A DNA stretch of 64,000 nucleotides. It comes from Candidatus Ishikawaella capsulata Mpkobe (GTDB taxonomy: Bacteria; Pseudomonadota; Gammaproteobacteria; Enterobacterales; Enterobacteriaceae). The notes under the pieces are model-generated. The model did no database searches. It had not been told where the DNA came from and saw only the letters and a list, made by a program, of their open reading frames with translations. The stretch lies in the NCBI RefSeq assembly GCF_000828515.1, contig NZ_AP010872.1, forward strand, positions 407,001 through 471,000, given 5' to 3'. This document shows, piece after piece, positions 1-64,000 of this stretch. The stretch's first letter is position 1, and every line of letters starts with the position of its first letter. Position numbers and translations under genes: made by a program.

Positions 1-1182
1 GGTATCTTCTTTAAAGAATTAGGGTTTAATTATATTGGACCTATAGATGGTCATAATGTTATGGTATTAATTAAGGTTTTAAAAAATATACGTAATCTAA
101 AAGGTCCTCAATTACTACATATAATTACCAAGAAAGGTAAAGGTTATACTCCAGCAGAAAAAGATCCAATCAAATGGCATGCCGTACCTGCTTTTAACTT
201 ACATACAGGTACTTTACCTAACGATAATAGTAAAATTACCAGCTATTCTATTATTTTTGGCAATTGGCTTTGTGAAATGGCTAAAAATGATCCAAAACTA
301 ATTGCTATTACACCAGCTATGCGAGAAGGTTCTGGAATGCACAATTTTTCAAAAAATTATCCTAAACAATATTTTGATGTAGCAATTGCTGAACAACATG
401 CTGTTACTTTTGCTGCGGGTATAGCAATTGGTGGTTATAAACCAATAGTAGCAATTTATTCTACTTTTTTGCAACGTGCTTATGATCAACTTATTCATGA
501 TGTAGCACTACAAAAATTGCCAGTATTATTTGCTATTGATCGAGGAGGTATTGTAGGAGAGGATGGTGCCACACATCAGGGAGCCTTTGATATTGCATTC
601 TTACGTTGCATACCTGGAATGATGATTATGACTCCTAGTGATGAAAACGAGTGTCGTCATATGCTTTTCACAGGTTATAATTATCATAACGGTCCTAGTG
701 CTGTACGTTATCCTAGGGGAAATATTACGGGAACAAGATTAGAACCATTAAAGAAACTACCTATTGGCAAAGGAATAATAAAGCGCAATGGAAAAAAAAT
801 AGCAATCCTTAACTTTGGAACATTACTTTACGAAGCCATGACTGTTGCGGAAATACTAAATGCTACTTTAATTGATATGCGTTTTGTAAAACCACTAGAT
901 GAATCACTAATAATTTCGTTAGTTACCAATAAAAATGTATTAGTTACCATAGAAGAAGGATCTGTTTCTGGAGGAGCAGGAAGTAGTGTTAATGAGTTAT
1001 TAGCTAAATCTAAGAAGATAGTACCAGTTCTCAATTTAGGATTACCAGATCAATTCATTCCTCATGGTAACCAACGAGAGATCCATATAGAATATCAACT
1101 AGATGCCACAGGTATTCATCAACAAATTATGAAGTGGATGAATAAAAAGGTTTTTATCATTAATAAAATCCCAGGAGCCTGA
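1..1182 (+). CDS. dxs: 1-deoxy-D-xylulose-5-phosphate synthase, C-terminal part (5' end outside window)
   Basis: Dxs condenses pyruvate and glyceraldehyde-3-phosphate to DXP with thiamine diphosphate, the first step of the MEP isoprenoid pathway. The reading frame is open from base 1, reading [20 protein letters not shown], so the gene enters from the left. About 393 C-terminal residues of a usual ~620 are present. They hold the pyrimidine-binding transketolase domain ([12 protein letters not shown], with the catalytic Glu) and the C-terminal transketolase domain ending near KWMNKKVF. The ATG at 61 is internal and is not the start. The last ~240 bases were copied in a tandem duplication whose decayed copy lies at 1574-1790. 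This copy is the intact one. Confidence 0.97.
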
Positions 1183-1218
1183 TCATATCATAGGGACAGG
1201 GCTAGAAGAAATAGTAAT

Positions 1219-1563
1219 CTATTTATGATGCTTAATTGATGAATTTTACCATCACCAATATTAATTCATTTGGGTTTTGCATGTTTAAGAATATCCTTAC
1301 AAAGTAAGACATGCAATAAACCTTCTTCTAATTTTACTCCTGTTACCGGGAAGAGAAAATATTAAATCAAAATCGCCCCGATTAATACCACGATATAACC
1401 ATCCATCTTCATTGCTCTGATTTTGATGTTCTTTTTTACCATTAATATTAAGTTGACCCCATACAGTTTCAATGCCTAATTCCTTTTCTTTCCAATTTGG
1501 AACACTAATTGTTAAAGTATAATTTTGTTCATCAATACGACGGATATCATACTCTGGAGTTCC
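1219..1563 (-). pseudogene. ibpA: ibpA fragment, decayed duplicate
   Basis: This stretch matches the C-terminal two thirds of the intact ibpA (1875-2235) at roughly 90% identity by eye on the minus strand. It includes the codons for the alpha-crystallin core. It lacks the 5' part of the gene, its promoter and its ribosome binding site. An 11-base deletion near 1347 (the intact gene has extra bases after CTGTTACC) breaks the frame. It arose by the tandem duplication described at 941-2235 and cannot make a protein. Confidence 0.9.
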
Positions 1564-1573
1564 TACTATAAGT

Positions 1574-1790
1574 TAGTTACCATCGAAGAAAGAGACGTTT
1601 CTGGAGCAACAGGAAGTAGTGTTAATGAGTTATAGTACCACTTCTCAATTTAGGATTACCAGATCAATTCATTCCTCATGGTAACCAACGAGAGGTCCGT
1701 ATATAATATCAACTAAATGCCACAGGTATTCTTTTTATAAATTACCATATGAAATGGATGAATAATATAATGTTTATTAACTGCTAAAAA
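1574..1790 (+). pseudogene. dxs: dxs 3' fragment, decayed duplicate
   Basis: The stretch matches dxs 941-1160 on the same strand, starting at TAGTTACCAT. It contains a 19-base deletion just after GTTAATGAGTTA that shifts the frame, and a new stop in the segment matching codons HIEYQ. It has no 5' end or start site. The 80 bases that follow, up to ibpA, are A+T-rich spacer with no recognisable gene. Confidence 0.9.
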
Positions 1791-1874
1791 ACATTTTATG
1801 CATGCTAAAATATTAGTAACCTTATCAAAATAAAAGTAGAAGACTACATGATGGTGATAATTTTAATTATCAAT

Positions 1875-2351
1875 TTATTTACGATGCTCAATAACTGATG
1901 AATTTTTACCATCACCAATATTAATTCTTTTGGGTTTTGCATGTTCAGGAATCTCCTGACAAAGTAAGACATGCAATAAACCTTCCTCTAATTTTGCTCC
2001 TGTTACCTTCATATTTTCGGGAAGAGAAAATTTTAAATCAAAATCGCCCCGATTAATACCACGATATAACCATCCATCTTCCTTGCTCTGATTTTGATGT
2101 TCTTTTTTACCATTAATATTAAGTTGACCCCCTACAGTTTCAATGCCTAATTCCTTTTCTTTCCAACCTGGAACACTAATCGTTAAAGTATAATTTTGTT
2201 CATCAATACGACGGATATCATACTCTGGAGTTCCAGTAACTGGTTGATCACCAGTCAGTTGACTAAATAAACGATCTATTCTATTAAAACGATCAGAAAA
2301 CAGTGCATCATTATTAAACACAGGATAAAGTGATAATGATCTGAATGCCAT
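1875..2351 (-). CDS. ibpA: Small heat-shock protein IbpA
   Basis: ATP-independent holdase of the Hsp20/alpha-crystallin family that binds aggregating proteins for DnaK/ClpB rescue. It has 158 residues, against 137-142 for E. coli IbpA/IbpB. The N-terminal segment MAFRSLSLYPVFNNDALFSDRF is typical of Ibp. The alpha-crystallin domain covers about residues 40-125 and ends with the usual RG.N.gDF and LpE...a.leeGlL motifs. The ATG is preceded by a perfect AGGAGG five bases upstream, the strongest ribosome site in this part of the window. The tail after IPEHAKPKRINI is longer than in E. coli. Only one ibp gene is seen here. Regulation is probably by sigma-32 (promoter at 2401-2430). Confidence 0.96.
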   Translation of the reverse strand: MAFRSLSLYPVFNNDALFSDRFNRIDRLFSQLTGDQPVTGTPEYDIRRIDEQNYTLTISVPGWKEKELGIETVGGQLNINGKKEHQNQSKEDGWLYRGINRGDFDLKFSLPENMKVTGAKLEEGLLHVLLCQEIPEHAKPKRINIGDGKNSSVIEHRK

Positions 2352-2397
2352 AATAACCTCCTGAACTAATTTTTAGTTTAAAAATACCTGATCAGGT
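2349..2397 (-). promoter_or_regulatory. Possible RNA thermometer in the ibpA leader
   Basis: The short leader holds a hairpin (AACTAA, loop AAA, TTAGTT) directly before the ribosome site CAGGAGGT. A segment ACCTGA near the 5' end can pair with the TCAGGAGGT that contains the Shine-Dalgarno, with bulged purines. E. coli ibpA carries a ROSE-type thermometer at the same place. Whether this leader melts with heat is inference from base pairing only. Confidence 0.35.
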
Positions 2398-2400
2398 TAT

Positions 2401-2430
2401 CAATATAAGGTCTTTAAATACTTTTTCAAG
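2401..2430 (-). promoter_or_regulatory. Sigma-32-type heat-shock promoter of ibpA
   Basis: On the minus strand a -35 element CTTGAAA (2424-2430) is followed after 13 bases by a -10-like CCTTATATT (2402-2410). The E. coli heat-shock consensus is CTTGAAA, 11-16 bases, CCCCATnT. The match is perfect at -35 and degraded to A+T at -10. The start site would fall near 2395, giving a leader of about 43 bases. Confidence 0.7.
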
Positions 2431-2585
2431 TATAATTTATATTTTTTAAATTACCTAAAAATATTATTATCCAATAAGTAAATCCTTTAAAAAGGAATTA
2501 TTAATTTTAACTAAACAAGTTTTATGTTAAACAACTATCCAGAAAATATGGATAGTCTTTAATAAAAATTATACACATTGAAGAT

Positions 2586-4025
2586 GTGAGAACTATAAAT
2601 TTTTTGCAAAAAATAACACAAACAAATTTTCTATTTTATGATTATGAAACTTTTGGTAAAAATACTTCTCTAGATAGACCGGCACAATTTGCTAGTTTAC
2701 GAACTGACATAAATTTTAATATAATAGAAAAACCACAAAAGTTTTTTTGTAAATTAGCTGATGACTACCTGCCACAACCAGAAGCGGTAATGGTAACGGG
2801 GATAACTCCTCAAATAGTACAAAATCAGGGTGTACCAGAAGTAGAATTTGCTAAACGCATACATAGTATTCTAACTAAATCTAATACCTGTATTATTGGT
2901 TATAATAATATACATTTTGATGATGAAATGACTCGTAATATTTTTTATCGTAATTTTTATGATCCTTATGCCTGGACTTGGAAAAACAATAATTCTCGTT
3001 GGGATTTATTAAATGTAATGCGTACTTGCTATGCTTTACGGCCTAATGGTATTATTTGGCCTAAAAGAGAGAATGGATTACCTAGCTTTAGGTTAGAACA
3101 CCTAACAAAAGCTAATGGTATTACTCACAACAAAGCACATGATGCTATATCAGATGTCCATGCTACTGTAGAGTTAGCTAAACTAGTGAAAAAAAAGCAG
3201 CCTAATTTATTTGATTTTCTCTTTAATCATCGTCAAAAACAACAGTTACGGATGCTTATTGATCTTCCACATATGCAGCCTTTAGTTTATGTTTCTAATA
3301 CTATTAGTACCCTACAAAGGAATACCAGTTTGGTGGCACCTATATGTTGGCATCCACATAATTTTAACTATCTAATAATCATTGATCTTACTAAAGATGT
3401 ATCTGTACTACTTGATATTGATATTAAAACCTTGCGTAAAAACATATATAAATCATCATTATTTAATGAAATAATACCTACTCAAGTAATTAACTTAAAT
3501 AAATGCCCGATATTAGCTCCGGCTAATACTTTACGTATAGAAGATACTATAAGACTAAATATTGATCGTCAACAATGCATTGATAATCTTTTACTATTAC
3601 GTAAATCACCTAATATAAGAAACAAAATTCTAGAAATACATTCGCAATTTAAACCAAAAATATTATCTAATAATGTTGATACCCAACTGTACAAAGGATT
3701 TTTTAATAATTTTGATCAAGTCAATATGAAAATTATTCATAAAACGGAACCTATTAATTTACGATTGCTTAATATACAGTTTAATGATAAGCGCCTGGAC
3801 AAATTACTATTTCGCTATCGAGCACGCAATTTTCCTAAAACCCTCAGCAATAAAGAAAAAAAACTTTGGTTTCAACATAAAAAAAAGATATTTCACCCTA
3901 AATATATACATGATTTCTTATGTGAATTGCGAAAATTAACTGTAAAAAATAAAAACAACATAAACAAAATTTTTCTCTTAAAAGAACTTTACGCTTATTT
4001 ATGTAAATTACATCCAGATAAATAA
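2586..4025 (+). CDS. sbcB: Exodeoxyribonuclease I
   Basis: 3'-5' single-strand DNA exonuclease used in recombination and mismatch repair. It has 479 residues, against 475 in E. coli. The DEDDh exonuclease motifs are visible: DYETFG near residue 19, the IIGYNNIHFDDEM motif near residue 103, and HDAISDVHATVELA near residue 184. The SH3-like and C-terminal helical domains follow to KLHPDK. The start must be GTG at 2586: the ATG two bases upstream (2584) runs straight into TGA, and MRTINFLQKITQTNFLFYDYETFG matches the E. coli N-terminus in length. No clear Shine-Dalgarno is present. The gene is convergent with icd, with 7 bases between. Confidence 0.95.
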   Translation: MRTINFLQKITQTNFLFYDYETFGKNTSLDRPAQFASLRTDINFNIIEKPQKFFCKLADDYLPQPEAVMVTGITPQIVQNQGVPEVEFAKRIHSILTKSNTCIIGYNNIHFDDEMTRNIFYRNFYDPYAWTWKNNNSRWDLLNVMRTCYALRPNGIIWPKRENGLPSFRLEHLTKANGITHNKAHDAISDVHATVELAKLVKKKQPNLFDFLFNHRQKQQLRMLIDLPHMQPLVYVSNTISTLQRNTSLVAPICWHPHNFNYLIIIDLTKDVSVLLDIDIKTLRKNIYKSSLFNEIIPTQVINLNKCPILAPANTLRIEDTIRLNIDRQQCIDNLLLLRKSPNIRNKILEIHSQFKPKILSNNVDTQLYKGFFNNFDQVNMKIIHKTEPINLRLLNIQFNDKRLDKLLFRYRARNFPKTLSNKEKKLWFQHKKKIFHPKYIHDFLCELRKLTVKNKNNINKIFLLKELYAYLCKLHPDK

Positions 4026-4032
4026 CTATATA

Positions 4033-5214
4033 TTACATATAGCTTATAACTTTATTACCAAATTCTGAACATGTTAATAAGTTAGCACCTACCATCAATC
4101 GAGCAAAATCATAAGTAACATTTTTATGCAAAATAGCAGATTCTATACCTTTTTTAATTAAATTTGCAGCTTCATACCATCCCATATAGCGTAACATCAT
4201 TTCAGCCGAAAGAATAATGGCACTGGGATTAACTTTATCTTGATTAGCATATTTTGGTGCAGTTCCATGAGTAGGTTCAAATATCGCACATTCATTTCCA
4301 ATATTAGCTCCCGGTGCTATGCCAATACCTCCAACTTGAGCCGCCAAAGCATCTGATATATAATCCCCATTTAAATTCATACAAGCAATAACATCATAGT
4401 CCGAAGGATTTAATAAAATTTGCTGTAAAAAAGCATCTGCTATTATATCTTTAATTATAATATATTCATTATTAGCAGTTTTAATTGTCATCCAAGGACC
4501 TTGATCTAATAATTTGCCATTAAACTCTTCTTTTACTAATTCATAACCCCATTCTTTGAATCCTCCTTCAGTAAATTTCATGATGTTACCTTTATGAACT
4601 AAAGTTATAGACTTACGTTTATTTGTAATTGCATATTTAATAGCAGCACGTATCAAACGTTTACTAGCATATTCTGAACAAGTTTTTATTCCTATAGCAC
4701 ATTTTTCAGTAAATTTAATTTTTTTTACATGCATATCTTCAATTAAAAATTGAATTACCTTGTTTGCTTCTAGTGTACCTGCGGCCCATTCAATTCCTGT
4801 GTAAATGTCTTCTGAATTTTCCCGAAAAATTACCATATTTACCTTTTCTGGATATTTCATAGGACTAGGTGCACCTTTATAATAACTTATAGGACGCTGA
4901 CAAATATATAAGTCTAGTTTTTGACGTAAGGCTACATTTAATGAACGAATTCCTTTTCCTACTGGAGTTGTTAAAGGACCTTTAATAGCTATTTTATATT
5001 TTTTTATCAATTCTATAGTTTGTTGAGGAAGCCATATATTATGTCCGTAAATGCTAATTGATTTTGCTCCAGCATACACTTCTATCCAGCAAATCTTTTT
5101 GCGATCATTATAGGCTTTTCTTACCGCTGCATTTACTACTTTTATCATTACCGGAGATATATCACTACCTATACCATCTCCTTCTATATAAGGAATAATT
5201 GTATTATTTTCCAT
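4033..5214 (-). CDS. icd: Isocitrate dehydrogenase (NADP)
   Basis: Oxidative decarboxylation of isocitrate to 2-oxoglutarate. It has 393 residues, against 416 in E. coli. The missing part is the first ~22 residues: the protein begins [16 protein letters not shown] where E. coli has [13 protein letters not shown]. An in-frame TAA about 28 bases upstream rules out a longer start. The substrate-binding and phosphorylatable serine is Ser91 in RSLNVALRQ (Ser113 in E. coli). The metal and NADP regions ([29 protein letters not shown]) are intact. It is divergent from mnmA, with a 146-base spacer of almost pure A+T that must hold both promoters. No other TCA gene lies nearby, so its main use may be glutamate supply. 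Confidence 0.97.
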
Positions 5215-5360
5215 TGATTTTTCTCTGACATATATGATTATTTAGTTAAAAATATAAATTCTATATTAAGTATTATAATATATGTTAATATTATATACAT
5301 AAAAATATATACAATGTATATTATACATACAGTTTTATTATTTATAGAGATATAATTTCG

Positions 5361-6449
5361 ATGAAAAAAGTCATTGTAGGTATGTCAGGAGGTGTAGATT
5401 CTTCTGTATCTGCTTGGTTATTAAAGCAGCAAGGCTATCAAGTAGAAGGTGTATTTATGAAAAACTGGGAAGAGGATGATACTAAAGATTTTTGTAATTC
5501 AGCCAAAGATTTAGTCGATGCTCAGTTAGTTTGTGATAAAATAGGTATAAATTTAAAAACAGTAAACTTTTCAGCAGAATATTGGGAATATGTTTTTAAG
5601 ATATTTCTTGATGAATATAAAAATGGTCAGACTCCTAATCCAGATATTCTATGTAATAAAGAAATTAAATTTAAAGTCTTCTTAAATTTTTCACAATGTA
5701 TTTTAAAAGCTGATTATATTGCTACTGGTCATTATGTACGTATTCAAACAAAACAAGGTAAAAAATATCTTTTAAGAGGCATAGATAATAAAAAAGATCA
5801 GAGCTATTTTTTATATACTCTAACTCATAAACAGTTAGAAAAAATTCTGTTTCCTCTTGGTGATAAAAAAAAATCAGAAGTAAGAAATATAGCAGTAGCA
5901 TTAGATCTACCTATAGCAAATAAAAAGGATTCTGTAGGTATGTGTTTTATAGGTAAAAGAAAATTTCGAGAATTTTTAAAAAGATATATCCCTATAAATC
6001 CCGGCGTCATTGAAACTATTGATGGTAAAATAATTGGCCAACATGAAGGAATTATGTATTATACTATAGGACAAAGAAGAGGATTATGTATCGGAGGAAT
6101 AAAAAATAATCCCAACAGTAATCCATGGTATGTAGTAGATAAAGATGTAATCTATAATCGTTTAATTGTGACACAAGATTCTAATGATTCGCATTTAATG
6201 TCAAATGGGGTGATTGCCCATAAGATTCATTGGATAGATGGTAGACGTCTTACAAAAGATATTTACTGTTCCTTAAAAACTAGATATCAGGAAACAGATA
6301 CTTTATGTAAGATTAGTCCTATAAATGAAGATACTATAGCAGTATATTTTAATGAACCTATAAGGGCTGTAACTCCTGGACAATCAGCAGTATTTTATGT
6401 TGGTGAAATATGTATAGGTGGTGGTATAATTAAAAATCGCATTCCATAA
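5361..6449 (+). CDS. mnmA: tRNA-specific 2-thiouridylase MnmA
   Basis: Thiolates the wobble uridine (s2U34) of Lys, Glu and Gln tRNAs, using ATP and sulfur passed from the cysteine desulfurase IscS. It has 362 residues, against 368 in E. coli. The PP-loop SGGVDSS lies at residues 9-15. The two catalytic cysteines are in the ILCNKEIKF and [13 protein letters not shown] segments. The C-terminal beta-barrel domain ends GGGIIKNR. In E. coli mnmA is followed by hflD and purB; here hflD is gone and purB follows after 84 bases. Confidence 0.97.
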
Positions 6450-6473
6450 AATGATATGAGTATTTTTATATAA

Positions 6474-7925
<1,452 letters not shown>

Positions 7926-8052
7926 TTTAAGAAAAATATTTATCTTTTATAAAAGAGCGAGAAGTATAAAAGACTACCTAATCTCGTTAAAAATAACTAA
8001 TAATGAAATTTTCAGCTATAAATAATCATAAAAATGACGTTGAGTAAAGAAA

Positions 8053-9168
8053 ATGAAGCAAGTATTTCAATCAAATTCTCTAGTTACACTATCTAATGTG
8101 TGTAAAATTTTTGATGATAAATATATTATTAAAAATTTTGATTTAACTATCAATAATGGAGAATTTATTACATTATTAGGTCCATCCGGATGCGGTAAAA
8201 CCACTATATTGCGTTTAATTGCAGGTCTAGAAAAAGCAGACACTGGACAAATTACATTAGATGGTAATGATATTACTGAGACTCCAGCGGAATATCGCCA
8301 TGTTAATACGGTTTTCCAGAGTTATGCACTTTTTCCACATATGTCTGTTTTTAATAATGTTGCGTTTGGTTTGCGCATGCAAAAAGTTCCTAAATTAGAA
8401 ATTATACAACGTGTTAAAGAAATATTAGCTATGGTTCAACTGGAGAGTTATGTCGATCGTAAACCGCATCAATTATCTGGAGGTCAACAACAGCGTGTAG
8501 CTATAGCTAGAGCAGTTATTAATAAACCTAAAGTATTATTGTTAGATGAACCACTTTCCGCTCTTGATTATAAACTTCGGAAACAAATGCAAAATGAACT
8601 CAAAGAATTACAACGAAAATTAGGAATTACTTTTGTATTTGTTACCCATGATCAAGAAGAAGCTCTTGCGATGTCAGATCGTATAGTAGTTTTACGAGAG
8701 GGTCAAATTGAGCAAGATGGAACACCACGAGAAATTTATGAAGAACCTATTAATGTATTTGTCGCCAGTTTTATTGGGGAAATAAATATTTTTGATGCTA
8801 TAGTATTAGAAAAGAAAAATACTAATCAGGTTCATGTATGTCTCGAAGGACGCAATTATGATGTTTTTTGTCCATTTCCTGTTAATCTGGGAGAAAAAAT
8901 TCATATTTTATTACGCCCGGAAGATTTATATATTGAAGAACTTGACAATTTAAATTATGTTAATGAATTAGTTGGTTTTATACGTGAACGTAATTATAAG
9001 GGTATGATGTTAGAATCAACAATTGAGCTAGAGAATGGTAAAATAGTTAAAGTAAGTGAATTTTTTAATGAGGATGATCCTGATTTTGATTATTCTTTAA
9101 ATCAGAAAGTAATAGTAAAATGGATAGAAAGCTGGGAGGTAATATTACCTTATGAGGTTAATGCATAA
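8053..9168 (+). CDS. potA: Spermidine/putrescine ABC transporter, ATP-binding protein
   Basis: ATPase of the PotABCD polyamine importer, cytoplasmic face. It has 371 residues, against 378 in E. coli. Walker [10 protein letters not shown] near residue 45, Q-loop [16 protein letters not shown] signature [14 protein letters not shown] and Walker [13 protein letters not shown] are all present. The C-terminal TOBE regulatory domain runs from about residue 250. First gene of potABCD; its end overlaps potB by 17 bases. The start is the ATG after a weak purine-rich AAAGAAA. Confidence 0.97.
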
Positions 9169-10018
9169 TTTATTTCAAAAAATTGTAATAGCATTAATTG
9201 TTAGTTGGATGACTATATTTGTTTTATTGCCTAACTTAATGGTTTTTATTACTAGTTTTCTTACCAGAAGTAATGATCATCTAATTAGTCCAGTTTTTAC
9301 TTTTAATAATTATTCACAATTATTAAATCCACTATATGCTAAGGTAATAATGCACTCATTATATATGGCATTTAATGCTACTATATTTTGTCTAATAATA
9401 GGGTATCCATTTGCTTGGAGTATAACAGGAATCTCCAAGCAGCAGCTTCGCTCAATGATGCTAATATTATTAATATTGCCTTTTTGGACAAGTTCTCTAA
9501 TTCGTATATATAGCTTAAAAAATTTGCTTAGTGCTGGTGGATTGTTAAATAGATTTTTAGTTTGGCTAGGTGTAATTACTAACCCGTTACATATTATATA
9601 TACACAACAAGCAGTAATAATTGGACTAATTTATATTCTATTTCCTTTCATGGTACTACCAATTTACTCTAGTTTAGAAAAGTTAAATAAAATTTATTTA
9701 GAAGCCTCTCGAGATCTTGGAGCTAGTAAAATACAGAGATTTTTACATATTATTATTCCCTTGACTATGCCTGGCATAGTTGCTGGTTGTTTGCTAGTAT
9801 TTGTACCGGCAATGGGAATGTTTTTTGTATCGGACTTGATGGGAGGTGCAAAAAATTTGTTAATTGGTAATGTGATTAAAAACCAATTTTTAAATATACG
9901 TGATTGGCCATTGGGATCAGCAACTAGTATTATAATAACTTTGCTGATGGGTTTCATGTTACTATGTTATTGGTATACTATATCCCGTATTCATATCTAC
10001 TCAAACAAGGTAAAATAG
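9152..10018 (+). CDS. potB: Spermidine/putrescine ABC transporter permease PotB
   Basis: Inner-membrane permease of the polyamine importer with about six membrane segments. It has 288 residues, against 275-285 in E. coli depending on start. The permease EAA loop ([26 protein letters not shown]) is at about residues 187-212. The start at 9152 has GGGAGGT eleven bases upstream. ATG 9161 is an alternative, but the GAGG before it is too close. It overlaps the end of potA, suggesting translational coupling, and is followed by potC after 4 bases. Confidence 0.95.
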
Positions 10019-10022
10019 ATAA

Positions 10023-10802
10023 ATGATCGTAAAGTGGTTACGTCACATATTTATGGCAATAGTGTATTTTTGCTTGTATGTTCCTCTTGTTATCTTAATA
10101 GCTAATTCTTTTAACACTTCTCGTTTCGGTATAATGTGGAAAGGATTCAGCCTGTATTGGTATACATTATTAATGCATAATAATAGTTTAATCCAAGCAG
10201 CTGAACATTCTCTACTTATGGGAATGATTTCTTCGACCTTTGCTACAATTATAGGATCATTAACTGCTGTTGCTCTTTATCGTTATCATTTTAAAGGTAA
10301 ATCATTTATACGTGGTATGTTATTTGTCATAATGATGTCACCAGATATATTGATGGCAATTTCGTTACTCGTACTTTTTATATTGTTAAAAATACCTTTT
10401 GGTTTTTGTTCTTTACTATTGTCTCATATTACATTTTGTCTTCCTTTTGTAGTTATTACGGTTTATTCTCGTTTAGCAGGATTTGATAATTTCATATTAG
10501 AAGCAGCGAAAGATCTAGGTGCTAAAGAAACGACGATTTTGTCTAAAATTATTTTGCCATTAGCTATGCCAGCTATATTAGCAGGATATCTGATGAGTTT
10601 TACATTATCTTTGGATGATGTTGTAATATCCTCTTTTGTAACTAGCCCCACATTTGAAATTTTACCATTGAAAATTTATTCAATGATAAAGATAGGTCTT
10701 TCACCAGAAATTAATGCAATAGCTGCTATTTTTATGATAATTTCATTATTACTAGTAGTTATTAGTCAATTGTTATTGAACATGAATCAGTTGGAAAATT
10801 AA
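10023..10802 (+). CDS. potC: Spermidine/putrescine ABC transporter permease PotC
   Basis: Second permease subunit of PotABCD. It has 259 residues, against 264 in E. coli. Six hydrophobic segments and an EAA loop (LEAAKDLGAKETTILSKIILPLAMPA) are visible. The conserved TLSLDDVVISSFV follows the loop. It starts 4 bases after potB and ends 9 bases before potD, so it is clearly one transcription unit. Confidence 0.96.
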   Translation: MIVKWLRHIFMAIVYFCLYVPLVILIANSFNTSRFGIMWKGFSLYWYTLLMHNNSLIQAAEHSLLMGMISSTFATIIGSLTAVALYRYHFKGKSFIRGMLFVIMMSPDILMAISLLVLFILLKIPFGFCSLLLSHITFCLPFVVITVYSRLAGFDNFILEAAKDLGAKETTILSKIILPLAMPAILAGYLMSFTLSLDDVVISSFVTSPTFEILPLKIYSMIKIGLSPEINAIAAIFMIISLLLVVISQLLLNMNQLEN

Positions 10803-10811
10803 GGTAACAAG

Positions 10812-11855
10812 ATGAAAAAGTGGTTTTATTTTTTATTTTCGATGATATTTATCATCAGCATTCAATCCACTAGCGCAAATAATGAGAAAGTTATCTATTT
10901 TTATAATTGGACAGAATATGTTCCTCCAGGATTGCTTGAACAATTTACCAAAGAGACTGGCATTAAAGTAATATATTCTACTTATGAATCTAATGAAAGT
11001 ATGTATGCTAAACTAAAAACTTTGAAAAATAATTCATATGATTTAATTGTACCTTCAACTTATTTTATAAGTAAAATGCGAAAAGAAGGAATGTTAATAA
11101 AAATTGATAAATCTCAATTGAGTAATTTTAAATATCTAGATAATCGGCTCTTAAATAAGTCTTTTGATCCTAATAATCTCTATTCTATACCTTATATATG
11201 GGGTGTTACTACCATTGCTATTAATAATAAGGCTATGAATGCGAGTGATATATCGAGTTGGGCAGATTTATGGAGCGCTAAATATAAGAAAAGCTTATTG
11301 TTAATAGATGATGCACGTGAAGTATTCCAAATAGCTTTAAAAAAACTAGGATTTTCGGGTAATACTCGTGATTCAGAGCAAATTAAAGCAGCTTATAATG
11401 AACTAAAAAAACTTATTCCTAATGTATTAGCATTTAATGCTGATAATCCAGGTAATCCTTATATAGAACGTGAAGTTAATGTAGGTATGATATGGAACGG
11501 TTCAGCTTATGTAGCACAGCAATCAGGATTACCTTTACAACTAATATGGCCTAAAGAAGGTGCAATATTATGGATGGATAATTTAGCTATTCCTAATAAT
11601 GCAAAAAACATTTCTGGTAGTTTAAAGTTAATTAATTTTTTACTACGTCCTGATATAGCTGCTCAAGTAGCACAAAGTACAGGTTATACCTCTCCTAACT
11701 TAGAAGCTAAAAAATTATTACCTAAAAATATCTCATCAAATCCATATCTTTACCCATCGGAAGAAGTAATAAAAAAAGCAGAATGGCAAGATGATGTAGG
11801 AGATGCAAGTGTACAATATGAAACATTGTTCCAAAAACTCAAAACAGAAATGTGA
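10812..11855 (+). CDS. potD: Spermidine/putrescine-binding periplasmic protein PotD
   Basis: Periplasmic receptor that delivers polyamines to PotBC. It has 347 residues, against 348 in E. coli. A typical Sec signal peptide is visible: MKKW, a hydrophobic core FYFLFSMIFIISI, and a cleavage site near STSA-NN. The mature protein begins with YFYNWTEYVPPGLLEQF. Ligand-pocket segments STYFISKM and WMDNLAIP are retained. Last gene of potABCD, followed by a hairpin terminator at 11923-11950. Confidence 0.96.
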   Translation: MKKWFYFLFSMIFIISIQSTSANNEKVIYFYNWTEYVPPGLLEQFTKETGIKVIYSTYESNESMYAKLKTLKNNSYDLIVPSTYFISKMRKEGMLIKIDKSQLSNFKYLDNRLLNKSFDPNNLYSIPYIWGVTTIAINNKAMNASDISSWADLWSAKYKKSLLLIDDAREVFQIALKKLGFSGNTRDSEQIKAAYNELKKLIPNVLAFNADNPGNPYIEREVNVGMIWNGSAYVAQQSGLPLQLIWPKEGAILWMDNLAIPNNAKNISGSLKLINFLLRPDIAAQVAQSTGYTSPNLEAKKLLPKNISSNPYLYPSEEVIKKAEWQDDVGDASVQYETLFQKLKTEM

Positions 11856-11922
11856 TAAATCAATTCAAAATTGACGCAGGATATATTACTACAAAAATAA
11901 ATCTTATTTAATAATATGCCCT

Positions 11923-11950
11923 AATAGGAGAGTAATCTCCTATTTTACAA
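11923..11950 (+). terminator. Terminator-like hairpin after potD
   Basis: A perfect 9-bp stem AATAGGAGA / TCTCCTATT with loop GTAA is followed by TTACAAG. The U-tract is poor, but the position, 68 bases after the potD stop, fits the end of the potABCD transcript. Confidence 0.55.
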
Positions 11951-11995
11951 GTATTATTAATACTGTAATTCAATAAATGATGGCATATAAATAAT

Positions 11996-12076
11996 TCTGC
12001 TGCATAGCAGAGACAGATTTAACTTTACAATCAATTACTATCATGCTTGTAGCATGATAGTAATATTTTGGTTTTA
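11996..12076 (+). other. Two further hairpins between potD and mfd
   Basis: After the terminator-like hairpin come a 6-bp stem (TCTGCT, loop GCAT, AGCAGA, 11996-12011) and a perfect 14-bp stem (12034-12047 with 12051-12064, loop TGT). The second is followed by ATTTTGGTTTTAC. The last looks like a second intrinsic terminator just before the mfd ribosome site. The 272-base spacer holds no reading frame I can support. A small RNA is possible but unproven. Confidence 0.5.
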
Positions 12077-12127
12077 CTATTAGTAATAATATCTAATAAC
12101 TGTTTATGGAGGTAATATTTAAATTTT

Positions 12128-15100
12128 ATGATTAAACAGATAGACTATGTGCTTCCAAGTTCGGCTGGCGATTGTTGTTATCTAGGACAAATGCTTAATC
12201 AAGCAATTTCAATAGAATGTACAAATATTATTGAACATCATCTAAGCACGATTTTGATGATTACACCTGACAGGCAAATGGCTTTACGCTTAGAGCATGA
12301 AATATCCTATTTAACAAAATATCCAGTTTTCAATTTTTTGGATTGGGAAACTCTCCCTTATGATATTTTTTCTCCAAATAGGCATATTGTATCTCGTCGC
12401 TTAGGTATGCTTTTTAATTTACCTAAAATGAATCAGGGAATGATAATATTACCCATTAGTACTTTAATGCAACGTGTTTGTCCGGATTATTTTTTACATA
12501 CTTCTACATTAATAATAAAAATTGGGCAAATTTTAAGCTTTTCTGATTTGTATCAGAGATTAAATACATTAGGGTATAATCATGTTGATCAAGTTGCATC
12601 TCCAGGAGAATATACAGTAAAAAATAGTATAATTGATATTTTTCCTATGGGAAGTTATGATCCTTATCGAATTAATTTCTCTCATAGCATATGCCAATAT
12701 ATAAATACATTTGATATTAACAGTCAACGTATACAAAAAGCAATAAATACCATTTATATACTACCAACACATGAATTTCCCTTAGATAAGGTAGCTATTG
12801 AAATATTTAGGAAGCAATATAAAATACTATTTAATAACACTAAAAAATACCCAGAAATACATGATATGCTGAGTAAAGGTATATTACCAGATGGAATTGA
12901 ATACTTACAACCACTATTTTTCGATAAGCCATTATCTAGTATTTTTAGCTATCTACCCCGCAATACACTAGTTATTATGTGCGAAAATATACAAAAACCA
13001 GCTTTTAATTTTTGGCACAATATTAAAGAACGTTATGAAAATAGCATTGTTGATATAACTAAACCAGTTGTTGAGCCTATAAAACTATGGTTACATCCTA
13101 ATGATATTTTTAAGGAAATAAAAAAATTTCCATGCATTTTCCTGAATGAAAAGCAACTTTATAATAAACCCAAAACTACAAATTTGAGTTATGTATCGTT
13201 ACCGAATATAAATATTAAAATTCAAGAAGAAAGTTCACTATCTATATTAGAGAAATTTATAAAAAATTTTCCCGGAATGGTATTTTTTTCAATTTCCAGT
13301 GTCACAAGAATAAAAAAAATTCAGAAAACTTTAGCAAAAATTAATTTATTTCCAAAAATTTTACATAATCTAAAAGAAGCTAAAGTATCTGGTAAATACT
13401 TGATTATTACTGCTAATGAATATGGTTGCATAAATCAAAAAAGACAATTTGCTCTTATTTGTGAGAATGATTTATTTGGTAATAGAGTTATTAAGTACAA
13501 TAGTATTAATACTACAACACTAATTGATAATTTATCAGAACTTTCTCCTGGACAACTAATTGTTCACTTAGAACATGGTATCGGTAGATATATGGGTTTG
13601 ATAACCTTAGAAGTAGGAGGTATTACATCAGAATATTTAATAGTTACATATGCTAATAATGACAAATTATATGTACCCATTTCTTCCTTGCACTTAATTA
13701 CTTCTTATAGGGGGAAAAACCATCAAAATTTTCCTTTACATAACTTAGGAAGTGATGTGTGGATAAAAACACGTGAAAAAGCTATAGAAAAAGTGCAAGA
13801 TTTTGCGGTAGAACTACTAGATATTTACTCGCAACGTTTAGCGAAAAAAGGATTTGCTTTTACATACAACCATAAAAAATATGAAAAATTTTGTGAAGAT
13901 TTTTTATTTGAGGATACACCTGATCAAGCGAAAGCTTCAAATGAAATAATAAATGATATGTGTAAAGCAAGATCAATGGATAGGGTATTATGTGGAGATG
14001 TAGGTTTTGGAAAAACTGAAGTAGCAATGCGTGCGGCTTTCCTGGCTTGTATCAATAAGAAACAGGTAGCAGTTTTAGTTCCAACTACTCTGTTAGCTCA
14101 ACAACATTTTGAAACTTTCCGTAATCGTTTTTTTAACTGGCCTATTCGTATTGAAATGTTATCCCGTTTTATTATGAGTACAGAGCAAAATGAATTAGTT
14201 AAACAATTAAATGAAGGAAAAATTGATATTATTATAGGTACACATAAATTATTAATGAGAAATATTAAATGGCATAATTTAGGCTTATTAATTATAGATG
14301 AAGAACAACGTTTTGGTGTACATCATAAAGAATACATTAAAACTATGTACTCAAATGTAGATATACTAACATTGACTGCTACACCTATTCCGCGTACTTT
14401 AAATATGGCAATAAATGGTATTCGAGATATTTCAATTATAGCTACTCCTCCAGATAATCGCTTATCAGTAAAAACCTTTGTACGTGAGTATAATAGTATA
14501 TTAATTAGAGAAGCTATTTTACGAGAAATTATGCGGGGTGGACAGATTTATTATGTTTATAACAATGTAAAAAATATAACAAAAGTATTTCAAACTTTAA
14601 CAAAATTAGTCCCAGAAGTGCGTATAGCAATTAGTCATGGACAGATGCCTGAGCGTGATCTTGAAAGAGTAATGCATGATTTTCATCATCAACGTTTTAA
14701 TTTATTGTTATGTACTAGTATTATTGAAACAGGAATAGATATTCCTAATGTAAATACTATTATTATTGAACGCGCGGATAACTTTGGGTTATCACAATTA
14801 TATCAACTACGTGGTCGAGTAGGTCGATCATCTCACCAAGCATATGCTTGGTTATTAACTCCAAATCCCAAAATGATGAACGGAGATGCACAAAAACGTC
14901 TTGATGCTATTTCATCTTTAGAAACATTAGGATGCGGTTTTGCTGTAGCATCTCACGATTTAGAAATCCGTGGAGCTGGTGATATTTTAGGTAAAAATCA
15001 GAGTGGACAAATAAAAAATATAGGGTTTTCTCTATATCTTGAATTATTAGAAAATGCTGTTAAAGCTATAAAAGCAGGTTATCAACCTTCATTAGAATAT

Positions 15101-15544
15101 CTAAAGAGTAAGAAACCTGAAATAGAACTATGTATACCTGCTTTTATCCCCGATAAATTTATTGCTGATGTTAATAATCGTTTACTCATGTATAGACGCA
15201 TAAACCTTATAAATAATATAGCAGATCTGCATATCATTACAAATGAAATTATTGAAAGATTTGGAGAATTACCAATAGAAACTTCTAATTTTTTAGCAGT
15301 TTCTGCTATACAAATACAAGCATTATCAATAGGTGTGAAACGAATAAAAGCTAGTAAACATGGTATTTACTTTGAATTTTTTCCAAATAATAAAATTAAT
15401 TTAGATAGCTTAATTAATTTTATGAGTAAAGAGCCACATAAGTGGAAATGGGAAAGTTCAACAAAACTTAATTTTATGAAAAACTTTATTGATCCAACTT
15501 TGCTGATTAAATGGATAAAAACATTCCTAAACATATTACAATAA
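12128..15544 (+). CDS. mfd: Transcription-repair coupling factor Mfd
   Basis: Translocase that removes stalled RNA polymerase at DNA lesions and recruits UvrA. It has 1138 residues, against 1148 in E. coli. The order is the UvrB-like N-terminal region (about 1-340, divergent), the RNA polymerase interaction domain near 470-540 (LIVHLEHGIGRYMGL), then the RecG-like helicase with Walker A CGDVGFGKTEVAMR near residue 625 and DEEQRFG near 725. The TRG motif is in the TGIDIPNVNT to GRVGRS region, and the C-terminal UvrA-masking domain follows. The start ATG has GGAGGT 14 bases upstream, a long spacing. Convergent with hinT. Confidence 0.96.
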   Translation: MIKQIDYVLPSSAGDCCYLGQMLNQAISIECTNIIEHHLSTILMITPDRQMALRLEHEISYLTKYPVFNFLDWETLPYDIFSPNRHIVSRRLGMLFNLPKMNQGMIILPISTLMQRVCPDYFLHTSTLIIKIGQILSFSDLYQRLNTLGYNHVDQVASPGEYTVKNSIIDIFPMGSYDPYRINFSHSICQYINTFDINSQRIQKAINTIYILPTHEFPLDKVAIEIFRKQYKILFNNTKKYPEIHDMLSKGILPDGIEYLQPLFFDKPLSSIFSYLPRNTLVIMCENIQKPAFNFWHNIKERYENSIVDITKPVVEPIKLWLHPNDIFKEIKKFPCIFLNEKQLYNKPKTTNLSYVSLPNINIKIQEESSLSILEKFIKNFPGMVFFSISSVTRIKKIQKTLAKINLFPKILHNLKEAKVSGKYLIITANEYGCINQKRQFALICENDLFGNRVIKYNSINTTTLIDNLSELSPGQLIVHLEHGIGRYMGLITLEVGGITSEYLIVTYANNDKLYVPISSLHLITSYRGKNHQNFPLHNLGSDVWIKTREKAIEKVQDFAVELLDIYSQRLAKKGFAFTYNHKKYEKFCEDFLFEDTPDQAKASNEIINDMCKARSMDRVLCGDVGFGKTEVAMRAAFLACINKKQVAVLVPTTLLAQQHFETFRNRFFNWPIRIEMLSRFIMSTEQNELVKQLNEGKIDIIIGTHKLLMRNIKWHNLGLLIIDEEQRFGVHHKEYIKTMYSNVDILTLTATPIPRTLNMAINGIRDISIIATPPDNRLSVKTFVREYNSILIREAILREIMRGGQIYYVYNNVKNITKVFQTLTKLVPEVRIAISHGQMPERDLERVMHDFHHQRFNLLLCTSIIETGIDIPNVNTIIIERADNFGLSQLYQLRGRVGRSSHQAYAWLLTPNPKMMNGDAQKRLDAISSLETLGCGFAVASHDLEIRGAGDILGKNQSGQIKNIGFSLYLELLENAVKAIKAGYQPSLEYLKSKKPEIELCIPAFIPDKFIADVNNRLLMYRRINLINNIADLHIITNEIIERFGELPIETSNFLAVSAIQIQALSIGVKRIKASKHGIYFEFFPNNKINLDSLINFMSKEPHKWKWESSTKLNFMKNFIDPTLLIKWIKTFLNILQ

Positions 15545-15574
15545 TAAAATGCAAAGAGCATTTTAGGCTTTTTT
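15545..15574. terminator. Bidirectional terminator between mfd and hinT
   Basis: Stem TAAAATGC / GCATTTTA with loop AAAGA begins one base after the mfd stop and is followed on the plus strand by GGCTTTTTTATT, a good U-tract. That tract lies inside the last codons of hinT. On the minus strand the same stem is followed by TTATTGT, so it may also end the hinT transcript. Confidence 0.75.
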
Positions 15575-15928
15575 ATTCGTTAAATCAAGCATTGGTCCAA
15601 GCGGACAACCGCCTAGTAAATGCATATGAATATGATAAATTTCTTGTCCCGCATGATCATTGCAATTCATAATTAGTCTATAGCCTTTTTTATCAATACC
15701 TTCCTGCCGTGCTATTTTAGCTGCTACAGTAAATATGTGACCTAATAGTTTTTCATTATTTTCAGTGACTTCATTACAAGTAGGTATTAATTCATTAGGT
15801 ACAATAAGTATATGAATAGGGGCCTTAGGTTTTATATCCCTAAAAGCCGTTAGTAAATCATCTTGATAAACAATGTCAGCTGGTATTTTACCAGAAATAA
15901 TATCATTAAAAATATTTTTTGTTTTCAT
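15563..15928 (-). CDS. hinT: HIT-family purine nucleoside phosphoramidase HinT
   Basis: Hydrolyses adenosine phosphoramidates such as aminoacyl-AMP side products. It has 121 residues, against 119 in E. coli. The catalytic histidine triad HIHMHLLGG is near the C-terminus, and the N-terminal [19 protein letters not shown] matches the family. The start is the ATG at 15928; the frame is open one codon further to a TTG (15931) that is not needed. The C-terminus (LDLTNKKA) replaces the usual LAHKGL. Confidence 0.96.
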
Positions 15929-15993
15929 CAAAAATATTACTTTTAAATAAGATTAATTATACATAAACAATACATTAAATGTCTACCCTATAT

Positions 15994-16776
15994 TTAGATA
16001 ACTGATACATTAAAAAGCTGAGAAAAATTACTTGTGGTATATTCTGCTAATGTTTCTACATCAATATCTTTCAGTTTTGCTATGTATTCAAGAATATTAC
16101 GAGCATAAGCAGGTTGATTTTCCTTCCCCCGATATGGTACTGGCGCTAAATAGGGAGAATCAGTTTCAATTAGCATACGATCTATAGGCACATAACGTAC
16201 TGCATCCTTTAATTTATATGCAGTACTAAATGTTACAATGCCAGAGAAAGAAATATACAAACCCATATCCAAAAATTTAGTAGCCATATTGCAATCTTCT
16301 GTAAAGCAATGAATAACACCACCACACTCTTCTATTTTTTCTTCTTTGAGTATATTTAATACGTCATTGTGTGAATTACGAGCATGTATAATGATTGGTT
16401 TGTTTAATTGACGACCGACACGTATATGCTTAAGGAATGAAACTTGTTGTTGTATTTTCATTGTTTGTGGTGGATAATAATAATCTAATCCGGTTTCACC
16501 AATAGCGATTACGCAATCTTCAGAGGCTAATTTACTTAATTCTTCTATACTATAAGTAAGTTCTTTACTTAATGGATGCACACCATATGAAAGTGCAATA
16601 TTCGGATGACTACCTATTAACTTTTTAAGTTTAGAAAAACTATCTGCATTAGTAGAAATTGCGAGTAGAAACTTAACATTATTAGCAGCTGCTTTATTTA
16701 TTACATTATCTAAATTATTATGTATTTTTTTATAATCTAGAATATCAAGGTGACAATGAGAATCTACTATAAACAT
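15994..16776 (-). CDS. ycfH: TatD-family metal-dependent hydrolase YcfH
   Basis: TatD-type TIM-barrel hydrolase. In E. coli it is linked to 3'-5' exonuclease and DNA-quality functions, so the exact substrate is uncertain. It has 260 residues, against 265 in E. coli. Metal ligands are visible in DSHCHLD (residues 5-11), GETGLDYYY, IIHAR, GVIHCFTED and ETDSPYLAP. GAGG sits six bases before the ATG. It follows holB after 18 bases in the tmk-holB-ycfH order of E. coli. Confidence 0.94.
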   Translation of the reverse strand: MFIVDSHCHLDILDYKKIHNNLDNVINKAAANNVKFLLAISTNADSFSKLKKLIGSHPNIALSYGVHPLSKELTYSIEELSKLASEDCVIAIGETGLDYYYPPQTMKIQQQVSFLKHIRVGRQLNKPIIIHARNSHNDVLNILKEEKIEECGGVIHCFTEDCNMATKFLDMGLYISFSGIVTFSTAYKLKDAVRYVPIDRMLIETDSPYLAPVPYRGKENQPAYARNILEYIAKLKDIDVETLAEYTTSNFSQLFNVSVI

Positions 16777-16794
16777 AATTGCCTCTTTAATTAT

Positions 16795-17790
16795 TTATTC
16801 TATAAGGTTATTATGTAAAATTCTTTCCCAAGTTAATAATTGATCAACAATCAATAATTCACGATTTACTGTAGGTACTTGAATTAACCTATGATAGGTT
16901 TTCATCCATAGAGACGCGCTTTCTAGTAAACAATTAGCAGAAAAATGTTTTGTGATTAAATTGATAATATTTATTTGATCACTATTCACAAAATTTTTAG
17001 TTGCTTTATAATGGTATTTTATTGCATCTAATAATAAAGATATTATTACATTAATACGCTGAAGTATTTGTTCATTATTTAATATTGGTAATAATAATAA
17101 AATATCTTTTTGTAATGCATTATACATTGTATCAAACAGAATTTTTCTTGTCTGCCAATATTTTTTATCATTTAATAATGATAGAGCTAAAAGAGGAGAA
17201 CCACCTGTTAGGCGTAAAGCTATTATAATTAACTCCTGATTTTTTTGGGGAATTCTAGTAGTTAACCAATCATGACTCTCTTTCTCATTTGGAGGAGGAA
17301 TATATATCTTTATACAACGACTCTGGAGTATCAGAGAGGAGAATCGTTGTTCAGTGTGAGTTAAGAAAAAATACGTGTTGGTTGGAGAATCTTCGATTGT
17401 TTTTAGTAATGTGCAAACTGCCGCTTCACTCCAATATCCAATATTTGGCAAATAAACTATTTTAATTCCTAGTTGGATAGGATAGGTATTAATTTTTTCA
17501 ATAAGATTTCTTACTTTTTCTATATCTAATGGTTTAGATTTTTCTATTTTCAAAGAATGCCAATCAGGATGTGTATTAGCACACATTAATTGACAACTGT
17601 AACAATTTCCACAATTTTCAAAATATTTTGGTTTTTGACACATTAACCAACAACTAATATTCCAAATTAGCACATTTTCTCCAATTCCTGGCATAACTTT
17701 AATCAATAGGGCATTATGATTATAACCGTACTGATATTGTTTAATAATTTGGTAATATACAGACTTTAACCAGGGATAACAGACATTCAT
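16795..17790 (-). CDS. holB: DNA polymerase III delta-prime subunit
   Basis: Clamp-loader subunit that helps load the beta clamp. It has 331 residues, against 334 in E. coli. The zinc-module cysteines CGNCYSCQLMC are near residue 60, and the AAA+ fold follows (VCTLLKTIEDSPTNTYFFL, sensor ILQSRCIKI). It lacks a true Walker A, as is normal for delta-prime. The ATG at 17790 overlaps the tmk stop as ATGA, and MNVCYPWL aligns with E. coli MRWYPWL. The longer frame start at 17811 is rejected. Confidence 0.95.
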   Translation of the reverse strand: MNVCYPWLKSVYYQIIKQYQYGYNHNALLIKVMPGIGENVLIWNISCWLMCQKPKYFENCGNCYSCQLMCANTHPDWHSLKIEKSKPLDIEKVRNLIEKINTYPIQLGIKIVYLPNIGYWSEAAVCTLLKTIEDSPTNTYFFLTHTEQRFSSLILQSRCIKIYIPPPNEKESHDWLTTRIPQKNQELIIIALRLTGGSPLLALSLLNDKKYWQTRKILFDTMYNALQKDILLLLPILNNEQILQRINVIISLLLDAIKYHYKATKNFVNSDQINIINLITKHFSANCLLESASLWMKTYHRLIQVPTVNRELLIVDQLLTWERILHNNLIE

Positions 17791-18422
17791 ATTATTTGTC
17801 CGCTTAACCAATTAATTAATGTTATTCTTAATAATGTAATTACCTGCTGTAAAGGTTGTGTAGCATCTATTAGACGCATTGAATTATCATTTGCTACTAT
17901 ATGTAAATATAGTTCACGTACACGTTTAAAAAAACATAGAGATTCTTGTTCAATTAAATCTAAACTACCTCTTTTGCATACTCTAGTTATGCCTATCTCT
18001 GGTGTTACGTCAAGATAAATAGTTAAATCAGGTTTAAAATCACCTATTATTTGATGACTCAGAGTTTTTATCAGATTTAGTTCAATCTGACGACCTGCTC
18101 CTTGATAAACATATGATGAAAGATTATGTCTGTCCCCGACTACCCATATACCTTTTGCTAAGGTTGGTTGTATTACTGTATCCAATAGCTGAATCCTAGC
18201 CGCATAAATCATCAGCAATTCTGCTTTAGGTATTAATTTATCGCCTTCAACTCCTTGTTTTATTAATTTTCTGAGCTGTTCTGCTAATGGCGTTCCTCCA
18301 GGTTCACGGGTTATAATAGATTTTATTTTTTTTTCAGATAGTATATCTACAATTACATTACATATAGTACTCTTTCCGGCTCCTTCTATGCCTTCAACAA
18401 CAATAAACTTACCCTTATTCAT
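17787..18422 (-). CDS. tmk: Thymidylate kinase
   Basis: Phosphorylates dTMP to dTDP. It has 211 residues, against 213 in E. coli. P-loop GIEGAGKST at residues 10-18, REPGGTPLAEQLR, and the DRHNLSSYVYQGAGR motif are present. An AGGAAG ribosome site lies seven bases before the ATG. It is coupled to holB by a 4-base ATGA overlap. In E. coli mltG lies between pabC and tmk; here that gene is missing and pabC precedes tmk after 175 A+T-rich bases. Confidence 0.97.
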   Translation of the reverse strand: MNKGKFIVVEGIEGAGKSTICNVIVDILSEKKIKSIITREPGGTPLAEQLRKLIKQGVEGDKLIPKAELLMIYAARIQLLDTVIQPTLAKGIWVVGDRHNLSSYVYQGAGRQIELNLIKTLSHQIIGDFKPDLTIYLDVTPEIGITRVCKRGSLDLIEQESLCFFKRVRELYLHIVANDNSMRLIDATQPLQQVITLLRITLINWLSGQII

Positions 18423-18597
18423 TATTATTACTTCCTGATAAAGGATATACTCTTCTTTTATAAAAGAATATATTGTAATACATTTGGTTTTTTGTTAACA
18501 GATAGTTCTCTATAAATATATTTGTATATAAAGTATATTATGTGTATTTATTTTATATTAATAAATTACTTAATTATTTGTTCATAAACTATAAAAA

Positions 18598-19401
18598 TTA
18601 TGCTTTTTTGCATATATCTACTAATAAATTAAATAATTCTCTAGAATCATATATTCTATCTTCTAATTTTATTACTGGCAATATTGGCATAAGTGCATTA
18701 CATATAATTATCTCATCTGCTGATATAAGAGACTCTATTTCCACGCTAACTATTTTACAAATCTTACCTAGATGCTCCATCTCATTAAGTAAAAAACGAC
18801 GCATTGTACCATCTACTCCAGCATTTGCTAAACATGTAGTAAAAATATCGTTCCCTGTTCTCCAAAATATATTAGCTGTGCAACATTCTATTACTTTACC
18901 TTGAGTATCCAGTACTAAAGCTTCATCTGCATCATCATGCAGATCAATATATGAACTAATCATAACTTGTTCTAAACGATTAAGATGCTTAATGCCAGCT
19001 AAAAGAGGATTACGTGCTAATTTTACAGGACTTAATACAAGTTTTACTCCTTGATCTCGTAAATTAGTATACGAAGGAAAAGGTAATAATGAAAGTATGC
19101 ATGTGGTTTCATTACATTTACTAGGACTATAACCATATGCTCCAATACCACGACTAATAATTACTTTAAGAACCGCTTTATTATGATATGCAGCGGTTAA
19201 TTTCATTTCAGTTTCTAATTTTTGCCAATCTGAGAATTTAATGATTAAACGATTACACGCTTGCTTTAATCTTGTTAAATGAGCCGTGATTTGTCGTACA
19301 TTACCATTAATTACCGCCGCTGTAGTAAAGCAGCCATCTCCAAATTGAACAGCTCGATCACGAATATTTATCCACTGTATTTTTTTATTCTCAATCCACA
19401 T
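18598..19401 (-). CDS. pabC: Aminodeoxychorismate lyase
   Basis: PLP enzyme that makes p-aminobenzoate from 4-amino-4-deoxychorismate for folate. It has 267 residues, against 269 in E. coli. The fold-type IV motifs RDRAVQFGDGCFTT (about 15-27) and LAGIKHLNRLEQV, with the PLP lysine at 138, are intact. ADEALVLDTQGKVIECCTANIFW follows. It keeps its E. coli place between the fatty-acid cluster and tmk, although fabF, which normally lies between acpP and pabC, is gone. Confidence 0.96.
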   Translation of the reverse strand: MWIENKKIQWINIRDRAVQFGDGCFTTAAVINGNVRQITAHLTRLKQACNRLIIKFSDWQKLETEMKLTAAYHNKAVLKVIISRGIGAYGYSPSKCNETTCILSLLPFPSYTNLRDQGVKLVLSPVKLARNPLLAGIKHLNRLEQVMISSYIDLHDDADEALVLDTQGKVIECCTANIFWRTGNDIFTTCLANAGVDGTMRRFLLNEMEHLGKICKIVSVEIESLISADEIIICNALMPILPVIKLEDRIYDSRELFNLLVDICKKA

Positions 19402-19562
19402 AATTTATTTTTTGCCTTATATTATTTTTAATAACCTTTATTTATATAAAATATCTTAAATATAGCTAAGGTAAATATTCAATATATCGATATAATATTT
19501 GTATGATATAAATTTAAAAATAATGTGTTGAGAAGGTCTTTTACAATTAATTAAAGAATTTT

Positions 19563-19594
19563 TTAGAAAGATCAGGCGGATAAAAACCGCCTGA
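19563..19594 (-). terminator. Terminator after acpP
   Basis: An 8-bp G+C-rich stem TCAGGCGG / CCGCCTGA (19572-19594, loop of 7) lies eight bases past the acpP stop. It is followed on the minus strand by TCTTTCT. Six of the eight pairs are G-C, striking in this A+T-rich sequence. It would separate acpP from pabC. Confidence 0.75.
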
Positions 19595-19601
19595 ATGATA
19601 T

Positions 19602-19844
19602 TTACTCAGATTTATTATGACTCTCAATATAATCAATAGCTGCCTGAACAGTAGTTATTTTCTCAGCTTCTTCATCTGGAATTTCAGTATCAAATTCTTC
19701 TTCCAGAGCCATTACAAGTTCCACGGTATCGAGAGAATCAGCGCCTAAATCTTCAACTAAAGACGCAGATGTAGTTACTTCGTCTTCTTTTAGTCCTAAT
19801 TGTTCAGCAATAATTTTCTTGACTAGTTTTTCGATATCGCTCAT
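19602..19844 (-). CDS. acpP: Acyl carrier protein
   Basis: Carries acyl chains on a 4'-phosphopantetheine arm. It has 80 residues, against 78 in E. coli. The attachment serine is Ser37 in [11 protein letters not shown]. The ATG at 19844 has AGGAAA nine bases upstream and gives the standard N-terminus [17 protein letters not shown]. The frame is open a further 47 codons upstream, but those codons are A+T-rich non-homologous spacer. fabG precedes it in the same direction. fabF, normally next, is absent. Confidence 0.97.
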
Positions 19845-19972
19845 ACTATTTATTTTCCTATAAAAATTCTCTGGTGCAATTTTTTTTCGTAAAATATAAA
19901 AAATTGTAACAGAATTGTAAAATATTGAAACTATATTTCTGTTAAATTTGACATTTTTAATTAAAAATCCTT

Positions 19973-20704
19973 TTATACCATACACATACCACCATTAACA
20001 TGTAATGTTTCACCAGTAATGTATGCGGCTTCATCAGAAGCTAAAAATGCTACTGCATTGGCAACTTCTTGTGTATTACCAAATCTACCTATTGGAATGC
20101 GTGCTAAAATATTATCTTGTTGAGTTTTGCGTAAGCTTTTTGTCATATCGGTTTTAATAAAACCTGGAGCGACCACATTTACGGTAATACCACAAGAAGC
20201 TATTTCATGTGCTAAGGCTTTGCTAAATCCAATGACACCAGCTTTCGATGCCGTATAATTTGTTTGACCTGTATTACCTATTATTCCAATAACTGAACTA
20301 ATATTAATAATTCGCCCATTTCGTTTTTTTATCATAGAACGTACTACAGCTTTAGAAATTCGAAAAACCGATGATAGATTAATTTCTAGAACATCCTGCC
20401 AATCATCTTCTTTCATGTGTATTAATAAGTTATCTCGAATAATACCAGCATTATTAACCAATATATCTATCTCTCCAAATCTATTACGAATGTTATTAAT
20501 CGTCCTTATGATAGAATTTGGATCATTCATATTCAAAACTACTCCTTGAACATTGTCATACAAATTATTAATTGCTTTCGCTCTAATTTCAGTAGTTGCA
20601 GTTCCAATCACTTTCGCCCTACGCGCAGCAAGAGTATTAACGATAGCTTTCCCAATGCCGCGACTTGCTCCAGTAACTAAAGCTATCTTTCCCATTAAAC
20701 TCAA
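19973..20704 (-). CDS. fabG: 3-oxoacyl-ACP reductase
   Basis: NADPH-dependent reduction of beta-ketoacyl-ACP in fatty-acid elongation. It has 243 residues, against 244 in E. coli. The Rossmann motif [10 protein letters not shown] (about 10-19), NNAG, the catalytic Ser (ISSVIG) and YTASK are present. The start is TTG at 20704: AGGAG lies seven bases before it, and the length matches E. coli (MSLMGKIAL with MNFEGKIAL). The ATG three codons later would be 16 bases from that site. It sits directly downstream of fabD. Confidence 0.96.
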
Positions 20705-20714
20705 CTTGTATCTC

Positions 20715-21647
20715 CTATATTTTATTTACAGCTGTTTCTAGAGAAAGTAAATCATTTACTGAAATTGCTGTAACTTTATTTGTTAAAGATTTATTTAGGT
20801 TAGTCAGAACTTTTCCTGGGCCAATTTCAAATAATGTATAAATCCCTTGAGAAGTTATAAATTCTATAGTTTCTACCCACCGGATAGGGTTATATAATTG
20901 ACGGATAAGAGCGCTACGAATAGCATGTCCTGAAGTTTCAACAATAGCATCCACATTATTGACTACTGGTATCGTAGGTAATTTAAAATGAACTTGTTCC
21001 AGGATTTTAGCTAATTTATTAGCTATTGGTTTCATTAATATACAGTGTGAAGGAACACTAATGGGTAAAGTTAAAATCCTTTTAGCACCGGCCTTGAGAC
21101 ACGCCATACTAACACGTTCAACTTCTTCACGATGACCTCCTATTACAATTTGCTTTGAAGAATTAAAACTGACAGGAGATACTACTTTTTCTTTGGAGTT
21201 TTCTCTACATATACGAGAAACAGATTCTTTATCTAAGCCAATGATGACCTGCATTTTACCGATTCCTTCCGGCACCTCCTGTTGCATTAAATAACCACGT
21301 AAGGCTACTAATTTAAGAGCATCAGAGAAATTTATTACATTTGCGCATACTAGTGCTGAGTATTCTCCTAAACTATGACCCGCTAATATAGATGGTTCGC
21401 GATAACATTGTTGTTTCCAAACACGATAAATAGCTATAGATGAGGTAAGCAATGCTGGTTGAGTTTTATATGTTTTATTTAATTCTTCTAACGGACCATT
21501 CTGTACTAGATGCCATAAATCATATCCTATTACTTTAGAAGCTTCTCCAAAAGTTGTCTTCACTATAGAAAAAATCCTAGCTAATTCTGCTAACATACCT
21601 AATGATTGGGATCCTTGTCCGGGAAAAACAAAAGCAAAATTAACCAT
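20715..21647 (-). CDS. fabD: Malonyl-CoA-ACP transacylase
   Basis: Loads malonyl groups onto ACP. It has 310 residues, against 309 in E. coli. The nucleophile Ser in GHSLGEYSA near residue 92, the active-site His in SVPSHC, and PGQGSQ at the N-terminus are intact. The ATG at 21647 is chosen because AGGAA lies seven bases before it and MVNFAFVFPGQGSQ matches E. coli. The frame extends seven codons further to 21668 without family support. The upstream neighbours fabH and plsX of E. coli are missing here. Confidence 0.96.
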   Translation of the reverse strand: MVNFAFVFPGQGSQSLGMLAELARIFSIVKTTFGEASKVIGYDLWHLVQNGPLEELNKTYKTQPALLTSSIAIYRVWKQQCYREPSILAGHSLGEYSALVCANVINFSDALKLVALRGYLMQQEVPEGIGKMQVIIGLDKESVSRICRENSKEKVVSPVSFNSSKQIVIGGHREEVERVSMACLKAGAKRILTLPISVPSHCILMKPIANKLAKILEQVHFKLPTIPVVNNVDAIVETSGHAIRSALIRQLYNPIRWVETIEFITSQGIYTLFEIGPGKVLTNLNKSLTNKVTAISVNDLLSLETAVNKI

Positions 21648-22558
21648 ATTTAAATTCCTAGTAATCAAAGATAAATAATGTTATATCTATATAAAAACAT
21701 TGAAAAGTACTAGAATCAATATGGTCCTGATAATATAACGTATTATTTTAGCAATAGTTAATACCTGAAATTAGCTAATTACTATGATAGCAGAATTATT
21801 TTTTTATTAAAATTTCTTACATAATATAAGCCAGATCTTTTAAAGATCTGGCTATCAGATGATTTATATTTATGAATTTGCTTTTACTATAAATAAAATG
21901 TTTTATTGGCTATTAATATGCAAATGGATGAAATATATGCGGTGGATTTTAAAGGTAATATTACTTATCTAGTCTAGAAAAATAAACAAATTTATATCAT
22001 AAACGATTAAAATGGATTAACAATATATAACTAAAGCAAATTTTAACCATAATTATGCTAATAGCATGACAAACATATAGCAATATATAGTAGCTGTTTT
22101 AAAAATATCGAATTGATACTTATTGCAGTTTAATGCGACGAGAGGGTATATCCTTATCATTCAGGAACTTATACAAATACAATCCTGAAAACATCATTAG
22201 CATTTTTGGAAAATACTATATATTTTATCAAACCTGTAATATTTTACTATTATAGAATATAACAGTAAGTTATATATTTACGTTATGTAGCCACTAAGCT
22301 TATATGGGTATTATCTCAAATTATCATAAAATATATATCAGTAATGTTTCAAAAGTCCCTAGCTGGAAACTAAGTGAAGTAACAATTTCATCAAATTTAG
22401 TATTTGAAGATATTCATTTATCACACTGCATGCATGAACACATAAAGTAATTACATGCATGATAAAAGTATTCAATGCATCGAACAAATTTTTTAAAAAT
22501 CAATAACATATTGAATATGTCTATAAAAATATGAAATCGTTATATTAATACAATATAA
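21648..22558. other. Gene-free stretch where plsX and fabH would lie
   Basis: In E. coli the order is rpmF-plsX-fabH-fabD. Here about 900 A+T-rich bases separate rpmF from fabD, against about 2 kb of coding sequence in E. coli. I read the minus strand in all frames for PlsX and FabH motifs (GDGFTGNV, the GGGFTWG end of FabH) and recognised none. There is a strong hairpin at 21829-21853 and two nearby CATGCATG motifs (22430-22462). The stretch is most likely decayed remains beyond recognition. Confidence 0.7.
21829..21853. other. Strong 12-bp inverted repeat upstream of fabD
   Basis: AGCCAGATCTTT and AAAGATCTGGCT are perfectly complementary, separated by one T. On the minus strand it is followed by TATATTATG, a weak U-tract. 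It could end a transcript entering from rpmF or be a leftover of the lost fabH region. It lies about 180 bases before the fabD start. Confidence 0.55.
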
Positions 22559-22729
22559 TTATTTTGAAAGTATTTTCTGTCCACGATAATATCCTTTTTT
22601 AGTAAGATGATGACGTATATGTATTTCCCCTGAAACCTTATCTACCGATATTTTTGAAATAGTTAGTGCATCATGTGAACGACGCATTCCTCGCTTGGAA
22701 CGAGTAGTTTTATTTTTTTGAACAGCCAT
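22559..22729 (-). CDS. rpmF: 50S ribosomal protein L32
   Basis: Small ribosomal protein of the large subunit. It has 56 residues, against 57 in E. coli. It starts [20 protein letters not shown], the family signature, and ends [22 protein letters not shown] lies nine bases before the ATG. In E. coli rpmF opens the plsX-fab operon. Here it stands alone, 145 bases from rluC, with yceD and yceF lost. Confidence 0.96.
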
Positions 22730-22874
22730 GTACCTATTCTCCTATGAAATATTTATAACATTCTTTCTGTATTCACTAGAGTGAATAGTAGCACTCAATT
22801 GTAGCATATAAGTAATTTTGTTTAAATACATACGTATGTAAATTAGGTTTAATATTTTAATTTATCTCATAATT

Positions 22875-23828
22875 TTATGAATTTTGATTACGTAAATTAA
22901 TGAGACAATTTTGCAAATTTTTATCTAGTGGAGCATGAAATTTCAATAATTGTCCACTATGTGGATGTTTAAATTTCATAAAATGAGCATGTAAAAACAT
23001 ACGATTTAGACCAGTTTTTATAATTTTTTTATCAAAATTTGACAAACCATACCTATTATCAAAAGCAATTGGATGTCCGAGATAAGAAGTATGAATACGT
23101 ATCTGATGAGTTCTGCCCGTAATTGGGCGTACTTTTAATAAAGTAGCATCATTGAAATATTCCTCTACACTGAAATGTGTTTCTGAAGCTTTGCCATGAA
23201 TATCAATACATACAATATTATCCTGATTATTAGAATATTTCTTCAATATAGGCAATGTTGCTATTTTACAATTAGGTGGCCACTTACCCTGTACTAACGC
23301 TAAATATTCTTTCCTAACCTCTTTTGTTCTAAGTTGTTCGTGAAGAGAACGAAGAGCAGATCTTTTCTGAGCTAGTAATAATAGACCTGAAGTGTCACGA
23401 TCGAGGCGATGTACTAATTCTAAATGAGAATTTGGTCTCAATAAACGCAGCCCTTCAATCACTCCAAAACTTAAACCACTACCCCCATGAACAGCTATAC
23501 CGGAAGGTTTATTCAAAATTAAAATATGATTATCTTCAAATAAGATAGCTTTTTCGAGAATAGAAATTTCCTTTCTATTAGGAGATAGAAATATTTTTTT
23601 AGTTTCTAATATGTGCAGAGGTGGAATACGCAATGTATCACCTTCAATAAGTTTATATTTGTATTTAGTTCTTTTTTTATTTACTCTTATCTGTCCGGTA
23701 CGTAATATGCGATATATCTTGCTTTTAGGAACCCCTTTTAAGTAGGAGAATAAGAAATTATCCAGACGTTGTCCAATATAATGTTCTGAGATTACTAAAT
23801 GCTGTACTTTTAATATCTTTGCCTTCAT
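22875..23828 (-). CDS. rluC: 23S rRNA pseudouridine synthase RluC
   Basis: Makes pseudouridines 955, 2504 and 2580 of 23S rRNA in E. coli. It has 317 residues, against 319. An N-terminal S4-like RNA-binding domain (QRLDNFLFSYLKGVPKSKIYRILRTGQIRVN) is followed by the RsuA/RluA catalytic domain. The catalytic Asp is in HRLDRDTSGLLL, and RPITGRTHQIRIH is present. It is divergent from rne, as in E. coli. Confidence 0.96.
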   Translation of the reverse strand: MKAKILKVQHLVISEHYIGQRLDNFLFSYLKGVPKSKIYRILRTGQIRVNKKRTKYKYKLIEGDTLRIPPLHILETKKIFLSPNRKEISILEKAILFEDNHILILNKPSGIAVHGGSGLSFGVIEGLRLLRPNSHLELVHRLDRDTSGLLLLAQKRSALRSLHEQLRTKEVRKEYLALVQGKWPPNCKIATLPILKKYSNNQDNIVCIDIHGKASETHFSVEEYFNDATLLKVRPITGRTHQIRIHTSYLGHPIAFDNRYGLSNFDKKIIKTGLNRMFLHAHFMKFKHPHSGQLLKFHAPLDKNLQNCLINLRNQNS

Positions 23829-24135
23829 AGCGTTTATTTAATAAATATTATTCAAATAATGCCGTTGGTAAAACACTCAAAATTTTATTACTATATAAAT
23901 AATAGTAGTCACATAATGTTAGTGATTTGTAATTTTTATAATTCAATATACCCTCACCCAATACCAGTATAGCATAAATATTAATTTTAAGTGAAATAAT
24001 AATGCGCTACTGGTACAAATATGAACAATCGTAATAACTTACAATAACATTCGGTAGCTACCTTAATTTTCTTTATTTAATTTTTAGATATTTAGCAAAT
24101 TTAGGATTTCTCATAAGAATAAAGAACCGATAAAA
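23829..24135 (+). promoter_or_regulatory. rluC-rne divergent spacer with a leader hairpin before rne
   Basis: This 307-base spacer must hold both promoters. An imperfect stem of 14 pairs (23962-23975 with 24002-24015, two mismatches, 26-base loop) lies about 120 bases before the rne ATG. A 10-bp palindrome GGTAGCTACC is near 24053. E. coli rne has a long structured leader used for autoregulation by RNase E. Position suggests the same role, but I cannot align the hairpin to the known leader elements. Confidence 0.4.
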
Positions 24136-25554
24136 ATGAAAAGAATGTTAATTAATTTTACTCCGCAAGGGAAAGTAATCATTGCGCTAATTGATAATCA
24201 GAAATTATCTGATCTAGATATTGAAGATCTTAAATCAGAAACAAAAACAGCTAATATATATAAGGGTAAAATTACAAGAATTGAACCTAGTTTAGAAGCT
24301 GCATTTATTGAATATGGCTCGGATAAACAAGGTTTTTTACCTTTAAAAGAGATTGCAGAGGAATATTTTCAGGGAAATAACCTAAAAAACAGTAGATTAC
24401 ATATTAAAGATATCTTGCAAGAAGGACAAGAAATCATAGTACAAATTGATAAAGAGCAACGCGGTAATAAGGGTGCTGCTCTAACTACTTTTATTAGCTT
24501 AGCTGGTAGTTATTTAGTTTTAATGCCTAATAATCCTAATATAGGTGCTATTTCCCGTTCTATAGAACGTAATTCTCGTAATGCACTGACAAAAAAAATA
24601 TCTTTCTTAAAATTACCAAGAAATATGGGATTGATTATACGTACTGCAGGAGCAGGTCAATCGATTGATGCTCTTAAAGGAGATCTGGATTCTCTTTTAA
24701 AACACTGGGATGCCATAAACATAGCAGCTAAAAGCCGATCGGCTCCTTTCTTGATTCATCAAGAAAGTAATATTTTTAAGCGATTTTTTCAGGAGCATTT
24801 AGGTCCAGACATAGATGAAATTGTAATTGATGATCCCGAAATACATAAATTAGCCTGCAATTACATGACTGACATAGGACAATCTTATTTTGTTAGGAAC
24901 ATTCAACTTTATACTGATAGTATACCTATTTTCAGTCAGTATCAGATAGATACACAAATTGATTCATTATTTAAAAGAAAAATAATATTACCTTCTGGAG
25001 GATGTATTGTGATTGATACTACAGAAGCTTTAATTGCTATTGATATTAATTCAGCTCGTTCTACTAGTGGTAATGATATAGCAGAGACTGCCTTTAATAC
25101 TAATATAGAGGCAGTCGAAGAAATATCTCGTCAACTTCGTTTACGGGATTTATCAGGTTTAATTGTTATAGATTTTATAGATATGATATCTCTAAGTCAT
25201 CAACGTAGAGTAGTAAATAAATTGCGAGAAGAAACAAGTAAAGATCGGGCTCGTATTCAGATTAGTAATATTTCTAGTTTTGGTTTATTACAAATGTCCC
25301 GCCAAAGACTTAATCCTTCATTACGCGAATCAAACAATCATGATAATAATATCTGTTCCTGTTGCCATGGTACAGGTATTATAAAAAATAAATTATACTA
25401 TCAGAGTATTTTACCGTGCATTGAACAAGCCTTGAAAAGGACTAACGAAGAAGAAGAAGAAATATATGCTATTCCAATAAATATTGTATCTTATTTTCTA
25501 AGAGAAACAAATCACTACTTTAATAATTTTAAACTTCAATATGGAATCTGTTAG
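24136..25554 (+). CDS. rne: Ribonuclease E, catalytic domain only (truncated)
   Basis: Single-strand endoribonuclease for mRNA decay and rRNA/tRNA processing. It has 472 residues, against 1061 in E. coli. The start MKRMLINFTPQGK, the S1 domain and NIYKGKITRIEPSLEAAFIEYG identify RNase E rather than RNase G. The 5' sensor, DNase I-like metal site (AIDINSAR, IVIDFIDM) and zinc link Cys407/Cys410 (CSCCHGTG) remain. A TAG ends the protein inside the small domain, after LQYGIC. The membrane helix and the whole RhlB/enolase/PNPase scaffold are absent. In-frame codons after the stop still resemble the small domain, so the truncation looks like a nonsense mutation followed by decay. Confidence 0.95.
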   Translation: MKRMLINFTPQGKVIIALIDNQKLSDLDIEDLKSETKTANIYKGKITRIEPSLEAAFIEYGSDKQGFLPLKEIAEEYFQGNNLKNSRLHIKDILQEGQEIIVQIDKEQRGNKGAALTTFISLAGSYLVLMPNNPNIGAISRSIERNSRNALTKKISFLKLPRNMGLIIRTAGAGQSIDALKGDLDSLLKHWDAINIAAKSRSAPFLIHQESNIFKRFFQEHLGPDIDEIVIDDPEIHKLACNYMTDIGQSYFVRNIQLYTDSIPIFSQYQIDTQIDSLFKRKIILPSGGCIVIDTTEALIAIDINSARSTSGNDIAETAFNTNIEAVEEISRQLRLRDLSGLIVIDFIDMISLSHQRRVVNKLREETSKDRARIQISNISSFGLLQMSRQRLNPSLRESNNHDNNICSCCHGTGIIKNKLYYQSILPCIEQALKRTNEEEEEIYAIPINIVSYFLRETNHYFNNFKLQYGIC

Positions 25555-26028
25555 ATTATGATGATTGCTAATCATCAAAGGAAAATATATTCTGTATTAC
25601 ATAAGTAAATCAGATAGATCTGATCTTCACTTGAATTCATTTAAACATCATTTAATTTCGAAAACAATATCTATATTAAAATTTTTACTAATAAAGAATA
25701 CAAATGTAATAAGTAGTATCACTCCAATAGTTAGACAATATAATATTATCTTCATTGTAATAACAAATTTATTAGTAAAGTTTTTAACCTGAGAGCACCT
25801 TAAAAACCTTCTATTGATTTAGAGAGATTAAAAATAAAAATATATCATAAATTAAATATCATTGTCATATCGATGGAATTAGTACATATATCAGAAGAAT
25901 GGCACATGTCAAACCTATGATAAATTCACTTATAAAAAATTCTGCGTAATAATTTAAAAAATAGACACTTGCACACAATTACAGAAAGAACACCATATCA
26001 TAACATGATATATGTTGATAGATATTTA
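25555..26028. other. Non-coding stretch after rne with possible rne remnant
   Basis: The first 54 bases continue the rne frame as IMMIANHQRKIYSVLHK and then TAA. This aligns loosely with E. coli VIVPNDQMETPHYHVL of the small domain. A 7-bp hairpin GATGATT / AATCATC lies at 25560-25576 but has no U-tract. The rest is A+T-rich. A 75-codon open frame at 25565-25792 has no recognisable family. The flagellar genes that follow rne in E. coli are gone without a visible trace. Confidence 0.5.
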
Positions 26029-27338
26029 TTAGAAGATAATATTAAAATGATTTATATTTTTAATAAAATTCGATAAGCGAAACCCTAATAGTACTAATAT
26101 AGTAAAGTATGTTATCATACTACTACTACATATTATCATTAATGATATACCTACTTTTTGCCACTGAGTCATCATTTACATAAAACGCTAGCCATTGGAA
26201 CAATGGCTAGCTAAGTGTAGTAGTTGAGTGAGTATAAATTTTTTCTCTTATGTAACTGAGAATAAAGCATAGCAGCATGAAAATATGCCAGATAAACCCG
26301 CATCCTTAAAAGGACCTATATTGTTGTGTTATAACTAAAGTTTGCTGTACAGGGGTGAATGCCGCTATAAGTACCACCATGATGATCTCTATCAACCCTA
26401 ATGAATATGCAATTAATGAATGTTGCATCACAGTAACATCAAAAGACGTAAACTTACAATACTGGAAAAGTGCAATTATTGGACCAGATAGAATGCCTAA
26501 TACTAGGTATTACTTAAATACAACATACTCTTAAACTCCAATCTATAATATTTTAGTACTCTTTTTGGTTATAATTAATAATTATTTTAGACAATAATAG
26601 GATACTAATACTAAAAATAGCAGAAAGAAATTCCATTAAAAGATCTGCATAATACGATATACGGAATTAAAAAAATACGCCAGTATAATATTAATAACTA
26701 GATAAATTTGACTAACTACAAATAAGACACAAAACATCTTTGTGAAATTTTATTTTTGGTAATTTAAATAGGCCTATTTTTTATATAAAACAATTGATAA
26801 CCTAGTTGAAGGACAGACACCACCTAAGATAGTTGACCAAGCTAGTGCTAATATCATAGGATGAAAATATGAATAAAATGAAAAATAGTTCCACGTATTA
26901 AGAATTGTTCCAGTCAGTGAAGCAAGTGAGATAAGCAATATATAAGGAAATGTTATAACATTGATGAAGTTAAAACAAATGTGTAATGATTATTAACAAA
27001 TCCTGGAATTATCCATCGTGCTAGCATGCCTATGATTGTTACTATACAAAGAACTAAAGTTAATACTACAAACACAAGAAATAAAATCTATCTTTGCTTC
27101 TAGGTTATTTTTATATTCGATTAAAATAGGGATGAAAGCTTGATAACAAGCACCTTATTTAGTAAGAGATTAGGCAGTTTGAAGGCAAAAAAAAACGCAT
27201 CGGTAACTATAGCGATTCAAAAAATTCTAGTTACGATTATGTCACGAATAAAACCTAATATACGACAAAAAATGTCATATAAATAACAGTTGCTATTGAT
27301 TTCAATAAATTAAATATATTTAATATTTTTGTTATCAT
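26029..27338 (-). pseudogene. murJ: Lipid II flippase MurJ (MviN), inactivated
   Basis: The minus strand carries a near full-length but broken murJ, shown by segments in changing frames. Near 27240, RILGFIRDIIVTRIF is followed by TGA, then VTDAFFFAFKLPNLL; next, frame-shifted, QAFIPILIEYKNN. Near 26930, [14 protein letters not shown] and ILNTWN; near 26860, [12 protein letters not shown] after a loss of about 25 codons. Then [26 protein letters not shown] and [11 protein letters not shown] near 26420, DAGLSG near 26300, and a C-terminus matching WRLLRLMAVV and ending at a TAA at 26029. The initiator region has TTT where E. coli has ATG of MNLLKS. Several stops, frameshifts and deletions make a product impossible. 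E. coli also has murJ between rne and pyrC, in this relative orientation. Confidence 0.93.
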
Positions 27339-27454
27339 GAGCAATGATATAATTTTTATTACGCTAGCATCTAGGATTAGCAGTCTAATACTTATTTGGT
27401 TAATATCAAAATATTATTTATCAACATAATTTTTTATATAAAAGGCAACTGTAA

Positions 27455-28480
27455 ATGAAAAAAAATATAACACAAATAACTATACGTCAACCAGATGACT
27501 GGCATGTGCATCTCCGTGACCATAGTATATTGAAAACTGTCTTGCCTTATACTAGTGCAATTAATGCTAGAGCAATTGTTATGCCTAATTTAACACCTCC
27601 AATAACTACTATAAAAGCTGCAAAATTATATCGCAACCGTATTTTATCTTGTTTACCACCTAATCATCATTTTACGCCCTTAATGACTTGTTATCTAACT
27701 GATTTTACTGAACCAGATGAAATAGAATGTGGTTTTTTTGATGGTACCTTTACTGCTTGTAAGCTTTATTTAGTTAATACTACTACTAATTCTAGTTATG
27801 GTGTTAGCAATATTAATCGCATTAGTAAACTATTAGAAAGAATGCAAAAAATTGATATGCCTTTATTGGTTCATGGAGAAATCAGCTCTGCTGATATTTT
27901 CGATCGTGAAGCATGTTTCATAGACTCTATAATGGAACCTTTACGGAAAACATTTCCAGAATTAAGAATTGTTTTTGAACATATCAGCACTAAAGAGGCA
28001 ACAGAGTACGTTAAAGAAAGCAACAAATACTTAGCAGCTACTATTACTCCACAACATCTTATGTTTAATCGTAATGATTTATTATCAAATCCTTTAAAAC
28101 CACATATGTATTGTATCCCTATCCTTAAACACAAATGTCATCAACAAGCTCTAAGAAAAATTATTGCTAGTGGTCACCCTAGATTTTTTCTAGGTACGGA
28201 TACAGCACCTCATCTACGTTGCCATAAAGAAACACAATATATTTGTGCTGGTGTTTTCAGTGCTCCTGTTTCTCTATCTGCTTATGCAGAAGTTTTTGAA
28301 GAAATGAACGCCTTACAACATTTAGAAAAATTTTGTTCAGAAAATGGCCCTAATTTCTATGGTTTGCCAATTAATCAAACTACTATAAGATTAGTACGTC
28401 AACCCTGGCTCAATAAGGTAATTATTAACGGTATTATACCTTTTCTATCTGATCAAAAATTAAATTGGCGTGTTTTATAA
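27455..28480 (+). CDS. pyrC: Dihydroorotase
   Basis: Zinc enzyme closing carbamoyl-aspartate to dihydroorotate in pyrimidine synthesis. It has 341 residues, against 348 in E. coli. Metal ligands are visible in [10 protein letters not shown] (about residue 13-22), the carbamylated lysine region [21 protein letters not shown] and GTDTAPH. AAAGG lies about ten bases before the ATG. It is convergent with trhO and divergent from the dead murJ. Confidence 0.97.
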
Positions 28481-28663
28481 TAGACTATATATTTTATAAC
28501 AAATTTCAATATATTATTTCGGTAATAAAGAATTAATTAGTAAACGCAAGGACTGTTATCACTAAATACCTCATTAAGGGATATTTGCCTGGAGTTCCAT
28601 AATTTAACAAAAAAAAGATGTACGGATTTTAAATATGTTAAATTTTTATTTTCCAAATACCAA

Positions 28664-29632
28664 TCATACAAATTTATATTTGTATAAATTTTCTTTACAT
28701 AATTTACTACAGCAATTGTTATATGTTTCCGCACATTTATTACATTGTATAAACAATACATGACACTTATTGTTTATGCAATTAACTTGTCTGTCACAAA
28801 TACAATAGCATTGATAACAATTGGATATTATCTCATCAGAGATGCGCTCACTCATACGTTCGTCAAAGACAAACATTTTACCGTGAAAATATACTGGTAA
28901 TTTGTGCTCTCTAGCACAACGTACATATTCAATAATACCTCCTTCAATATGATATACTTTTTTAAAGCCATTATAAATCATCCAAGCCGTTGCCTTTTCA
29001 CAACGAATACCTCCTGTACAATATAAGACAATTTTTTTATTTTTGTATTCTTTTAATTTATTTATTAATACTGCCAATTGATCTCGAAATGTATTTGCAG
29101 ATATTTTCAAAGCATTTGTGAAGTGACCTATTTCATATTCATAACTATTACGCATATCAACAAATAATACATTGGGATCTTTAAACATCGCATTTACTGT
29201 ATGTGCTTTGATATAAGTTCCTACATGATTATAATCAAAGTTAAAATTTTTGTCGCTAATACCATCGGCTACTATATTAGCTCTTATTTTTACACGTAAT
29301 ACCCAAAAAGCTTTAGTATTTTCTTCTAAAGAGCAATTCATATGCACTTTGTATAAACATTTGTCCAGAGAATAAATATAGTTTCTCATGCTTTCATAAA
29401 GAGGTGTAGGTACGCTAATCTGTGCATTTATTCCTTCATTAGCAATATAAATACGACCAAAAACTTTAAGATTAGTTAATCCAGTCCATAGTAAATCTCG
29501 AAATGCTTTTGTATCCTCAATATTAAAATATTTGTAAAAGGATAAAGTGATACGCGATCCATTATCGCGTATCATGCGTTCTTTAAGTTCTTTATTAGAA
29601 ATTCGATTATGTAATATTGACATATTATTCAT
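28664..29632 (-). CDS. trhO: tRNA uridine-5 hydroxylase TrhO (rhodanese-like YceA)
   Basis: In E. coli TrhO makes 5-hydroxyuridine at wobble U34 of tRNAs. It has 322 residues, against 350 in E. coli. The N-terminal acylphosphatase-like region is followed by a rhodanese domain with the catalytic cysteine in YCTGGIRCEKA near residue 200. A C-terminal cysteine cluster (CYQCYCICD, CHVLFIQCNKCAE) follows. The last ~28 residues of the E. coli protein are missing and the end is KLCKENLYKYKFV. AGGA sits four bases before the first ATG; ATG 29623 (MSILHNRIS) matches E. coli length better but is farther from that site. Confidence 0.94.
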   Translation of the reverse strand: MNNMSILHNRISNKELKERMIRDNGSRITLSFYKYFNIEDTKAFRDLLWTGLTNLKVFGRIYIANEGINAQISVPTPLYESMRNYIYSLDKCLYKVHMNCSLEENTKAFWVLRVKIRANIVADGISDKNFNFDYNHVGTYIKAHTVNAMFKDPNVLFVDMRNSYEYEIGHFTNALKISANTFRDQLAVLINKLKEYKNKKIVLYCTGGIRCEKATAWMIYNGFKKVYHIEGGIIEYVRCAREHKLPVYFHGKMFVFDERMSERISDEIISNCYQCYCICDRQVNCINNKCHVLFIQCNKCAETYNNCCSKLCKENLYKYKFV

Positions 29633-29644
29633 TAGTCCTACTAT

Positions 29645-29672
29645 AGTCCATTATATATAGAGCAAAATGGAC
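29645..29672. other. Hairpin upstream of trhO
   Basis: AGTCCATT pairs with AATGGACT across a 12-base loop. It lies 13 bases before the trhO start and would be in its mRNA leader. On the plus strand the stem is followed by GTTTTTA, which could instead mark a terminator for rightward transcription. The rest of the 285-base spacer to ihfB is A+T-rich with no gene. Confidence 0.4.
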
Positions 29673-29917
29673 TGTTTTTAAACAAATTCTCCTTTATCTA
29701 TATTCAGCAAAAAGATAAATATTATTAATATAACAATTAGTGCCCTCCATAAATATAGGGTTTATAAGTTATATATAAGTAATATTTTTACTATACTTAA
29801 TGAATAATCTAATATTAAACTCCATATAAACTAGACATGTATTATTTTTAACATTCTAAATATTACTATTTATAGTATCATAAATATAAATTCCTCATAA
29901 AACAAAAATTATATTAT

Positions 29918-30202
29918 TTAATTATAAGTATTGGCTCGATTTCGTAATTCTTTGCCTGGTTTGAAGTGAGGAACGTATTTGCCTTTTAATTGTACTATAT
30001 TTCCTGTTTTGGGATTACGCCCAATACGTGCGCCACGATAATGTAGTGAAAAACTTCCAAACCCTCTAATTTCAATACGTTGTCCTTGAGATAAGGTAAT
30101 TGCCATATGTTCAAGTATCTGTTTTACTGCATATTCAATTATTTTTGCTGGAATATTATCTTGTCTTTTTGCAATTATTTCAATTAGTCTAGATTTAGTC
30201 AT
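29918..30202 (-). CDS. ihfB: Integration host factor beta subunit
   Basis: HU-family DNA-bending protein; in E. coli it works as a heterodimer with IhfA. It has 94 residues, as in E. coli. The beta-arm motif [21 protein letters not shown] with the intercalating proline is intact, and the C-terminus is [20 protein letters not shown] lies six bases before the ATG. It follows rpsA by 56 bases, as in E. coli. ihfA is not in the window. Confidence 0.97.
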
Positions 30203-30258
30203 TCATGCTCCTATCAATACAGTAATATGTAGAGAAATTAGATTTATAAAAAATATTT

Positions 30259-31890
30259 TTATTCACTTTTAGCTGCTTTAAAAGCCTCTGCCATGACATT
30301 TGAAAAATTCTTTTCATCACCTTCATTTTTTGCCTGAAGAGATAAATTTATTCTACGACTTTTGCGATCATAACCGATACACTTCGCCTTAATCATATCA
30401 CCCACACTAACAGCTAAATTTGTATCTTCAATATTTTCTTTAGAAAATTCTGATATACGTAAATGACCTTCAATATTATCATCTAATTTAACTGTAGCAA
30501 CTCTAGCTTCAATGGCCGTAATCACACCAGTAACAAGGCTACCTTTATTAAGAGAAATATAATTATTGAAAGGATCTTCACTTAATTGTTTTATTCCCAA
30601 AGAAATACGTTCGCGCTCTGAATCTACTTGCAGTATGATAACATCAACTTCATCACCTTTTTTATATTTACGAACAGCTTCATCTCCAGATATAGCCCAA
30701 GAAATATCAGATAAATGAACTAAACCATCAATGCCTCCTTCTAATCCAAGAAAAATACCAAAATCAGTAATAGACTTAATTTTTCCTTTTACTTTATCAC
30801 CTTTATGATATTTTTTAGCAAAAGACTGCCATGGATTAGCTTTGCATTGCTTAAGACCTAATGAGATCCTACGGCGATCTTCGTCAATATCTAGAACGAT
30901 AATTTCAACTTTATCTCCTATATTAACTACTTTAGAAGGATGTATATTTTTATTAGTCCAATCCATTTCAGAAATATGCACTAATCCTTCAACTCCTTCT
31001 TCAATTTCCACAAAACATCCATAATCAGTAATATTAGTAACGCGTCCTATTAATTTAGTTTTTTCAGGATATCTTTTAGCAAGAGCGACCCAAGGATCTT
31101 CACCCATTTGTTTTAAACCTAAAGAAACACGAATGCGCTCACGATCAAATTTTAAAATTTTAACTTTAATTTCATTACCTACACTAACAATTTCACTTGG
31201 ATGTTTAACACGTTTCCATGCCATATCAGTAATATGTAGTAATCCGTCAATCCCACCTAAATCAATAAAAGCACCATAATCAGTTAAATTCTTAACTACT
31301 CCCTTAACTTCCATGCCTTCCTGTATTGTTTCTAATAGTTGACTTCTTTCTACACTATTTTCAGATTCAATCACTGCTTTTCTAGATACAACCACATTAT
31401 TGCGCTTTTGATCTAATTTAATTACTTTAAATTCTAATTCTTTACCTTCTAGATGTACAGTATCACGTATTGGACGTACATCTACTAAAGATCCAGGTAA
31501 AAATGCTCTAATGCCATCGAGTTCAACGGTGAATCCTCCTTTAACCTTTCCATTAATGATACCCATAACAGTTGCCGCATTTTCATGAGATTTTTCTAAT
31601 ATCAGCCAGGATGCGTGACGTTTTGCTTTTTCGCGCGATAGTAATGTTTCTCCAAAACCATCCTCTACTGCATCTAAGACAACATCAATTTCATCGCCTA
31701 CGTTTATATCAAGTTCTTGTTGTGCATTTTTAAATTGCTCAATTGGAATAGATGATTCAGATTTTAATCCAGTATCAACTACTACAAAATCTTTATCAAT
31801 AGCAACAATGACACCACGAATAATAGAACCTGGAATAGTTTGAATTTCTTGTGAAAACTCTTTAAAAAGTTGAGTAAAAGATTCAGTCAT
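30259..31890 (-). CDS. rpsA: 30S ribosomal protein S1
   Basis: Binds mRNA to the 30S subunit. It has 543 residues, against 557 in E. coli. All six S1 domains can be counted (starting near residues 20, 105, 190, 275, 360 and 450). The acidic linker before the C-terminal [16 protein letters not shown] is shortened. The ATG has only A+T-rich leader and no Shine-Dalgarno, which fits the known S1 leader of E. coli, where translation is autoregulated. It lies between cmk and ihfB, the enterobacterial order. Confidence 0.97.
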
Positions 31891-31993
31891 AATTAATAAT
31901 TTTCATTGTTCTCCACTTAACATCATGTTAAATGGGTTTGTTTTAAATACTCTGCACTTATCCTTAGCACAAAGCCCTACTAATACTACCTAC

Positions 31994-32704
31994 TTATTTA
32001 ATTTGATCACCTAGCTTTTGACGAGTATATTTTAATACTTTATAGATCACTTGATTAATGGATATGTTAGTAGAATCTATTAATAAAGCATCCTTTGCGG
32101 GTAATAATGGTGAAATACTACGATTACGATCACGATTATCACGCTCTTTGAGTTCCTCTAAAAGACTACTAAAATTAACATTAAATCCATTATTATGCAA
32201 CTGTAGCATACGTCTGTAAGTACGTTCTTCAATATTAGCATATAAAAATATTTTTACTGGAGCATCCGGAAATACTATAGTGCCCATATCACGTCCATCC
32301 GCCACAAGGCCTGGAAAATGAAGAAAACTACGTTGTTTCTGTAATAAAGCATTGCGTATGCTAGGCAATGATGATAAGCGAGATGTTTTATTGCTAATAT
32401 CTGGTGAATAAATTTTCTTGGTAATATCTTTTCCGTCAAGGAGAATATTGATTCCATTATGTTTATATATAAAAGATACTTTAATAGTATTAGCTATTTG
32501 AAGTAATAATCTTTCAGATTTAACTGATAATTCTTCCGATTCTATTGTTAAATTATTTTGTACTGCTAGCAATGTTAAAATGCGATAAATAGCTCCTGAA
32601 TCTAATATGTTCCAGTTCAAAATCTTAGATAATTCTCTGCAAACAGTACCTTTTCCTGAAGCGCTGGGACCATCAATAGCTATCATTGGAATTCTTAATG
32701 TCAT
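31994..32704 (-). CDS. cmk: Cytidylate kinase
   Basis: Phosphorylates CMP and dCMP. It has 236 residues, against 227 in E. coli. P-loop GPSASGKGT near residue 12, GRDMGTIVFPDAPVKIFL and RDNRDRNR are intact. The ATG at 32704 is chosen because MTLRIPMIAIDG aligns with E. coli MTAIAPVITIDG. The frame is open 19 codons further with A+T-rich, non-homologous sequence. It sits between aroA and rpsA as in E. coli. Confidence 0.95.
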   Translation of the reverse strand: MTLRIPMIAIDGPSASGKGTVCRELSKILNWNILDSGAIYRILTLLAVQNNLTIESEELSVKSERLLLQIANTIKVSFIYKHNGINILLDGKDITKKIYSPDISNKTSRLSSLPSIRNALLQKQRSFLHFPGLVADGRDMGTIVFPDAPVKIFLYANIEERTYRRMLQLHNNGFNVNFSSLLEELKERDNRDRNRSISPLLPAKDALLIDSTNISINQVIYKVLKYTRQKLGDQIK

Positions 32705-32788
32705 TATATAGTTACCATTAATATAATTACCTAAATAAAATATATGATATAATATCATCACTCAATATTTTTTAGGTAATCTACTTAT

Positions 32789-34078
32789 TTAGACATTATG
32801 ACTAATCTTTTCTAATTGTTTAAAATAATTAGGAAAAGTTTTTGTTACACAATTAGGTTGCATAATGGTTACTGGTACATTGGAAAGAGCTATTAAAGAA
32901 AAACACATCGCCATACGATGATCATTATAGGTTTTTATATGAGCATGTTTAAATTTATTGGGTGGATTAATACCGATATAATCATGTCCTTCTTCGACTT
33001 GAGCTCCTACTTTACGTAATTCAGTTGCCATGGCAGTTAAACGATCTGTTTCTTTTACGCGCCAATTGTATATGTTACGTATAGTTGTAATCCCTTTTGC
33101 AAACAATGCTAAAATAGCAACGGTCATTGCAGCATCAGGAATATGATTTAGGTCCATGTCAATTGCACTTAGTACCCCGTGGGTACAAGAAAGATGATTT
33201 TTCTCCCATCTAATGATAGCACCCATTTTTTCCAATACAGCTGCAAAACCAATATCTCCTTGAATGCTATTTTTTCCAATTCCACTAACACGTACAGTTC
33301 CACCTTTAATAGCGGCAGCTGCGAGAAAATAAGATGCTGAGGAAGCATCTCCTTCTACTAAATAATCACCGGGAGATAAATATTTTTGTTGTCCCTTAAT
33401 ATAAAAATATTTATAATTAGCTTGATGAACAACTTCAATACCGAAGCAACGCATCAAGTGTAAAGTAATATCAATATAAGGTTTAGAAACTAAATTACCT
33501 TCAATTTTAATATGTGTATCTTGTTTTGCTAGAGGAGCAATAATCAATAAAGCAGTCAGAAATTGACTAGAAATACTAGCATCTATGCTAATAATACCAC
33601 CTGCAAAACCGCCAGATAGTTTCACTGGAGGATAATTTTTTTTATTGATATAGCTAATCTTTGCTCCTCCTTGACGTAAAGCTTCTATTAAATGACCTAT
33701 AGGCCGTTCTTTCATACGTGCATCACCCGTTAAAACTACATCTTGATGGCCAAGAGATAGAGCAGCAGTTAAAGGCCGTATGGCGGTTCCTGCATTTCCT
33801 AAAAAAATTTCTTTTATTGTATGATTGTGCAATATTCCTTTATTACCAATTATTTCACATGTAGTACGGTTAGATGAAAGTGTGCAAGAAACGCCTAATT
33901 TTTTTAAAGCATTTAACATGTGATTAACATCATCGCTATCAAGCAAATTTATTACTCTAGTTTTTCCTGTAGCTAATGCTGCTAATAAAAGTGCCCGGTT
34001 GGAAATACTCTTAGATCCTGGTAAATTTACGTTACCATCAACAAAAGAAATTGGGTTTACTGTCAAGTAATTTTGCAT
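32789..34078 (-). CDS. aroA: 3-phosphoshikimate 1-carboxyvinyltransferase (EPSP synthase)
   Basis: Sixth step of the shikimate pathway to chorismate. It has 429 residues, against 427 in E. coli. Substrate motifs [18 protein letters not shown] (about 18-36), [23 protein letters not shown] and [12 protein letters not shown] are intact. The ATG at 34078 has GGAGA about ten bases upstream and matches the E. coli N-terminus. The frame runs 16 codons further without support. It lies 93 bases after serC, the usual serC-aroA pair. Confidence 0.96.
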
Positions 34079-34171
34079 GAAAATATTTTCTCCACATAGA
34101 GATAATTTTTTGATGATAATAAACACAAGGCATAAACAAATATTTGTTTTGACTATAACATAGTTAGAGTT

Positions 34172-35257
34172 TCAACTATAATTACGTTCAAAATACATCA
34201 TAAAATCTGTAAGAGCTTGAACTCCTTCTATTGGCATTGCATTGTAAATAGATGCCCGTATGCCTCCTATGGCACGATGTCCTTTTAGGGCATATAGGCC
34301 TTCATTTATAGATTTTTGCAAGAATAGATCAGTAAGTTTTGTATTATTTAACTGAAAAGTAATATTCATTAGCGAACGATTTTTTAATGCTATATTATTG
34401 CTATAAATTTTACTATTATCAATAGTGTTATAAAGTAAATTAGCTTTAGTTTGATTAAGCTTATTAATGGTATGTAAACCTCCTTTTTTGATTAACCATT
34501 TAAATACTAAACCAGCAAGATACCACGCATAAGTAGGAGGGGTATTAAACATACTACTATGATCAGCTAGTACTTTATAATTCAATATTGATGGTAAACT
34601 TAAGTGCGCTCTACCTAGTAAATCATCTCGTACAATAACTACTGTTAAACCGGCCGGTCCTATATTTTTTTGAGCACCAGCATAAATAATTCCATATTGG
34701 CCTATATCTAGAGGTTGTGAAAGAATAGAAGATGAACAATCTGCAATTAATATGTTGTTTTGTACATTTAACTCTTCATTAATAGCAATGCCATCAATAG
34801 TTTCATTGGGACATAAATGTATATACGCAGCATTCTTACTCAATTTCCATTGAGATGATGGTAATATGTAATGCTTATTATTATTTTTTGTTTTTACATT
34901 TATTAGGTTGGGATAACAATACTTTTTAGCTTCTTGAATTGCATTATATGACCAATAACCACTTACTATATAATCGGCATGTATTTTTTTACTTAATAAA
35001 TTACCCGGTACTGCAGCAAATTGTGCTCGTGCTCCACCTTGACAAAATAATATTTTATAATTAGACGGAATATTTAATAAATTACGAAGATTTTGTTCAG
35101 CTTCTTCTGCTAGTTCAATAAACTCTTTACTACGATGACTAATTTCCATGACAGAAGTACCTAATCCACCCCAATTTATTAGTTCTTTTTGTGCTTGAGA
35201 CATTACCTCCATTGGTAACATTGCAGGACCAGAGCTAAAATTATAAGTTTGCTTCAT
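34172..35257 (-). CDS. serC: Phosphoserine aminotransferase
   Basis: PLP transaminase of serine synthesis that also acts in pyridoxal phosphate synthesis. It has 361 residues, against 362 in E. coli. The PLP lysine is Lys197 in [11 protein letters not shown]. The N-terminal [19 protein letters not shown] and [14 protein letters not shown] are intact. The ribosome site is weak (GTGATGA). First gene of the serC-aroA pair. The 286-base spacer to glyA holds no gene. Confidence 0.97.
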
Positions 35258-35434
35258 TTTTCATCACATTTTTATCTAAGTTGTTATTTAATGTTTAACT
35301 AAGCATTAATGATCAAAGTTAATAGACTATTTCTAATATAGAATAAACGAAATAATTTACATTTATACTTTAACTGCATCATAATACTAGCCTAGCTAAA
35401 TCAGTATATATCATCAACATCTACAAAGTTATTT

Positions 35435-35455
35435 TGCTAGAATAAAATTCTAGCA
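35435..35455. other. Hairpin between glyA and serC
   Basis: Perfect 9-bp stem TGCTAGAAT / ATTCTAGCA with a 3-base loop. Neither strand has a convincing U-tract. It may end the glyA transcript, whose stop is about 90 bases away. The rest of 35258-35543 is A+T-rich with no gene. Confidence 0.4.
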
Positions 35456-35543
35456 CTTAAGTTATTTAATAAATACGTTTATTACTTATACTACTAATAT
35501 TAGGGTTTATTGAAAAATATATATGCTAGATGTTGTTATGATA

Positions 35544-36797
35544 TTAAAGATAAACTGGGAACTGCATACACATCTTTATAACTTTTTTCTTAATAATTTC
35601 AATAGTATTATTATTCTCAATATCATCTAAGATATCAGCTATCCATTCCGCTATATTAATGGACTCTTTTTCCTTTAAACCTCGACGTGTAATAGCTGCT
35701 GTTCCTATTCTAATGCCTGAAGTAATAAAAGGACCTTTGTTATCATTGGGTACACTATTTTTGTTAACAGTTATATTAGCACGTCCTAAGCGATAACTAG
35801 CTAATTTACCGGTTAATTTCTTGTTTTGTAAATTTACTAAAAAAAGATGATTAGCAGTTTTTCCCGATATTATCTGATATCCACGCTCCATTAAGTAACT
35901 AACCATAACTTGAGCATTTTTAACTACTTGTTCCTGATATATTTTGAATGTTGGTTCCATTGCCTCTTTAAATGCCACTGCTTTGCCAGCAATTATGTGC
36001 ATAAGTGGCCCGCCTTGATTGCCTGGAAACACAGCAGAATTTAATTTTTCATAAAATGAAATATCACCACCTTTAGCTAATATTAATCCGCCACGTGGAC
36101 CAGCAAGTGTTTTATGAGTAGTAGAAGAAACTACATGTGCATAAGGTACAGGATTGGGGTAAATACCTGCTGCAACTAATCCAGCTACATGAGCCATATC
36201 AACAAATAAATAAGAATTTATGCTATCTGCGATATAACGCATTTTAGCCCAGTCACAAATTCCAGAATAAGCAGAAAACCCCCCAACAATAATTTTAGGT
36301 TTATATTTTTTTGCTAATTTTTCTATATTATAATAATCTATTTCTCCGCTATCATCTACTCCATAAGATACAACCTTATATAATTTACCAGAAAAATTCA
36401 CTGATGATCCATGAGTCAAATGTCCGCCATGCGCTAAATCCATACCCATAATAGTATTCCCTGGTTTTAATAAACTACTATAAACCGCATAATTTGCCTG
36501 GGAACCTGAATGTGGTTGTACATTAGCATAATCAGCTCCAAATATTTTTTTTGCACGTTCAATTGCCAATTTTTCAATAGCATCTACATGTTCACAGCCT
36601 CCATAGTAACGTTTTCCAGGATAACCTTCAGCATATTTATTAGTAAGTTGTGAACCCTGTGCTTCCATAACACGCTTACTTGTATAATTTTCTGATGCAA
36701 TGAGTTCAATATGTTCTTCTTGACGTGTATTTTCCTGTTGCATATGTTTCCATAATTCTACGTCATAATCAGCAATATTCATTGGGGATTTCAGCAC
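35544..36797 (-). CDS. glyA: Serine hydroxymethyltransferase
   Basis: Interconverts serine and glycine with tetrahydrofolate, supplying one-carbon units. It has 417 residues, as in E. coli. The PLP lysine Lys229 is in [12 protein letters not shown], and [15 protein letters not shown] is intact. The start is GTG at 36797: AAGGAG lies six bases before it and [12 protein letters not shown] matches E. coli MLKREMNIADYD. An overlapping ATG just upstream in another frame hits a stop after one codon. Confidence 0.98.
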
Positions 36798-37025
36798 ATA
36801 TATCTCCTTATATTAATTTTATATTGGAAAATATCAAATTTTGATAAATAATGAAATATATGATATATCATCCTCAGGCAAAGGATTTATTAATTACTAT
36901 GATCATTACTGATCAAAATTAGCTAACGATATTCATTTGTAATATTTGTTAATAGAAAATAATTTATAATACAGAGAATGCGGAATGATTACATACATAA
37001 GATTATTTATTGGTTATAATTAACC

Positions 37026-37565
37026 TTAAATATAACCAATATTAAAATTGGATTTATGAATAATATTTATGACATTTAGTAAATTATATGGAATCTTTTT
37101 GTTGTTTTCGACGGGAAAAAAAAAACTTCTCAAGATAGAAGCACATTCTGGAGCTAAAATATTTTTTTTTATTTCTATACGAGGATTTATTTTATGTTGT
37201 TTCATTATATCTAGTACAGTTTTTGTATTTACACTTTTTGTATCAGATGCACCATATACTAAACGTTGGATACGACTGTGAATTATAGCTCCAGTACACA
37301 TCATACAAGGCTCCAAGGTAACATATAGAGTAGTATCAAGCAAACGATAATTTTGAATTATTTTTCCTCCTTGTCTAATAGCTACTATTTCTGCATGTGC
37401 AGTAGGATCTCGCAGTGTAATGGATTGATTCCAACCTTTACCTATTATACATTGATTTTTATTTTGTACTAAAACGGCACCTACAGGTATTTCACCTTTT
37501 TTACCAGCTATTCTGGCTAACCTAATTGCATATTGCATAAAGTCTTCATCATAAAGATAGGTCAT
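37026..37565 (-). CDS. tadA: tRNA adenosine(34) deaminase
   Basis: Makes inosine at the wobble position of tRNA-Arg(ACG), an essential step for reading CGN codons. It has 179 residues, against 167 in E. coli. The deaminase motif HAE is at residues 57-59 and the zinc cysteines at 87 and 90 (EPCMMCTGAIIHSR). The C-terminal tail NKKIPYNLLNVINIIHKSNFN differs from E. coli. It is separated from glyA by about 230 A+T-rich bases. Confidence 0.96.
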   Translation of the reverse strand: MTYLYDEDFMQYAIRLARIAGKKGEIPVGAVLVQNKNQCIIGKGWNQSITLRDPTAHAEIVAIRQGGKIIQNYRLLDTTLYVTLEPCMMCTGAIIHSRIQRLVYGASDTKSVNTKTVLDIMKQHKINPRIEIKKNILAPECASILRSFFFPVENNKKIPYNLLNVINIIHKSNFNIGYI

Positions 37566-37781
37566 CTTAGAATAGCTCCAATAGCCAAATAGATAATTAA
37601 TACTTTACTCTACTTAATAAATATAATATTTATTATTTCATAAGTAAATGAATCTATATAAATAGATTTATTTTAAAAGTATAAAAGACTTAAAATATAA
37701 CCAAGAACACTTCTTATCCTATTAATAATCCATATTAAGATACTTTAATTAAATAATGTATTTATGGGTTAATGATTTACA

Positions 37782-39194
37782 CTATTTTAAATTAAGTAAA
37801 TCAGTAATAGTACCTTCAAATATTTCAGCAGCTAAACCAATAGATTCATGAAGTGTGGGATGTGCGTGAATAGTCAGTGCAATATCTTCTGCATCACAAC
37901 CCATTTCAATGGCAAGAGCAATTTCTCCTAAAAGTTCACCGCCATGAGTACCTACAACTGCTCCACCAATTATACGATGGCTGTCTGTATCAAAAATTAA
38001 TTTAGTTATACCATCTGCACAATCAGATGCAATAGCTCGTCCAGAAGCTGACCAAGGAAAAATAGCTTTTTTGAAATTTATACCCTTACTTATGGCTTCT
38101 TTTTCTGTTAATCCAACCCAGGCAACTTCTGGATTAGTATAAGCAATAGAAGGAATTACTATGGGATCAAAAATATGTTTTTTACCAGCAATGACTTCTG
38201 CCGCAATATGTCCCTCATGAATACCTTTATGTGCTAACATTGGTTGTCCTACAACATCACCAATAGCAAAAATATTATAAATATTAGTACGCATTTTTTT
38301 ATCAACATTTATAAAACCGGAATTGTTTACTTTGACTCCTATTTTCTCAATATCCAAATTCATGGTATTTGGTGAACGCCCAACACAAACTAGTACTACA
38401 TCATAAAGTTGTACTTCTCTAGCATTATTTTTATTTTTTAATACAACTGAAATACCATTACTTATAGGTTTAATCTCATCTATTTTTGTCTCTAGCCTAA
38501 TATTGAATTTTTTACTGACGCTTTTGTGAAATACCTTTATTATATCTTTATCTGCAACTGGAATAATCTGATCAAAAATTTCAACTATATCAATCTGTGA
38601 ACCTAAAGATTGATATATAGTAGCTATCTCCAAACCAATAATTCCTCCTCCGATTACTAACATACGTTTTGGTATATTTTTTAAATCTAGAGCATCTGTG
38701 GAATTCCATATAGATGGGTGTCCATATGGAATAAATGATAGTGGAGATGAATGTGAACCCGTAGCGATAATAGCATTTTCAAAATGAACAATATTTTCAT
38801 TATTACCATCATGCACTAATAAACTATTAGAGTTTTTGAATTTACCAAAACCATTAATAAATTCTACATTGCGTTGTTTAGCCATACTCTCTAAACCAAC
38901 AGTAAGTCTATTAATTACACTGTCTTTCCATAAGCGAATTTTATTAATATCAATTGATGGTTTGCCAAATATCACTCCATGGCTTTCTAAGGTTTTTACT
39001 TGATGTATTCCATCTGCTATATGCAATAGTACTTTAGAAGGTATACATCCTACATTTAAACAAACACCACCCATTTTATTATAACGATCTACAATAACCG
39101 TATGTAAATTTAAGTCAGCACAACGAAAAGCTGCCGAGTATCCAGCAGGCCCAGCTCCTAATACTAACACCTGAGTATTAATTTCCTTTTTCAT
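37782..39194 (-). CDS. lpd: Dihydrolipoamide dehydrogenase
   Basis: E3 flavoprotein of the pyruvate dehydrogenase complex, which would also serve other 2-oxo acid complexes if present. It has 470 residues, against 474 in E. coli. FAD motif GAGPAGYSAA (13-22), redox disulfide Cys45/Cys50 in CLNVGCIPSK, NAD motif GGGIIGLE and the C-terminal HAHPTLHESIGLA are intact. AGAGGT lies before the ATG. Third gene after aceE and aceF, 102 bases from aceF. Confidence 0.97.
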   Translation of the reverse strand: MKKEINTQVLVLGAGPAGYSAAFRCADLNLHTVIVDRYNKMGGVCLNVGCIPSKVLLHIADGIHQVKTLESHGVIFGKPSIDINKIRLWKDSVINRLTVGLESMAKQRNVEFINGFGKFKNSNSLLVHDGNNENIVHFENAIIATGSHSSPLSFIPYGHPSIWNSTDALDLKNIPKRMLVIGGGIIGLEIATIYQSLGSQIDIVEIFDQIIPVADKDIIKVFHKSVSKKFNIRLETKIDEIKPISNGISVVLKNKNNAREVQLYDVVLVCVGRSPNTMNLDIEKIGVKVNNSGFINVDKKMRTNIYNIFAIGDVVGQPMLAHKGIHEGHIAAEVIAGKKHIFDPIVIPSIAYTNPEVAWVGLTEKEAISKGINFKKAIFPWSASGRAIASDCADGITKLIFDTDSHRIIGGAVVGTHGGELLGEIALAIEMGCDAEDIALTIHAHPTLHESIGLAAEIFEGTITDLLNLK

Positions 39195-39296
39195 TATGAC
39201 CTCTTAATTATCTAACACAAACTAATGTAATATATACTATATCATTAGTGAAAAATTCATAAATTTGTATGTAATATGATCTAATAAGTATTATAA

Positions 39297-40838
39297 TCAC
39301 ATTATCAAACGACGAATATCTGTTAAAATATTCCCTACCATAGCAATAAAGCGTGCAGCATCAGCTCCTTCAATTACACGATGATCAAAAGAAAGAGAAA
39401 TAGGTAACATTAATCGTGGAATAAATTTTTTACCATTCCAAACAGGTTCCACATGCGATTTAGAAATTCCTAAAATTGCTACTTCAGGAGTATTGATTAT
39501 GGGAGTAAAAGCAGTAGTTCCTAATTTACCTAAACTAGAGATAGTGAAACACCCACCTTGCATATCATTAATCATTAATTTACCGGATCTAGCTTTTTTA
39601 GACATCTCGATTAGTTCTTCTGATAATTTTATAATTCCTTTCTCATAAACGTTCTTAAATACTGGCACTACTAAACCTTTTGTAGTATCTACTGCTACAC
39701 CAATATTAATGTATTTTTTTAAAATTAACTTTTGACAATCATAAGAAAGAGAGCTGTTGAAATGTGGAATTCTTTTTAAAGCATATGCTACAGCTTTCAT
39801 AATAAAAACTAGTGGGGTAATTTTTATATCTACATTATTCTTTAATTCTAGAATTAGTTTTTGGCGAAAACCTTCGAGATCAGTAATATCATATTTATCA
39901 AAGTGAGTGACATGGGGGATAGTAGACCAACTTTTACTTAAATTAGCACCTGAAATTTTCTTTATTCTACTTAATTCTATTTCTTCTACTTCACCAAATT
40001 TACTGAAATCTATATTCAACTGAGTCACTGAAGGTAAGGAACTGCTGGATGCTGTTTTTACTGAATTTGTATCAATAAGCGAAAGTTTATTTATATAAGA
40101 TTTTAGATCTTCCTTTAAAATGCGACCCTTACGTCCAGTTCCTATAATGTTTGATAAATCTATACCAAACTCTCGTGCTAACCGACGTATTACTGGAGTT
40201 GCGTGTACGTAAGAATACTCTGGAAAATAACAATTATTGTTTTTAATCGGTAAATCAGAATTAGAATCCAAAGTTTTTTCCAATGGTTTCGATATCTTAT
40301 TATTTTCGGTTTCTACAACTTCAAAAACCATAATTATTAATCCGGTTTTAACTTTATCTCCTACCGCAACATTAATCATTATTACCTTTCCAGAAAAAGG
40401 AGCTGGAATTTCTATAGAGGCTTTATCTCCTTCAATAATAATTAAAGTTTGTTCAACAGATACATTATCACCTATTTTAACTTTAATTTCGGTTATTTCC
40501 ATTTCATTATTGCCGATATCCGGTAATACAATATCTTTATGATGGACAGCAGTATTTTTTTCTTTAATATCCTTAATATGATCTTTTATCAGATATTCTG
40601 ATTTATCTGGCTTGTCAAAAATCATGATATTTGAACCAGTATTAAGTTTATCACCAATAGAAACATTAATTTCTTTTATAATTCCAGCAAAAGGAGCCGG
40701 TATTTCCATCGAAGCTTTGTCCCCTTCTACTGTAATTAATGGATGATCCGTTTCAACGAACTCTCCAACATTAACTAAAATATCTGTAACTTCAACTGTA
40801 TCTGAACCTATATCTGGTAATTTAATTTCTATACTCAT
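39297..40838 (-). CDS. aceF: Pyruvate dehydrogenase E2, dihydrolipoamide acetyltransferase, two lipoyl domains
   Basis: Core acetyltransferase of the pyruvate dehydrogenase complex. It has 513 residues, against 630 in E. coli. Two lipoyl domains carry their lysines at about Lys41 and Lys139 (EGDKASMEIP, EGDKASIEIP); E. coli has three. The linkers are Lys/Asn-rich instead of Ala/Pro-rich. The E1/E3-binding domain (HATPVIRRLAREFGIDL) is near 205-245, and the catalytic domain ends with FDHRVIEGADAARF (His near 486). The ATG at 40838 has AGAGGT nine bases upstream and gives MSIEIKLPDIG; an ATG at 40856 overlaps the aceE stop and is less likely. Confidence 0.96.
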   Translation of the reverse strand: MSIEIKLPDIGSDTVEVTDILVNVGEFVETDHPLITVEGDKASMEIPAPFAGIIKEINVSIGDKLNTGSNIMIFDKPDKSEYLIKDHIKDIKEKNTAVHHKDIVLPDIGNNEMEITEIKVKIGDNVSVEQTLIIIEGDKASIEIPAPFSGKVIMINVAVGDKVKTGLIIMVFEVVETENNKISKPLEKTLDSNSDLPIKNNNCYFPEYSYVHATPVIRRLAREFGIDLSNIIGTGRKGRILKEDLKSYINKLSLIDTNSVKTASSSSLPSVTQLNIDFSKFGEVEEIELSRIKKISGANLSKSWSTIPHVTHFDKYDITDLEGFRQKLILELKNNVDIKITPLVFIMKAVAYALKRIPHFNSSLSYDCQKLILKKYINIGVAVDTTKGLVVPVFKNVYEKGIIKLSEELIEMSKKARSGKLMINDMQGGCFTISSLGKLGTTAFTPIINTPEVAILGISKSHVEPVWNGKKFIPRLMLPISLSFDHRVIEGADAARFIAMVGNILTDIRRLIM

Positions 40839-40852
40839 TAATACGTTACCTC

Positions 40853-43519
40853 TCATACCAGACGTGGGTTGGCTTTATCTGTATTCATATTAAATCTTAG
40901 TATTGCTTCTGATAAAATATTTTTATCAATTATATGGCTTTTAGCCAATGCATTCAAGGAAGTTATAACTATATAAGGAGCATCTATTTCAAAATAATGA
41001 CGTAAGTTTTTTCTACTATCAGAAAGACCATAACCATCAGTGCCCAATACGTAATAATCAGCTATTATAAATTTCCTTACCTGATCAGCAAAAAGTCTCA
41101 TGTAATCAGTTGAGGCGATAACTGGCACATTACCATTTACTACTTGCGTAATATAAGGTATACGAGGAGTTTCATTAGGATGGAGTAAATTCCAACGTTG
41201 ACAATCTTGTCCTTCACGTGCAAGTTCTGTAAAAGAAGTTACACTAAAAACATCTGAACTAATAGAATACTCATCTTGAAGAATGAGTGCCGCTTTTCTT
41301 ACCTCGCGCAATATGGCTCCTGAACCTAAAAGCTGAACTTTACCATTATGACCTACTAAAGTTTCAAGTTTATAAATACCTTTACAAATCCCTTTTTCAA
41401 CTCCTTGGGGCATAGCAGGCATATCATAGTTTTCATTTAATGTAGTTATATAATAATAAATATTTTCCTGTGCTTCTCCATACATGCGTAATAAACCATG
41501 ATGTATGATTATTGCTAATTCATAAGTATAAGTAGGATCATAAGAGATACAGTTAGGAACAGTTAATGCTTGAATATGACTATGACCATCTTCATGTTGC
41601 AATCCTTCACCATTTAAGGTAGTACGACCAGAAGTCCCTCCTATGAGAAAACCCCGTGCCTGCTGATCTCCAGCAGCCCAAAGAAGATCACCTATACGTT
41701 GAAATCCAAAAATAGAATAATATATATAGAAAGGAATCATGGGTAAATTATTAGTGCTATAAGAAGTTGCAGCCGCTAACCAAGAAGCGCCAGCACCTAA
41801 TTCGCTAATCCCCTCTTGTAATATTTGACCTTTCTTATCTTCTCTATAATATGCTATTTGTTCTCGATCCTGTGGAGTATATTTTTGACCATTAGGATTA
41901 TAAATACCTATCTGACGAAATAATCCTTCCATTCCAAAAGTTCTAGCTTCATCTGCTAAAATAGGCACTATTCGATCTTTGATATCGTTATTTTTCAATA
42001 ATAAATTTAAAATTCTCACAAAAGTTATTGTAGTGGAAATTTTTTTATTTTGTTTATTTAGCAAAGACATAAATATTTGTAAACTTGGTATTTTAAGCTC
42101 ATCGGTAAAAATTTTTGCACGTTTTGGCAAGTATCCCCCTAATATCGTCCGTCTATTATGTAAATACTTATTTTCAGGAGAATCTTGTTTAAATGTTACA
42201 TACGGTAGCTTATCTAAGTCTTCATCTTTTATTGGAATATTAAAACGATCTCTAATATAACGAATATCTTCTATATTAATTTTTTTTATTTGATGAGAAA
42301 TATTTTTACATTCTGCAATTTTACCCATACCATATCCTTTAATAGTATGTGCTAATATCACTGTTGGTTTACCTTTAATTTGATGAGCTTTTCTGATAGC
42401 CGCATAAATTTTTTTTGAATCGTGCCCTCCTAGGTTTAAAGAGAAAATTTCTTCATCAGACATATCTTTTACTAAGTTGGCTGTTTCAGGGTACTTACCG
42501 AAAAAATACTTACGTATATAAGCACCATCTCTAGATTTAAAATTTTGATAGTCACCATCGACTGTTTCATTCATCAATTTAATAAGCTGACCACTTTTAT
42601 CTCTATCTAGTAGTTTATCCCAGCTACTGCCCCAAATTAATTTAATTACTTCCCAACCTGCACCTTTAAATATTCCTTCTAACTCATTAATTATTTTACC
42701 ATTACCAGTAACAGGCCCGTCAAGACGTTGTAAATTACAATTTATAATAAAGACTAAGTTATCCAACTTTTCACGAGTAGCAATGGTAATTGCACCTTTA
42801 GATTCTGGTTCATCCATCTCACCATCACCAAGAAAAGAATAAACTTTTTGATGAGCAGTATTTTTTAAATTACGGTGTTGTAAATACTTCAAAAATTTAG
42901 CTTGATATATAGCAGATATGGGACCAAGCCCCATGGAAACAGTAGGAAATTGCCAAAAATTAGGCATTAATTTGGGATGAGGATATGAGGATAAACCTTT
43001 ACCATGTATTTCTTGACGAAAATTATTCATTTGCTCTTCTGTTATACGCCCTTCTAGAAAAGCACGAGCATAAATACCTGGTGAGATATGTCCTTGAAAA
43101 TATACCAGATCACCTCCATTTTTTTCATTACTTGCCCTAAAAAAATGATTAAAACATACTTCATAAAGTGTTGCTGAAGATTGAAAAGAAGATATGTGAC
43201 CACCTAATTCTAAATCTTTCTTTGATGCTTTTAAAACAATCATAATAGCATTCCAACGGATAGCAGAGCGAATGTTGCGTTCTAAAATGATATTACCTGG
43301 ATAATCAGGCTCTTGTTCAAAAGGAATAGAGTTCATATAATTGCTAATTAGGGGATTTTCAAGAGATATCTGAACACCTCTTTTTTGAGCAACATGAATC
43401 ACCTGATTGATAAGATAATGTGCTCTATCAATACCTTCTTCACGGATAACCGATTCGATAGCCTGTATCCAGTCACGAGTTTCGATCTGATCCACGTCAT
43501 GATATAAATTTTCTGACAT
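40853..43519 (-). CDS. aceE: Pyruvate dehydrogenase E1 component
   Basis: Thiamine-diphosphate homodimeric E1 that decarboxylates pyruvate and acetylates lipoyl groups of AceF. It has 888 residues, against 887 in E. coli. The ThDP motif GDGEMDEPESKGAI...NCNLQRLDGPV near 230-265 and GIGYGMG-type IKGYGMGK are present. LDGEGLQHEDGHSH appears here as LNGEGLQHEDGHSH near 640. AAGGAA lies nine bases before the ATG. First gene of aceEF-lpd; the regulator pdhR, upstream in E. coli, is absent. Confidence 0.97.
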   Translation of the reverse strand: MSENLYHDVDQIETRDWIQAIESVIREEGIDRAHYLINQVIHVAQKRGVQISLENPLISNYMNSIPFEQEPDYPGNIILERNIRSAIRWNAIMIVLKASKKDLELGGHISSFQSSATLYEVCFNHFFRASNEKNGGDLVYFQGHISPGIYARAFLEGRITEEQMNNFRQEIHGKGLSSYPHPKLMPNFWQFPTVSMGLGPISAIYQAKFLKYLQHRNLKNTAHQKVYSFLGDGEMDEPESKGAITIATREKLDNLVFIINCNLQRLDGPVTGNGKIINELEGIFKGAGWEVIKLIWGSSWDKLLDRDKSGQLIKLMNETVDGDYQNFKSRDGAYIRKYFFGKYPETANLVKDMSDEEIFSLNLGGHDSKKIYAAIRKAHQIKGKPTVILAHTIKGYGMGKIAECKNISHQIKKINIEDIRYIRDRFNIPIKDEDLDKLPYVTFKQDSPENKYLHNRRTILGGYLPKRAKIFTDELKIPSLQIFMSLLNKQNKKISTTITFVRILNLLLKNNDIKDRIVPILADEARTFGMEGLFRQIGIYNPNGQKYTPQDREQIAYYREDKKGQILQEGISELGAGASWLAAATSYSTNNLPMIPFYIYYSIFGFQRIGDLLWAAGDQQARGFLIGGTSGRTTLNGEGLQHEDGHSHIQALTVPNCISYDPTYTYELAIIIHHGLLRMYGEAQENIYYYITTLNENYDMPAMPQGVEKGICKGIYKLETLVGHNGKVQLLGSGAILREVRKAALILQDEYSISSDVFSVTSFTELAREGQDCQRWNLLHPNETPRIPYITQVVNGNVPVIASTDYMRLFADQVRKFIIADYYVLGTDGYGLSDSRKNLRHYFEIDAPYIVITSLNALAKSHIIDKNILSEAILRFNMNTDKANPRLV

Positions 43520-43834
43520 GGGCGCATTCCTTATTTTATATAAAATACTTAAATATTAATAGATTATGGTAATAACATTATAATTTAACATGTTAATTAA
43601 TATCCAAAAATTTTTGGAGTATAAGATATTTATTATACTCTAATTTATTTATAGAGCAATTCATTATGTGATGTATATCTACCTTACTAAAGGTTTATAG
43701 ATAATGTTACAATGAAAATCAATAAAAATATTTTTACCGTGTAATCTTTTTAATAATATTTTATAATAAAGTAAATATTGATTTGATTGAGGAGGAGGAG
43801 AGACAAGAGATTTTTTATCTTGTTAAAAGATTAT
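43520..43834. promoter_or_regulatory. aceE-coaE divergent spacer with a 16-bp palindrome and a hairpin
   Basis: The spacer must hold the aceE and coaE promoters. A perfect palindrome TCCAAAAATTTTTGGA (43603-43618) is immediately followed by an 8-bp stem GAGTATAA / TTATACTC (43617-43640). They lie about 85-120 bases before aceE. The palindrome does not resemble the E. coli PdhR box. An operator role is a guess. I see no gene here. Confidence 0.4.
43789..43824 (+). promoter_or_regulatory. Purine-rich Shine-Dalgarno far upstream of coaE
   Basis: GAGGAGGAGGAGAGA begins at 43789, but the coaE ATG is at 43835, about 35 bases past its core. Between them ACAAGA and TCTTGT can form a stem (43804-43824). 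If folded, it would shorten the effective distance to about 15 bases. Alternatively a TTG at 43787 would start a 16-residue extension, MRRRRDKRF..., with no family support. Confidence 0.4.
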
Positions 43835-44440
43835 ATGTCTTATATAGTTGCTTTGACTGGAGGAATTGCTAGTGGTAAAACCACTATTTCCAAAATTTTT
43901 TGTAATTTTGGTGTTAATATTATTGATACAGATATTATAGCTAGAGAATTAGTAGAACCAGGAACACTAGCCTTGAGTAGGATAATTAGACGATATGGAA
44001 ATAAAATTTTAAATAATAATGGATTACTTCGTAGATCTCATTTGAAAAAAATTATTTTTAATAACGCTAACGAAAAAAAATGGTTAAATCAACTAATGCA
44101 TCCTCTTATTCAGAAACGTGTAGAATTTTTAAAACAACAGACTACTTCACCATGGGTTTTATGGGTCGTGCCACTTTTAGTAGAAAATAACTTACAAAAT
44201 CAAGCAGATCGTATTTTATTAGTAGATGTTAGTAAACAAATACAGTTGAATCGCCTCTTAAAACGTGATGGTATGACTAAAAAACAAGCCACAAATATAA
44301 TTGCTCAACAAGCTTCTCGTCAACAAAGATTAAAAATTGCTGATGATATTATCTGTAACGATAATACAAAAAAGGATTTGCTTCCTATTATAACTAAACT
44401 TAATGAAAAATATTTATCATTAGCTAATATAAAGAAATAA
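43835..44440 (+). CDS. coaE: Dephospho-CoA kinase
   Basis: Last step of coenzyme A synthesis. It has 201 residues, against 206 in E. coli. P-loop TGGIASGKTT (about 8-17), IIDTDIIARELVEPG and WVLWVVPLLVEN-type VLWVVPLLVENNL are intact. The ATG at 43835 gives MSYIVALTGGI, matching E. coli MRYIVALTGGI. In E. coli it is followed by zapD and yacG on the same strand. Here zapD is gone and yacG lies on the opposite strand. Confidence 0.96.
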   Translation: MSYIVALTGGIASGKTTISKIFCNFGVNIIDTDIIARELVEPGTLALSRIIRRYGNKILNNNGLLRRSHLKKIIFNNANEKKWLNQLMHPLIQKRVEFLKQQTTSPWVLWVVPLLVENNLQNQADRILLVDVSKQIQLNRLLKRDGMTKKQATNIIAQQASRQQRLKIADDIICNDNTKKDLLPIITKLNEKYLSLANIKK

Positions 44441-44470
44441 CATTTATTATTACTTGTAAGCTTTAATTTT

Positions 44471-44620
44471 TTATTTCTTCATATCTCTATCATTTGCGGT
44501 CCATTTTGCTAAATCAATTAGCTGGCAACGTTGGCTACAGAAAGGCCTCCACTTATTAAGATTCCACTGAGTCAATTTTCTACAATATGGACAAAATACA
44601 TTGATTATTTGCTTTTTCAT
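44471..44620 (-). CDS. yacG: Zinc protein YacG (DNA gyrase inhibitor family)
   Basis: Small zinc-binding protein reported to bind and inhibit DNA gyrase in E. coli. It has 49 residues, against 65 in E. coli. The four zinc cysteines are visible as CPYC near residue 10-13 and CSQRC near 28-32. The signature RPFCSQRCQLIDLAKW is present, followed by a short tail. The acidic C-terminal tail of E. coli is missing. It lies between the convergent coaE and secA. Its strand is opposite to coaE, unlike E. coli. Confidence 0.92.
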   Translation of the reverse strand: MKKQIINVFCPYCRKLTQWNLNKWRPFCSQRCQLIDLAKWTANDRDMKK

Positions 44621-44742
44621 TATATCCCTTATAAACAATACACTCATTTACGGTGCACTCTTCTACTATTTATTGAGAGTTTGGGTCATTATTGAAACAT
44701 TATATCGTTATCAGTTCGGTATCTTTAGGCATGAATAAATAT

Positions 44743-47271
44743 TTACTTCCGTAATTTGGCTCTGAAAGATTTTTTGTTATTAATTTTAGTTTTACTTAAG
44801 ATACTCACAACTTCATACTTCAATGCTTCAAGCATGGCAGAAAACATTTTAAATGATTCTAGCTGATATTCTTGTTTGGGATCTTTTTGAGCATATCCAC
44901 GCAAATGAATCCCTTGACGCAAATCATCCATTGCAGATAGATGTTCTTTCCAAAGTGCATCAAGTACATGTAACATGGTATTTTTTTCCAAATCACGCAT
45001 TACTTGAAAGCCCACGATATCTTCTTTTAACTTATAATCTTCCAACAATTTATTTAGAGCAATATTTAAAATATTTTCTTTAGAAAAATCAGGGTCTTTA
45101 TCTAACCACTCGGATATTGGTAATGTAAGATCAAAATCTTTACTTAAACATTTTTCTAATTGGTATACGTCCCAAAAATCTTCTGATAACTGTAAATAAA
45201 AATAATGATCGATGATATTTTTTATAACATCTTCACGAATATCTTGAATAGTCTTACTGATATCATTAAAGCGTAGTAATTCATTACGTTGGTTATAGAT
45301 TGCTTGACGTTGCTCATTTACTATGTCATCGTACTCTAATAATTGTTTACGAATATTAAAATTATGACTCTCTACTTTACATTGAGCATGAGCAATAGCT
45401 TTAGTAACCCATGGATGCTCTATGGCTTCACCCATATTCATACCTAATTTACGCATTATATTAGTAACACGGTCTGATGCGAAAATGCGCATTAAAGTAT
45501 CTTCCATTGAAAGATAAAACTGAGATGAACCAATATCTCCTTGTCGACCTGCTCGACCACGTAATTGGTTATCAATCCGACGAGATTCATGACGTTCGGT
45601 TCCAATAATGTGCAATCCACCAGCTAATATTACTGCATTATGCCGTTTTTTCCAGTTGGTTTTAATTTCAGAAATTTTTTTAATATTTTCTGATGGTACT
45701 TTAGCCATTTCTGTACGCCAGCTACCACCCAATACTATATCCGTACCGCGTCCTGCCATATTAGTAGCAATAGTTACTGCACTTGGTTTACCTGCCTGAG
45801 CTATTATTTCGGCCTCTTGTGCATGAAATTTAGCATTCAACACGTTATGTTTAATTCCTACTGATTTCAATTTTTGTGAAATAATCTCTGATTTTTCAAT
45901 TGAAATAGTACCTACAAGTATTGGTTGTCCTTTTGATGATCTTTTACGAATATCATTAATTATAGCATCAATTTTTTCTTTTTCAGACATATATACTAGA
46001 TCAGATAGATCTTGACGTATCATTAAACGATTAGTAGGTACTACTATAGTATCTAAATTATAAAGAGATTTAAATTCAAATGCTTCTGTCTCTGCCGTGC
46101 CAGTCATTCCTGATAATTTTTCATATAGACGAAAATAGTTTTGAAAAGTAATAGAGGCTAATGTTTGATTTTCATTTTGAATTTTAACACCTTCTTTAGC
46201 TTCAATTGCTTGATGTAATCCATCAGACCATCTTCTACCTGGCATTATACGGCCAGTATGCTCATCAACAATAAGTATTGTTCCATCTTTTTTTATATAG
46301 TCAACATTACAGTTAAAAAGAACATGTGCGCGCAATGCTGCAGTAACATGATGCATTAACGTAATATTTTTTGACGTATATAAAGATTTACTATCTTCTA
46401 ATATACCTTGTTCTACTAAAAGTTTTTCAATCAGAATTAAACCTCGTTCAGTAAGATATATTTGACGTACTTTTTCATCAACGACATAATGACCATCCCC
46501 TTGAAAAGTATCTGAATCTTCTTTGTCTTGACTAATTAGATGAGGTATAATTTTATCTATTTTTAAATATAGATCAGAAGTATTTTCTGCAGCTCCAGAA
46601 ATAATTAATGGAGTACGAGCTTCGTCAATTAAAATAGAGTCTACTTCATCTAATAACGCATAGTGTAAACCACGTTGAACCCGTTCTTCGGTATGAAATG
46701 CCATATTATCACGTAAGTAATCGAAACCATATTCATTATTAGTCCCATAAGTAATATCAGCAGCATAAGCAGCCTGTTTATTTTTTATTGATAAATTAGG
46801 TAGATTAACGCCAACTGTTAAACCAAGAAATTTTAATAATGGTCGATTATTTTCTGCATCACGTTGTGCCAGATAGTCGTTCACTGTAACTATATGTACA
46901 CCTTTTCCAGTTAATGCATTTAAATAAGCTGGTAAAGTGGCGGTTAAAGTTTTACCTTCACCAGTACGCATTTCTGCAATACAATTATTATTTAAAACAA
47001 TACCACCCATTAGTTGTACATCAAAATGACGCATATTAAATACACGTTTACTAGCTTCCCTTACAGTAGCAAAAGCTTCTGGCAAAATATTTTCTAATTG
47101 CTCACCTTTTTGTATACGCAAACGAAAAAACTGTGTTTGTTTGTTTAATTCCTCATCTGAAAGATTGATGAATTTTTTTTCCATTGCATTGATAATTTCT
47201 ACTACTTTAGAAATATATGGTAAGGTGCATTTTCTTATAGAAAACATTTTAGTTAATAATTTAATAAACAT
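44743..47271 (-). CDS. secA: Preprotein translocase ATPase SecA, without C-terminal zinc tail
   Basis: Motor that pushes preproteins through SecYEG. It has 842 residues, against 901 in E. coli. Walker A MRTGEGKT is at 101-108. [14 protein letters not shown], the preprotein cross-linking domain, [10 protein letters not shown] and the helical scaffold ([31 protein letters not shown]) are intact. The protein stops after [17 protein letters not shown], so the linker and the CPCGSGKKYKQCHG-type zinc and SecB-binding tail are lost. secM, upstream in E. coli, is absent. Confidence 0.97.
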
Positions 47272-47628
47272 GACAAATGTATTCTCAATTTAGCCGTGGT
47301 AACATAACCTATGAAGTTTTCAAAAGAAAATTAAATGAATATGATTAGTAACATATATTTAATATACGTTTTAAATATTATTAAAATTACATCACCTAAT
47401 AATCATTTATTATACATATGCATAATCAATAATCATATATTCACTCATAGAATTTCATTTAATAGCTAAATATTAGAAATACTGCTTATCGATATATTAT
47501 TTTTCAAAAAAAACTAGAACTTATTCCTAATAACATATTATACTAAATCTATTAAATTAATCTCTAAAGAATAATTTAATAAAAAATTATAAACAGTGCA
47601 TAATTTTACAGACAAATATTCTGATGAT
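47272..47628. other. Gene-free stretch where lpxC and secM would lie
   Basis: E. coli has ftsZ-lpxC-secM-secA. Here 357 A+T-rich bases separate ftsZ from secA. I searched the minus strand frames for LpxC motifs (HEHLNALAGLG-type, HKMLDAIGDL) and for the SecM arrest sequence and saw none. The secA leader has only a weak ribosome site (TTGAGAA). No hairpin terminator for ftsZ is evident. Confidence 0.7.
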
Positions 47629-48768
47629 TCAATCAGCTTTTTTACGTAAGAAAGCTGGAATATCCAAATAATCCTGACTTTTACTCAAAGGATCATCAGA
47701 TGTGTTTTTTATAGAATCTACTGAATCTTGCAATTGAAATAATTTTTTATCTGGTTGACCACTCTTTTCAATCATGGGTTTATTATTTGTAATTATGTTA
47801 ACTGCTGGAGGTTGACCCATATTAATACCTGTAGCTACTACAGTTACACGTAACTCATTATTCATTTCTGCAGCTAATGATGTTCCTATAACAACTGTTG
47901 CATTATCGGAAGCAAAAGCACGTATAGCATTACCAACAGTTTCAAATTCATCTAAGCGTAGATCAAAACCAGCTGTAATATTTACCAATACACCACGAGC
48001 TCCAGACAGATCAATATCTTCTAATAAAGGACTGGATATAGCCATTTCTGCTGCTTCTTCAGCACGATCTTCACTACAAGCAATTCCAGAACCCATCATA
48101 GCATAACCCATTTCTGACATCACGGTGCGTACATCGGCAAAATCAACATTCATAAGACCAGGACATGTTATTAAGTCCGCAATACCTTGAACAGCTCCTT
48201 TCAGTACATCGTTAGCTGCTCCAAAGGCATCCAATAAAGAAATACCCCTGCCTAATACTTTTAGTAACTTATCATTAGGAATAGTAATCAATGAATCAAC
48301 GTGTTTAGATAACTCCGTTATTCCTTGTTCCGCAAAACTCATACGTTTTTTTCCCTCAAAATTAAAGGGTTTGGTTACTACTGCAACCGTTAATATACCC
48401 AAATTTTTAGCTACCTCGGCAACTACAGGTGCTGCTCCTGTTCCGGTACCACCTCCCATGCCTGCTGCAATAAATACCATATCAGCTCCATCTAATGCCG
48501 AGCGTAATAATTCTCGATCCTCTTCTGCTGAAATACGTCCTACTTCTGGATTTGCTCCAGCACCTAAACCTTTAGTGATCTTGCTACCAATTTGTATAGT
48601 TTGATTAACTGTAGTTTTGCGTAGAGCCTGTGCATCAGTATTTACTGCAAAAAACTCAACACCTTCTATTTGCTCACGTATCATATGTTCTACAGCATTG
48701 CTCCCACCTCCACCAATTCCAATAACTTTAATCACAGCTTCATTAGTCAATTCTATTGGTTCAAACAT
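47629..48768 (-). CDS. ftsZ: Cell division protein FtsZ
   Basis: Tubulin-like GTPase that forms the division ring. It has 379 residues, against 383 in E. coli. The tubulin signature GGGTGTG is at residues 105-111. The T7 loop region NVDFADVRTVM is intact, and the C-terminal peptide DYLDIPAFLRKKAD that binds FtsA and ZipA is retained. GGAGA lies eight bases before the ATG. Last gene of the dcw cluster, 52 bases after ftsA. Confidence 0.98.
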   Translation of the reverse strand: MFEPIELTNEAVIKVIGIGGGGSNAVEHMIREQIEGVEFFAVNTDAQALRKTTVNQTIQIGSKITKGLGAGANPEVGRISAEEDRELLRSALDGADMVFIAAGMGGGTGTGAAPVVAEVAKNLGILTVAVVTKPFNFEGKKRMSFAEQGITELSKHVDSLITIPNDKLLKVLGRGISLLDAFGAANDVLKGAVQGIADLITCPGLMNVDFADVRTVMSEMGYAMMGSGIACSEDRAEEAAEMAISSPLLEDIDLSGARGVLVNITAGFDLRLDEFETVGNAIRAFASDNATVVIGTSLAAEMNNELRVTVVATGINMGQPPAVNIITNNKPMIEKSGQPDKKLFQLQDSVDSIKNTSDDPLSKSQDYLDIPAFLRKKAD

Positions 48769-48820
48769 AATTATTCTCCATTTGACTTATTAAATAAGAT
48801 ATATCTACCTTATTTAAATA

Positions 48821-50074
48821 TTAAAATTCTTTTTTTAGCCAACTCTTAAATTTTCTAAACCAATTAACAATTGAAGCTTCTTTTTGTATTTCTGATTCAC
48901 TAGACAAGTAAAGTTCTTTTCCATAGTGTAATAAACCAACTACAGTTGAATAATATGGTTCTCCAACAGAAATTTCTACTCCAGTAATATTTAATGGTTG
49001 ACCTATGCGTACTTGAGTATGAAAAATATCTTTAGCGCAACTCGTAATTCCCTTTATTTGTGCGCCACCACCTGTTAGCACAATCCCTGCAATTAGCTGA
49101 TACTTAATTCCCTGCTGACGTAACTTTTCTTGAATCTTTAAAATTTCATCATTAACTAAATTAAGCAGTTCATTATAACGCGGTTCAATTACTGAAGCCA
49201 GAGTTTTGCGTTCCAATATACGTGAGGGACGTCCTCCTATACTGGGGATTTCAATAGTTTCATTATCAGCTATAGATTCTAAAAAACAACCATAACTAAT
49301 TTTAATAGTTTCTGCATCCGATGGTGGTATGCTAAAAGCATAAGCAATATCTCTTGTTACCAAATTAGCTGCATAAGGGATAACTTTTGTATGTCGTAAT
49401 GCACCATCTGTGTAAAGTGCTATATCCATAGTACCACAGCCAATATCAATAACACATACACCTAATTCACGTTCATCTTGGTTTAATACTGCCATACTAG
49501 AAGCTAATCCTGAAAAAATTAATTGATCTACTTTTAATTGACAACTTTCTACCACTTTAATAATGTTTTTTGTAATCATATTATGACAAGTAATCAAATG
49601 TACTTTAGCTTGCATGCGTACACCAGATAGTCCGATTGGATTTTTAATACCTTCCTGATAATCAATTAAATAATCTTGAGGAATTACATGTAAAATACGG
49701 TGTTCATCGAGTATACGTACAGATTGTGCGTTATGTACTACATTTTCAACATCATATTGAGTAACCTCCTCTTCAGCAATGGGAATCATACCAATTTCAT
49801 TTTGGCAATTGATATATTTGCTAGATATGGCGAGATACACAGAAGAAATTTGACAATTTGCCATTAATTCAGCTTGTTTAACTGCACATTGCACACATTT
49901 TACTAATTCATCAAGATTATTAACATTCCCTTTATCCATACCACGAGAAAGGCAACTCCCTACTCCGATAATATTTATCATATTATCAGGTAAAATTTGC
50001 CCAACCAAGACTGTGACTTTGGCGGTACCTATTTCTAGACCCACTACTAGTTTTCTGTCCATTGCCTTGATCAT
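48821..50074 (-). CDS. ftsA: Cell division protein FtsA
   Basis: Actin-like ATPase that anchors FtsZ to the membrane. It has 417 residues, against 420 in E. coli. The start MIKAMDRKLVVGLEIGTAKV is nearly identical to E. coli. The phosphate loops (IDIGCGTMDIAL), adenosine motif (GIVLTGGGAQIKG) and the C-terminal amphipathic helix WFRKFKSWLKKEF are present. The DIGGGT glycine is replaced by Cys (DIGCGT), which may be a mild change. Confidence 0.97.
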   Translation of the reverse strand: MIKAMDRKLVVGLEIGTAKVTVLVGQILPDNMINIIGVGSCLSRGMDKGNVNNLDELVKCVQCAVKQAELMANCQISSVYLAISSKYINCQNEIGMIPIAEEEVTQYDVENVVHNAQSVRILDEHRILHVIPQDYLIDYQEGIKNPIGLSGVRMQAKVHLITCHNMITKNIIKVVESCQLKVDQLIFSGLASSMAVLNQDERELGVCVIDIGCGTMDIALYTDGALRHTKVIPYAANLVTRDIAYAFSIPPSDAETIKISYGCFLESIADNETIEIPSIGGRPSRILERKTLASVIEPRYNELLNLVNDEILKIQEKLRQQGIKYQLIAGIVLTGGGAQIKGITSCAKDIFHTQVRIGQPLNITGVEISVGEPYYSTVVGLLHYGKELYLSSESEIQKEASIVNWFRKFKSWLKKEF

Positions 50075-50108
50075 GATATCAACCTGTGATTAAATTTATT
50101 GGCCATGA

Positions 50109-50816
50109 TTAATTTACGGATTTATTATGTCTTGATAACCAATGAACAGCTGCTCCCGAATTATAACGTAAGTCAATATACTCTATGTACTTGTTTTCCA
50201 TATTAGCCTCTTTCATTAGCGTGGGATAAAGTTTAATAAATATTTGTAGTTTGTTATCAATATTATTACGTCCTAGAATAACCTTTATTTCATTATTAGT
50301 AATAAAATACCAAGAATGCCACTCGCTCATTGAAATGATTTTAGGAAAAATATTGCATATTTTAAGGAGTTCTTTCATATGATTATAATTTATTAATACT
50401 TCTTTCTCATTATTTTGCGGTCCGTACAACATTGGCAAGGATTCTTTATTGATAATATTTTTTGAATTTATATAAAAAGTGATACCATTTTTATCTAACA
50501 TAGATGAATTGTTCCAGCAAGCTACTGGAACAGATTTTGTACCAATACTTTTTAAATCATCTGGCCATTGTTTATGAATAATATTTTTTATAGATGGCAA
50601 ATAGTGAAATGGCTGTTTTATAAAATTATTTATAAATGATTGTAAAATTGTTTGGTATAAATCTTTTGCTGTAACATATTGCATCTTACAAATGACAACA
50701 CCTTTGTGTAACAGAAAGGATGGTTTATACTCTATACACTTTAGCACACTTATCCCACTAAATATTATTCCCATTAGAACTAAAATAAGAAAAATTTGAG
50801 AAATGTATCTATGCAT
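50109..50816 (-). CDS. ftsQ: Cell division protein FtsQ, shortened and divergent
   Basis: Bitopic division protein that links early and late divisome parts and binds FtsL/FtsB. It has 235 residues, against 276 in E. coli. The cytoplasmic tail is reduced to MHRY before the membrane helix (about 5-25). An in-frame TAA directly before the ATG excludes a longer start. The POTRA domain is poorly conserved, with QWPDDL and VPVACWN still recognisable. The beta domain keeps LPMLYGP and the FtsB-binding end YIDLRYNSGAAVHW. Assigned by position and these motifs. Confidence 0.9.
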   Translation of the reverse strand: MHRYISQIFLILVLMGIIFSGISVLKCIEYKPSFLLHKGVVICKMQYVTAKDLYQTILQSFINNFIKQPFHYLPSIKNIIHKQWPDDLKSIGTKSVPVACWNNSSMLDKNGITFYINSKNIINKESLPMLYGPQNNEKEVLINYNHMKELLKICNIFPKIISMSEWHSWYFITNNEIKVILGRNNIDNKLQIFIKLYPTLMKEANMENKYIEYIDLRYNSGAAVHWLSRHNKSVN

Positions 50817-50851
50817 TTATTTATTTTATTATTAGACACATCTAAAAATAT

Positions 50852-51781
50852 TTATACAATATTATCAGCAAGTTGTAAAATATACATTATGAGGTCTGAA
50901 AAACTCCAACCGAGTTGTTTCGCTGCTCTAGGTATTAAACTTTGATAAGTCATCCCCGGAGATGTATTAACTTCTAGTAGGTGAAATTTATCTTCTTCAT
51001 CCATCATAACATCCACTCGTCCCCATTTGTTACCACCTAATATTTTCCAGGCAGAATATGCTAATGATTGTAATTCTTGTTCCCTATTATTAGTCAAACC
51101 ACTAGGACAAAAATACTGAGTATCATTAGTAATATATTTAGCTTCATAATTATAGAATTCTTTATTTGCTTGAATACGTACTGATGGCAATATTTTTTCT
51201 CCAATAATACCTACGGTGTATTCTGGACCACTAAGAAAAGTTTCAATTAAAACCTCTTCATCATGATAAGATGCTTTTTTTACAGCTGAATATAACTTTT
51301 TTAAGTTATTTATTTTACTAATTCCTATACTAGAACCTGAACAATTAGGTTTAACGAATAATGGTAGATTTAACGCAGTAATTGCTTCCTGTATGTCAGG
51401 GTCTAAACATTTTTTAATATTTTCTCGATTAATCTTAATAAAATTACTAGTTGGTAATTTGCTGCCTTGCCACAATAGCTTAGTTCTTATTTTATCCATA
51501 GTAATTGCCGAAGTAATTACACTGTTACCAGTATGCTTGATATTAATAAAATCTAAAATAGCCTGTAAATGACCATCTTCACCCTTACCTCCGTGTAGTG
51601 CGATAAAAGCTTTATCAAAACCATCTTTTTTTAGATCTATTACAGGATAATTTTTAGTATCTATGGGGTATGCGTTAATACCTATTTCACGCATACTTTG
51701 TAATACAGTTTTACCTGACATCAAGGAAATATTTCTCTCATTAGAAGTACCTCCCATCAATACTGCAATCTTTTCGGCCAT
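50852..51781 (-). CDS. ddlB: D-alanine-D-alanine ligase
   Basis: Makes D-Ala-D-Ala for the peptidoglycan stem. It has 309 residues, against 306 in E. coli. ATP-grasp motifs are visible: GGTSNERNISLMSG near 10, ALHGGKGEDGHLQ near 62, LFVKPNCSGSSIGI near 145, and the metal site HLLEVNTSPGMT near 275. It follows murC after 3 bases and precedes ftsQ by 35 bases, the usual dcw order. Confidence 0.97.
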   Translation of the reverse strand: MAEKIAVLMGGTSNERNISLMSGKTVLQSMREIGINAYPIDTKNYPVIDLKKDGFDKAFIALHGGKGEDGHLQAILDFINIKHTGNSVITSAITMDKIRTKLLWQGSKLPTSNFIKINRENIKKCLDPDIQEAITALNLPLFVKPNCSGSSIGISKINNLKKLYSAVKKASYHDEEVLIETFLSGPEYTVGIIGEKILPSVRIQANKEFYNYEAKYITNDTQYFCPSGLTNNREQELQSLAYSAWKILGGNKWGRVDVMMDEEDKFHLLEVNTSPGMTYQSLIPRAAKQLGWSFSDLIMYILQLADNIV

Positions 51782-51784
51782 AAT

Positions 51785-53245
51785 TTATTCCGGTGAATTT
51801 ATTGGACTTAATATCACATTCGCTAATCTATGCGCAATTTTATCAATATTACCCGCTCCTTGAACTAAAATAATATCGTTACCAGATAGTATCTCTGCTA
51901 ATATTGTAGTTATTAAATTTTGATCAGAAAGAAAAATAGGAGTTATTTTACCATTGTTCGATATTTTCTGACATAATGATAAACTATCCGCTCCTGGTAT
52001 ATAATTTTCTCCTGCTGAATAAACTTCTAATATTAATAATATATTTACTTTTTCTAGAACATTAACAAATTCCGAAAACAGATCTCTAGTTCTAGTATAA
52101 CGATGCGGTTGAAAAATCATTATTAGTTTTTTTTCAGGCCATCCTTCACGCACAGCTTTTATAGTGGCCTCAATTTCAGTTGGGTGATGCCCATAATCCT
52201 CAATTAATATCACACTACCATCAATACCATTAATTGAATTAGTTTTGAATTCACCTAATATATCAAAACGTCGCGCTATTCCTTGAAAGTTTTCCAGAGA
52301 TCTTAATATTATTTTATTATCTATACCTTCTTCTAGAGCTGTAGCAATAGCAGCCGTAGCATTTAGAGCATTATGATAACCAGGCTGGTTAAGTGTAACA
52401 TGCATTATATCTTGATCTTTTACTATTAGACAGAAATTTACTTTTCGACCTTCTTGTTTATATTCTGTAATGTATATATCAGCATCATTAGTAAATCCAT
52501 AAGTAATGACTTTTCTTTTTATAGAGGATATTAAATCCCGGATTACTCTATCATCTAAACACATAATTACTCTACCATATAATGGTAAATTATGTATAAA
52601 TTTAATAAAAGAATTTTTTAATTCTTCAAAATTTCCTTTATAAGTATCCATATGATCAGCTTCTATATTAGTTACTATAGATACTATAGGTTGCAAATAT
52701 AAAAAAGAAGCATCGCTTTCATCAGCTTCTGTAATAAAATAAGCACTGTTACCTAAATTAGCATTACCTAATCTTTTAATGAAACCTCCACTTATAAAAG
52801 TCGGATTCAATCCTGCATCTTCATAAATACTTACAATCATAGATGTAGTGGTAGTTTTTCCATGAGTTCCAGAAATAGCAATTCCATATCGAAATCTCAT
52901 AATTTCTGCTAACATTTCAGCTCTACTAATAATTGGGATATAGTATTTTTGAGCGGCTATTAATTCTGGATTATTTTTTGGTACTGCACTAGAAACTACT
53001 ATTAGATTTGCATTATTTATATTTTCTGCATGATGATTAAAATAAATTTTTGCTCCTAATGTAATCAAATGATCTATAATCTTATTAGATACTAAATCGG
53101 AACCACTAATACGATAGCCTTCATTTGCCAATACTATAGCAAGACCTGACATACCAATACCGCCAATACCTACAAAATGAATATGTTTAATATAACGGTG
53201 CATTGGAGATAAAAAGTGTTCTCTTGATAATTGTGATATGTTCAT
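51785..53245 (-). CDS. murC: UDP-N-acetylmuramate-L-alanine ligase
   Basis: Adds L-Ala to UDP-MurNAc. It has 486 residues, against 491 in E. coli. The N-terminal Rossmann motif [12 protein letters not shown] (about 23-34), ATP loop [12 protein letters not shown] near 125, EADESDASF and the C-terminal domain ([13 protein letters not shown]) are intact. It is separated from murG by 49 bases and from ddlB by 3. Confidence 0.97.
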
Positions 53246-53294
53246 AATTACCTATTATCCTATCTTATAAAAGAACCAGATAAGGAATTGGGAT

Positions 53295-54362
53295 TTAATA
53301 TTGATTTACGGTTTTTATTATTTCCTCGGCTAATTGTTGAGTAGAATTTAGCACCGTTGGAATCCGGTGTTTTTTTGCTATCTCTAATAATCTATTTCTA
53401 TTACACTTACTAAGTATATGCACAACTGACTCTACATTAAATTTTGATTGTTCAATAATTTTAGCTATTCCAGATTTTTCTAAGGGTATAGCATTCAAGT
53501 ATTGTTGTTTATCATTATGTGGAAAAGGAACCAAAATAGCAGGTAATCCTACGGTAGTTAATTCAGTAACAGTCAAAGCACCAGAACGACAGATAACTAC
53601 GTCAGCCCACTCGTAAGCTTCAGCTATATCATCAATAAATTCACATATCCTATAAGATATCTTTATTTTTAGTTTTTTGTATAGATTAAGTGTATTTTTT
53701 AAATTACCCTTTCCTACTTGATGCCATATCATAATATTATTACCTAATTGAGCGCAAACCTTGGGTATAGTCTGATTTAAAATATGCGCCCCTTGGCTAC
53801 CACCCATAATTAATATACGGATAGGACCAGTACGATATTTTAACCTTTGTAAAAAAGGTAAGGGTATTTTTAAAATGCTACTACGAATAGGATTACCTAC
53901 TACTTTTGCATCAGGGAAAGCACTTGGAAACCCTTGTGTAACTTTATTAGCAAATTTAGCTAGCAATTTATTAGTAATTCCAGCAATGCTATTTTGCTCA
54001 TGTAAAATTAGTGGAATATTACAAGTAAAAGCTGCTAATCCACATGGACCTGAAATATACCCACCCATTGTAAGTACAATATCAGGCTTATATTTCTGCA
54101 TTATTGCACATGCTTGTTGCCAAGCATGAAAAATTTTAAAAGGTGTTTTTAATAAATTTTTTAATCCTGTACCCCGTATATTATCTATGCTAATAAAATC
54201 AATTTCAATACCGTACTTCGGCAACAAGTCAGCTTCCATTCTGACTGATGTACCTAACCAACGAATTTGCCAACCTTGTGTCCTAAGATAATAAGCAACA
54301 GCTAATCCAGGAAATATATGTCCACCGGTACCCCCTGCTACAATAATAATTTTTTTATTCAC
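53295..54362 (-). CDS. murG: UDP-GlcNAc:lipid I N-acetylglucosaminyltransferase
   Basis: Converts lipid I to lipid II at the inner membrane face. It has 355 residues, as in E. coli. GGTGGHIFPGLAVA (about 10-23), HEQNSIAGITNK, GGSQGA and the UDP-GlcNAc site (VICRSGALTVTEL) are intact. The start is GTG at 54362, with GGAGGA five to six bases upstream. It shares one base with the ftsW stop (TAGTG), implying tight coupling. Confidence 0.97.
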   Translation of the reverse strand: MNKKIIIVAGGTGGHIFPGLAVAYYLRTQGWQIRWLGTSVRMEADLLPKYGIEIDFISIDNIRGTGLKNLLKTPFKIFHAWQQACAIMQKYKPDIVLTMGGYISGPCGLAAFTCNIPLILHEQNSIAGITNKLLAKFANKVTQGFPSAFPDAKVVGNPIRSSILKIPLPFLQRLKYRTGPIRILIMGGSQGAHILNQTIPKVCAQLGNNIMIWHQVGKGNLKNTLNLYKKLKIKISYRICEFIDDIAEAYEWADVVICRSGALTVTELTTVGLPAILVPFPHNDKQQYLNAIPLEKSGIAKIIEQSKFNVESVVHILSKCNRNRLLEIAKKHRIPTVLNSTQQLAEEIIKTVNQY

Positions 54363-55573
54363 TAATTCCTCCGGTGAAAAGCTTGTATATTGGCGAAACG
54401 CGTTTCATAATCTACACGTAATATAACCATTAAAGCAGTTAATACAACTATTAAACTCGAACCACCATAACTAATTAATGGTAATGTTAGTCCTTTAGTA
54501 GGTAATATACCTGTAGAAGCACCAATGTTTATTATTATTTGTAAACTAAACCAAATACCAATGGAACAAGAAAAAAAACCAGAAAAATATTTCCCTATTT
54601 TTATAGCACGATGTCCGATTGACATTGCTCGGAAAGCAATAAAAAATATATTATATATTACTATCATCGCCCCTATATAACCTAATTCTTCACCAAGTAC
54701 TGAAAAAATAAAATCAGTATGTGCTTCAGGTAAATAAGAGAATTTTTGTCTAGAATTTCCTAATCCTCGTCCCAACAAAATATTTCCCCGCCCAAATGCT
54801 ATTAGTGATTGGGTTAATTGGTAACCAATATTATACGGATCTTTCCAAGGATGTAAAAAGGAAGTAATGCGATGTATTCTATAAGGATTATTGAGAATTA
54901 ACACAGATATAATAGTTGTACTTAAGATAATAATTTTTAAAACTTGCTTAAATTTCACACCAGATAAAAATAGCATCACTAATGTAGTGATAAATAATAG
55001 TATTGCAGTACCAAAATCTGGTTGTTCTAACAATAAAATTAATAACAAACCAAGAACAGCAAGTGGTTTATAAGCTTCCCAGATATTGTTATTTATTTTT
55101 GTGAATTTACGCGATAAATAATCAGAAAGATAACAACAAAAAATAATTTTTATTACTTCTGCCGGTTGAATATGAATAGGTCCTAGTCCAATCCAACGTG
55201 TAGCTCCGTTTATTATATGACCAAATAATACAGTAATTAACATTATAAAAGAAATAAATAGCATGATAATGCTATATTTTTGCCAAAATTTTATTGGAAT
55301 ATGTAATATGAATGATGCAACTATTACCGCTAAAAATAAATAACAAATCTGTCTTTTAGCAAAAAAAAAAGGATCTCTTAATAATCTAGACCCTAGAGGC
55401 ATAGAAGCTGAAGTCATCATAATAAATCCTAAAATTAATAAAAAACATATTCTACATAATAATGTACGGTCATAAAGTAATACGGTTCTATTATCACTTT
55501 TCCATGAAGATATTAAGGTATTTTTGTAGGATTTGACCAAATAGCTAAAAGCATTAATACTTCTTGTGAACAT
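54362..55573 (-). CDS. ftsW: Septal peptidoglycan polymerase FtsW
   Basis: SEDS-family glycosyltransferase that polymerises lipid II with FtsI. It has 403 residues, against 414 in E. coli, with about ten membrane segments. Conserved regions TSASMPLGSRLL, RWIGLGPIHIQPAE, QPDFGTAILLF, the catalytic Asp loop (YLPEAHTDFIFSVLGEELG) and KGLTLPLISYGGSS are present. The ATG at 55573 has AAGGAG about 12 bases upstream, within the murD end. The frame is open 12 codons further, overlapping murD, and is not used here. Some authors proposed FtsW as a lipid II flippase. Confidence 0.96.
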   Translation of the reverse strand: MFTRSINAFSYLVKSYKNTLISSWKSDNRTVLLYDRTLLCRICFLLILGFIMMTSASMPLGSRLLRDPFFFAKRQICYLFLAVIVASFILHIPIKFWQKYSIIMLFISFIMLITVLFGHIINGATRWIGLGPIHIQPAEVIKIIFCCYLSDYLSRKFTKINNNIWEAYKPLAVLGLLLILLLEQPDFGTAILLFITTLVMLFLSGVKFKQVLKIIILSTTIISVLILNNPYRIHRITSFLHPWKDPYNIGYQLTQSLIAFGRGNILLGRGLGNSRQKFSYLPEAHTDFIFSVLGEELGYIGAMIVIYNIFFIAFRAMSIGHRAIKIGKYFSGFFSCSIGIWFSLQIIINIGASTGILPTKGLTLPLISYGGSSLIVVLTALMVILRVDYETRFANIQAFHRRN

Positions 55574-55575
55574 TA

Positions 55576-56892
55576 TCAAGCTAACTCCTTGACTAACTGT
55601 GTAAAACAATCCCCACGATGTTGAAAATTTGAGAATTGATCGAGACTAGAACAAGCTGGAGATAAAAGCACCATATCTCCGGGTTTGACTTTAGAGATTA
55701 TTTGATAAATTGCTTCTTGCATAGTATTGGTACACGTCGTTATCTCAGGTCTTATAGAAGCTATACGAGCCCTATCTTGTCCAAAACAGTAAATATTTAT
55801 GTTTTTTTTGTATAAATAAGGCATTAATGAAGAAAAGTTTGCTGACTTACTGTCTCCTCCTAAAAGTAACCATAAATTATTTTTTACCTGTAAACTATTT
55901 AGGGCGGCTCTAGTACTATCAACATTCGTTGATTTAGAATCATTAATCCAACCTACTCCATTTTTTTCATGTATTAATTGAAAGCGATGAGGTAAACCCC
56001 TAAAAGTAGTTATTATCCTTAAACTATCAGCACGAGGTATGCCAATTATATCTGCTATCGCCAAAGCAACTAAAGCATTCGAGTAATTATGTTTGCCAAT
56101 TAATTTTATTGCATTTGTATTAAGTATTTTTTTGCCTCTTACTTGTAACCAACTAATATGATTATTTTGCTGAAGAGCATAATCTCCTTTATTTATACCA
56201 AAGGAAATACAAAATTTACTAGATGCATCTGGAGGTTTTGTCATATTATCATTCGCATTTATAATACATGTGTGAGCATCTTTATAAATTTTTAATTTAG
56301 CATTTTGATATTCCTGAATTCCTAACGGATAACGATCCATATGATCTTCGGTAACATTCAGTATAGTTGCTACAGCAGCTTTTAAACTATTCGTGGTCTC
56401 TAGTTGAAAACTAGAAAGTTCTAATATATAAAATTGAGCAGGATTTTTCAGTAACTCTAGAGCAGATAAATTGATATTTCCTCCCAATCCCACAACCAAT
56501 CCAGCAGTTTGAGCCATCTCCGACACTAAAGTGCTAACCGTGCTTTTACCATTAGAACCAGTAATGGCTATTATAGGTGCTTTGGCTTCACGACAAAAAA
56601 TTTCTATATCTCCTACCACTTCAATACCTGCTAATATAGCTTGCTTAATAACGGGATGTCTAATAGATATTCCTGGGCTTACAACTATTAGATCAGCAGA
56701 TAATACCCAAGAGCTATTAATACTTCCTAAATGGTAATCTAAGTTTTTGGGTAATTTATCTAAATTAGGTGGAGATATACGAGTATCTATAATTCGGGGA
56801 ATGATGTCCCGTTCTAGAAAAAAGTTAATACAAGAAATACCTGTTTGACCAAGTCCTATAATAACAATTTTTTTATTTATATAATTAGTCAT
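55576..56892 (-). CDS. murD: UDP-N-acetylmuramoyl-L-alanine-D-glutamate ligase
   Basis: Adds D-Glu to UDP-MurNAc-L-Ala. It has 438 residues, as in E. coli. GLGQTGISC (12-20), ATP loop ITGSNGKSTVSTL near 110, NVTEDHMDRYP and WINDSKSTNVDST are intact. It lies 2 bases after mraY and 2 bases before ftsW. Confidence 0.97.
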   Translation of the reverse strand: MTNYINKKIVIIGLGQTGISCINFFLERDIIPRIIDTRISPPNLDKLPKNLDYHLGSINSSWVLSADLIVVSPGISIRHPVIKQAILAGIEVVGDIEIFCREAKAPIIAITGSNGKSTVSTLVSEMAQTAGLVVGLGGNINLSALELLKNPAQFYILELSSFQLETTNSLKAAVATILNVTEDHMDRYPLGIQEYQNAKLKIYKDAHTCIINANDNMTKPPDASSKFCISFGINKGDYALQQNNHISWLQVRGKKILNTNAIKLIGKHNYSNALVALAIADIIGIPRADSLRIITTFRGLPHRFQLIHEKNGVGWINDSKSTNVDSTRAALNSLQVKNNLWLLLGGDSKSANFSSLMPYLYKKNINIYCFGQDRARIASIRPEITTCTNTMQEAIYQIISKVKPGDMVLLSPACSSLDQFSNFQHRGDCFTQLVKELA

Positions 56893-56894
56893 AT

Positions 56895-57968
56895 TTAACG
56901 TATCTTTAAGCTAACTAAACCTATTAAGACTAATATTAAAGAAATAATCCAGAAACGCACAATGATACATGGCTCACTAAAACCTTTTAATTCATAATGG
57001 TGATGAAGAGGTGCCATATAAAAAATACGCTTACCGTATATTTTAAAACATGCTACTTGTAATATTACAGAAACAGTTTCTATAACAAAAATACCTCCCA
57101 TAATCATCAACAATAATTCTTGCCTTAATAAAACAGCAATAGTACCTAGTGCTCCACCGATAGATAAAGAACCTATATCACCCATAAAAATTTTTGCTGG
57201 ATAAGCATTAAACCATAAAAAACCTAATCCTGAACCCATAATAGCAGTACAACAAATGACTAATTCACTGGAATTATGCAAATACAGTAGATGAAAATAC
57301 TTAGCAAAATTTATATTACTACTGATTAATGCAATTAAAGAAAAAGCTCCTGCAATGAATATTGTAGGCATAATAACTAAACCATCTAATCCATCGGTTA
57401 AATTTACCGCATTTCCTGTACCCACTATTACGAAATAATTTAACAATATATACACTAATCCAGGTAGATGGAGAGTATGTTTTATACATGGCATGATTAA
57501 GGATGTATTTTTATTCAGCCTGAACACAAAAATAACTACCGTTAACGAAATTAACGACATCCAAAGATACTTCCAACAGGCGAATAGTCCTCTAGGATCA
57601 TTAGAAATTACTTTGCTATAATCATCAATAAAACCAATTATTCCAAAACTTAGCAATACTAGTATTACACACCATATGTATGGATTATTTAAATAACCCC
57701 ATATTAATACTGAAATAATAATAGAAAATAATATCATTAGACCTCCCATTGTGGGAGTTTCAGATTTATTAAAATGGGATTTTGGTCCATCTACACGTAT
57801 TACTTGGTTTATTTGTAAATCCTTCAGATATTTAATAAAATAGGGTCCTATCCATAGAGAAATAAAAAAAGATGTTAACAAACTAAAAACACCACGCAAA
57901 GTAAGATTAGAAAAATTATTTAACCAGGAATAAAAGGGAGTTAAACTATTAGTCATAAAGACTAACAT
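56895..57968 (-). CDS. mraY: Phospho-MurNAc-pentapeptide translocase MraY
   Basis: Integral membrane enzyme that makes lipid I from UDP-MurNAc-pentapeptide and undecaprenyl phosphate. It has 357 residues, against 360 in E. coli, with about ten membrane helices. The catalytic Asp residues are in [17 protein letters not shown] and FMGDIGSLS, and the [12 protein letters not shown] loop is intact. The ATG at 57968 overlaps the end of murF by 20 bases and gives MLVFMTNSL, matching E. coli MLVWLAEHL. Confidence 0.97.
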
Positions 57969-59322
57969 ACTTTTTTTCCTTTAAACTTTGGATGATTGGT
58001 TTCATATTAAAATTATGGGAACTTTTTATTAAAATAGTTATTGTAGGATATTCAGAAAGCAAAATGAGCAATTGTTCAATTAAAGACTTTTGATGATTAA
58101 AATGTTCACCTATTCCACTAACTTCACTGATGAGTTTACTCAGTGAACCAATACTAAATATTTTATCAATTCCTGATCGCTTGGCGATTAAACCTATTTC
58201 TCGATGATATTTATCTGTTTCATGACCTAATTCTAACATATCACCGACAACCATAATTTTATAACCGGGCATTTGAGCTAATACATCTATAGCAGCTGTC
58301 ATAGAACCTACATTAGCATTATAGGTATCATCAAGCAATAGTTTACCTTTAGAAAGATGGATGGGGAATAATCTACCCATTATACAATTTGTTTGTTTTA
58401 AACCATTTTGTATTTTATCTAATGGTATATCAACAGAAAGAGCTAATGCAGCAGCAGCTAATGCATTTTCTACATTGTGATTACCGAAAAGAGGTAAAGT
58501 GATATCAATATCACCATTAGGGGTATGCATTATAAATTGAGTTCCAAATTTTTGATACCGTATATTGCTAGCAAAAAAATCTACATTATGTTCTTTTTGT
58601 AAAGAGAAATTCCAAATATTTTTTATATACAGTTGTTTTTGCCATTGTAAACAATATTGACAATTACGATTGATAACAATCGTCCCATTTGAGCGTAAAT
58701 GGTTAAAAATTTCTGCTTTAGCTCTTGCAATACCTGTAAGAGAACCAAATCCTTCCAAATGAGCTGCTGCTAAATTATTAATAAGTACACTTTCTGGATT
58801 AACTAATTGACTAGAGTAATCAATTTCACCTATCTGATTTGCTCCTATTTCAATAACAGCATATTCGTGTTCCAAGGTTAAACCTATAAGGGTCATGGGA
58901 ACCCCAATAGTATTATTAAAGTTATCTTTAGTATAAAGTGTTTTACCACACTCACGCATAATACTTGCTGTCATTTCTTTTACTGAAGTTTTTCCTACAG
59001 AGCCTGTTAATGCTATTATACGAGCTTTAACTTTCTGACGAATCCATGCAGCAATTTTACCAAATGCTATTTGAGTATCATTTACTATTATTTGTGGTTG
59101 TACAATTGGAAAATATGTATTTAATAAAAATGCTTGTGCACCTTTATTGATTGCATCATTAATAAAATGATGTGCATTAAATTTATTACCTGTAAAAGCA
59201 ATAAATAAGCTATTCTTTTCTAATTTTCTAGTATCTGTTGCAAGATATTTTAATAATAAATCTTTACCAATTAGTAAACCATTAGTTATTTCTGCTATCT
59301 CTTTTAAAGAAATTGGAATCAT
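57949..59322 (-). CDS. murF: UDP-MurNAc-tripeptide D-alanyl-D-alanine ligase
   Basis: Adds D-Ala-D-Ala to the UDP-MurNAc tripeptide. It has 457 residues, against 452 in E. coli. ATP loop [13 protein letters not shown] near 107, [34 protein letters not shown] and [13 protein letters not shown] are intact. It overlaps murE by 4 bases (ATGA) and mraY by 20. Confidence 0.97.
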
Positions 59323-60803
59323 ATTGGTATTTCTAATAAATGGGCTACGGTAAGACGATCAGAATATGTAATCCGATGCTTACCAAAGATTTGATAATTT
59401 TCATGGCCTTTTCCAGCAATTAATAAAATATCTTCATTTTTTGCATTTCTTATCATATGCTTAATCGCTTGAAAACGATTAGGTATAATGAGTGCTTTGT
59501 GAGGAAGAACTAACCCTGTTAAAATATCATCAATAATATTTTGAGATAATTCAGTACGGGGATTATCATCACTAATCACTACTCTATCAGATAATTTTTC
59601 AGCAATTCTACCCATCAATGGTCTTTTACCTTTATCTCTATCACCTCCACACCCAAATAAACACCAAATATTACCTTTACAATAATGTAAGCGTACTGCT
59701 GTTAAAGCTTTTGATAAAGCGTCAGGTGTATGAGCATAATCGACAATAACAGTAGGTTTATTTACAGCTTTAAATACTTCCATCCTTCCAGGAATTGATT
59801 TTAAATATGATACACAATTTATTAATTGTTTTATAGGATAATTTAGTGATAACAGAGTGGTGAATGCTAAAAGTACATTAATAACATTAAATAATCCTAT
59901 TAATTTAATACTAAATTCACCAGAACCCCAGCTAGAATTGAATTTAATATAAGATCCAAGATCATGATGAGATATTTTTGTAGCAGTTAGCCAACGATTC
60001 ATATGTTCATGTTTTATATTATTTTCTATAGATACTGTGATTGCATCTGGTATATATTGTGACCATTTAAGACCAACTTTATCATCTATATTAAATATCA
60101 CTTGATTTATGTTATTTTTAGCAAAAAGTTGCCACTTTGCCAATTCGTATTGTTTAATATTACCATGATAATCCAAATGATCTCTACTAAGATTTGTAAA
60201 TACAGCTGCCGTAAAGGACATACCTGATACACGGTGCTCCAATATACCATGTGAAGATACTTCCATTGCAACTACGTTAGCACCTTTTTTTAATAAAAAA
60301 TTAAAAATATTTTGTATTTCAATAGCAGAAGAAGTAGTATTTTTAGTTGGTAATAATTCATTATATAAACCATTACCTAGTGTACCCATAACTGCTCCTC
60401 TTCCTCCTAATAAATTAACCAATTGGGCTATTAAATGACTAATGGTTGTTTTTCCATTAGTTCCAGTAATACCAACTAATTCTAATTTTTTAGCAGGATA
60501 ATCATAAAATCGACTAGCTATTTCACATATTATGTGTGATAATTTTTGTAAATAAATGACCGGAACATTATCTCTATAATAAATAGATCCATCTAAATTT
60601 TTTTTTTCTGTTTCCGCCAGAACAGCTGAAGCTCCTTTCGCAATGGCCTTATCAATAAAAAAGCGACCATCCGTGTGGTATCCTGGTATAGCGACAAATA
60701 AATCTCCAGGTTTTATCTGACGACTATCTTCTTTTATACCAAGTACCTTTTTTTCCAATAATACTACTACCCATGGAGCTAATAAATATTTTAAATTATG
60801 CAT
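59319..60803 (-). CDS. murE: UDP-MurNAc-L-Ala-D-Glu:meso-diaminopimelate ligase
   Basis: Adds the third stem-peptide residue. It has 494 residues, against 495 in E. coli. ATP loop GITGTNGKTTISHL near 113, NTTSSAIEIQ, NLSRDHLDYHG and VDYAHTPDALSKAL are intact. The DDNPRTE motif, which selects meso-diaminopimelate over lysine, shows Gram-negative type peptidoglycan. It follows ftsI after 20 bases and is coupled to murF. Confidence 0.97.
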   Translation of the reverse strand: MHNLKYLLAPWVVVLLEKKVLGIKEDSRQIKPGDLFVAIPGYHTDGRFFIDKAIAKGASAVLAETEKKNLDGSIYYRDNVPVIYLQKLSHIICEIASRFYDYPAKKLELVGITGTNGKTTISHLIAQLVNLLGGRGAVMGTLGNGLYNELLPTKNTTSSAIEIQNIFNFLLKKGANVVAMEVSSHGILEHRVSGMSFTAAVFTNLSRDHLDYHGNIKQYELAKWQLFAKNNINQVIFNIDDKVGLKWSQYIPDAITVSIENNIKHEHMNRWLTATKISHHDLGSYIKFNSSWGSGEFSIKLIGLFNVINVLLAFTTLLSLNYPIKQLINCVSYLKSIPGRMEVFKAVNKPTVIVDYAHTPDALSKALTAVRLHYCKGNIWCLFGCGGDRDKGKRPLMGRIAEKLSDRVVISDDNPRTELSQNIIDDILTGLVLPHKALIIPNRFQAIKHMIRNAKNEDILLIAGKGHENYQIFGKHRITYSDRLTVAHLLEIPI

Positions 60804-60823
60804 CTGCGTTATTAATTTTACTC

Positions 60824-62488
60824 TTACACTAAAGCATCTGGTTTAACGTTCATCACACGTAAAACATTAGTCATAATGTAGCTAAATACTGGTGCAGCAA
60901 CCTTACCTCCATAATATTCTCCCACTTTAGGATTATTGATTAAGACCATTAATGCAAAACGAGGATTAGAAACTGGAGCAATACCTACTGTGTATGCAAC
61001 ATATTGATTTATGTAATGCTTATTTGGTCCTACCTTTTTTACTGTACCAGTTTTAACAGCAACTCGGTATCCTTTAACAGCTGCTTTTATTCCGACACCT
61101 CCTGGTAAAGCTACACTTTCCATCATATGCAAAACATTTTTAACTATATTGGCAGGAAAAATTTGTTTTCCAGGCACAGGTCTATTAACTTTAATAATTG
61201 ATAATGGTCTAGCTAATCCATGAGTTGCTATAATCGCATAGATTTGAGCTAATTGTAATGGTGTTACTGTGAATCCATAACCAAAAGAAAATGTTGCTCT
61301 TTCTATGTCAGACCAGTGTTTTTTGCTCATGGAACCAGTTTTTTCTCCAATTAATCCTGTATGAGTATTTTGGAATAATCCAAATTTATAATACGTATCT
61401 GATAAACTAGCTATAGACATAGCTAAGGCTAAACGTGAAACTCCAACATTGCTTGATTTTTGCAATATACCTGTTAAGTTCAATTGTTTATAATATCCAA
61501 CATCTCGAATTAAATATTTACCTATAAAGTATGGCAAGGTATTTATTACACTGTTTTCTTCCACTAATTTAAGCTGTAAGGCCAACATCAAAACTAGTGG
61601 TTTTATGGTTGATCCTGGCTCAAAAATATCCGTAATAGCATAATTACGCATTAGCATTTGTGGTGTGTGTGTCACGTTATTAGGGTTATAGGATGGACTA
61701 TTTGCCATGGATAATATCTCTCCTGTATTAACATCTATAATTACAACACATCCTGAATCAGCTTTATTAAGATGTACAATATCATCTAATGCACGATATG
61801 CTATTTTTTGTAAACGGTTATCAATACTAAGAGTTATATTTTGCGGCCGTGTTGTCCCACAAGATTTTATCATTTTATTTTTTTGAGAGATTCGATTACA
61901 TAAATTACCCGAAAGTAAACTATTAAAGCTTTGTTCAATACCAGAGATCCCTTTACCATCAATATCTGTTAATCCAATTAAATTAGCAGTGTCTGCTCCA
62001 ATTGGATAGTAACGACGGGTTCCGTTGTTGAAACAAATACCAGGTAATTTTAGCTTTTTAATGTAATCTGCAATAGGATTCCTAATTTGTCTCGCAATAT
62101 ACATAAAATGTATTTGAGGATGATTACTGATATGTGTAGATATAAGTGCACACAATTTATCCAGAGGAATTTCAAGTACCTCTGCTAATGCTTGCCAACG
62201 TTTATTATTTTTTATCTCTCCAGGATAGGATAGTTTTCTTAAATCTAATCCAATATCCTGTACTGGTATGCTTACTGAAATAGGATTATTGAATCTGTCA
62301 AAAATCATGCCACGGGTATTATTAGATCTTGGAGATATATATTGGATTGTGTCTGATGTTTTTATAAATCCAATTATTTGTAAGCAAGTAACACGCAATA
62401 CTAAGCTAAATACTGTTGCAACTATACCTCCACACACTACATGAAAACGTTTAATGAACTGTTTTCTAGCTATGTTTCTGTGGTTCAT
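60824..62488 (-). CDS. ftsI: Septal transpeptidase FtsI (PBP3)
   Basis: Cross-links septal peptidoglycan as partner of FtsW. It has 554 residues, against 588 in E. coli. A membrane helix lies near residues 18-38, then the pedestal domain, then the transpeptidase. The active-site serine is Ser293 in EPGSTIKPL (SxxK), followed by SSN in KSSNVGVS and KTG in AVKTGTVKK. The protein ends at MNVKPDALV, so the ~20-residue C-terminal tail removed in E. coli by Prc is missing. It overlaps ftsL by 23 bases. Confidence 0.97.
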   Translation of the reverse strand: MNHRNIARKQFIKRFHVVCGGIVATVFSLVLRVTCLQIIGFIKTSDTIQYISPRSNNTRGMIFDRFNNPISVSIPVQDIGLDLRKLSYPGEIKNNKRWQALAEVLEIPLDKLCALISTHISNHPQIHFMYIARQIRNPIADYIKKLKLPGICFNNGTRRYYPIGADTANLIGLTDIDGKGISGIEQSFNSLLSGNLCNRISQKNKMIKSCGTTRPQNITLSIDNRLQKIAYRALDDIVHLNKADSGCVVIIDVNTGEILSMANSPSYNPNNVTHTPQMLMRNYAITDIFEPGSTIKPLVLMLALQLKLVEENSVINTLPYFIGKYLIRDVGYYKQLNLTGILQKSSNVGVSRLALAMSIASLSDTYYKFGLFQNTHTGLIGEKTGSMSKKHWSDIERATFSFGYGFTVTPLQLAQIYAIIATHGLARPLSIIKVNRPVPGKQIFPANIVKNVLHMMESVALPGGVGIKAAVKGYRVAVKTGTVKKVGPNKHYINQYVAYTVGIAPVSNPRFALMVLINNPKVGEYYGGKVAAPVFSYIMTNVLRVMNVKPDALV

Positions 62489-62816
62489 TTAACTTAAGTT
62501 TTCCTTGTTCTTCTAAGACGATTCGTTCTGTCATAGGATCGATATATTGCATATGCAACTCTTTTATTGCTTTGCTTTCTATGTTAGAACTCTCACTGAG
62601 AAAAGTTGATTCTAAAATTAAATTTCTCCAAGTCATATCGAGCCGATTATTTTCTAAATAAAGTGTTTTTTCCTTTAATTTAAGAACATGTGTTTGATAT
62701 GTTGTTTCAAGTACCATAAAAGCAGATAATAAAACTAAAGCAAGTAATAACAATGAGACTTTACTAAAGTTAACTAAATCATCTATGATGATAGCGGGTA
62801 AATTATGTGGTTTCAC
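62466..62816 (-). CDS. ftsL: Cell division protein FtsL
   Basis: Bitopic divisome protein that forms a complex with FtsB and FtsQ and activates FtsWI. It has 116 residues, against 121 in E. coli. The short cytoplasmic part HNLPAIIIDDLVNFSKV resembles E. coli HALPGVIGDDLLRFGKL. A membrane helix spans about 20-40 and a coiled coil follows with LDMTWRNLILES. The start is GTG at 62816, directly after the rsmH stop (TAAGTG), with AGGA about 12 bases upstream. Confidence 0.93.
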   Translation of the reverse strand: MKPHNLPAIIIDDLVNFSKVSLLLLALVLLSAFMVLETTYQTHVLKLKEKTLYLENNRLDMTWRNLILESTFLSESSNIESKAIKELHMQYIDPMTERIVLEEQGKLKLNEPQKHS

Positions 62817-63755
62817 TTACTGGACAGTCCTTTCAGCAATTCTCATTATGGCGCTACGTGCTCGATAATTTTTATTTATCTCCATTTTGTTAGCGACCAT
62901 TTTCACTATAATTTTAAATTTTTTTTGATTTATTTCTTTTATTTTGTCTTCTGTTATTGGTAATTTAGGCGGGAATATTCTATCATTACTATAGTTTTTA
63001 ATAAAATATTTAATAATACGATCTTCTAAAGAATGAAAACTAATTACTACTAGTCGTCCCTTTGGCTTAAGTACTTTTAGTGAACCGTGAAGCACCTTTT
63101 CAATTTCTCCTAATTCATTATTAATGAAAATTCTTATAGCTTGAAAACTCCGAGTTACAGAATGTTTAAATTGTTTTCTAAAAGGTATCGCTTTTCTTAT
63201 AATGTCAGCCAGTACTTTAGTACTGGTAATGGGTTGTCTTTTTTTATATTCTACTATACCATGTGCAATACGTTTAGCGAATCTTTCTTCTCCATATATT
63301 TTAAGAACATATGCAATATCAGTTTCTTTTGCATCCTTTAACCATTCCGCAGCTGAATAGCCATGTAGCGGATCCATTCGCATATCAAGTGGTCCATCTT
63401 TCATAAAAGAGAAACCTCTTTCTGCAATATCTAATTGAGGTGAAGATACCCCTAAATCTAATAAAATACCATCTATTTTTCCCATTAATTTGTGTTCAAT
63501 AACATATTTCTCTAAATTAGAAAACAGTCCATATATGATGGAAAATCTCGAGTCTTCTATTCTAGAAGCCGTAGCAACTGCTTCTGGATCCCTATCTATG
63601 GAAATGAGTTTTCCTTTTTTATTTAACTTAGAAAGAATTAGGCAAGAGTGACCACCTCGTCCAAATGTAGCGTCTATATAAATACCATCGCTAACAATAT
63701 TAAGGCCGTTTATCGCCTCATGTAAAAATACTGGTATATGTTCATGTTTTTGCAT
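62817..63755 (-). CDS. rsmH: 16S rRNA (cytosine-1402 N4) methyltransferase
   Basis: SAM-dependent methylation of C1402 in the decoding centre. It has 312 residues, against 313 in E. coli. The SAM motif [10 protein letters not shown] (about 29-38), [23 protein letters not shown] and [10 protein letters not shown] are intact. The ATG at 63755 gives [17 protein letters not shown], matching the family. The frame is open to a TTG at 63797 without support. First retained gene of the dcw cluster; mraZ is absent. Confidence 0.96.
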
Positions 63756-63816
63756 GGTTAATTTAAGTTTACTATTTAATACATAATATAAATGCAATAC
63801 TACATAAAATTTTTAA

Positions 63817-64000
63817 TTAACGTGGAAAACGATTATTACGAGAAATACCCAATACACCGGAACGAACAATCTCAATTATTTCAGTAATATCACGAACAAT
63901 ATTTAAAAAAACATCTAATTTAGTACTAGTTCCAACAAGTTGTACTGTATAAATTAAAGGAGTAACATCGACAATATTTCCTCTAAATATTTCTACATTA
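63817..64000 (-). CDS. ilvH: Acetolactate synthase III small subunit, C-terminal part (5' end outside window)
   Basis: Regulatory subunit of the enzyme that makes acetolactate for Val, Leu and Ile. The last 60 codons are visible, including RGNIVDVTPLIYTVQLVGTS and RSGVLGISRNNRF, and they match E. coli IlvH. The gene continues past the right edge. In E. coli ilvH is followed by cra and mraZ before rsmH; both are missing and only 61 bases separate ilvH from rsmH. Confidence 0.93.
   Translation of the reverse strand, partial: NVEIFRGNIVDVTPLIYTVQLVGTSTKLDVFLNIVRDITEIIEIVRSGVLGISRNNRFPR

Follow-up and report, generated by a model that had tools for sequence, protein, structure and literature searches.

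A decayed murJ beside an intact lipid II pathway in Candidatus Ishikawaella capsulata, and its bearing on a possible export of lipid II by SEDS proteins

How lipid II is exported by a bacterium that has kept the genes for its synthesis and lost the flippase MurJ is the question raised by one locus of Candidatus Ishikawaella capsulata Mpkobe, an extracellular symbiont in the gut crypts of the stinkbug Megacopta punctatissima (PMC7218078). The locus lies in a stretch of 64,000 nucleotides of the chromosome, referred to here as the window. An earlier interpretation made from the letters of the window (the sequence-only reading) had proposed that this lineage has another flippase, relies on FtsW/RodA, or is losing its wall. 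We have examined these possibilities using the window, searches of the genome and a panel of related genomes.

The murJ pseudogene

The murJ (mviN) pseudogene occupies 26050–27320 on the minus strand and is readable from the N- to the C-terminus. A frameshift-aware alignment places residues 2–508 of the 511 residues of E. coli MurJ at 27311–26059 of the minus strand, with 226 of 408 aligned residues identical (55.4%) and a score of 635, compared to 35–42 in controls with shuffled DNA, the other strand or shuffled protein. This alignment confirms the full-length, dead murJ between rne and pyrC that had been recognized at the outset. With MurJ of another panel genome (G038) as the query, the aligned region is 27320–26053. 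The raw alignments contain 12–15 frameshifts and 3–4 in-frame stops, with ∼92 residues missing; when neighbouring lesions are merged, 26 indel events and 3 stops remain relative to E. coli MurJ. The longest gap covers 19 residues (MurJ 162–180), rather than the deletion of about 25 codons initially described. The longest open stretches matching MurJ are ∼70 aa, and no open frame could encode the 14-helix flippase. The Pfam MurJ model (PF03023) passes its cut-off at the locus only when the pieces in different frames are merged into one sequence that contains stops. Rescue by poly(A) slippage is ruled out by the ∼15 frameshifts, the stops and the missing residues. The sequence-only reading had allowed for an intact copy elsewhere, and the Pfam MurJ model found no second match in the 754,729-bp, 99.95%-complete genome (a 745,590-bp chromosome and a 9,139-bp plasmid). 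In the published genome, 36 genes are counted as truncated or as pseudogenes (PMC7218078).

The GC contents at the three codon positions of the pseudogene (34/31/21%) are near those of the intact membrane-protein genes mraY (35/33/21%) and ftsW (33/36/18%). The decay of murJ therefore appears to be fairly young in relative terms, which supports the original suggestion of a fairly recent loss.

The pseudogene is flanked by rne (24136–25554, plus strand, 472 aa) and by an intact pyrC (27455–28480, plus strand, 60% identity to E. coli). The order pyrC-murJ-rne matches E. coli, except that the flg operons and other genes are missing. The locus thus resembles that of E. coli MurJ (b1069) in neighbourhood and full-length homology, whereas the E. 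coli gene is intact and essential (PMC12096821, citing earlier work). The encoded RNase E stops before the end of its catalytic half and has no C-terminal scaffold half; no remnant of the missing parts is present in 25555–26049. A contig scan with PyrC matched free-living Enterobacterales and other distant records, with no reduced symbiont among the matches. Elsewhere in the genome, a 327-bp segment of the plasmid (7993–8319) is 77% identical to a cupin-domain gene carried by a plasmid of another gut symbiont of stinkbugs, Ca. Pantoea carbekii.

Wall genes that remain and wall genes that are missing

The window also contains, all on the minus strand, ddlB (50852–51781), murC (51785–53245), murG (53295–54362), ftsW (54362–55609), murD (55576–56892), mraY (56895–57968), murF (57949–59322), murE (59319–60803) and ftsI (60824–62488). 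As first read, these genes are intact: each is a single full-length frame with 52–62% identity to E. coli. The genes ftsL and ftsQ are also single frames in the window, and with them the identities of the wall set range from 37% to 62%. Open frames for murA, mreB, rodA and PBP2 lie outside the window, and all lipid II synthesis genes checked (murC–G, mraY, ddlB and murA) are intact. Active-site motifs are preserved in FtsI (PBP3; STIK, SSN and KTG) and PBP2, as are the signature motifs of MraY, and the catalytic aspartates of FtsW (D297) and RodA (D262) are kept. Both pairs of a SEDS protein and a class B PBP (bPBP), FtsW-FtsI and RodA-PBP2, are therefore present in intact form, and the genome encodes no transpeptidase-domain proteins other than FtsI and PBP2.

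FtsW is changed at 6 of 104 conserved columns, within the range of 1–11 for the other symbionts of the panel. R145, a residue linked to FtsW flipping in earlier work, is not conserved across these symbionts. With no excess of changes at conserved columns and R145 not conserved in any case, we rejected the idea that FtsW was altered to take over the role of MurJ. RodA (in the region G000:C1:574234-577208) is changed at 20 of 138 conserved columns, compared to 1–12 in other panel symbionts, and the identity of PBP2 to E. coli is just 50%. The excess in RodA looks like relaxation and not like a gain of function, and the elongation pair RodA-PBP2 looks more relaxed than the division pair.

The lesions in murJ provide a clock for the remaining pathway. 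There are 29 lesions in the ancestral 1.5 kb of murJ, whereas 15 other wall genes (17.9 kb) contain none; ∼339 would be expected if selection on them had ceased when it ceased on murJ, assuming a uniform lesion rate along the genome. The time for which the wall genes have been unselected is less than 1% of the murJ decay time (95% bound). This suggests that the wall pathway remained under selection after MurJ died and, because no lesions are seen where ∼339 are expected, that lipid II synthesis is still needed. We know of no use for lipid II synthesis without export. If the pathway is still selected in the absence of MurJ, another route must export lipid II.

The known candidates for such a route are few. 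The Polysacc_synt, MatE and Amj models have no match in Ishikawaella at E ≤ 10; control genomes were positive in these searches, the Amj control being above the cut-off in one genome only. Queries with E. coli WzxE and MsbA retrieved neither WzxE nor a full-length MsbA, but only ABC ATPase-domain matches. The other flippase that had been envisaged (a second MurJ or Amj) is thus not found by family models or by these queries, and the SEDS proteins appear to be the sole remaining families among those proposed for lipid II export. BacA was also not found. In addition, no class A PBP is detectable in the genome, either as a GT51 domain (E ≤ 1) or by BLAST. This loss, missed by the sequence-only reading, alters the meaning of the loss of murJ. 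The secA-ftsZ spacer (47272–47628), the site of lpxC in E. coli, lacks lpxC, and msbA-lpxK are missing at 29633–30258, after rpsA-ihfB. Thus, lipopolysaccharide synthesis and export have been lost.

MurJ and its partners in related genomes

MurJ is present in 364 of 392 genomes of the family. Tests for SEDS proteins and MraY covered the 28 genomes that have no MurJ match and 52 small ones that have MurJ. Of the 28, 8 of which were assigned by inference from gaps in numbering, 24 lack both SEDS proteins and an intact MraY; among MurJ-less relatives of good quality, the proportion is 23 of 26. The four exceptions are Ishikawaella (the only genome of its genus among the relatives listed), Blochmannia turneri (G161) and two drafts, G346 (73% complete) and G403 (520 contigs), for which an assembly gap is the likely explanation. 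B. turneri is therefore the one other closed case among the 392 genomes.

In B. turneri (749,321 bp), the murJ site is a 620-bp AT-rich spacer, with flanks colinear with those of B. pennsylvanicus (G261, 791,654 bp). No murJ remnant is detectable at this syntenic spacer. The genome keeps the mur genes, FtsW-FtsI, RodA-PBP2 and a class A PBP with intact catalytic motifs. Like Ishikawaella, it combines intact genes for lipid II and for both SEDS-bPBP pairs with the absence of MurJ, which its congeners have. Unlike Ishikawaella, its murJ has been erased, and the class A PBP, MsbA and BacA are kept. The loss of murJ from B. turneri is thus old, with the pathway still intact. MsbA was considered as a common substitute for MurJ and rejected; because it is present in B. 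turneri and absent in Ishikawaella, no single known transporter explains both losses. A literature search for mviN in Blochmannia found no paper, and the B. turneri genome paper makes no mention of murJ or mviN.

A third genome, G030 (588 kb), is the mirror image of Ishikawaella, with MurJ and a class A PBP intact and SEDS proteins gone. It contains MurJ (G030:C1:351237-352583), MraY, the Mur enzymes and the class A PBP MrcB, and no SEDS protein was found genome-wide. Its ftsW and ftsI have eroded to AT-rich spacers (13–14% GC) between intact mur genes.

Other genomes of the panel represent different stages. G414, the sister of G047, contains broken pieces of MurJ, MraY, MurA and WzxE (G414:C1:243671-244324 and 483903-484232) and appears to be a genome caught in the process of losing the entire wall pathway. 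MraY and SEDS proteins are both missing from 12 of the small genomes that match MurJ (G010, G083, G089, G093, G103, G122, G130, G132, G140, G215, G235 and G344); the MurJ of G010 is an intact 521-aa frame. In these genomes, MurJ may serve some other purpose or be in the course of being lost. Retention of MurJ in the absence of lipid II has been described before, in Lachninae Buchnera and Anaplasma phagocytophilum (PMC10591338).

Routes of lipid II export

We favor, with a probability of roughly 0.58, export of lipid II in Ishikawaella by a SEDS-linked route involving FtsW/RodA. The class A PBPs would have been lost first, before murJ, because GT51 has left no trace while murJ is still readable. 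Wall building would then have been left to FtsW-FtsI and RodA-PBP2. Lipid II, still made and selected, would most likely have been exported by the SEDS proteins or in conjunction with them, so that MurJ became dispensable and murJ died. The order of the losses, the presence of a wall and the carriage of lipid II by FtsW/RodA are all inferred from gene content. The reliance on FtsW/RodA proposed at the outset therefore stands as the best remaining reading, short of proof.

This scheme resembles a dual-route proposal, in which MurJ feeds class A PBPs and each SEDS protein flips the lipid II used by its partner bPBP (PMC12096821). Ishikawaella fits that model, with class A PBPs gone without trace, MurJ dead but readable and the SEDS-bPBP pairs intact. 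G030, with MurJ and MrcB and no SEDS protein, also counts for export by SEDS proteins. Against it count the non-conserved R145 of FtsW and the relaxation-like excess of changes in RodA. B. turneri, without murJ and with its class A PBP, does not fit the strict form of the model, in which MurJ serves only class A PBPs.

The best surviving alternative, which we regard as unlikely, is that a membrane protein of another or unknown family, not of the MOP, Amj or MsbA type, took over lipid II export. Such replacements have precedents: in B. subtilis, MurJ can be replaced by the unrelated Amj (PMC12096821), and in H. pylori and E. coli by Wzk, a flippase of the ABC type (PMC4990322). B. turneri, moreover, tolerates the loss of MurJ with all polymerase classes present, so its bypass need not be SEDS-specific. 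However, Ishikawaella has no match to MOP, Amj, WzxE or full-length MsbA, and the differing MsbA content of the two genomes leaves no known transporter that fits both.

Somewhat less probable still is that the wall is being abandoned, murJ being the first gene of the lipid II pathway to fall and the rest remaining for lack of time. The additional losses of class A PBPs, BacA, MsbA and LpxC, the relaxed appearance of RodA and PBP2, and the absence of the whole pathway from most MurJ-less relatives (23 of 26, above) would agree with this. The lesion counts disfavor it, as they leave the wall genes less than 1% of the murJ decay time without selection, and the tested catalytic motifs are intact. 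The combination of a vanished murJ and an intact pathway in B. turneri further indicates that such a state can last.

An assembly or sequencing artefact, or a strain mixture, that conceals a working murJ in the living symbiont is very improbable even with a single genome of the genus at hand, as the ∼26 indel events and ∼92 missing residues are confined to murJ, the flanks and other wall genes are clean, and the published genome itself counts truncated and pseudo genes. Some insect symbioses involve wall genes encoded by the host, which offer a precedent for MurJ function supplied by the host or a co-resident microbe, but this is the most far-fetched explanation for an extracellular symbiont, in which a polytopic inner-membrane protein would have to pass the outer membrane and then be inserted into the inner membrane.

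Wolbachia supergroup J is a known natural case in which MurJ has been lost and the lipid II genes retained; it also keeps RodA-PBP2 and lacks class A PBPs, and flipping by RodA has been raised as a possibility for it (PMC10591338). That organism is an intracellular alphaproteobacterium without FtsZ, FtsW and FtsI, in which MurJ is simply absent, whereas Ishikawaella, a gammaproteobacterium that lives extracellularly, has both SEDS pairs and still carries murJ as a readable pseudogene. B. subtilis can dispense with both MurJ and Amj if it has an excess of Und-PP synthase (Englehart and Dworkin 2025, PMC12096821). It then grows, as Ishikawaella does, without a known MOP or Amj flippase, and SEDS flipping has been proposed for it; that construct was made in the laboratory and needs the excess synthase, whereas the loss in Ishikawaella is natural and fixed. 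In an earlier survey, every peptidoglycan-positive species studied had MurJ, FtsW and RodA, apart from Buchnera and Akkermansia, in which RodA was not found (PMC5814848). In the literature searched, which did not include the Ishikawaella genome paper (10.1093/gbe/evr064), neither the Ishikawaella nor the B. turneri case is named, and neither is linked to the loss of class A PBPs and to a genome with the mirror-image gene set.

The transport of lipid II across the membrane, by MurJ or by the SEDS proteins, has been a matter of dispute for more than 10 years. Tentatively, Ishikawaella may demonstrate, by a loss that is natural and fixed, that the lipid II used by SEDS proteins is exported by these proteins themselves and that MurJ is dispensable without class A PBPs, with G030 indicating that the two routes of export and polymerization are separable modules. 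The dual-route model can be tested without mutants by tabulating MurJ, SEDS proteins and class A PBPs over reduced genomes. Ishikawaella also provides a clean source of genes for a direct test: if its FtsW and RodA do not function in the absence of MurJ, lipid II must be exported by another of the proteins encoded by its ∼600 genes.
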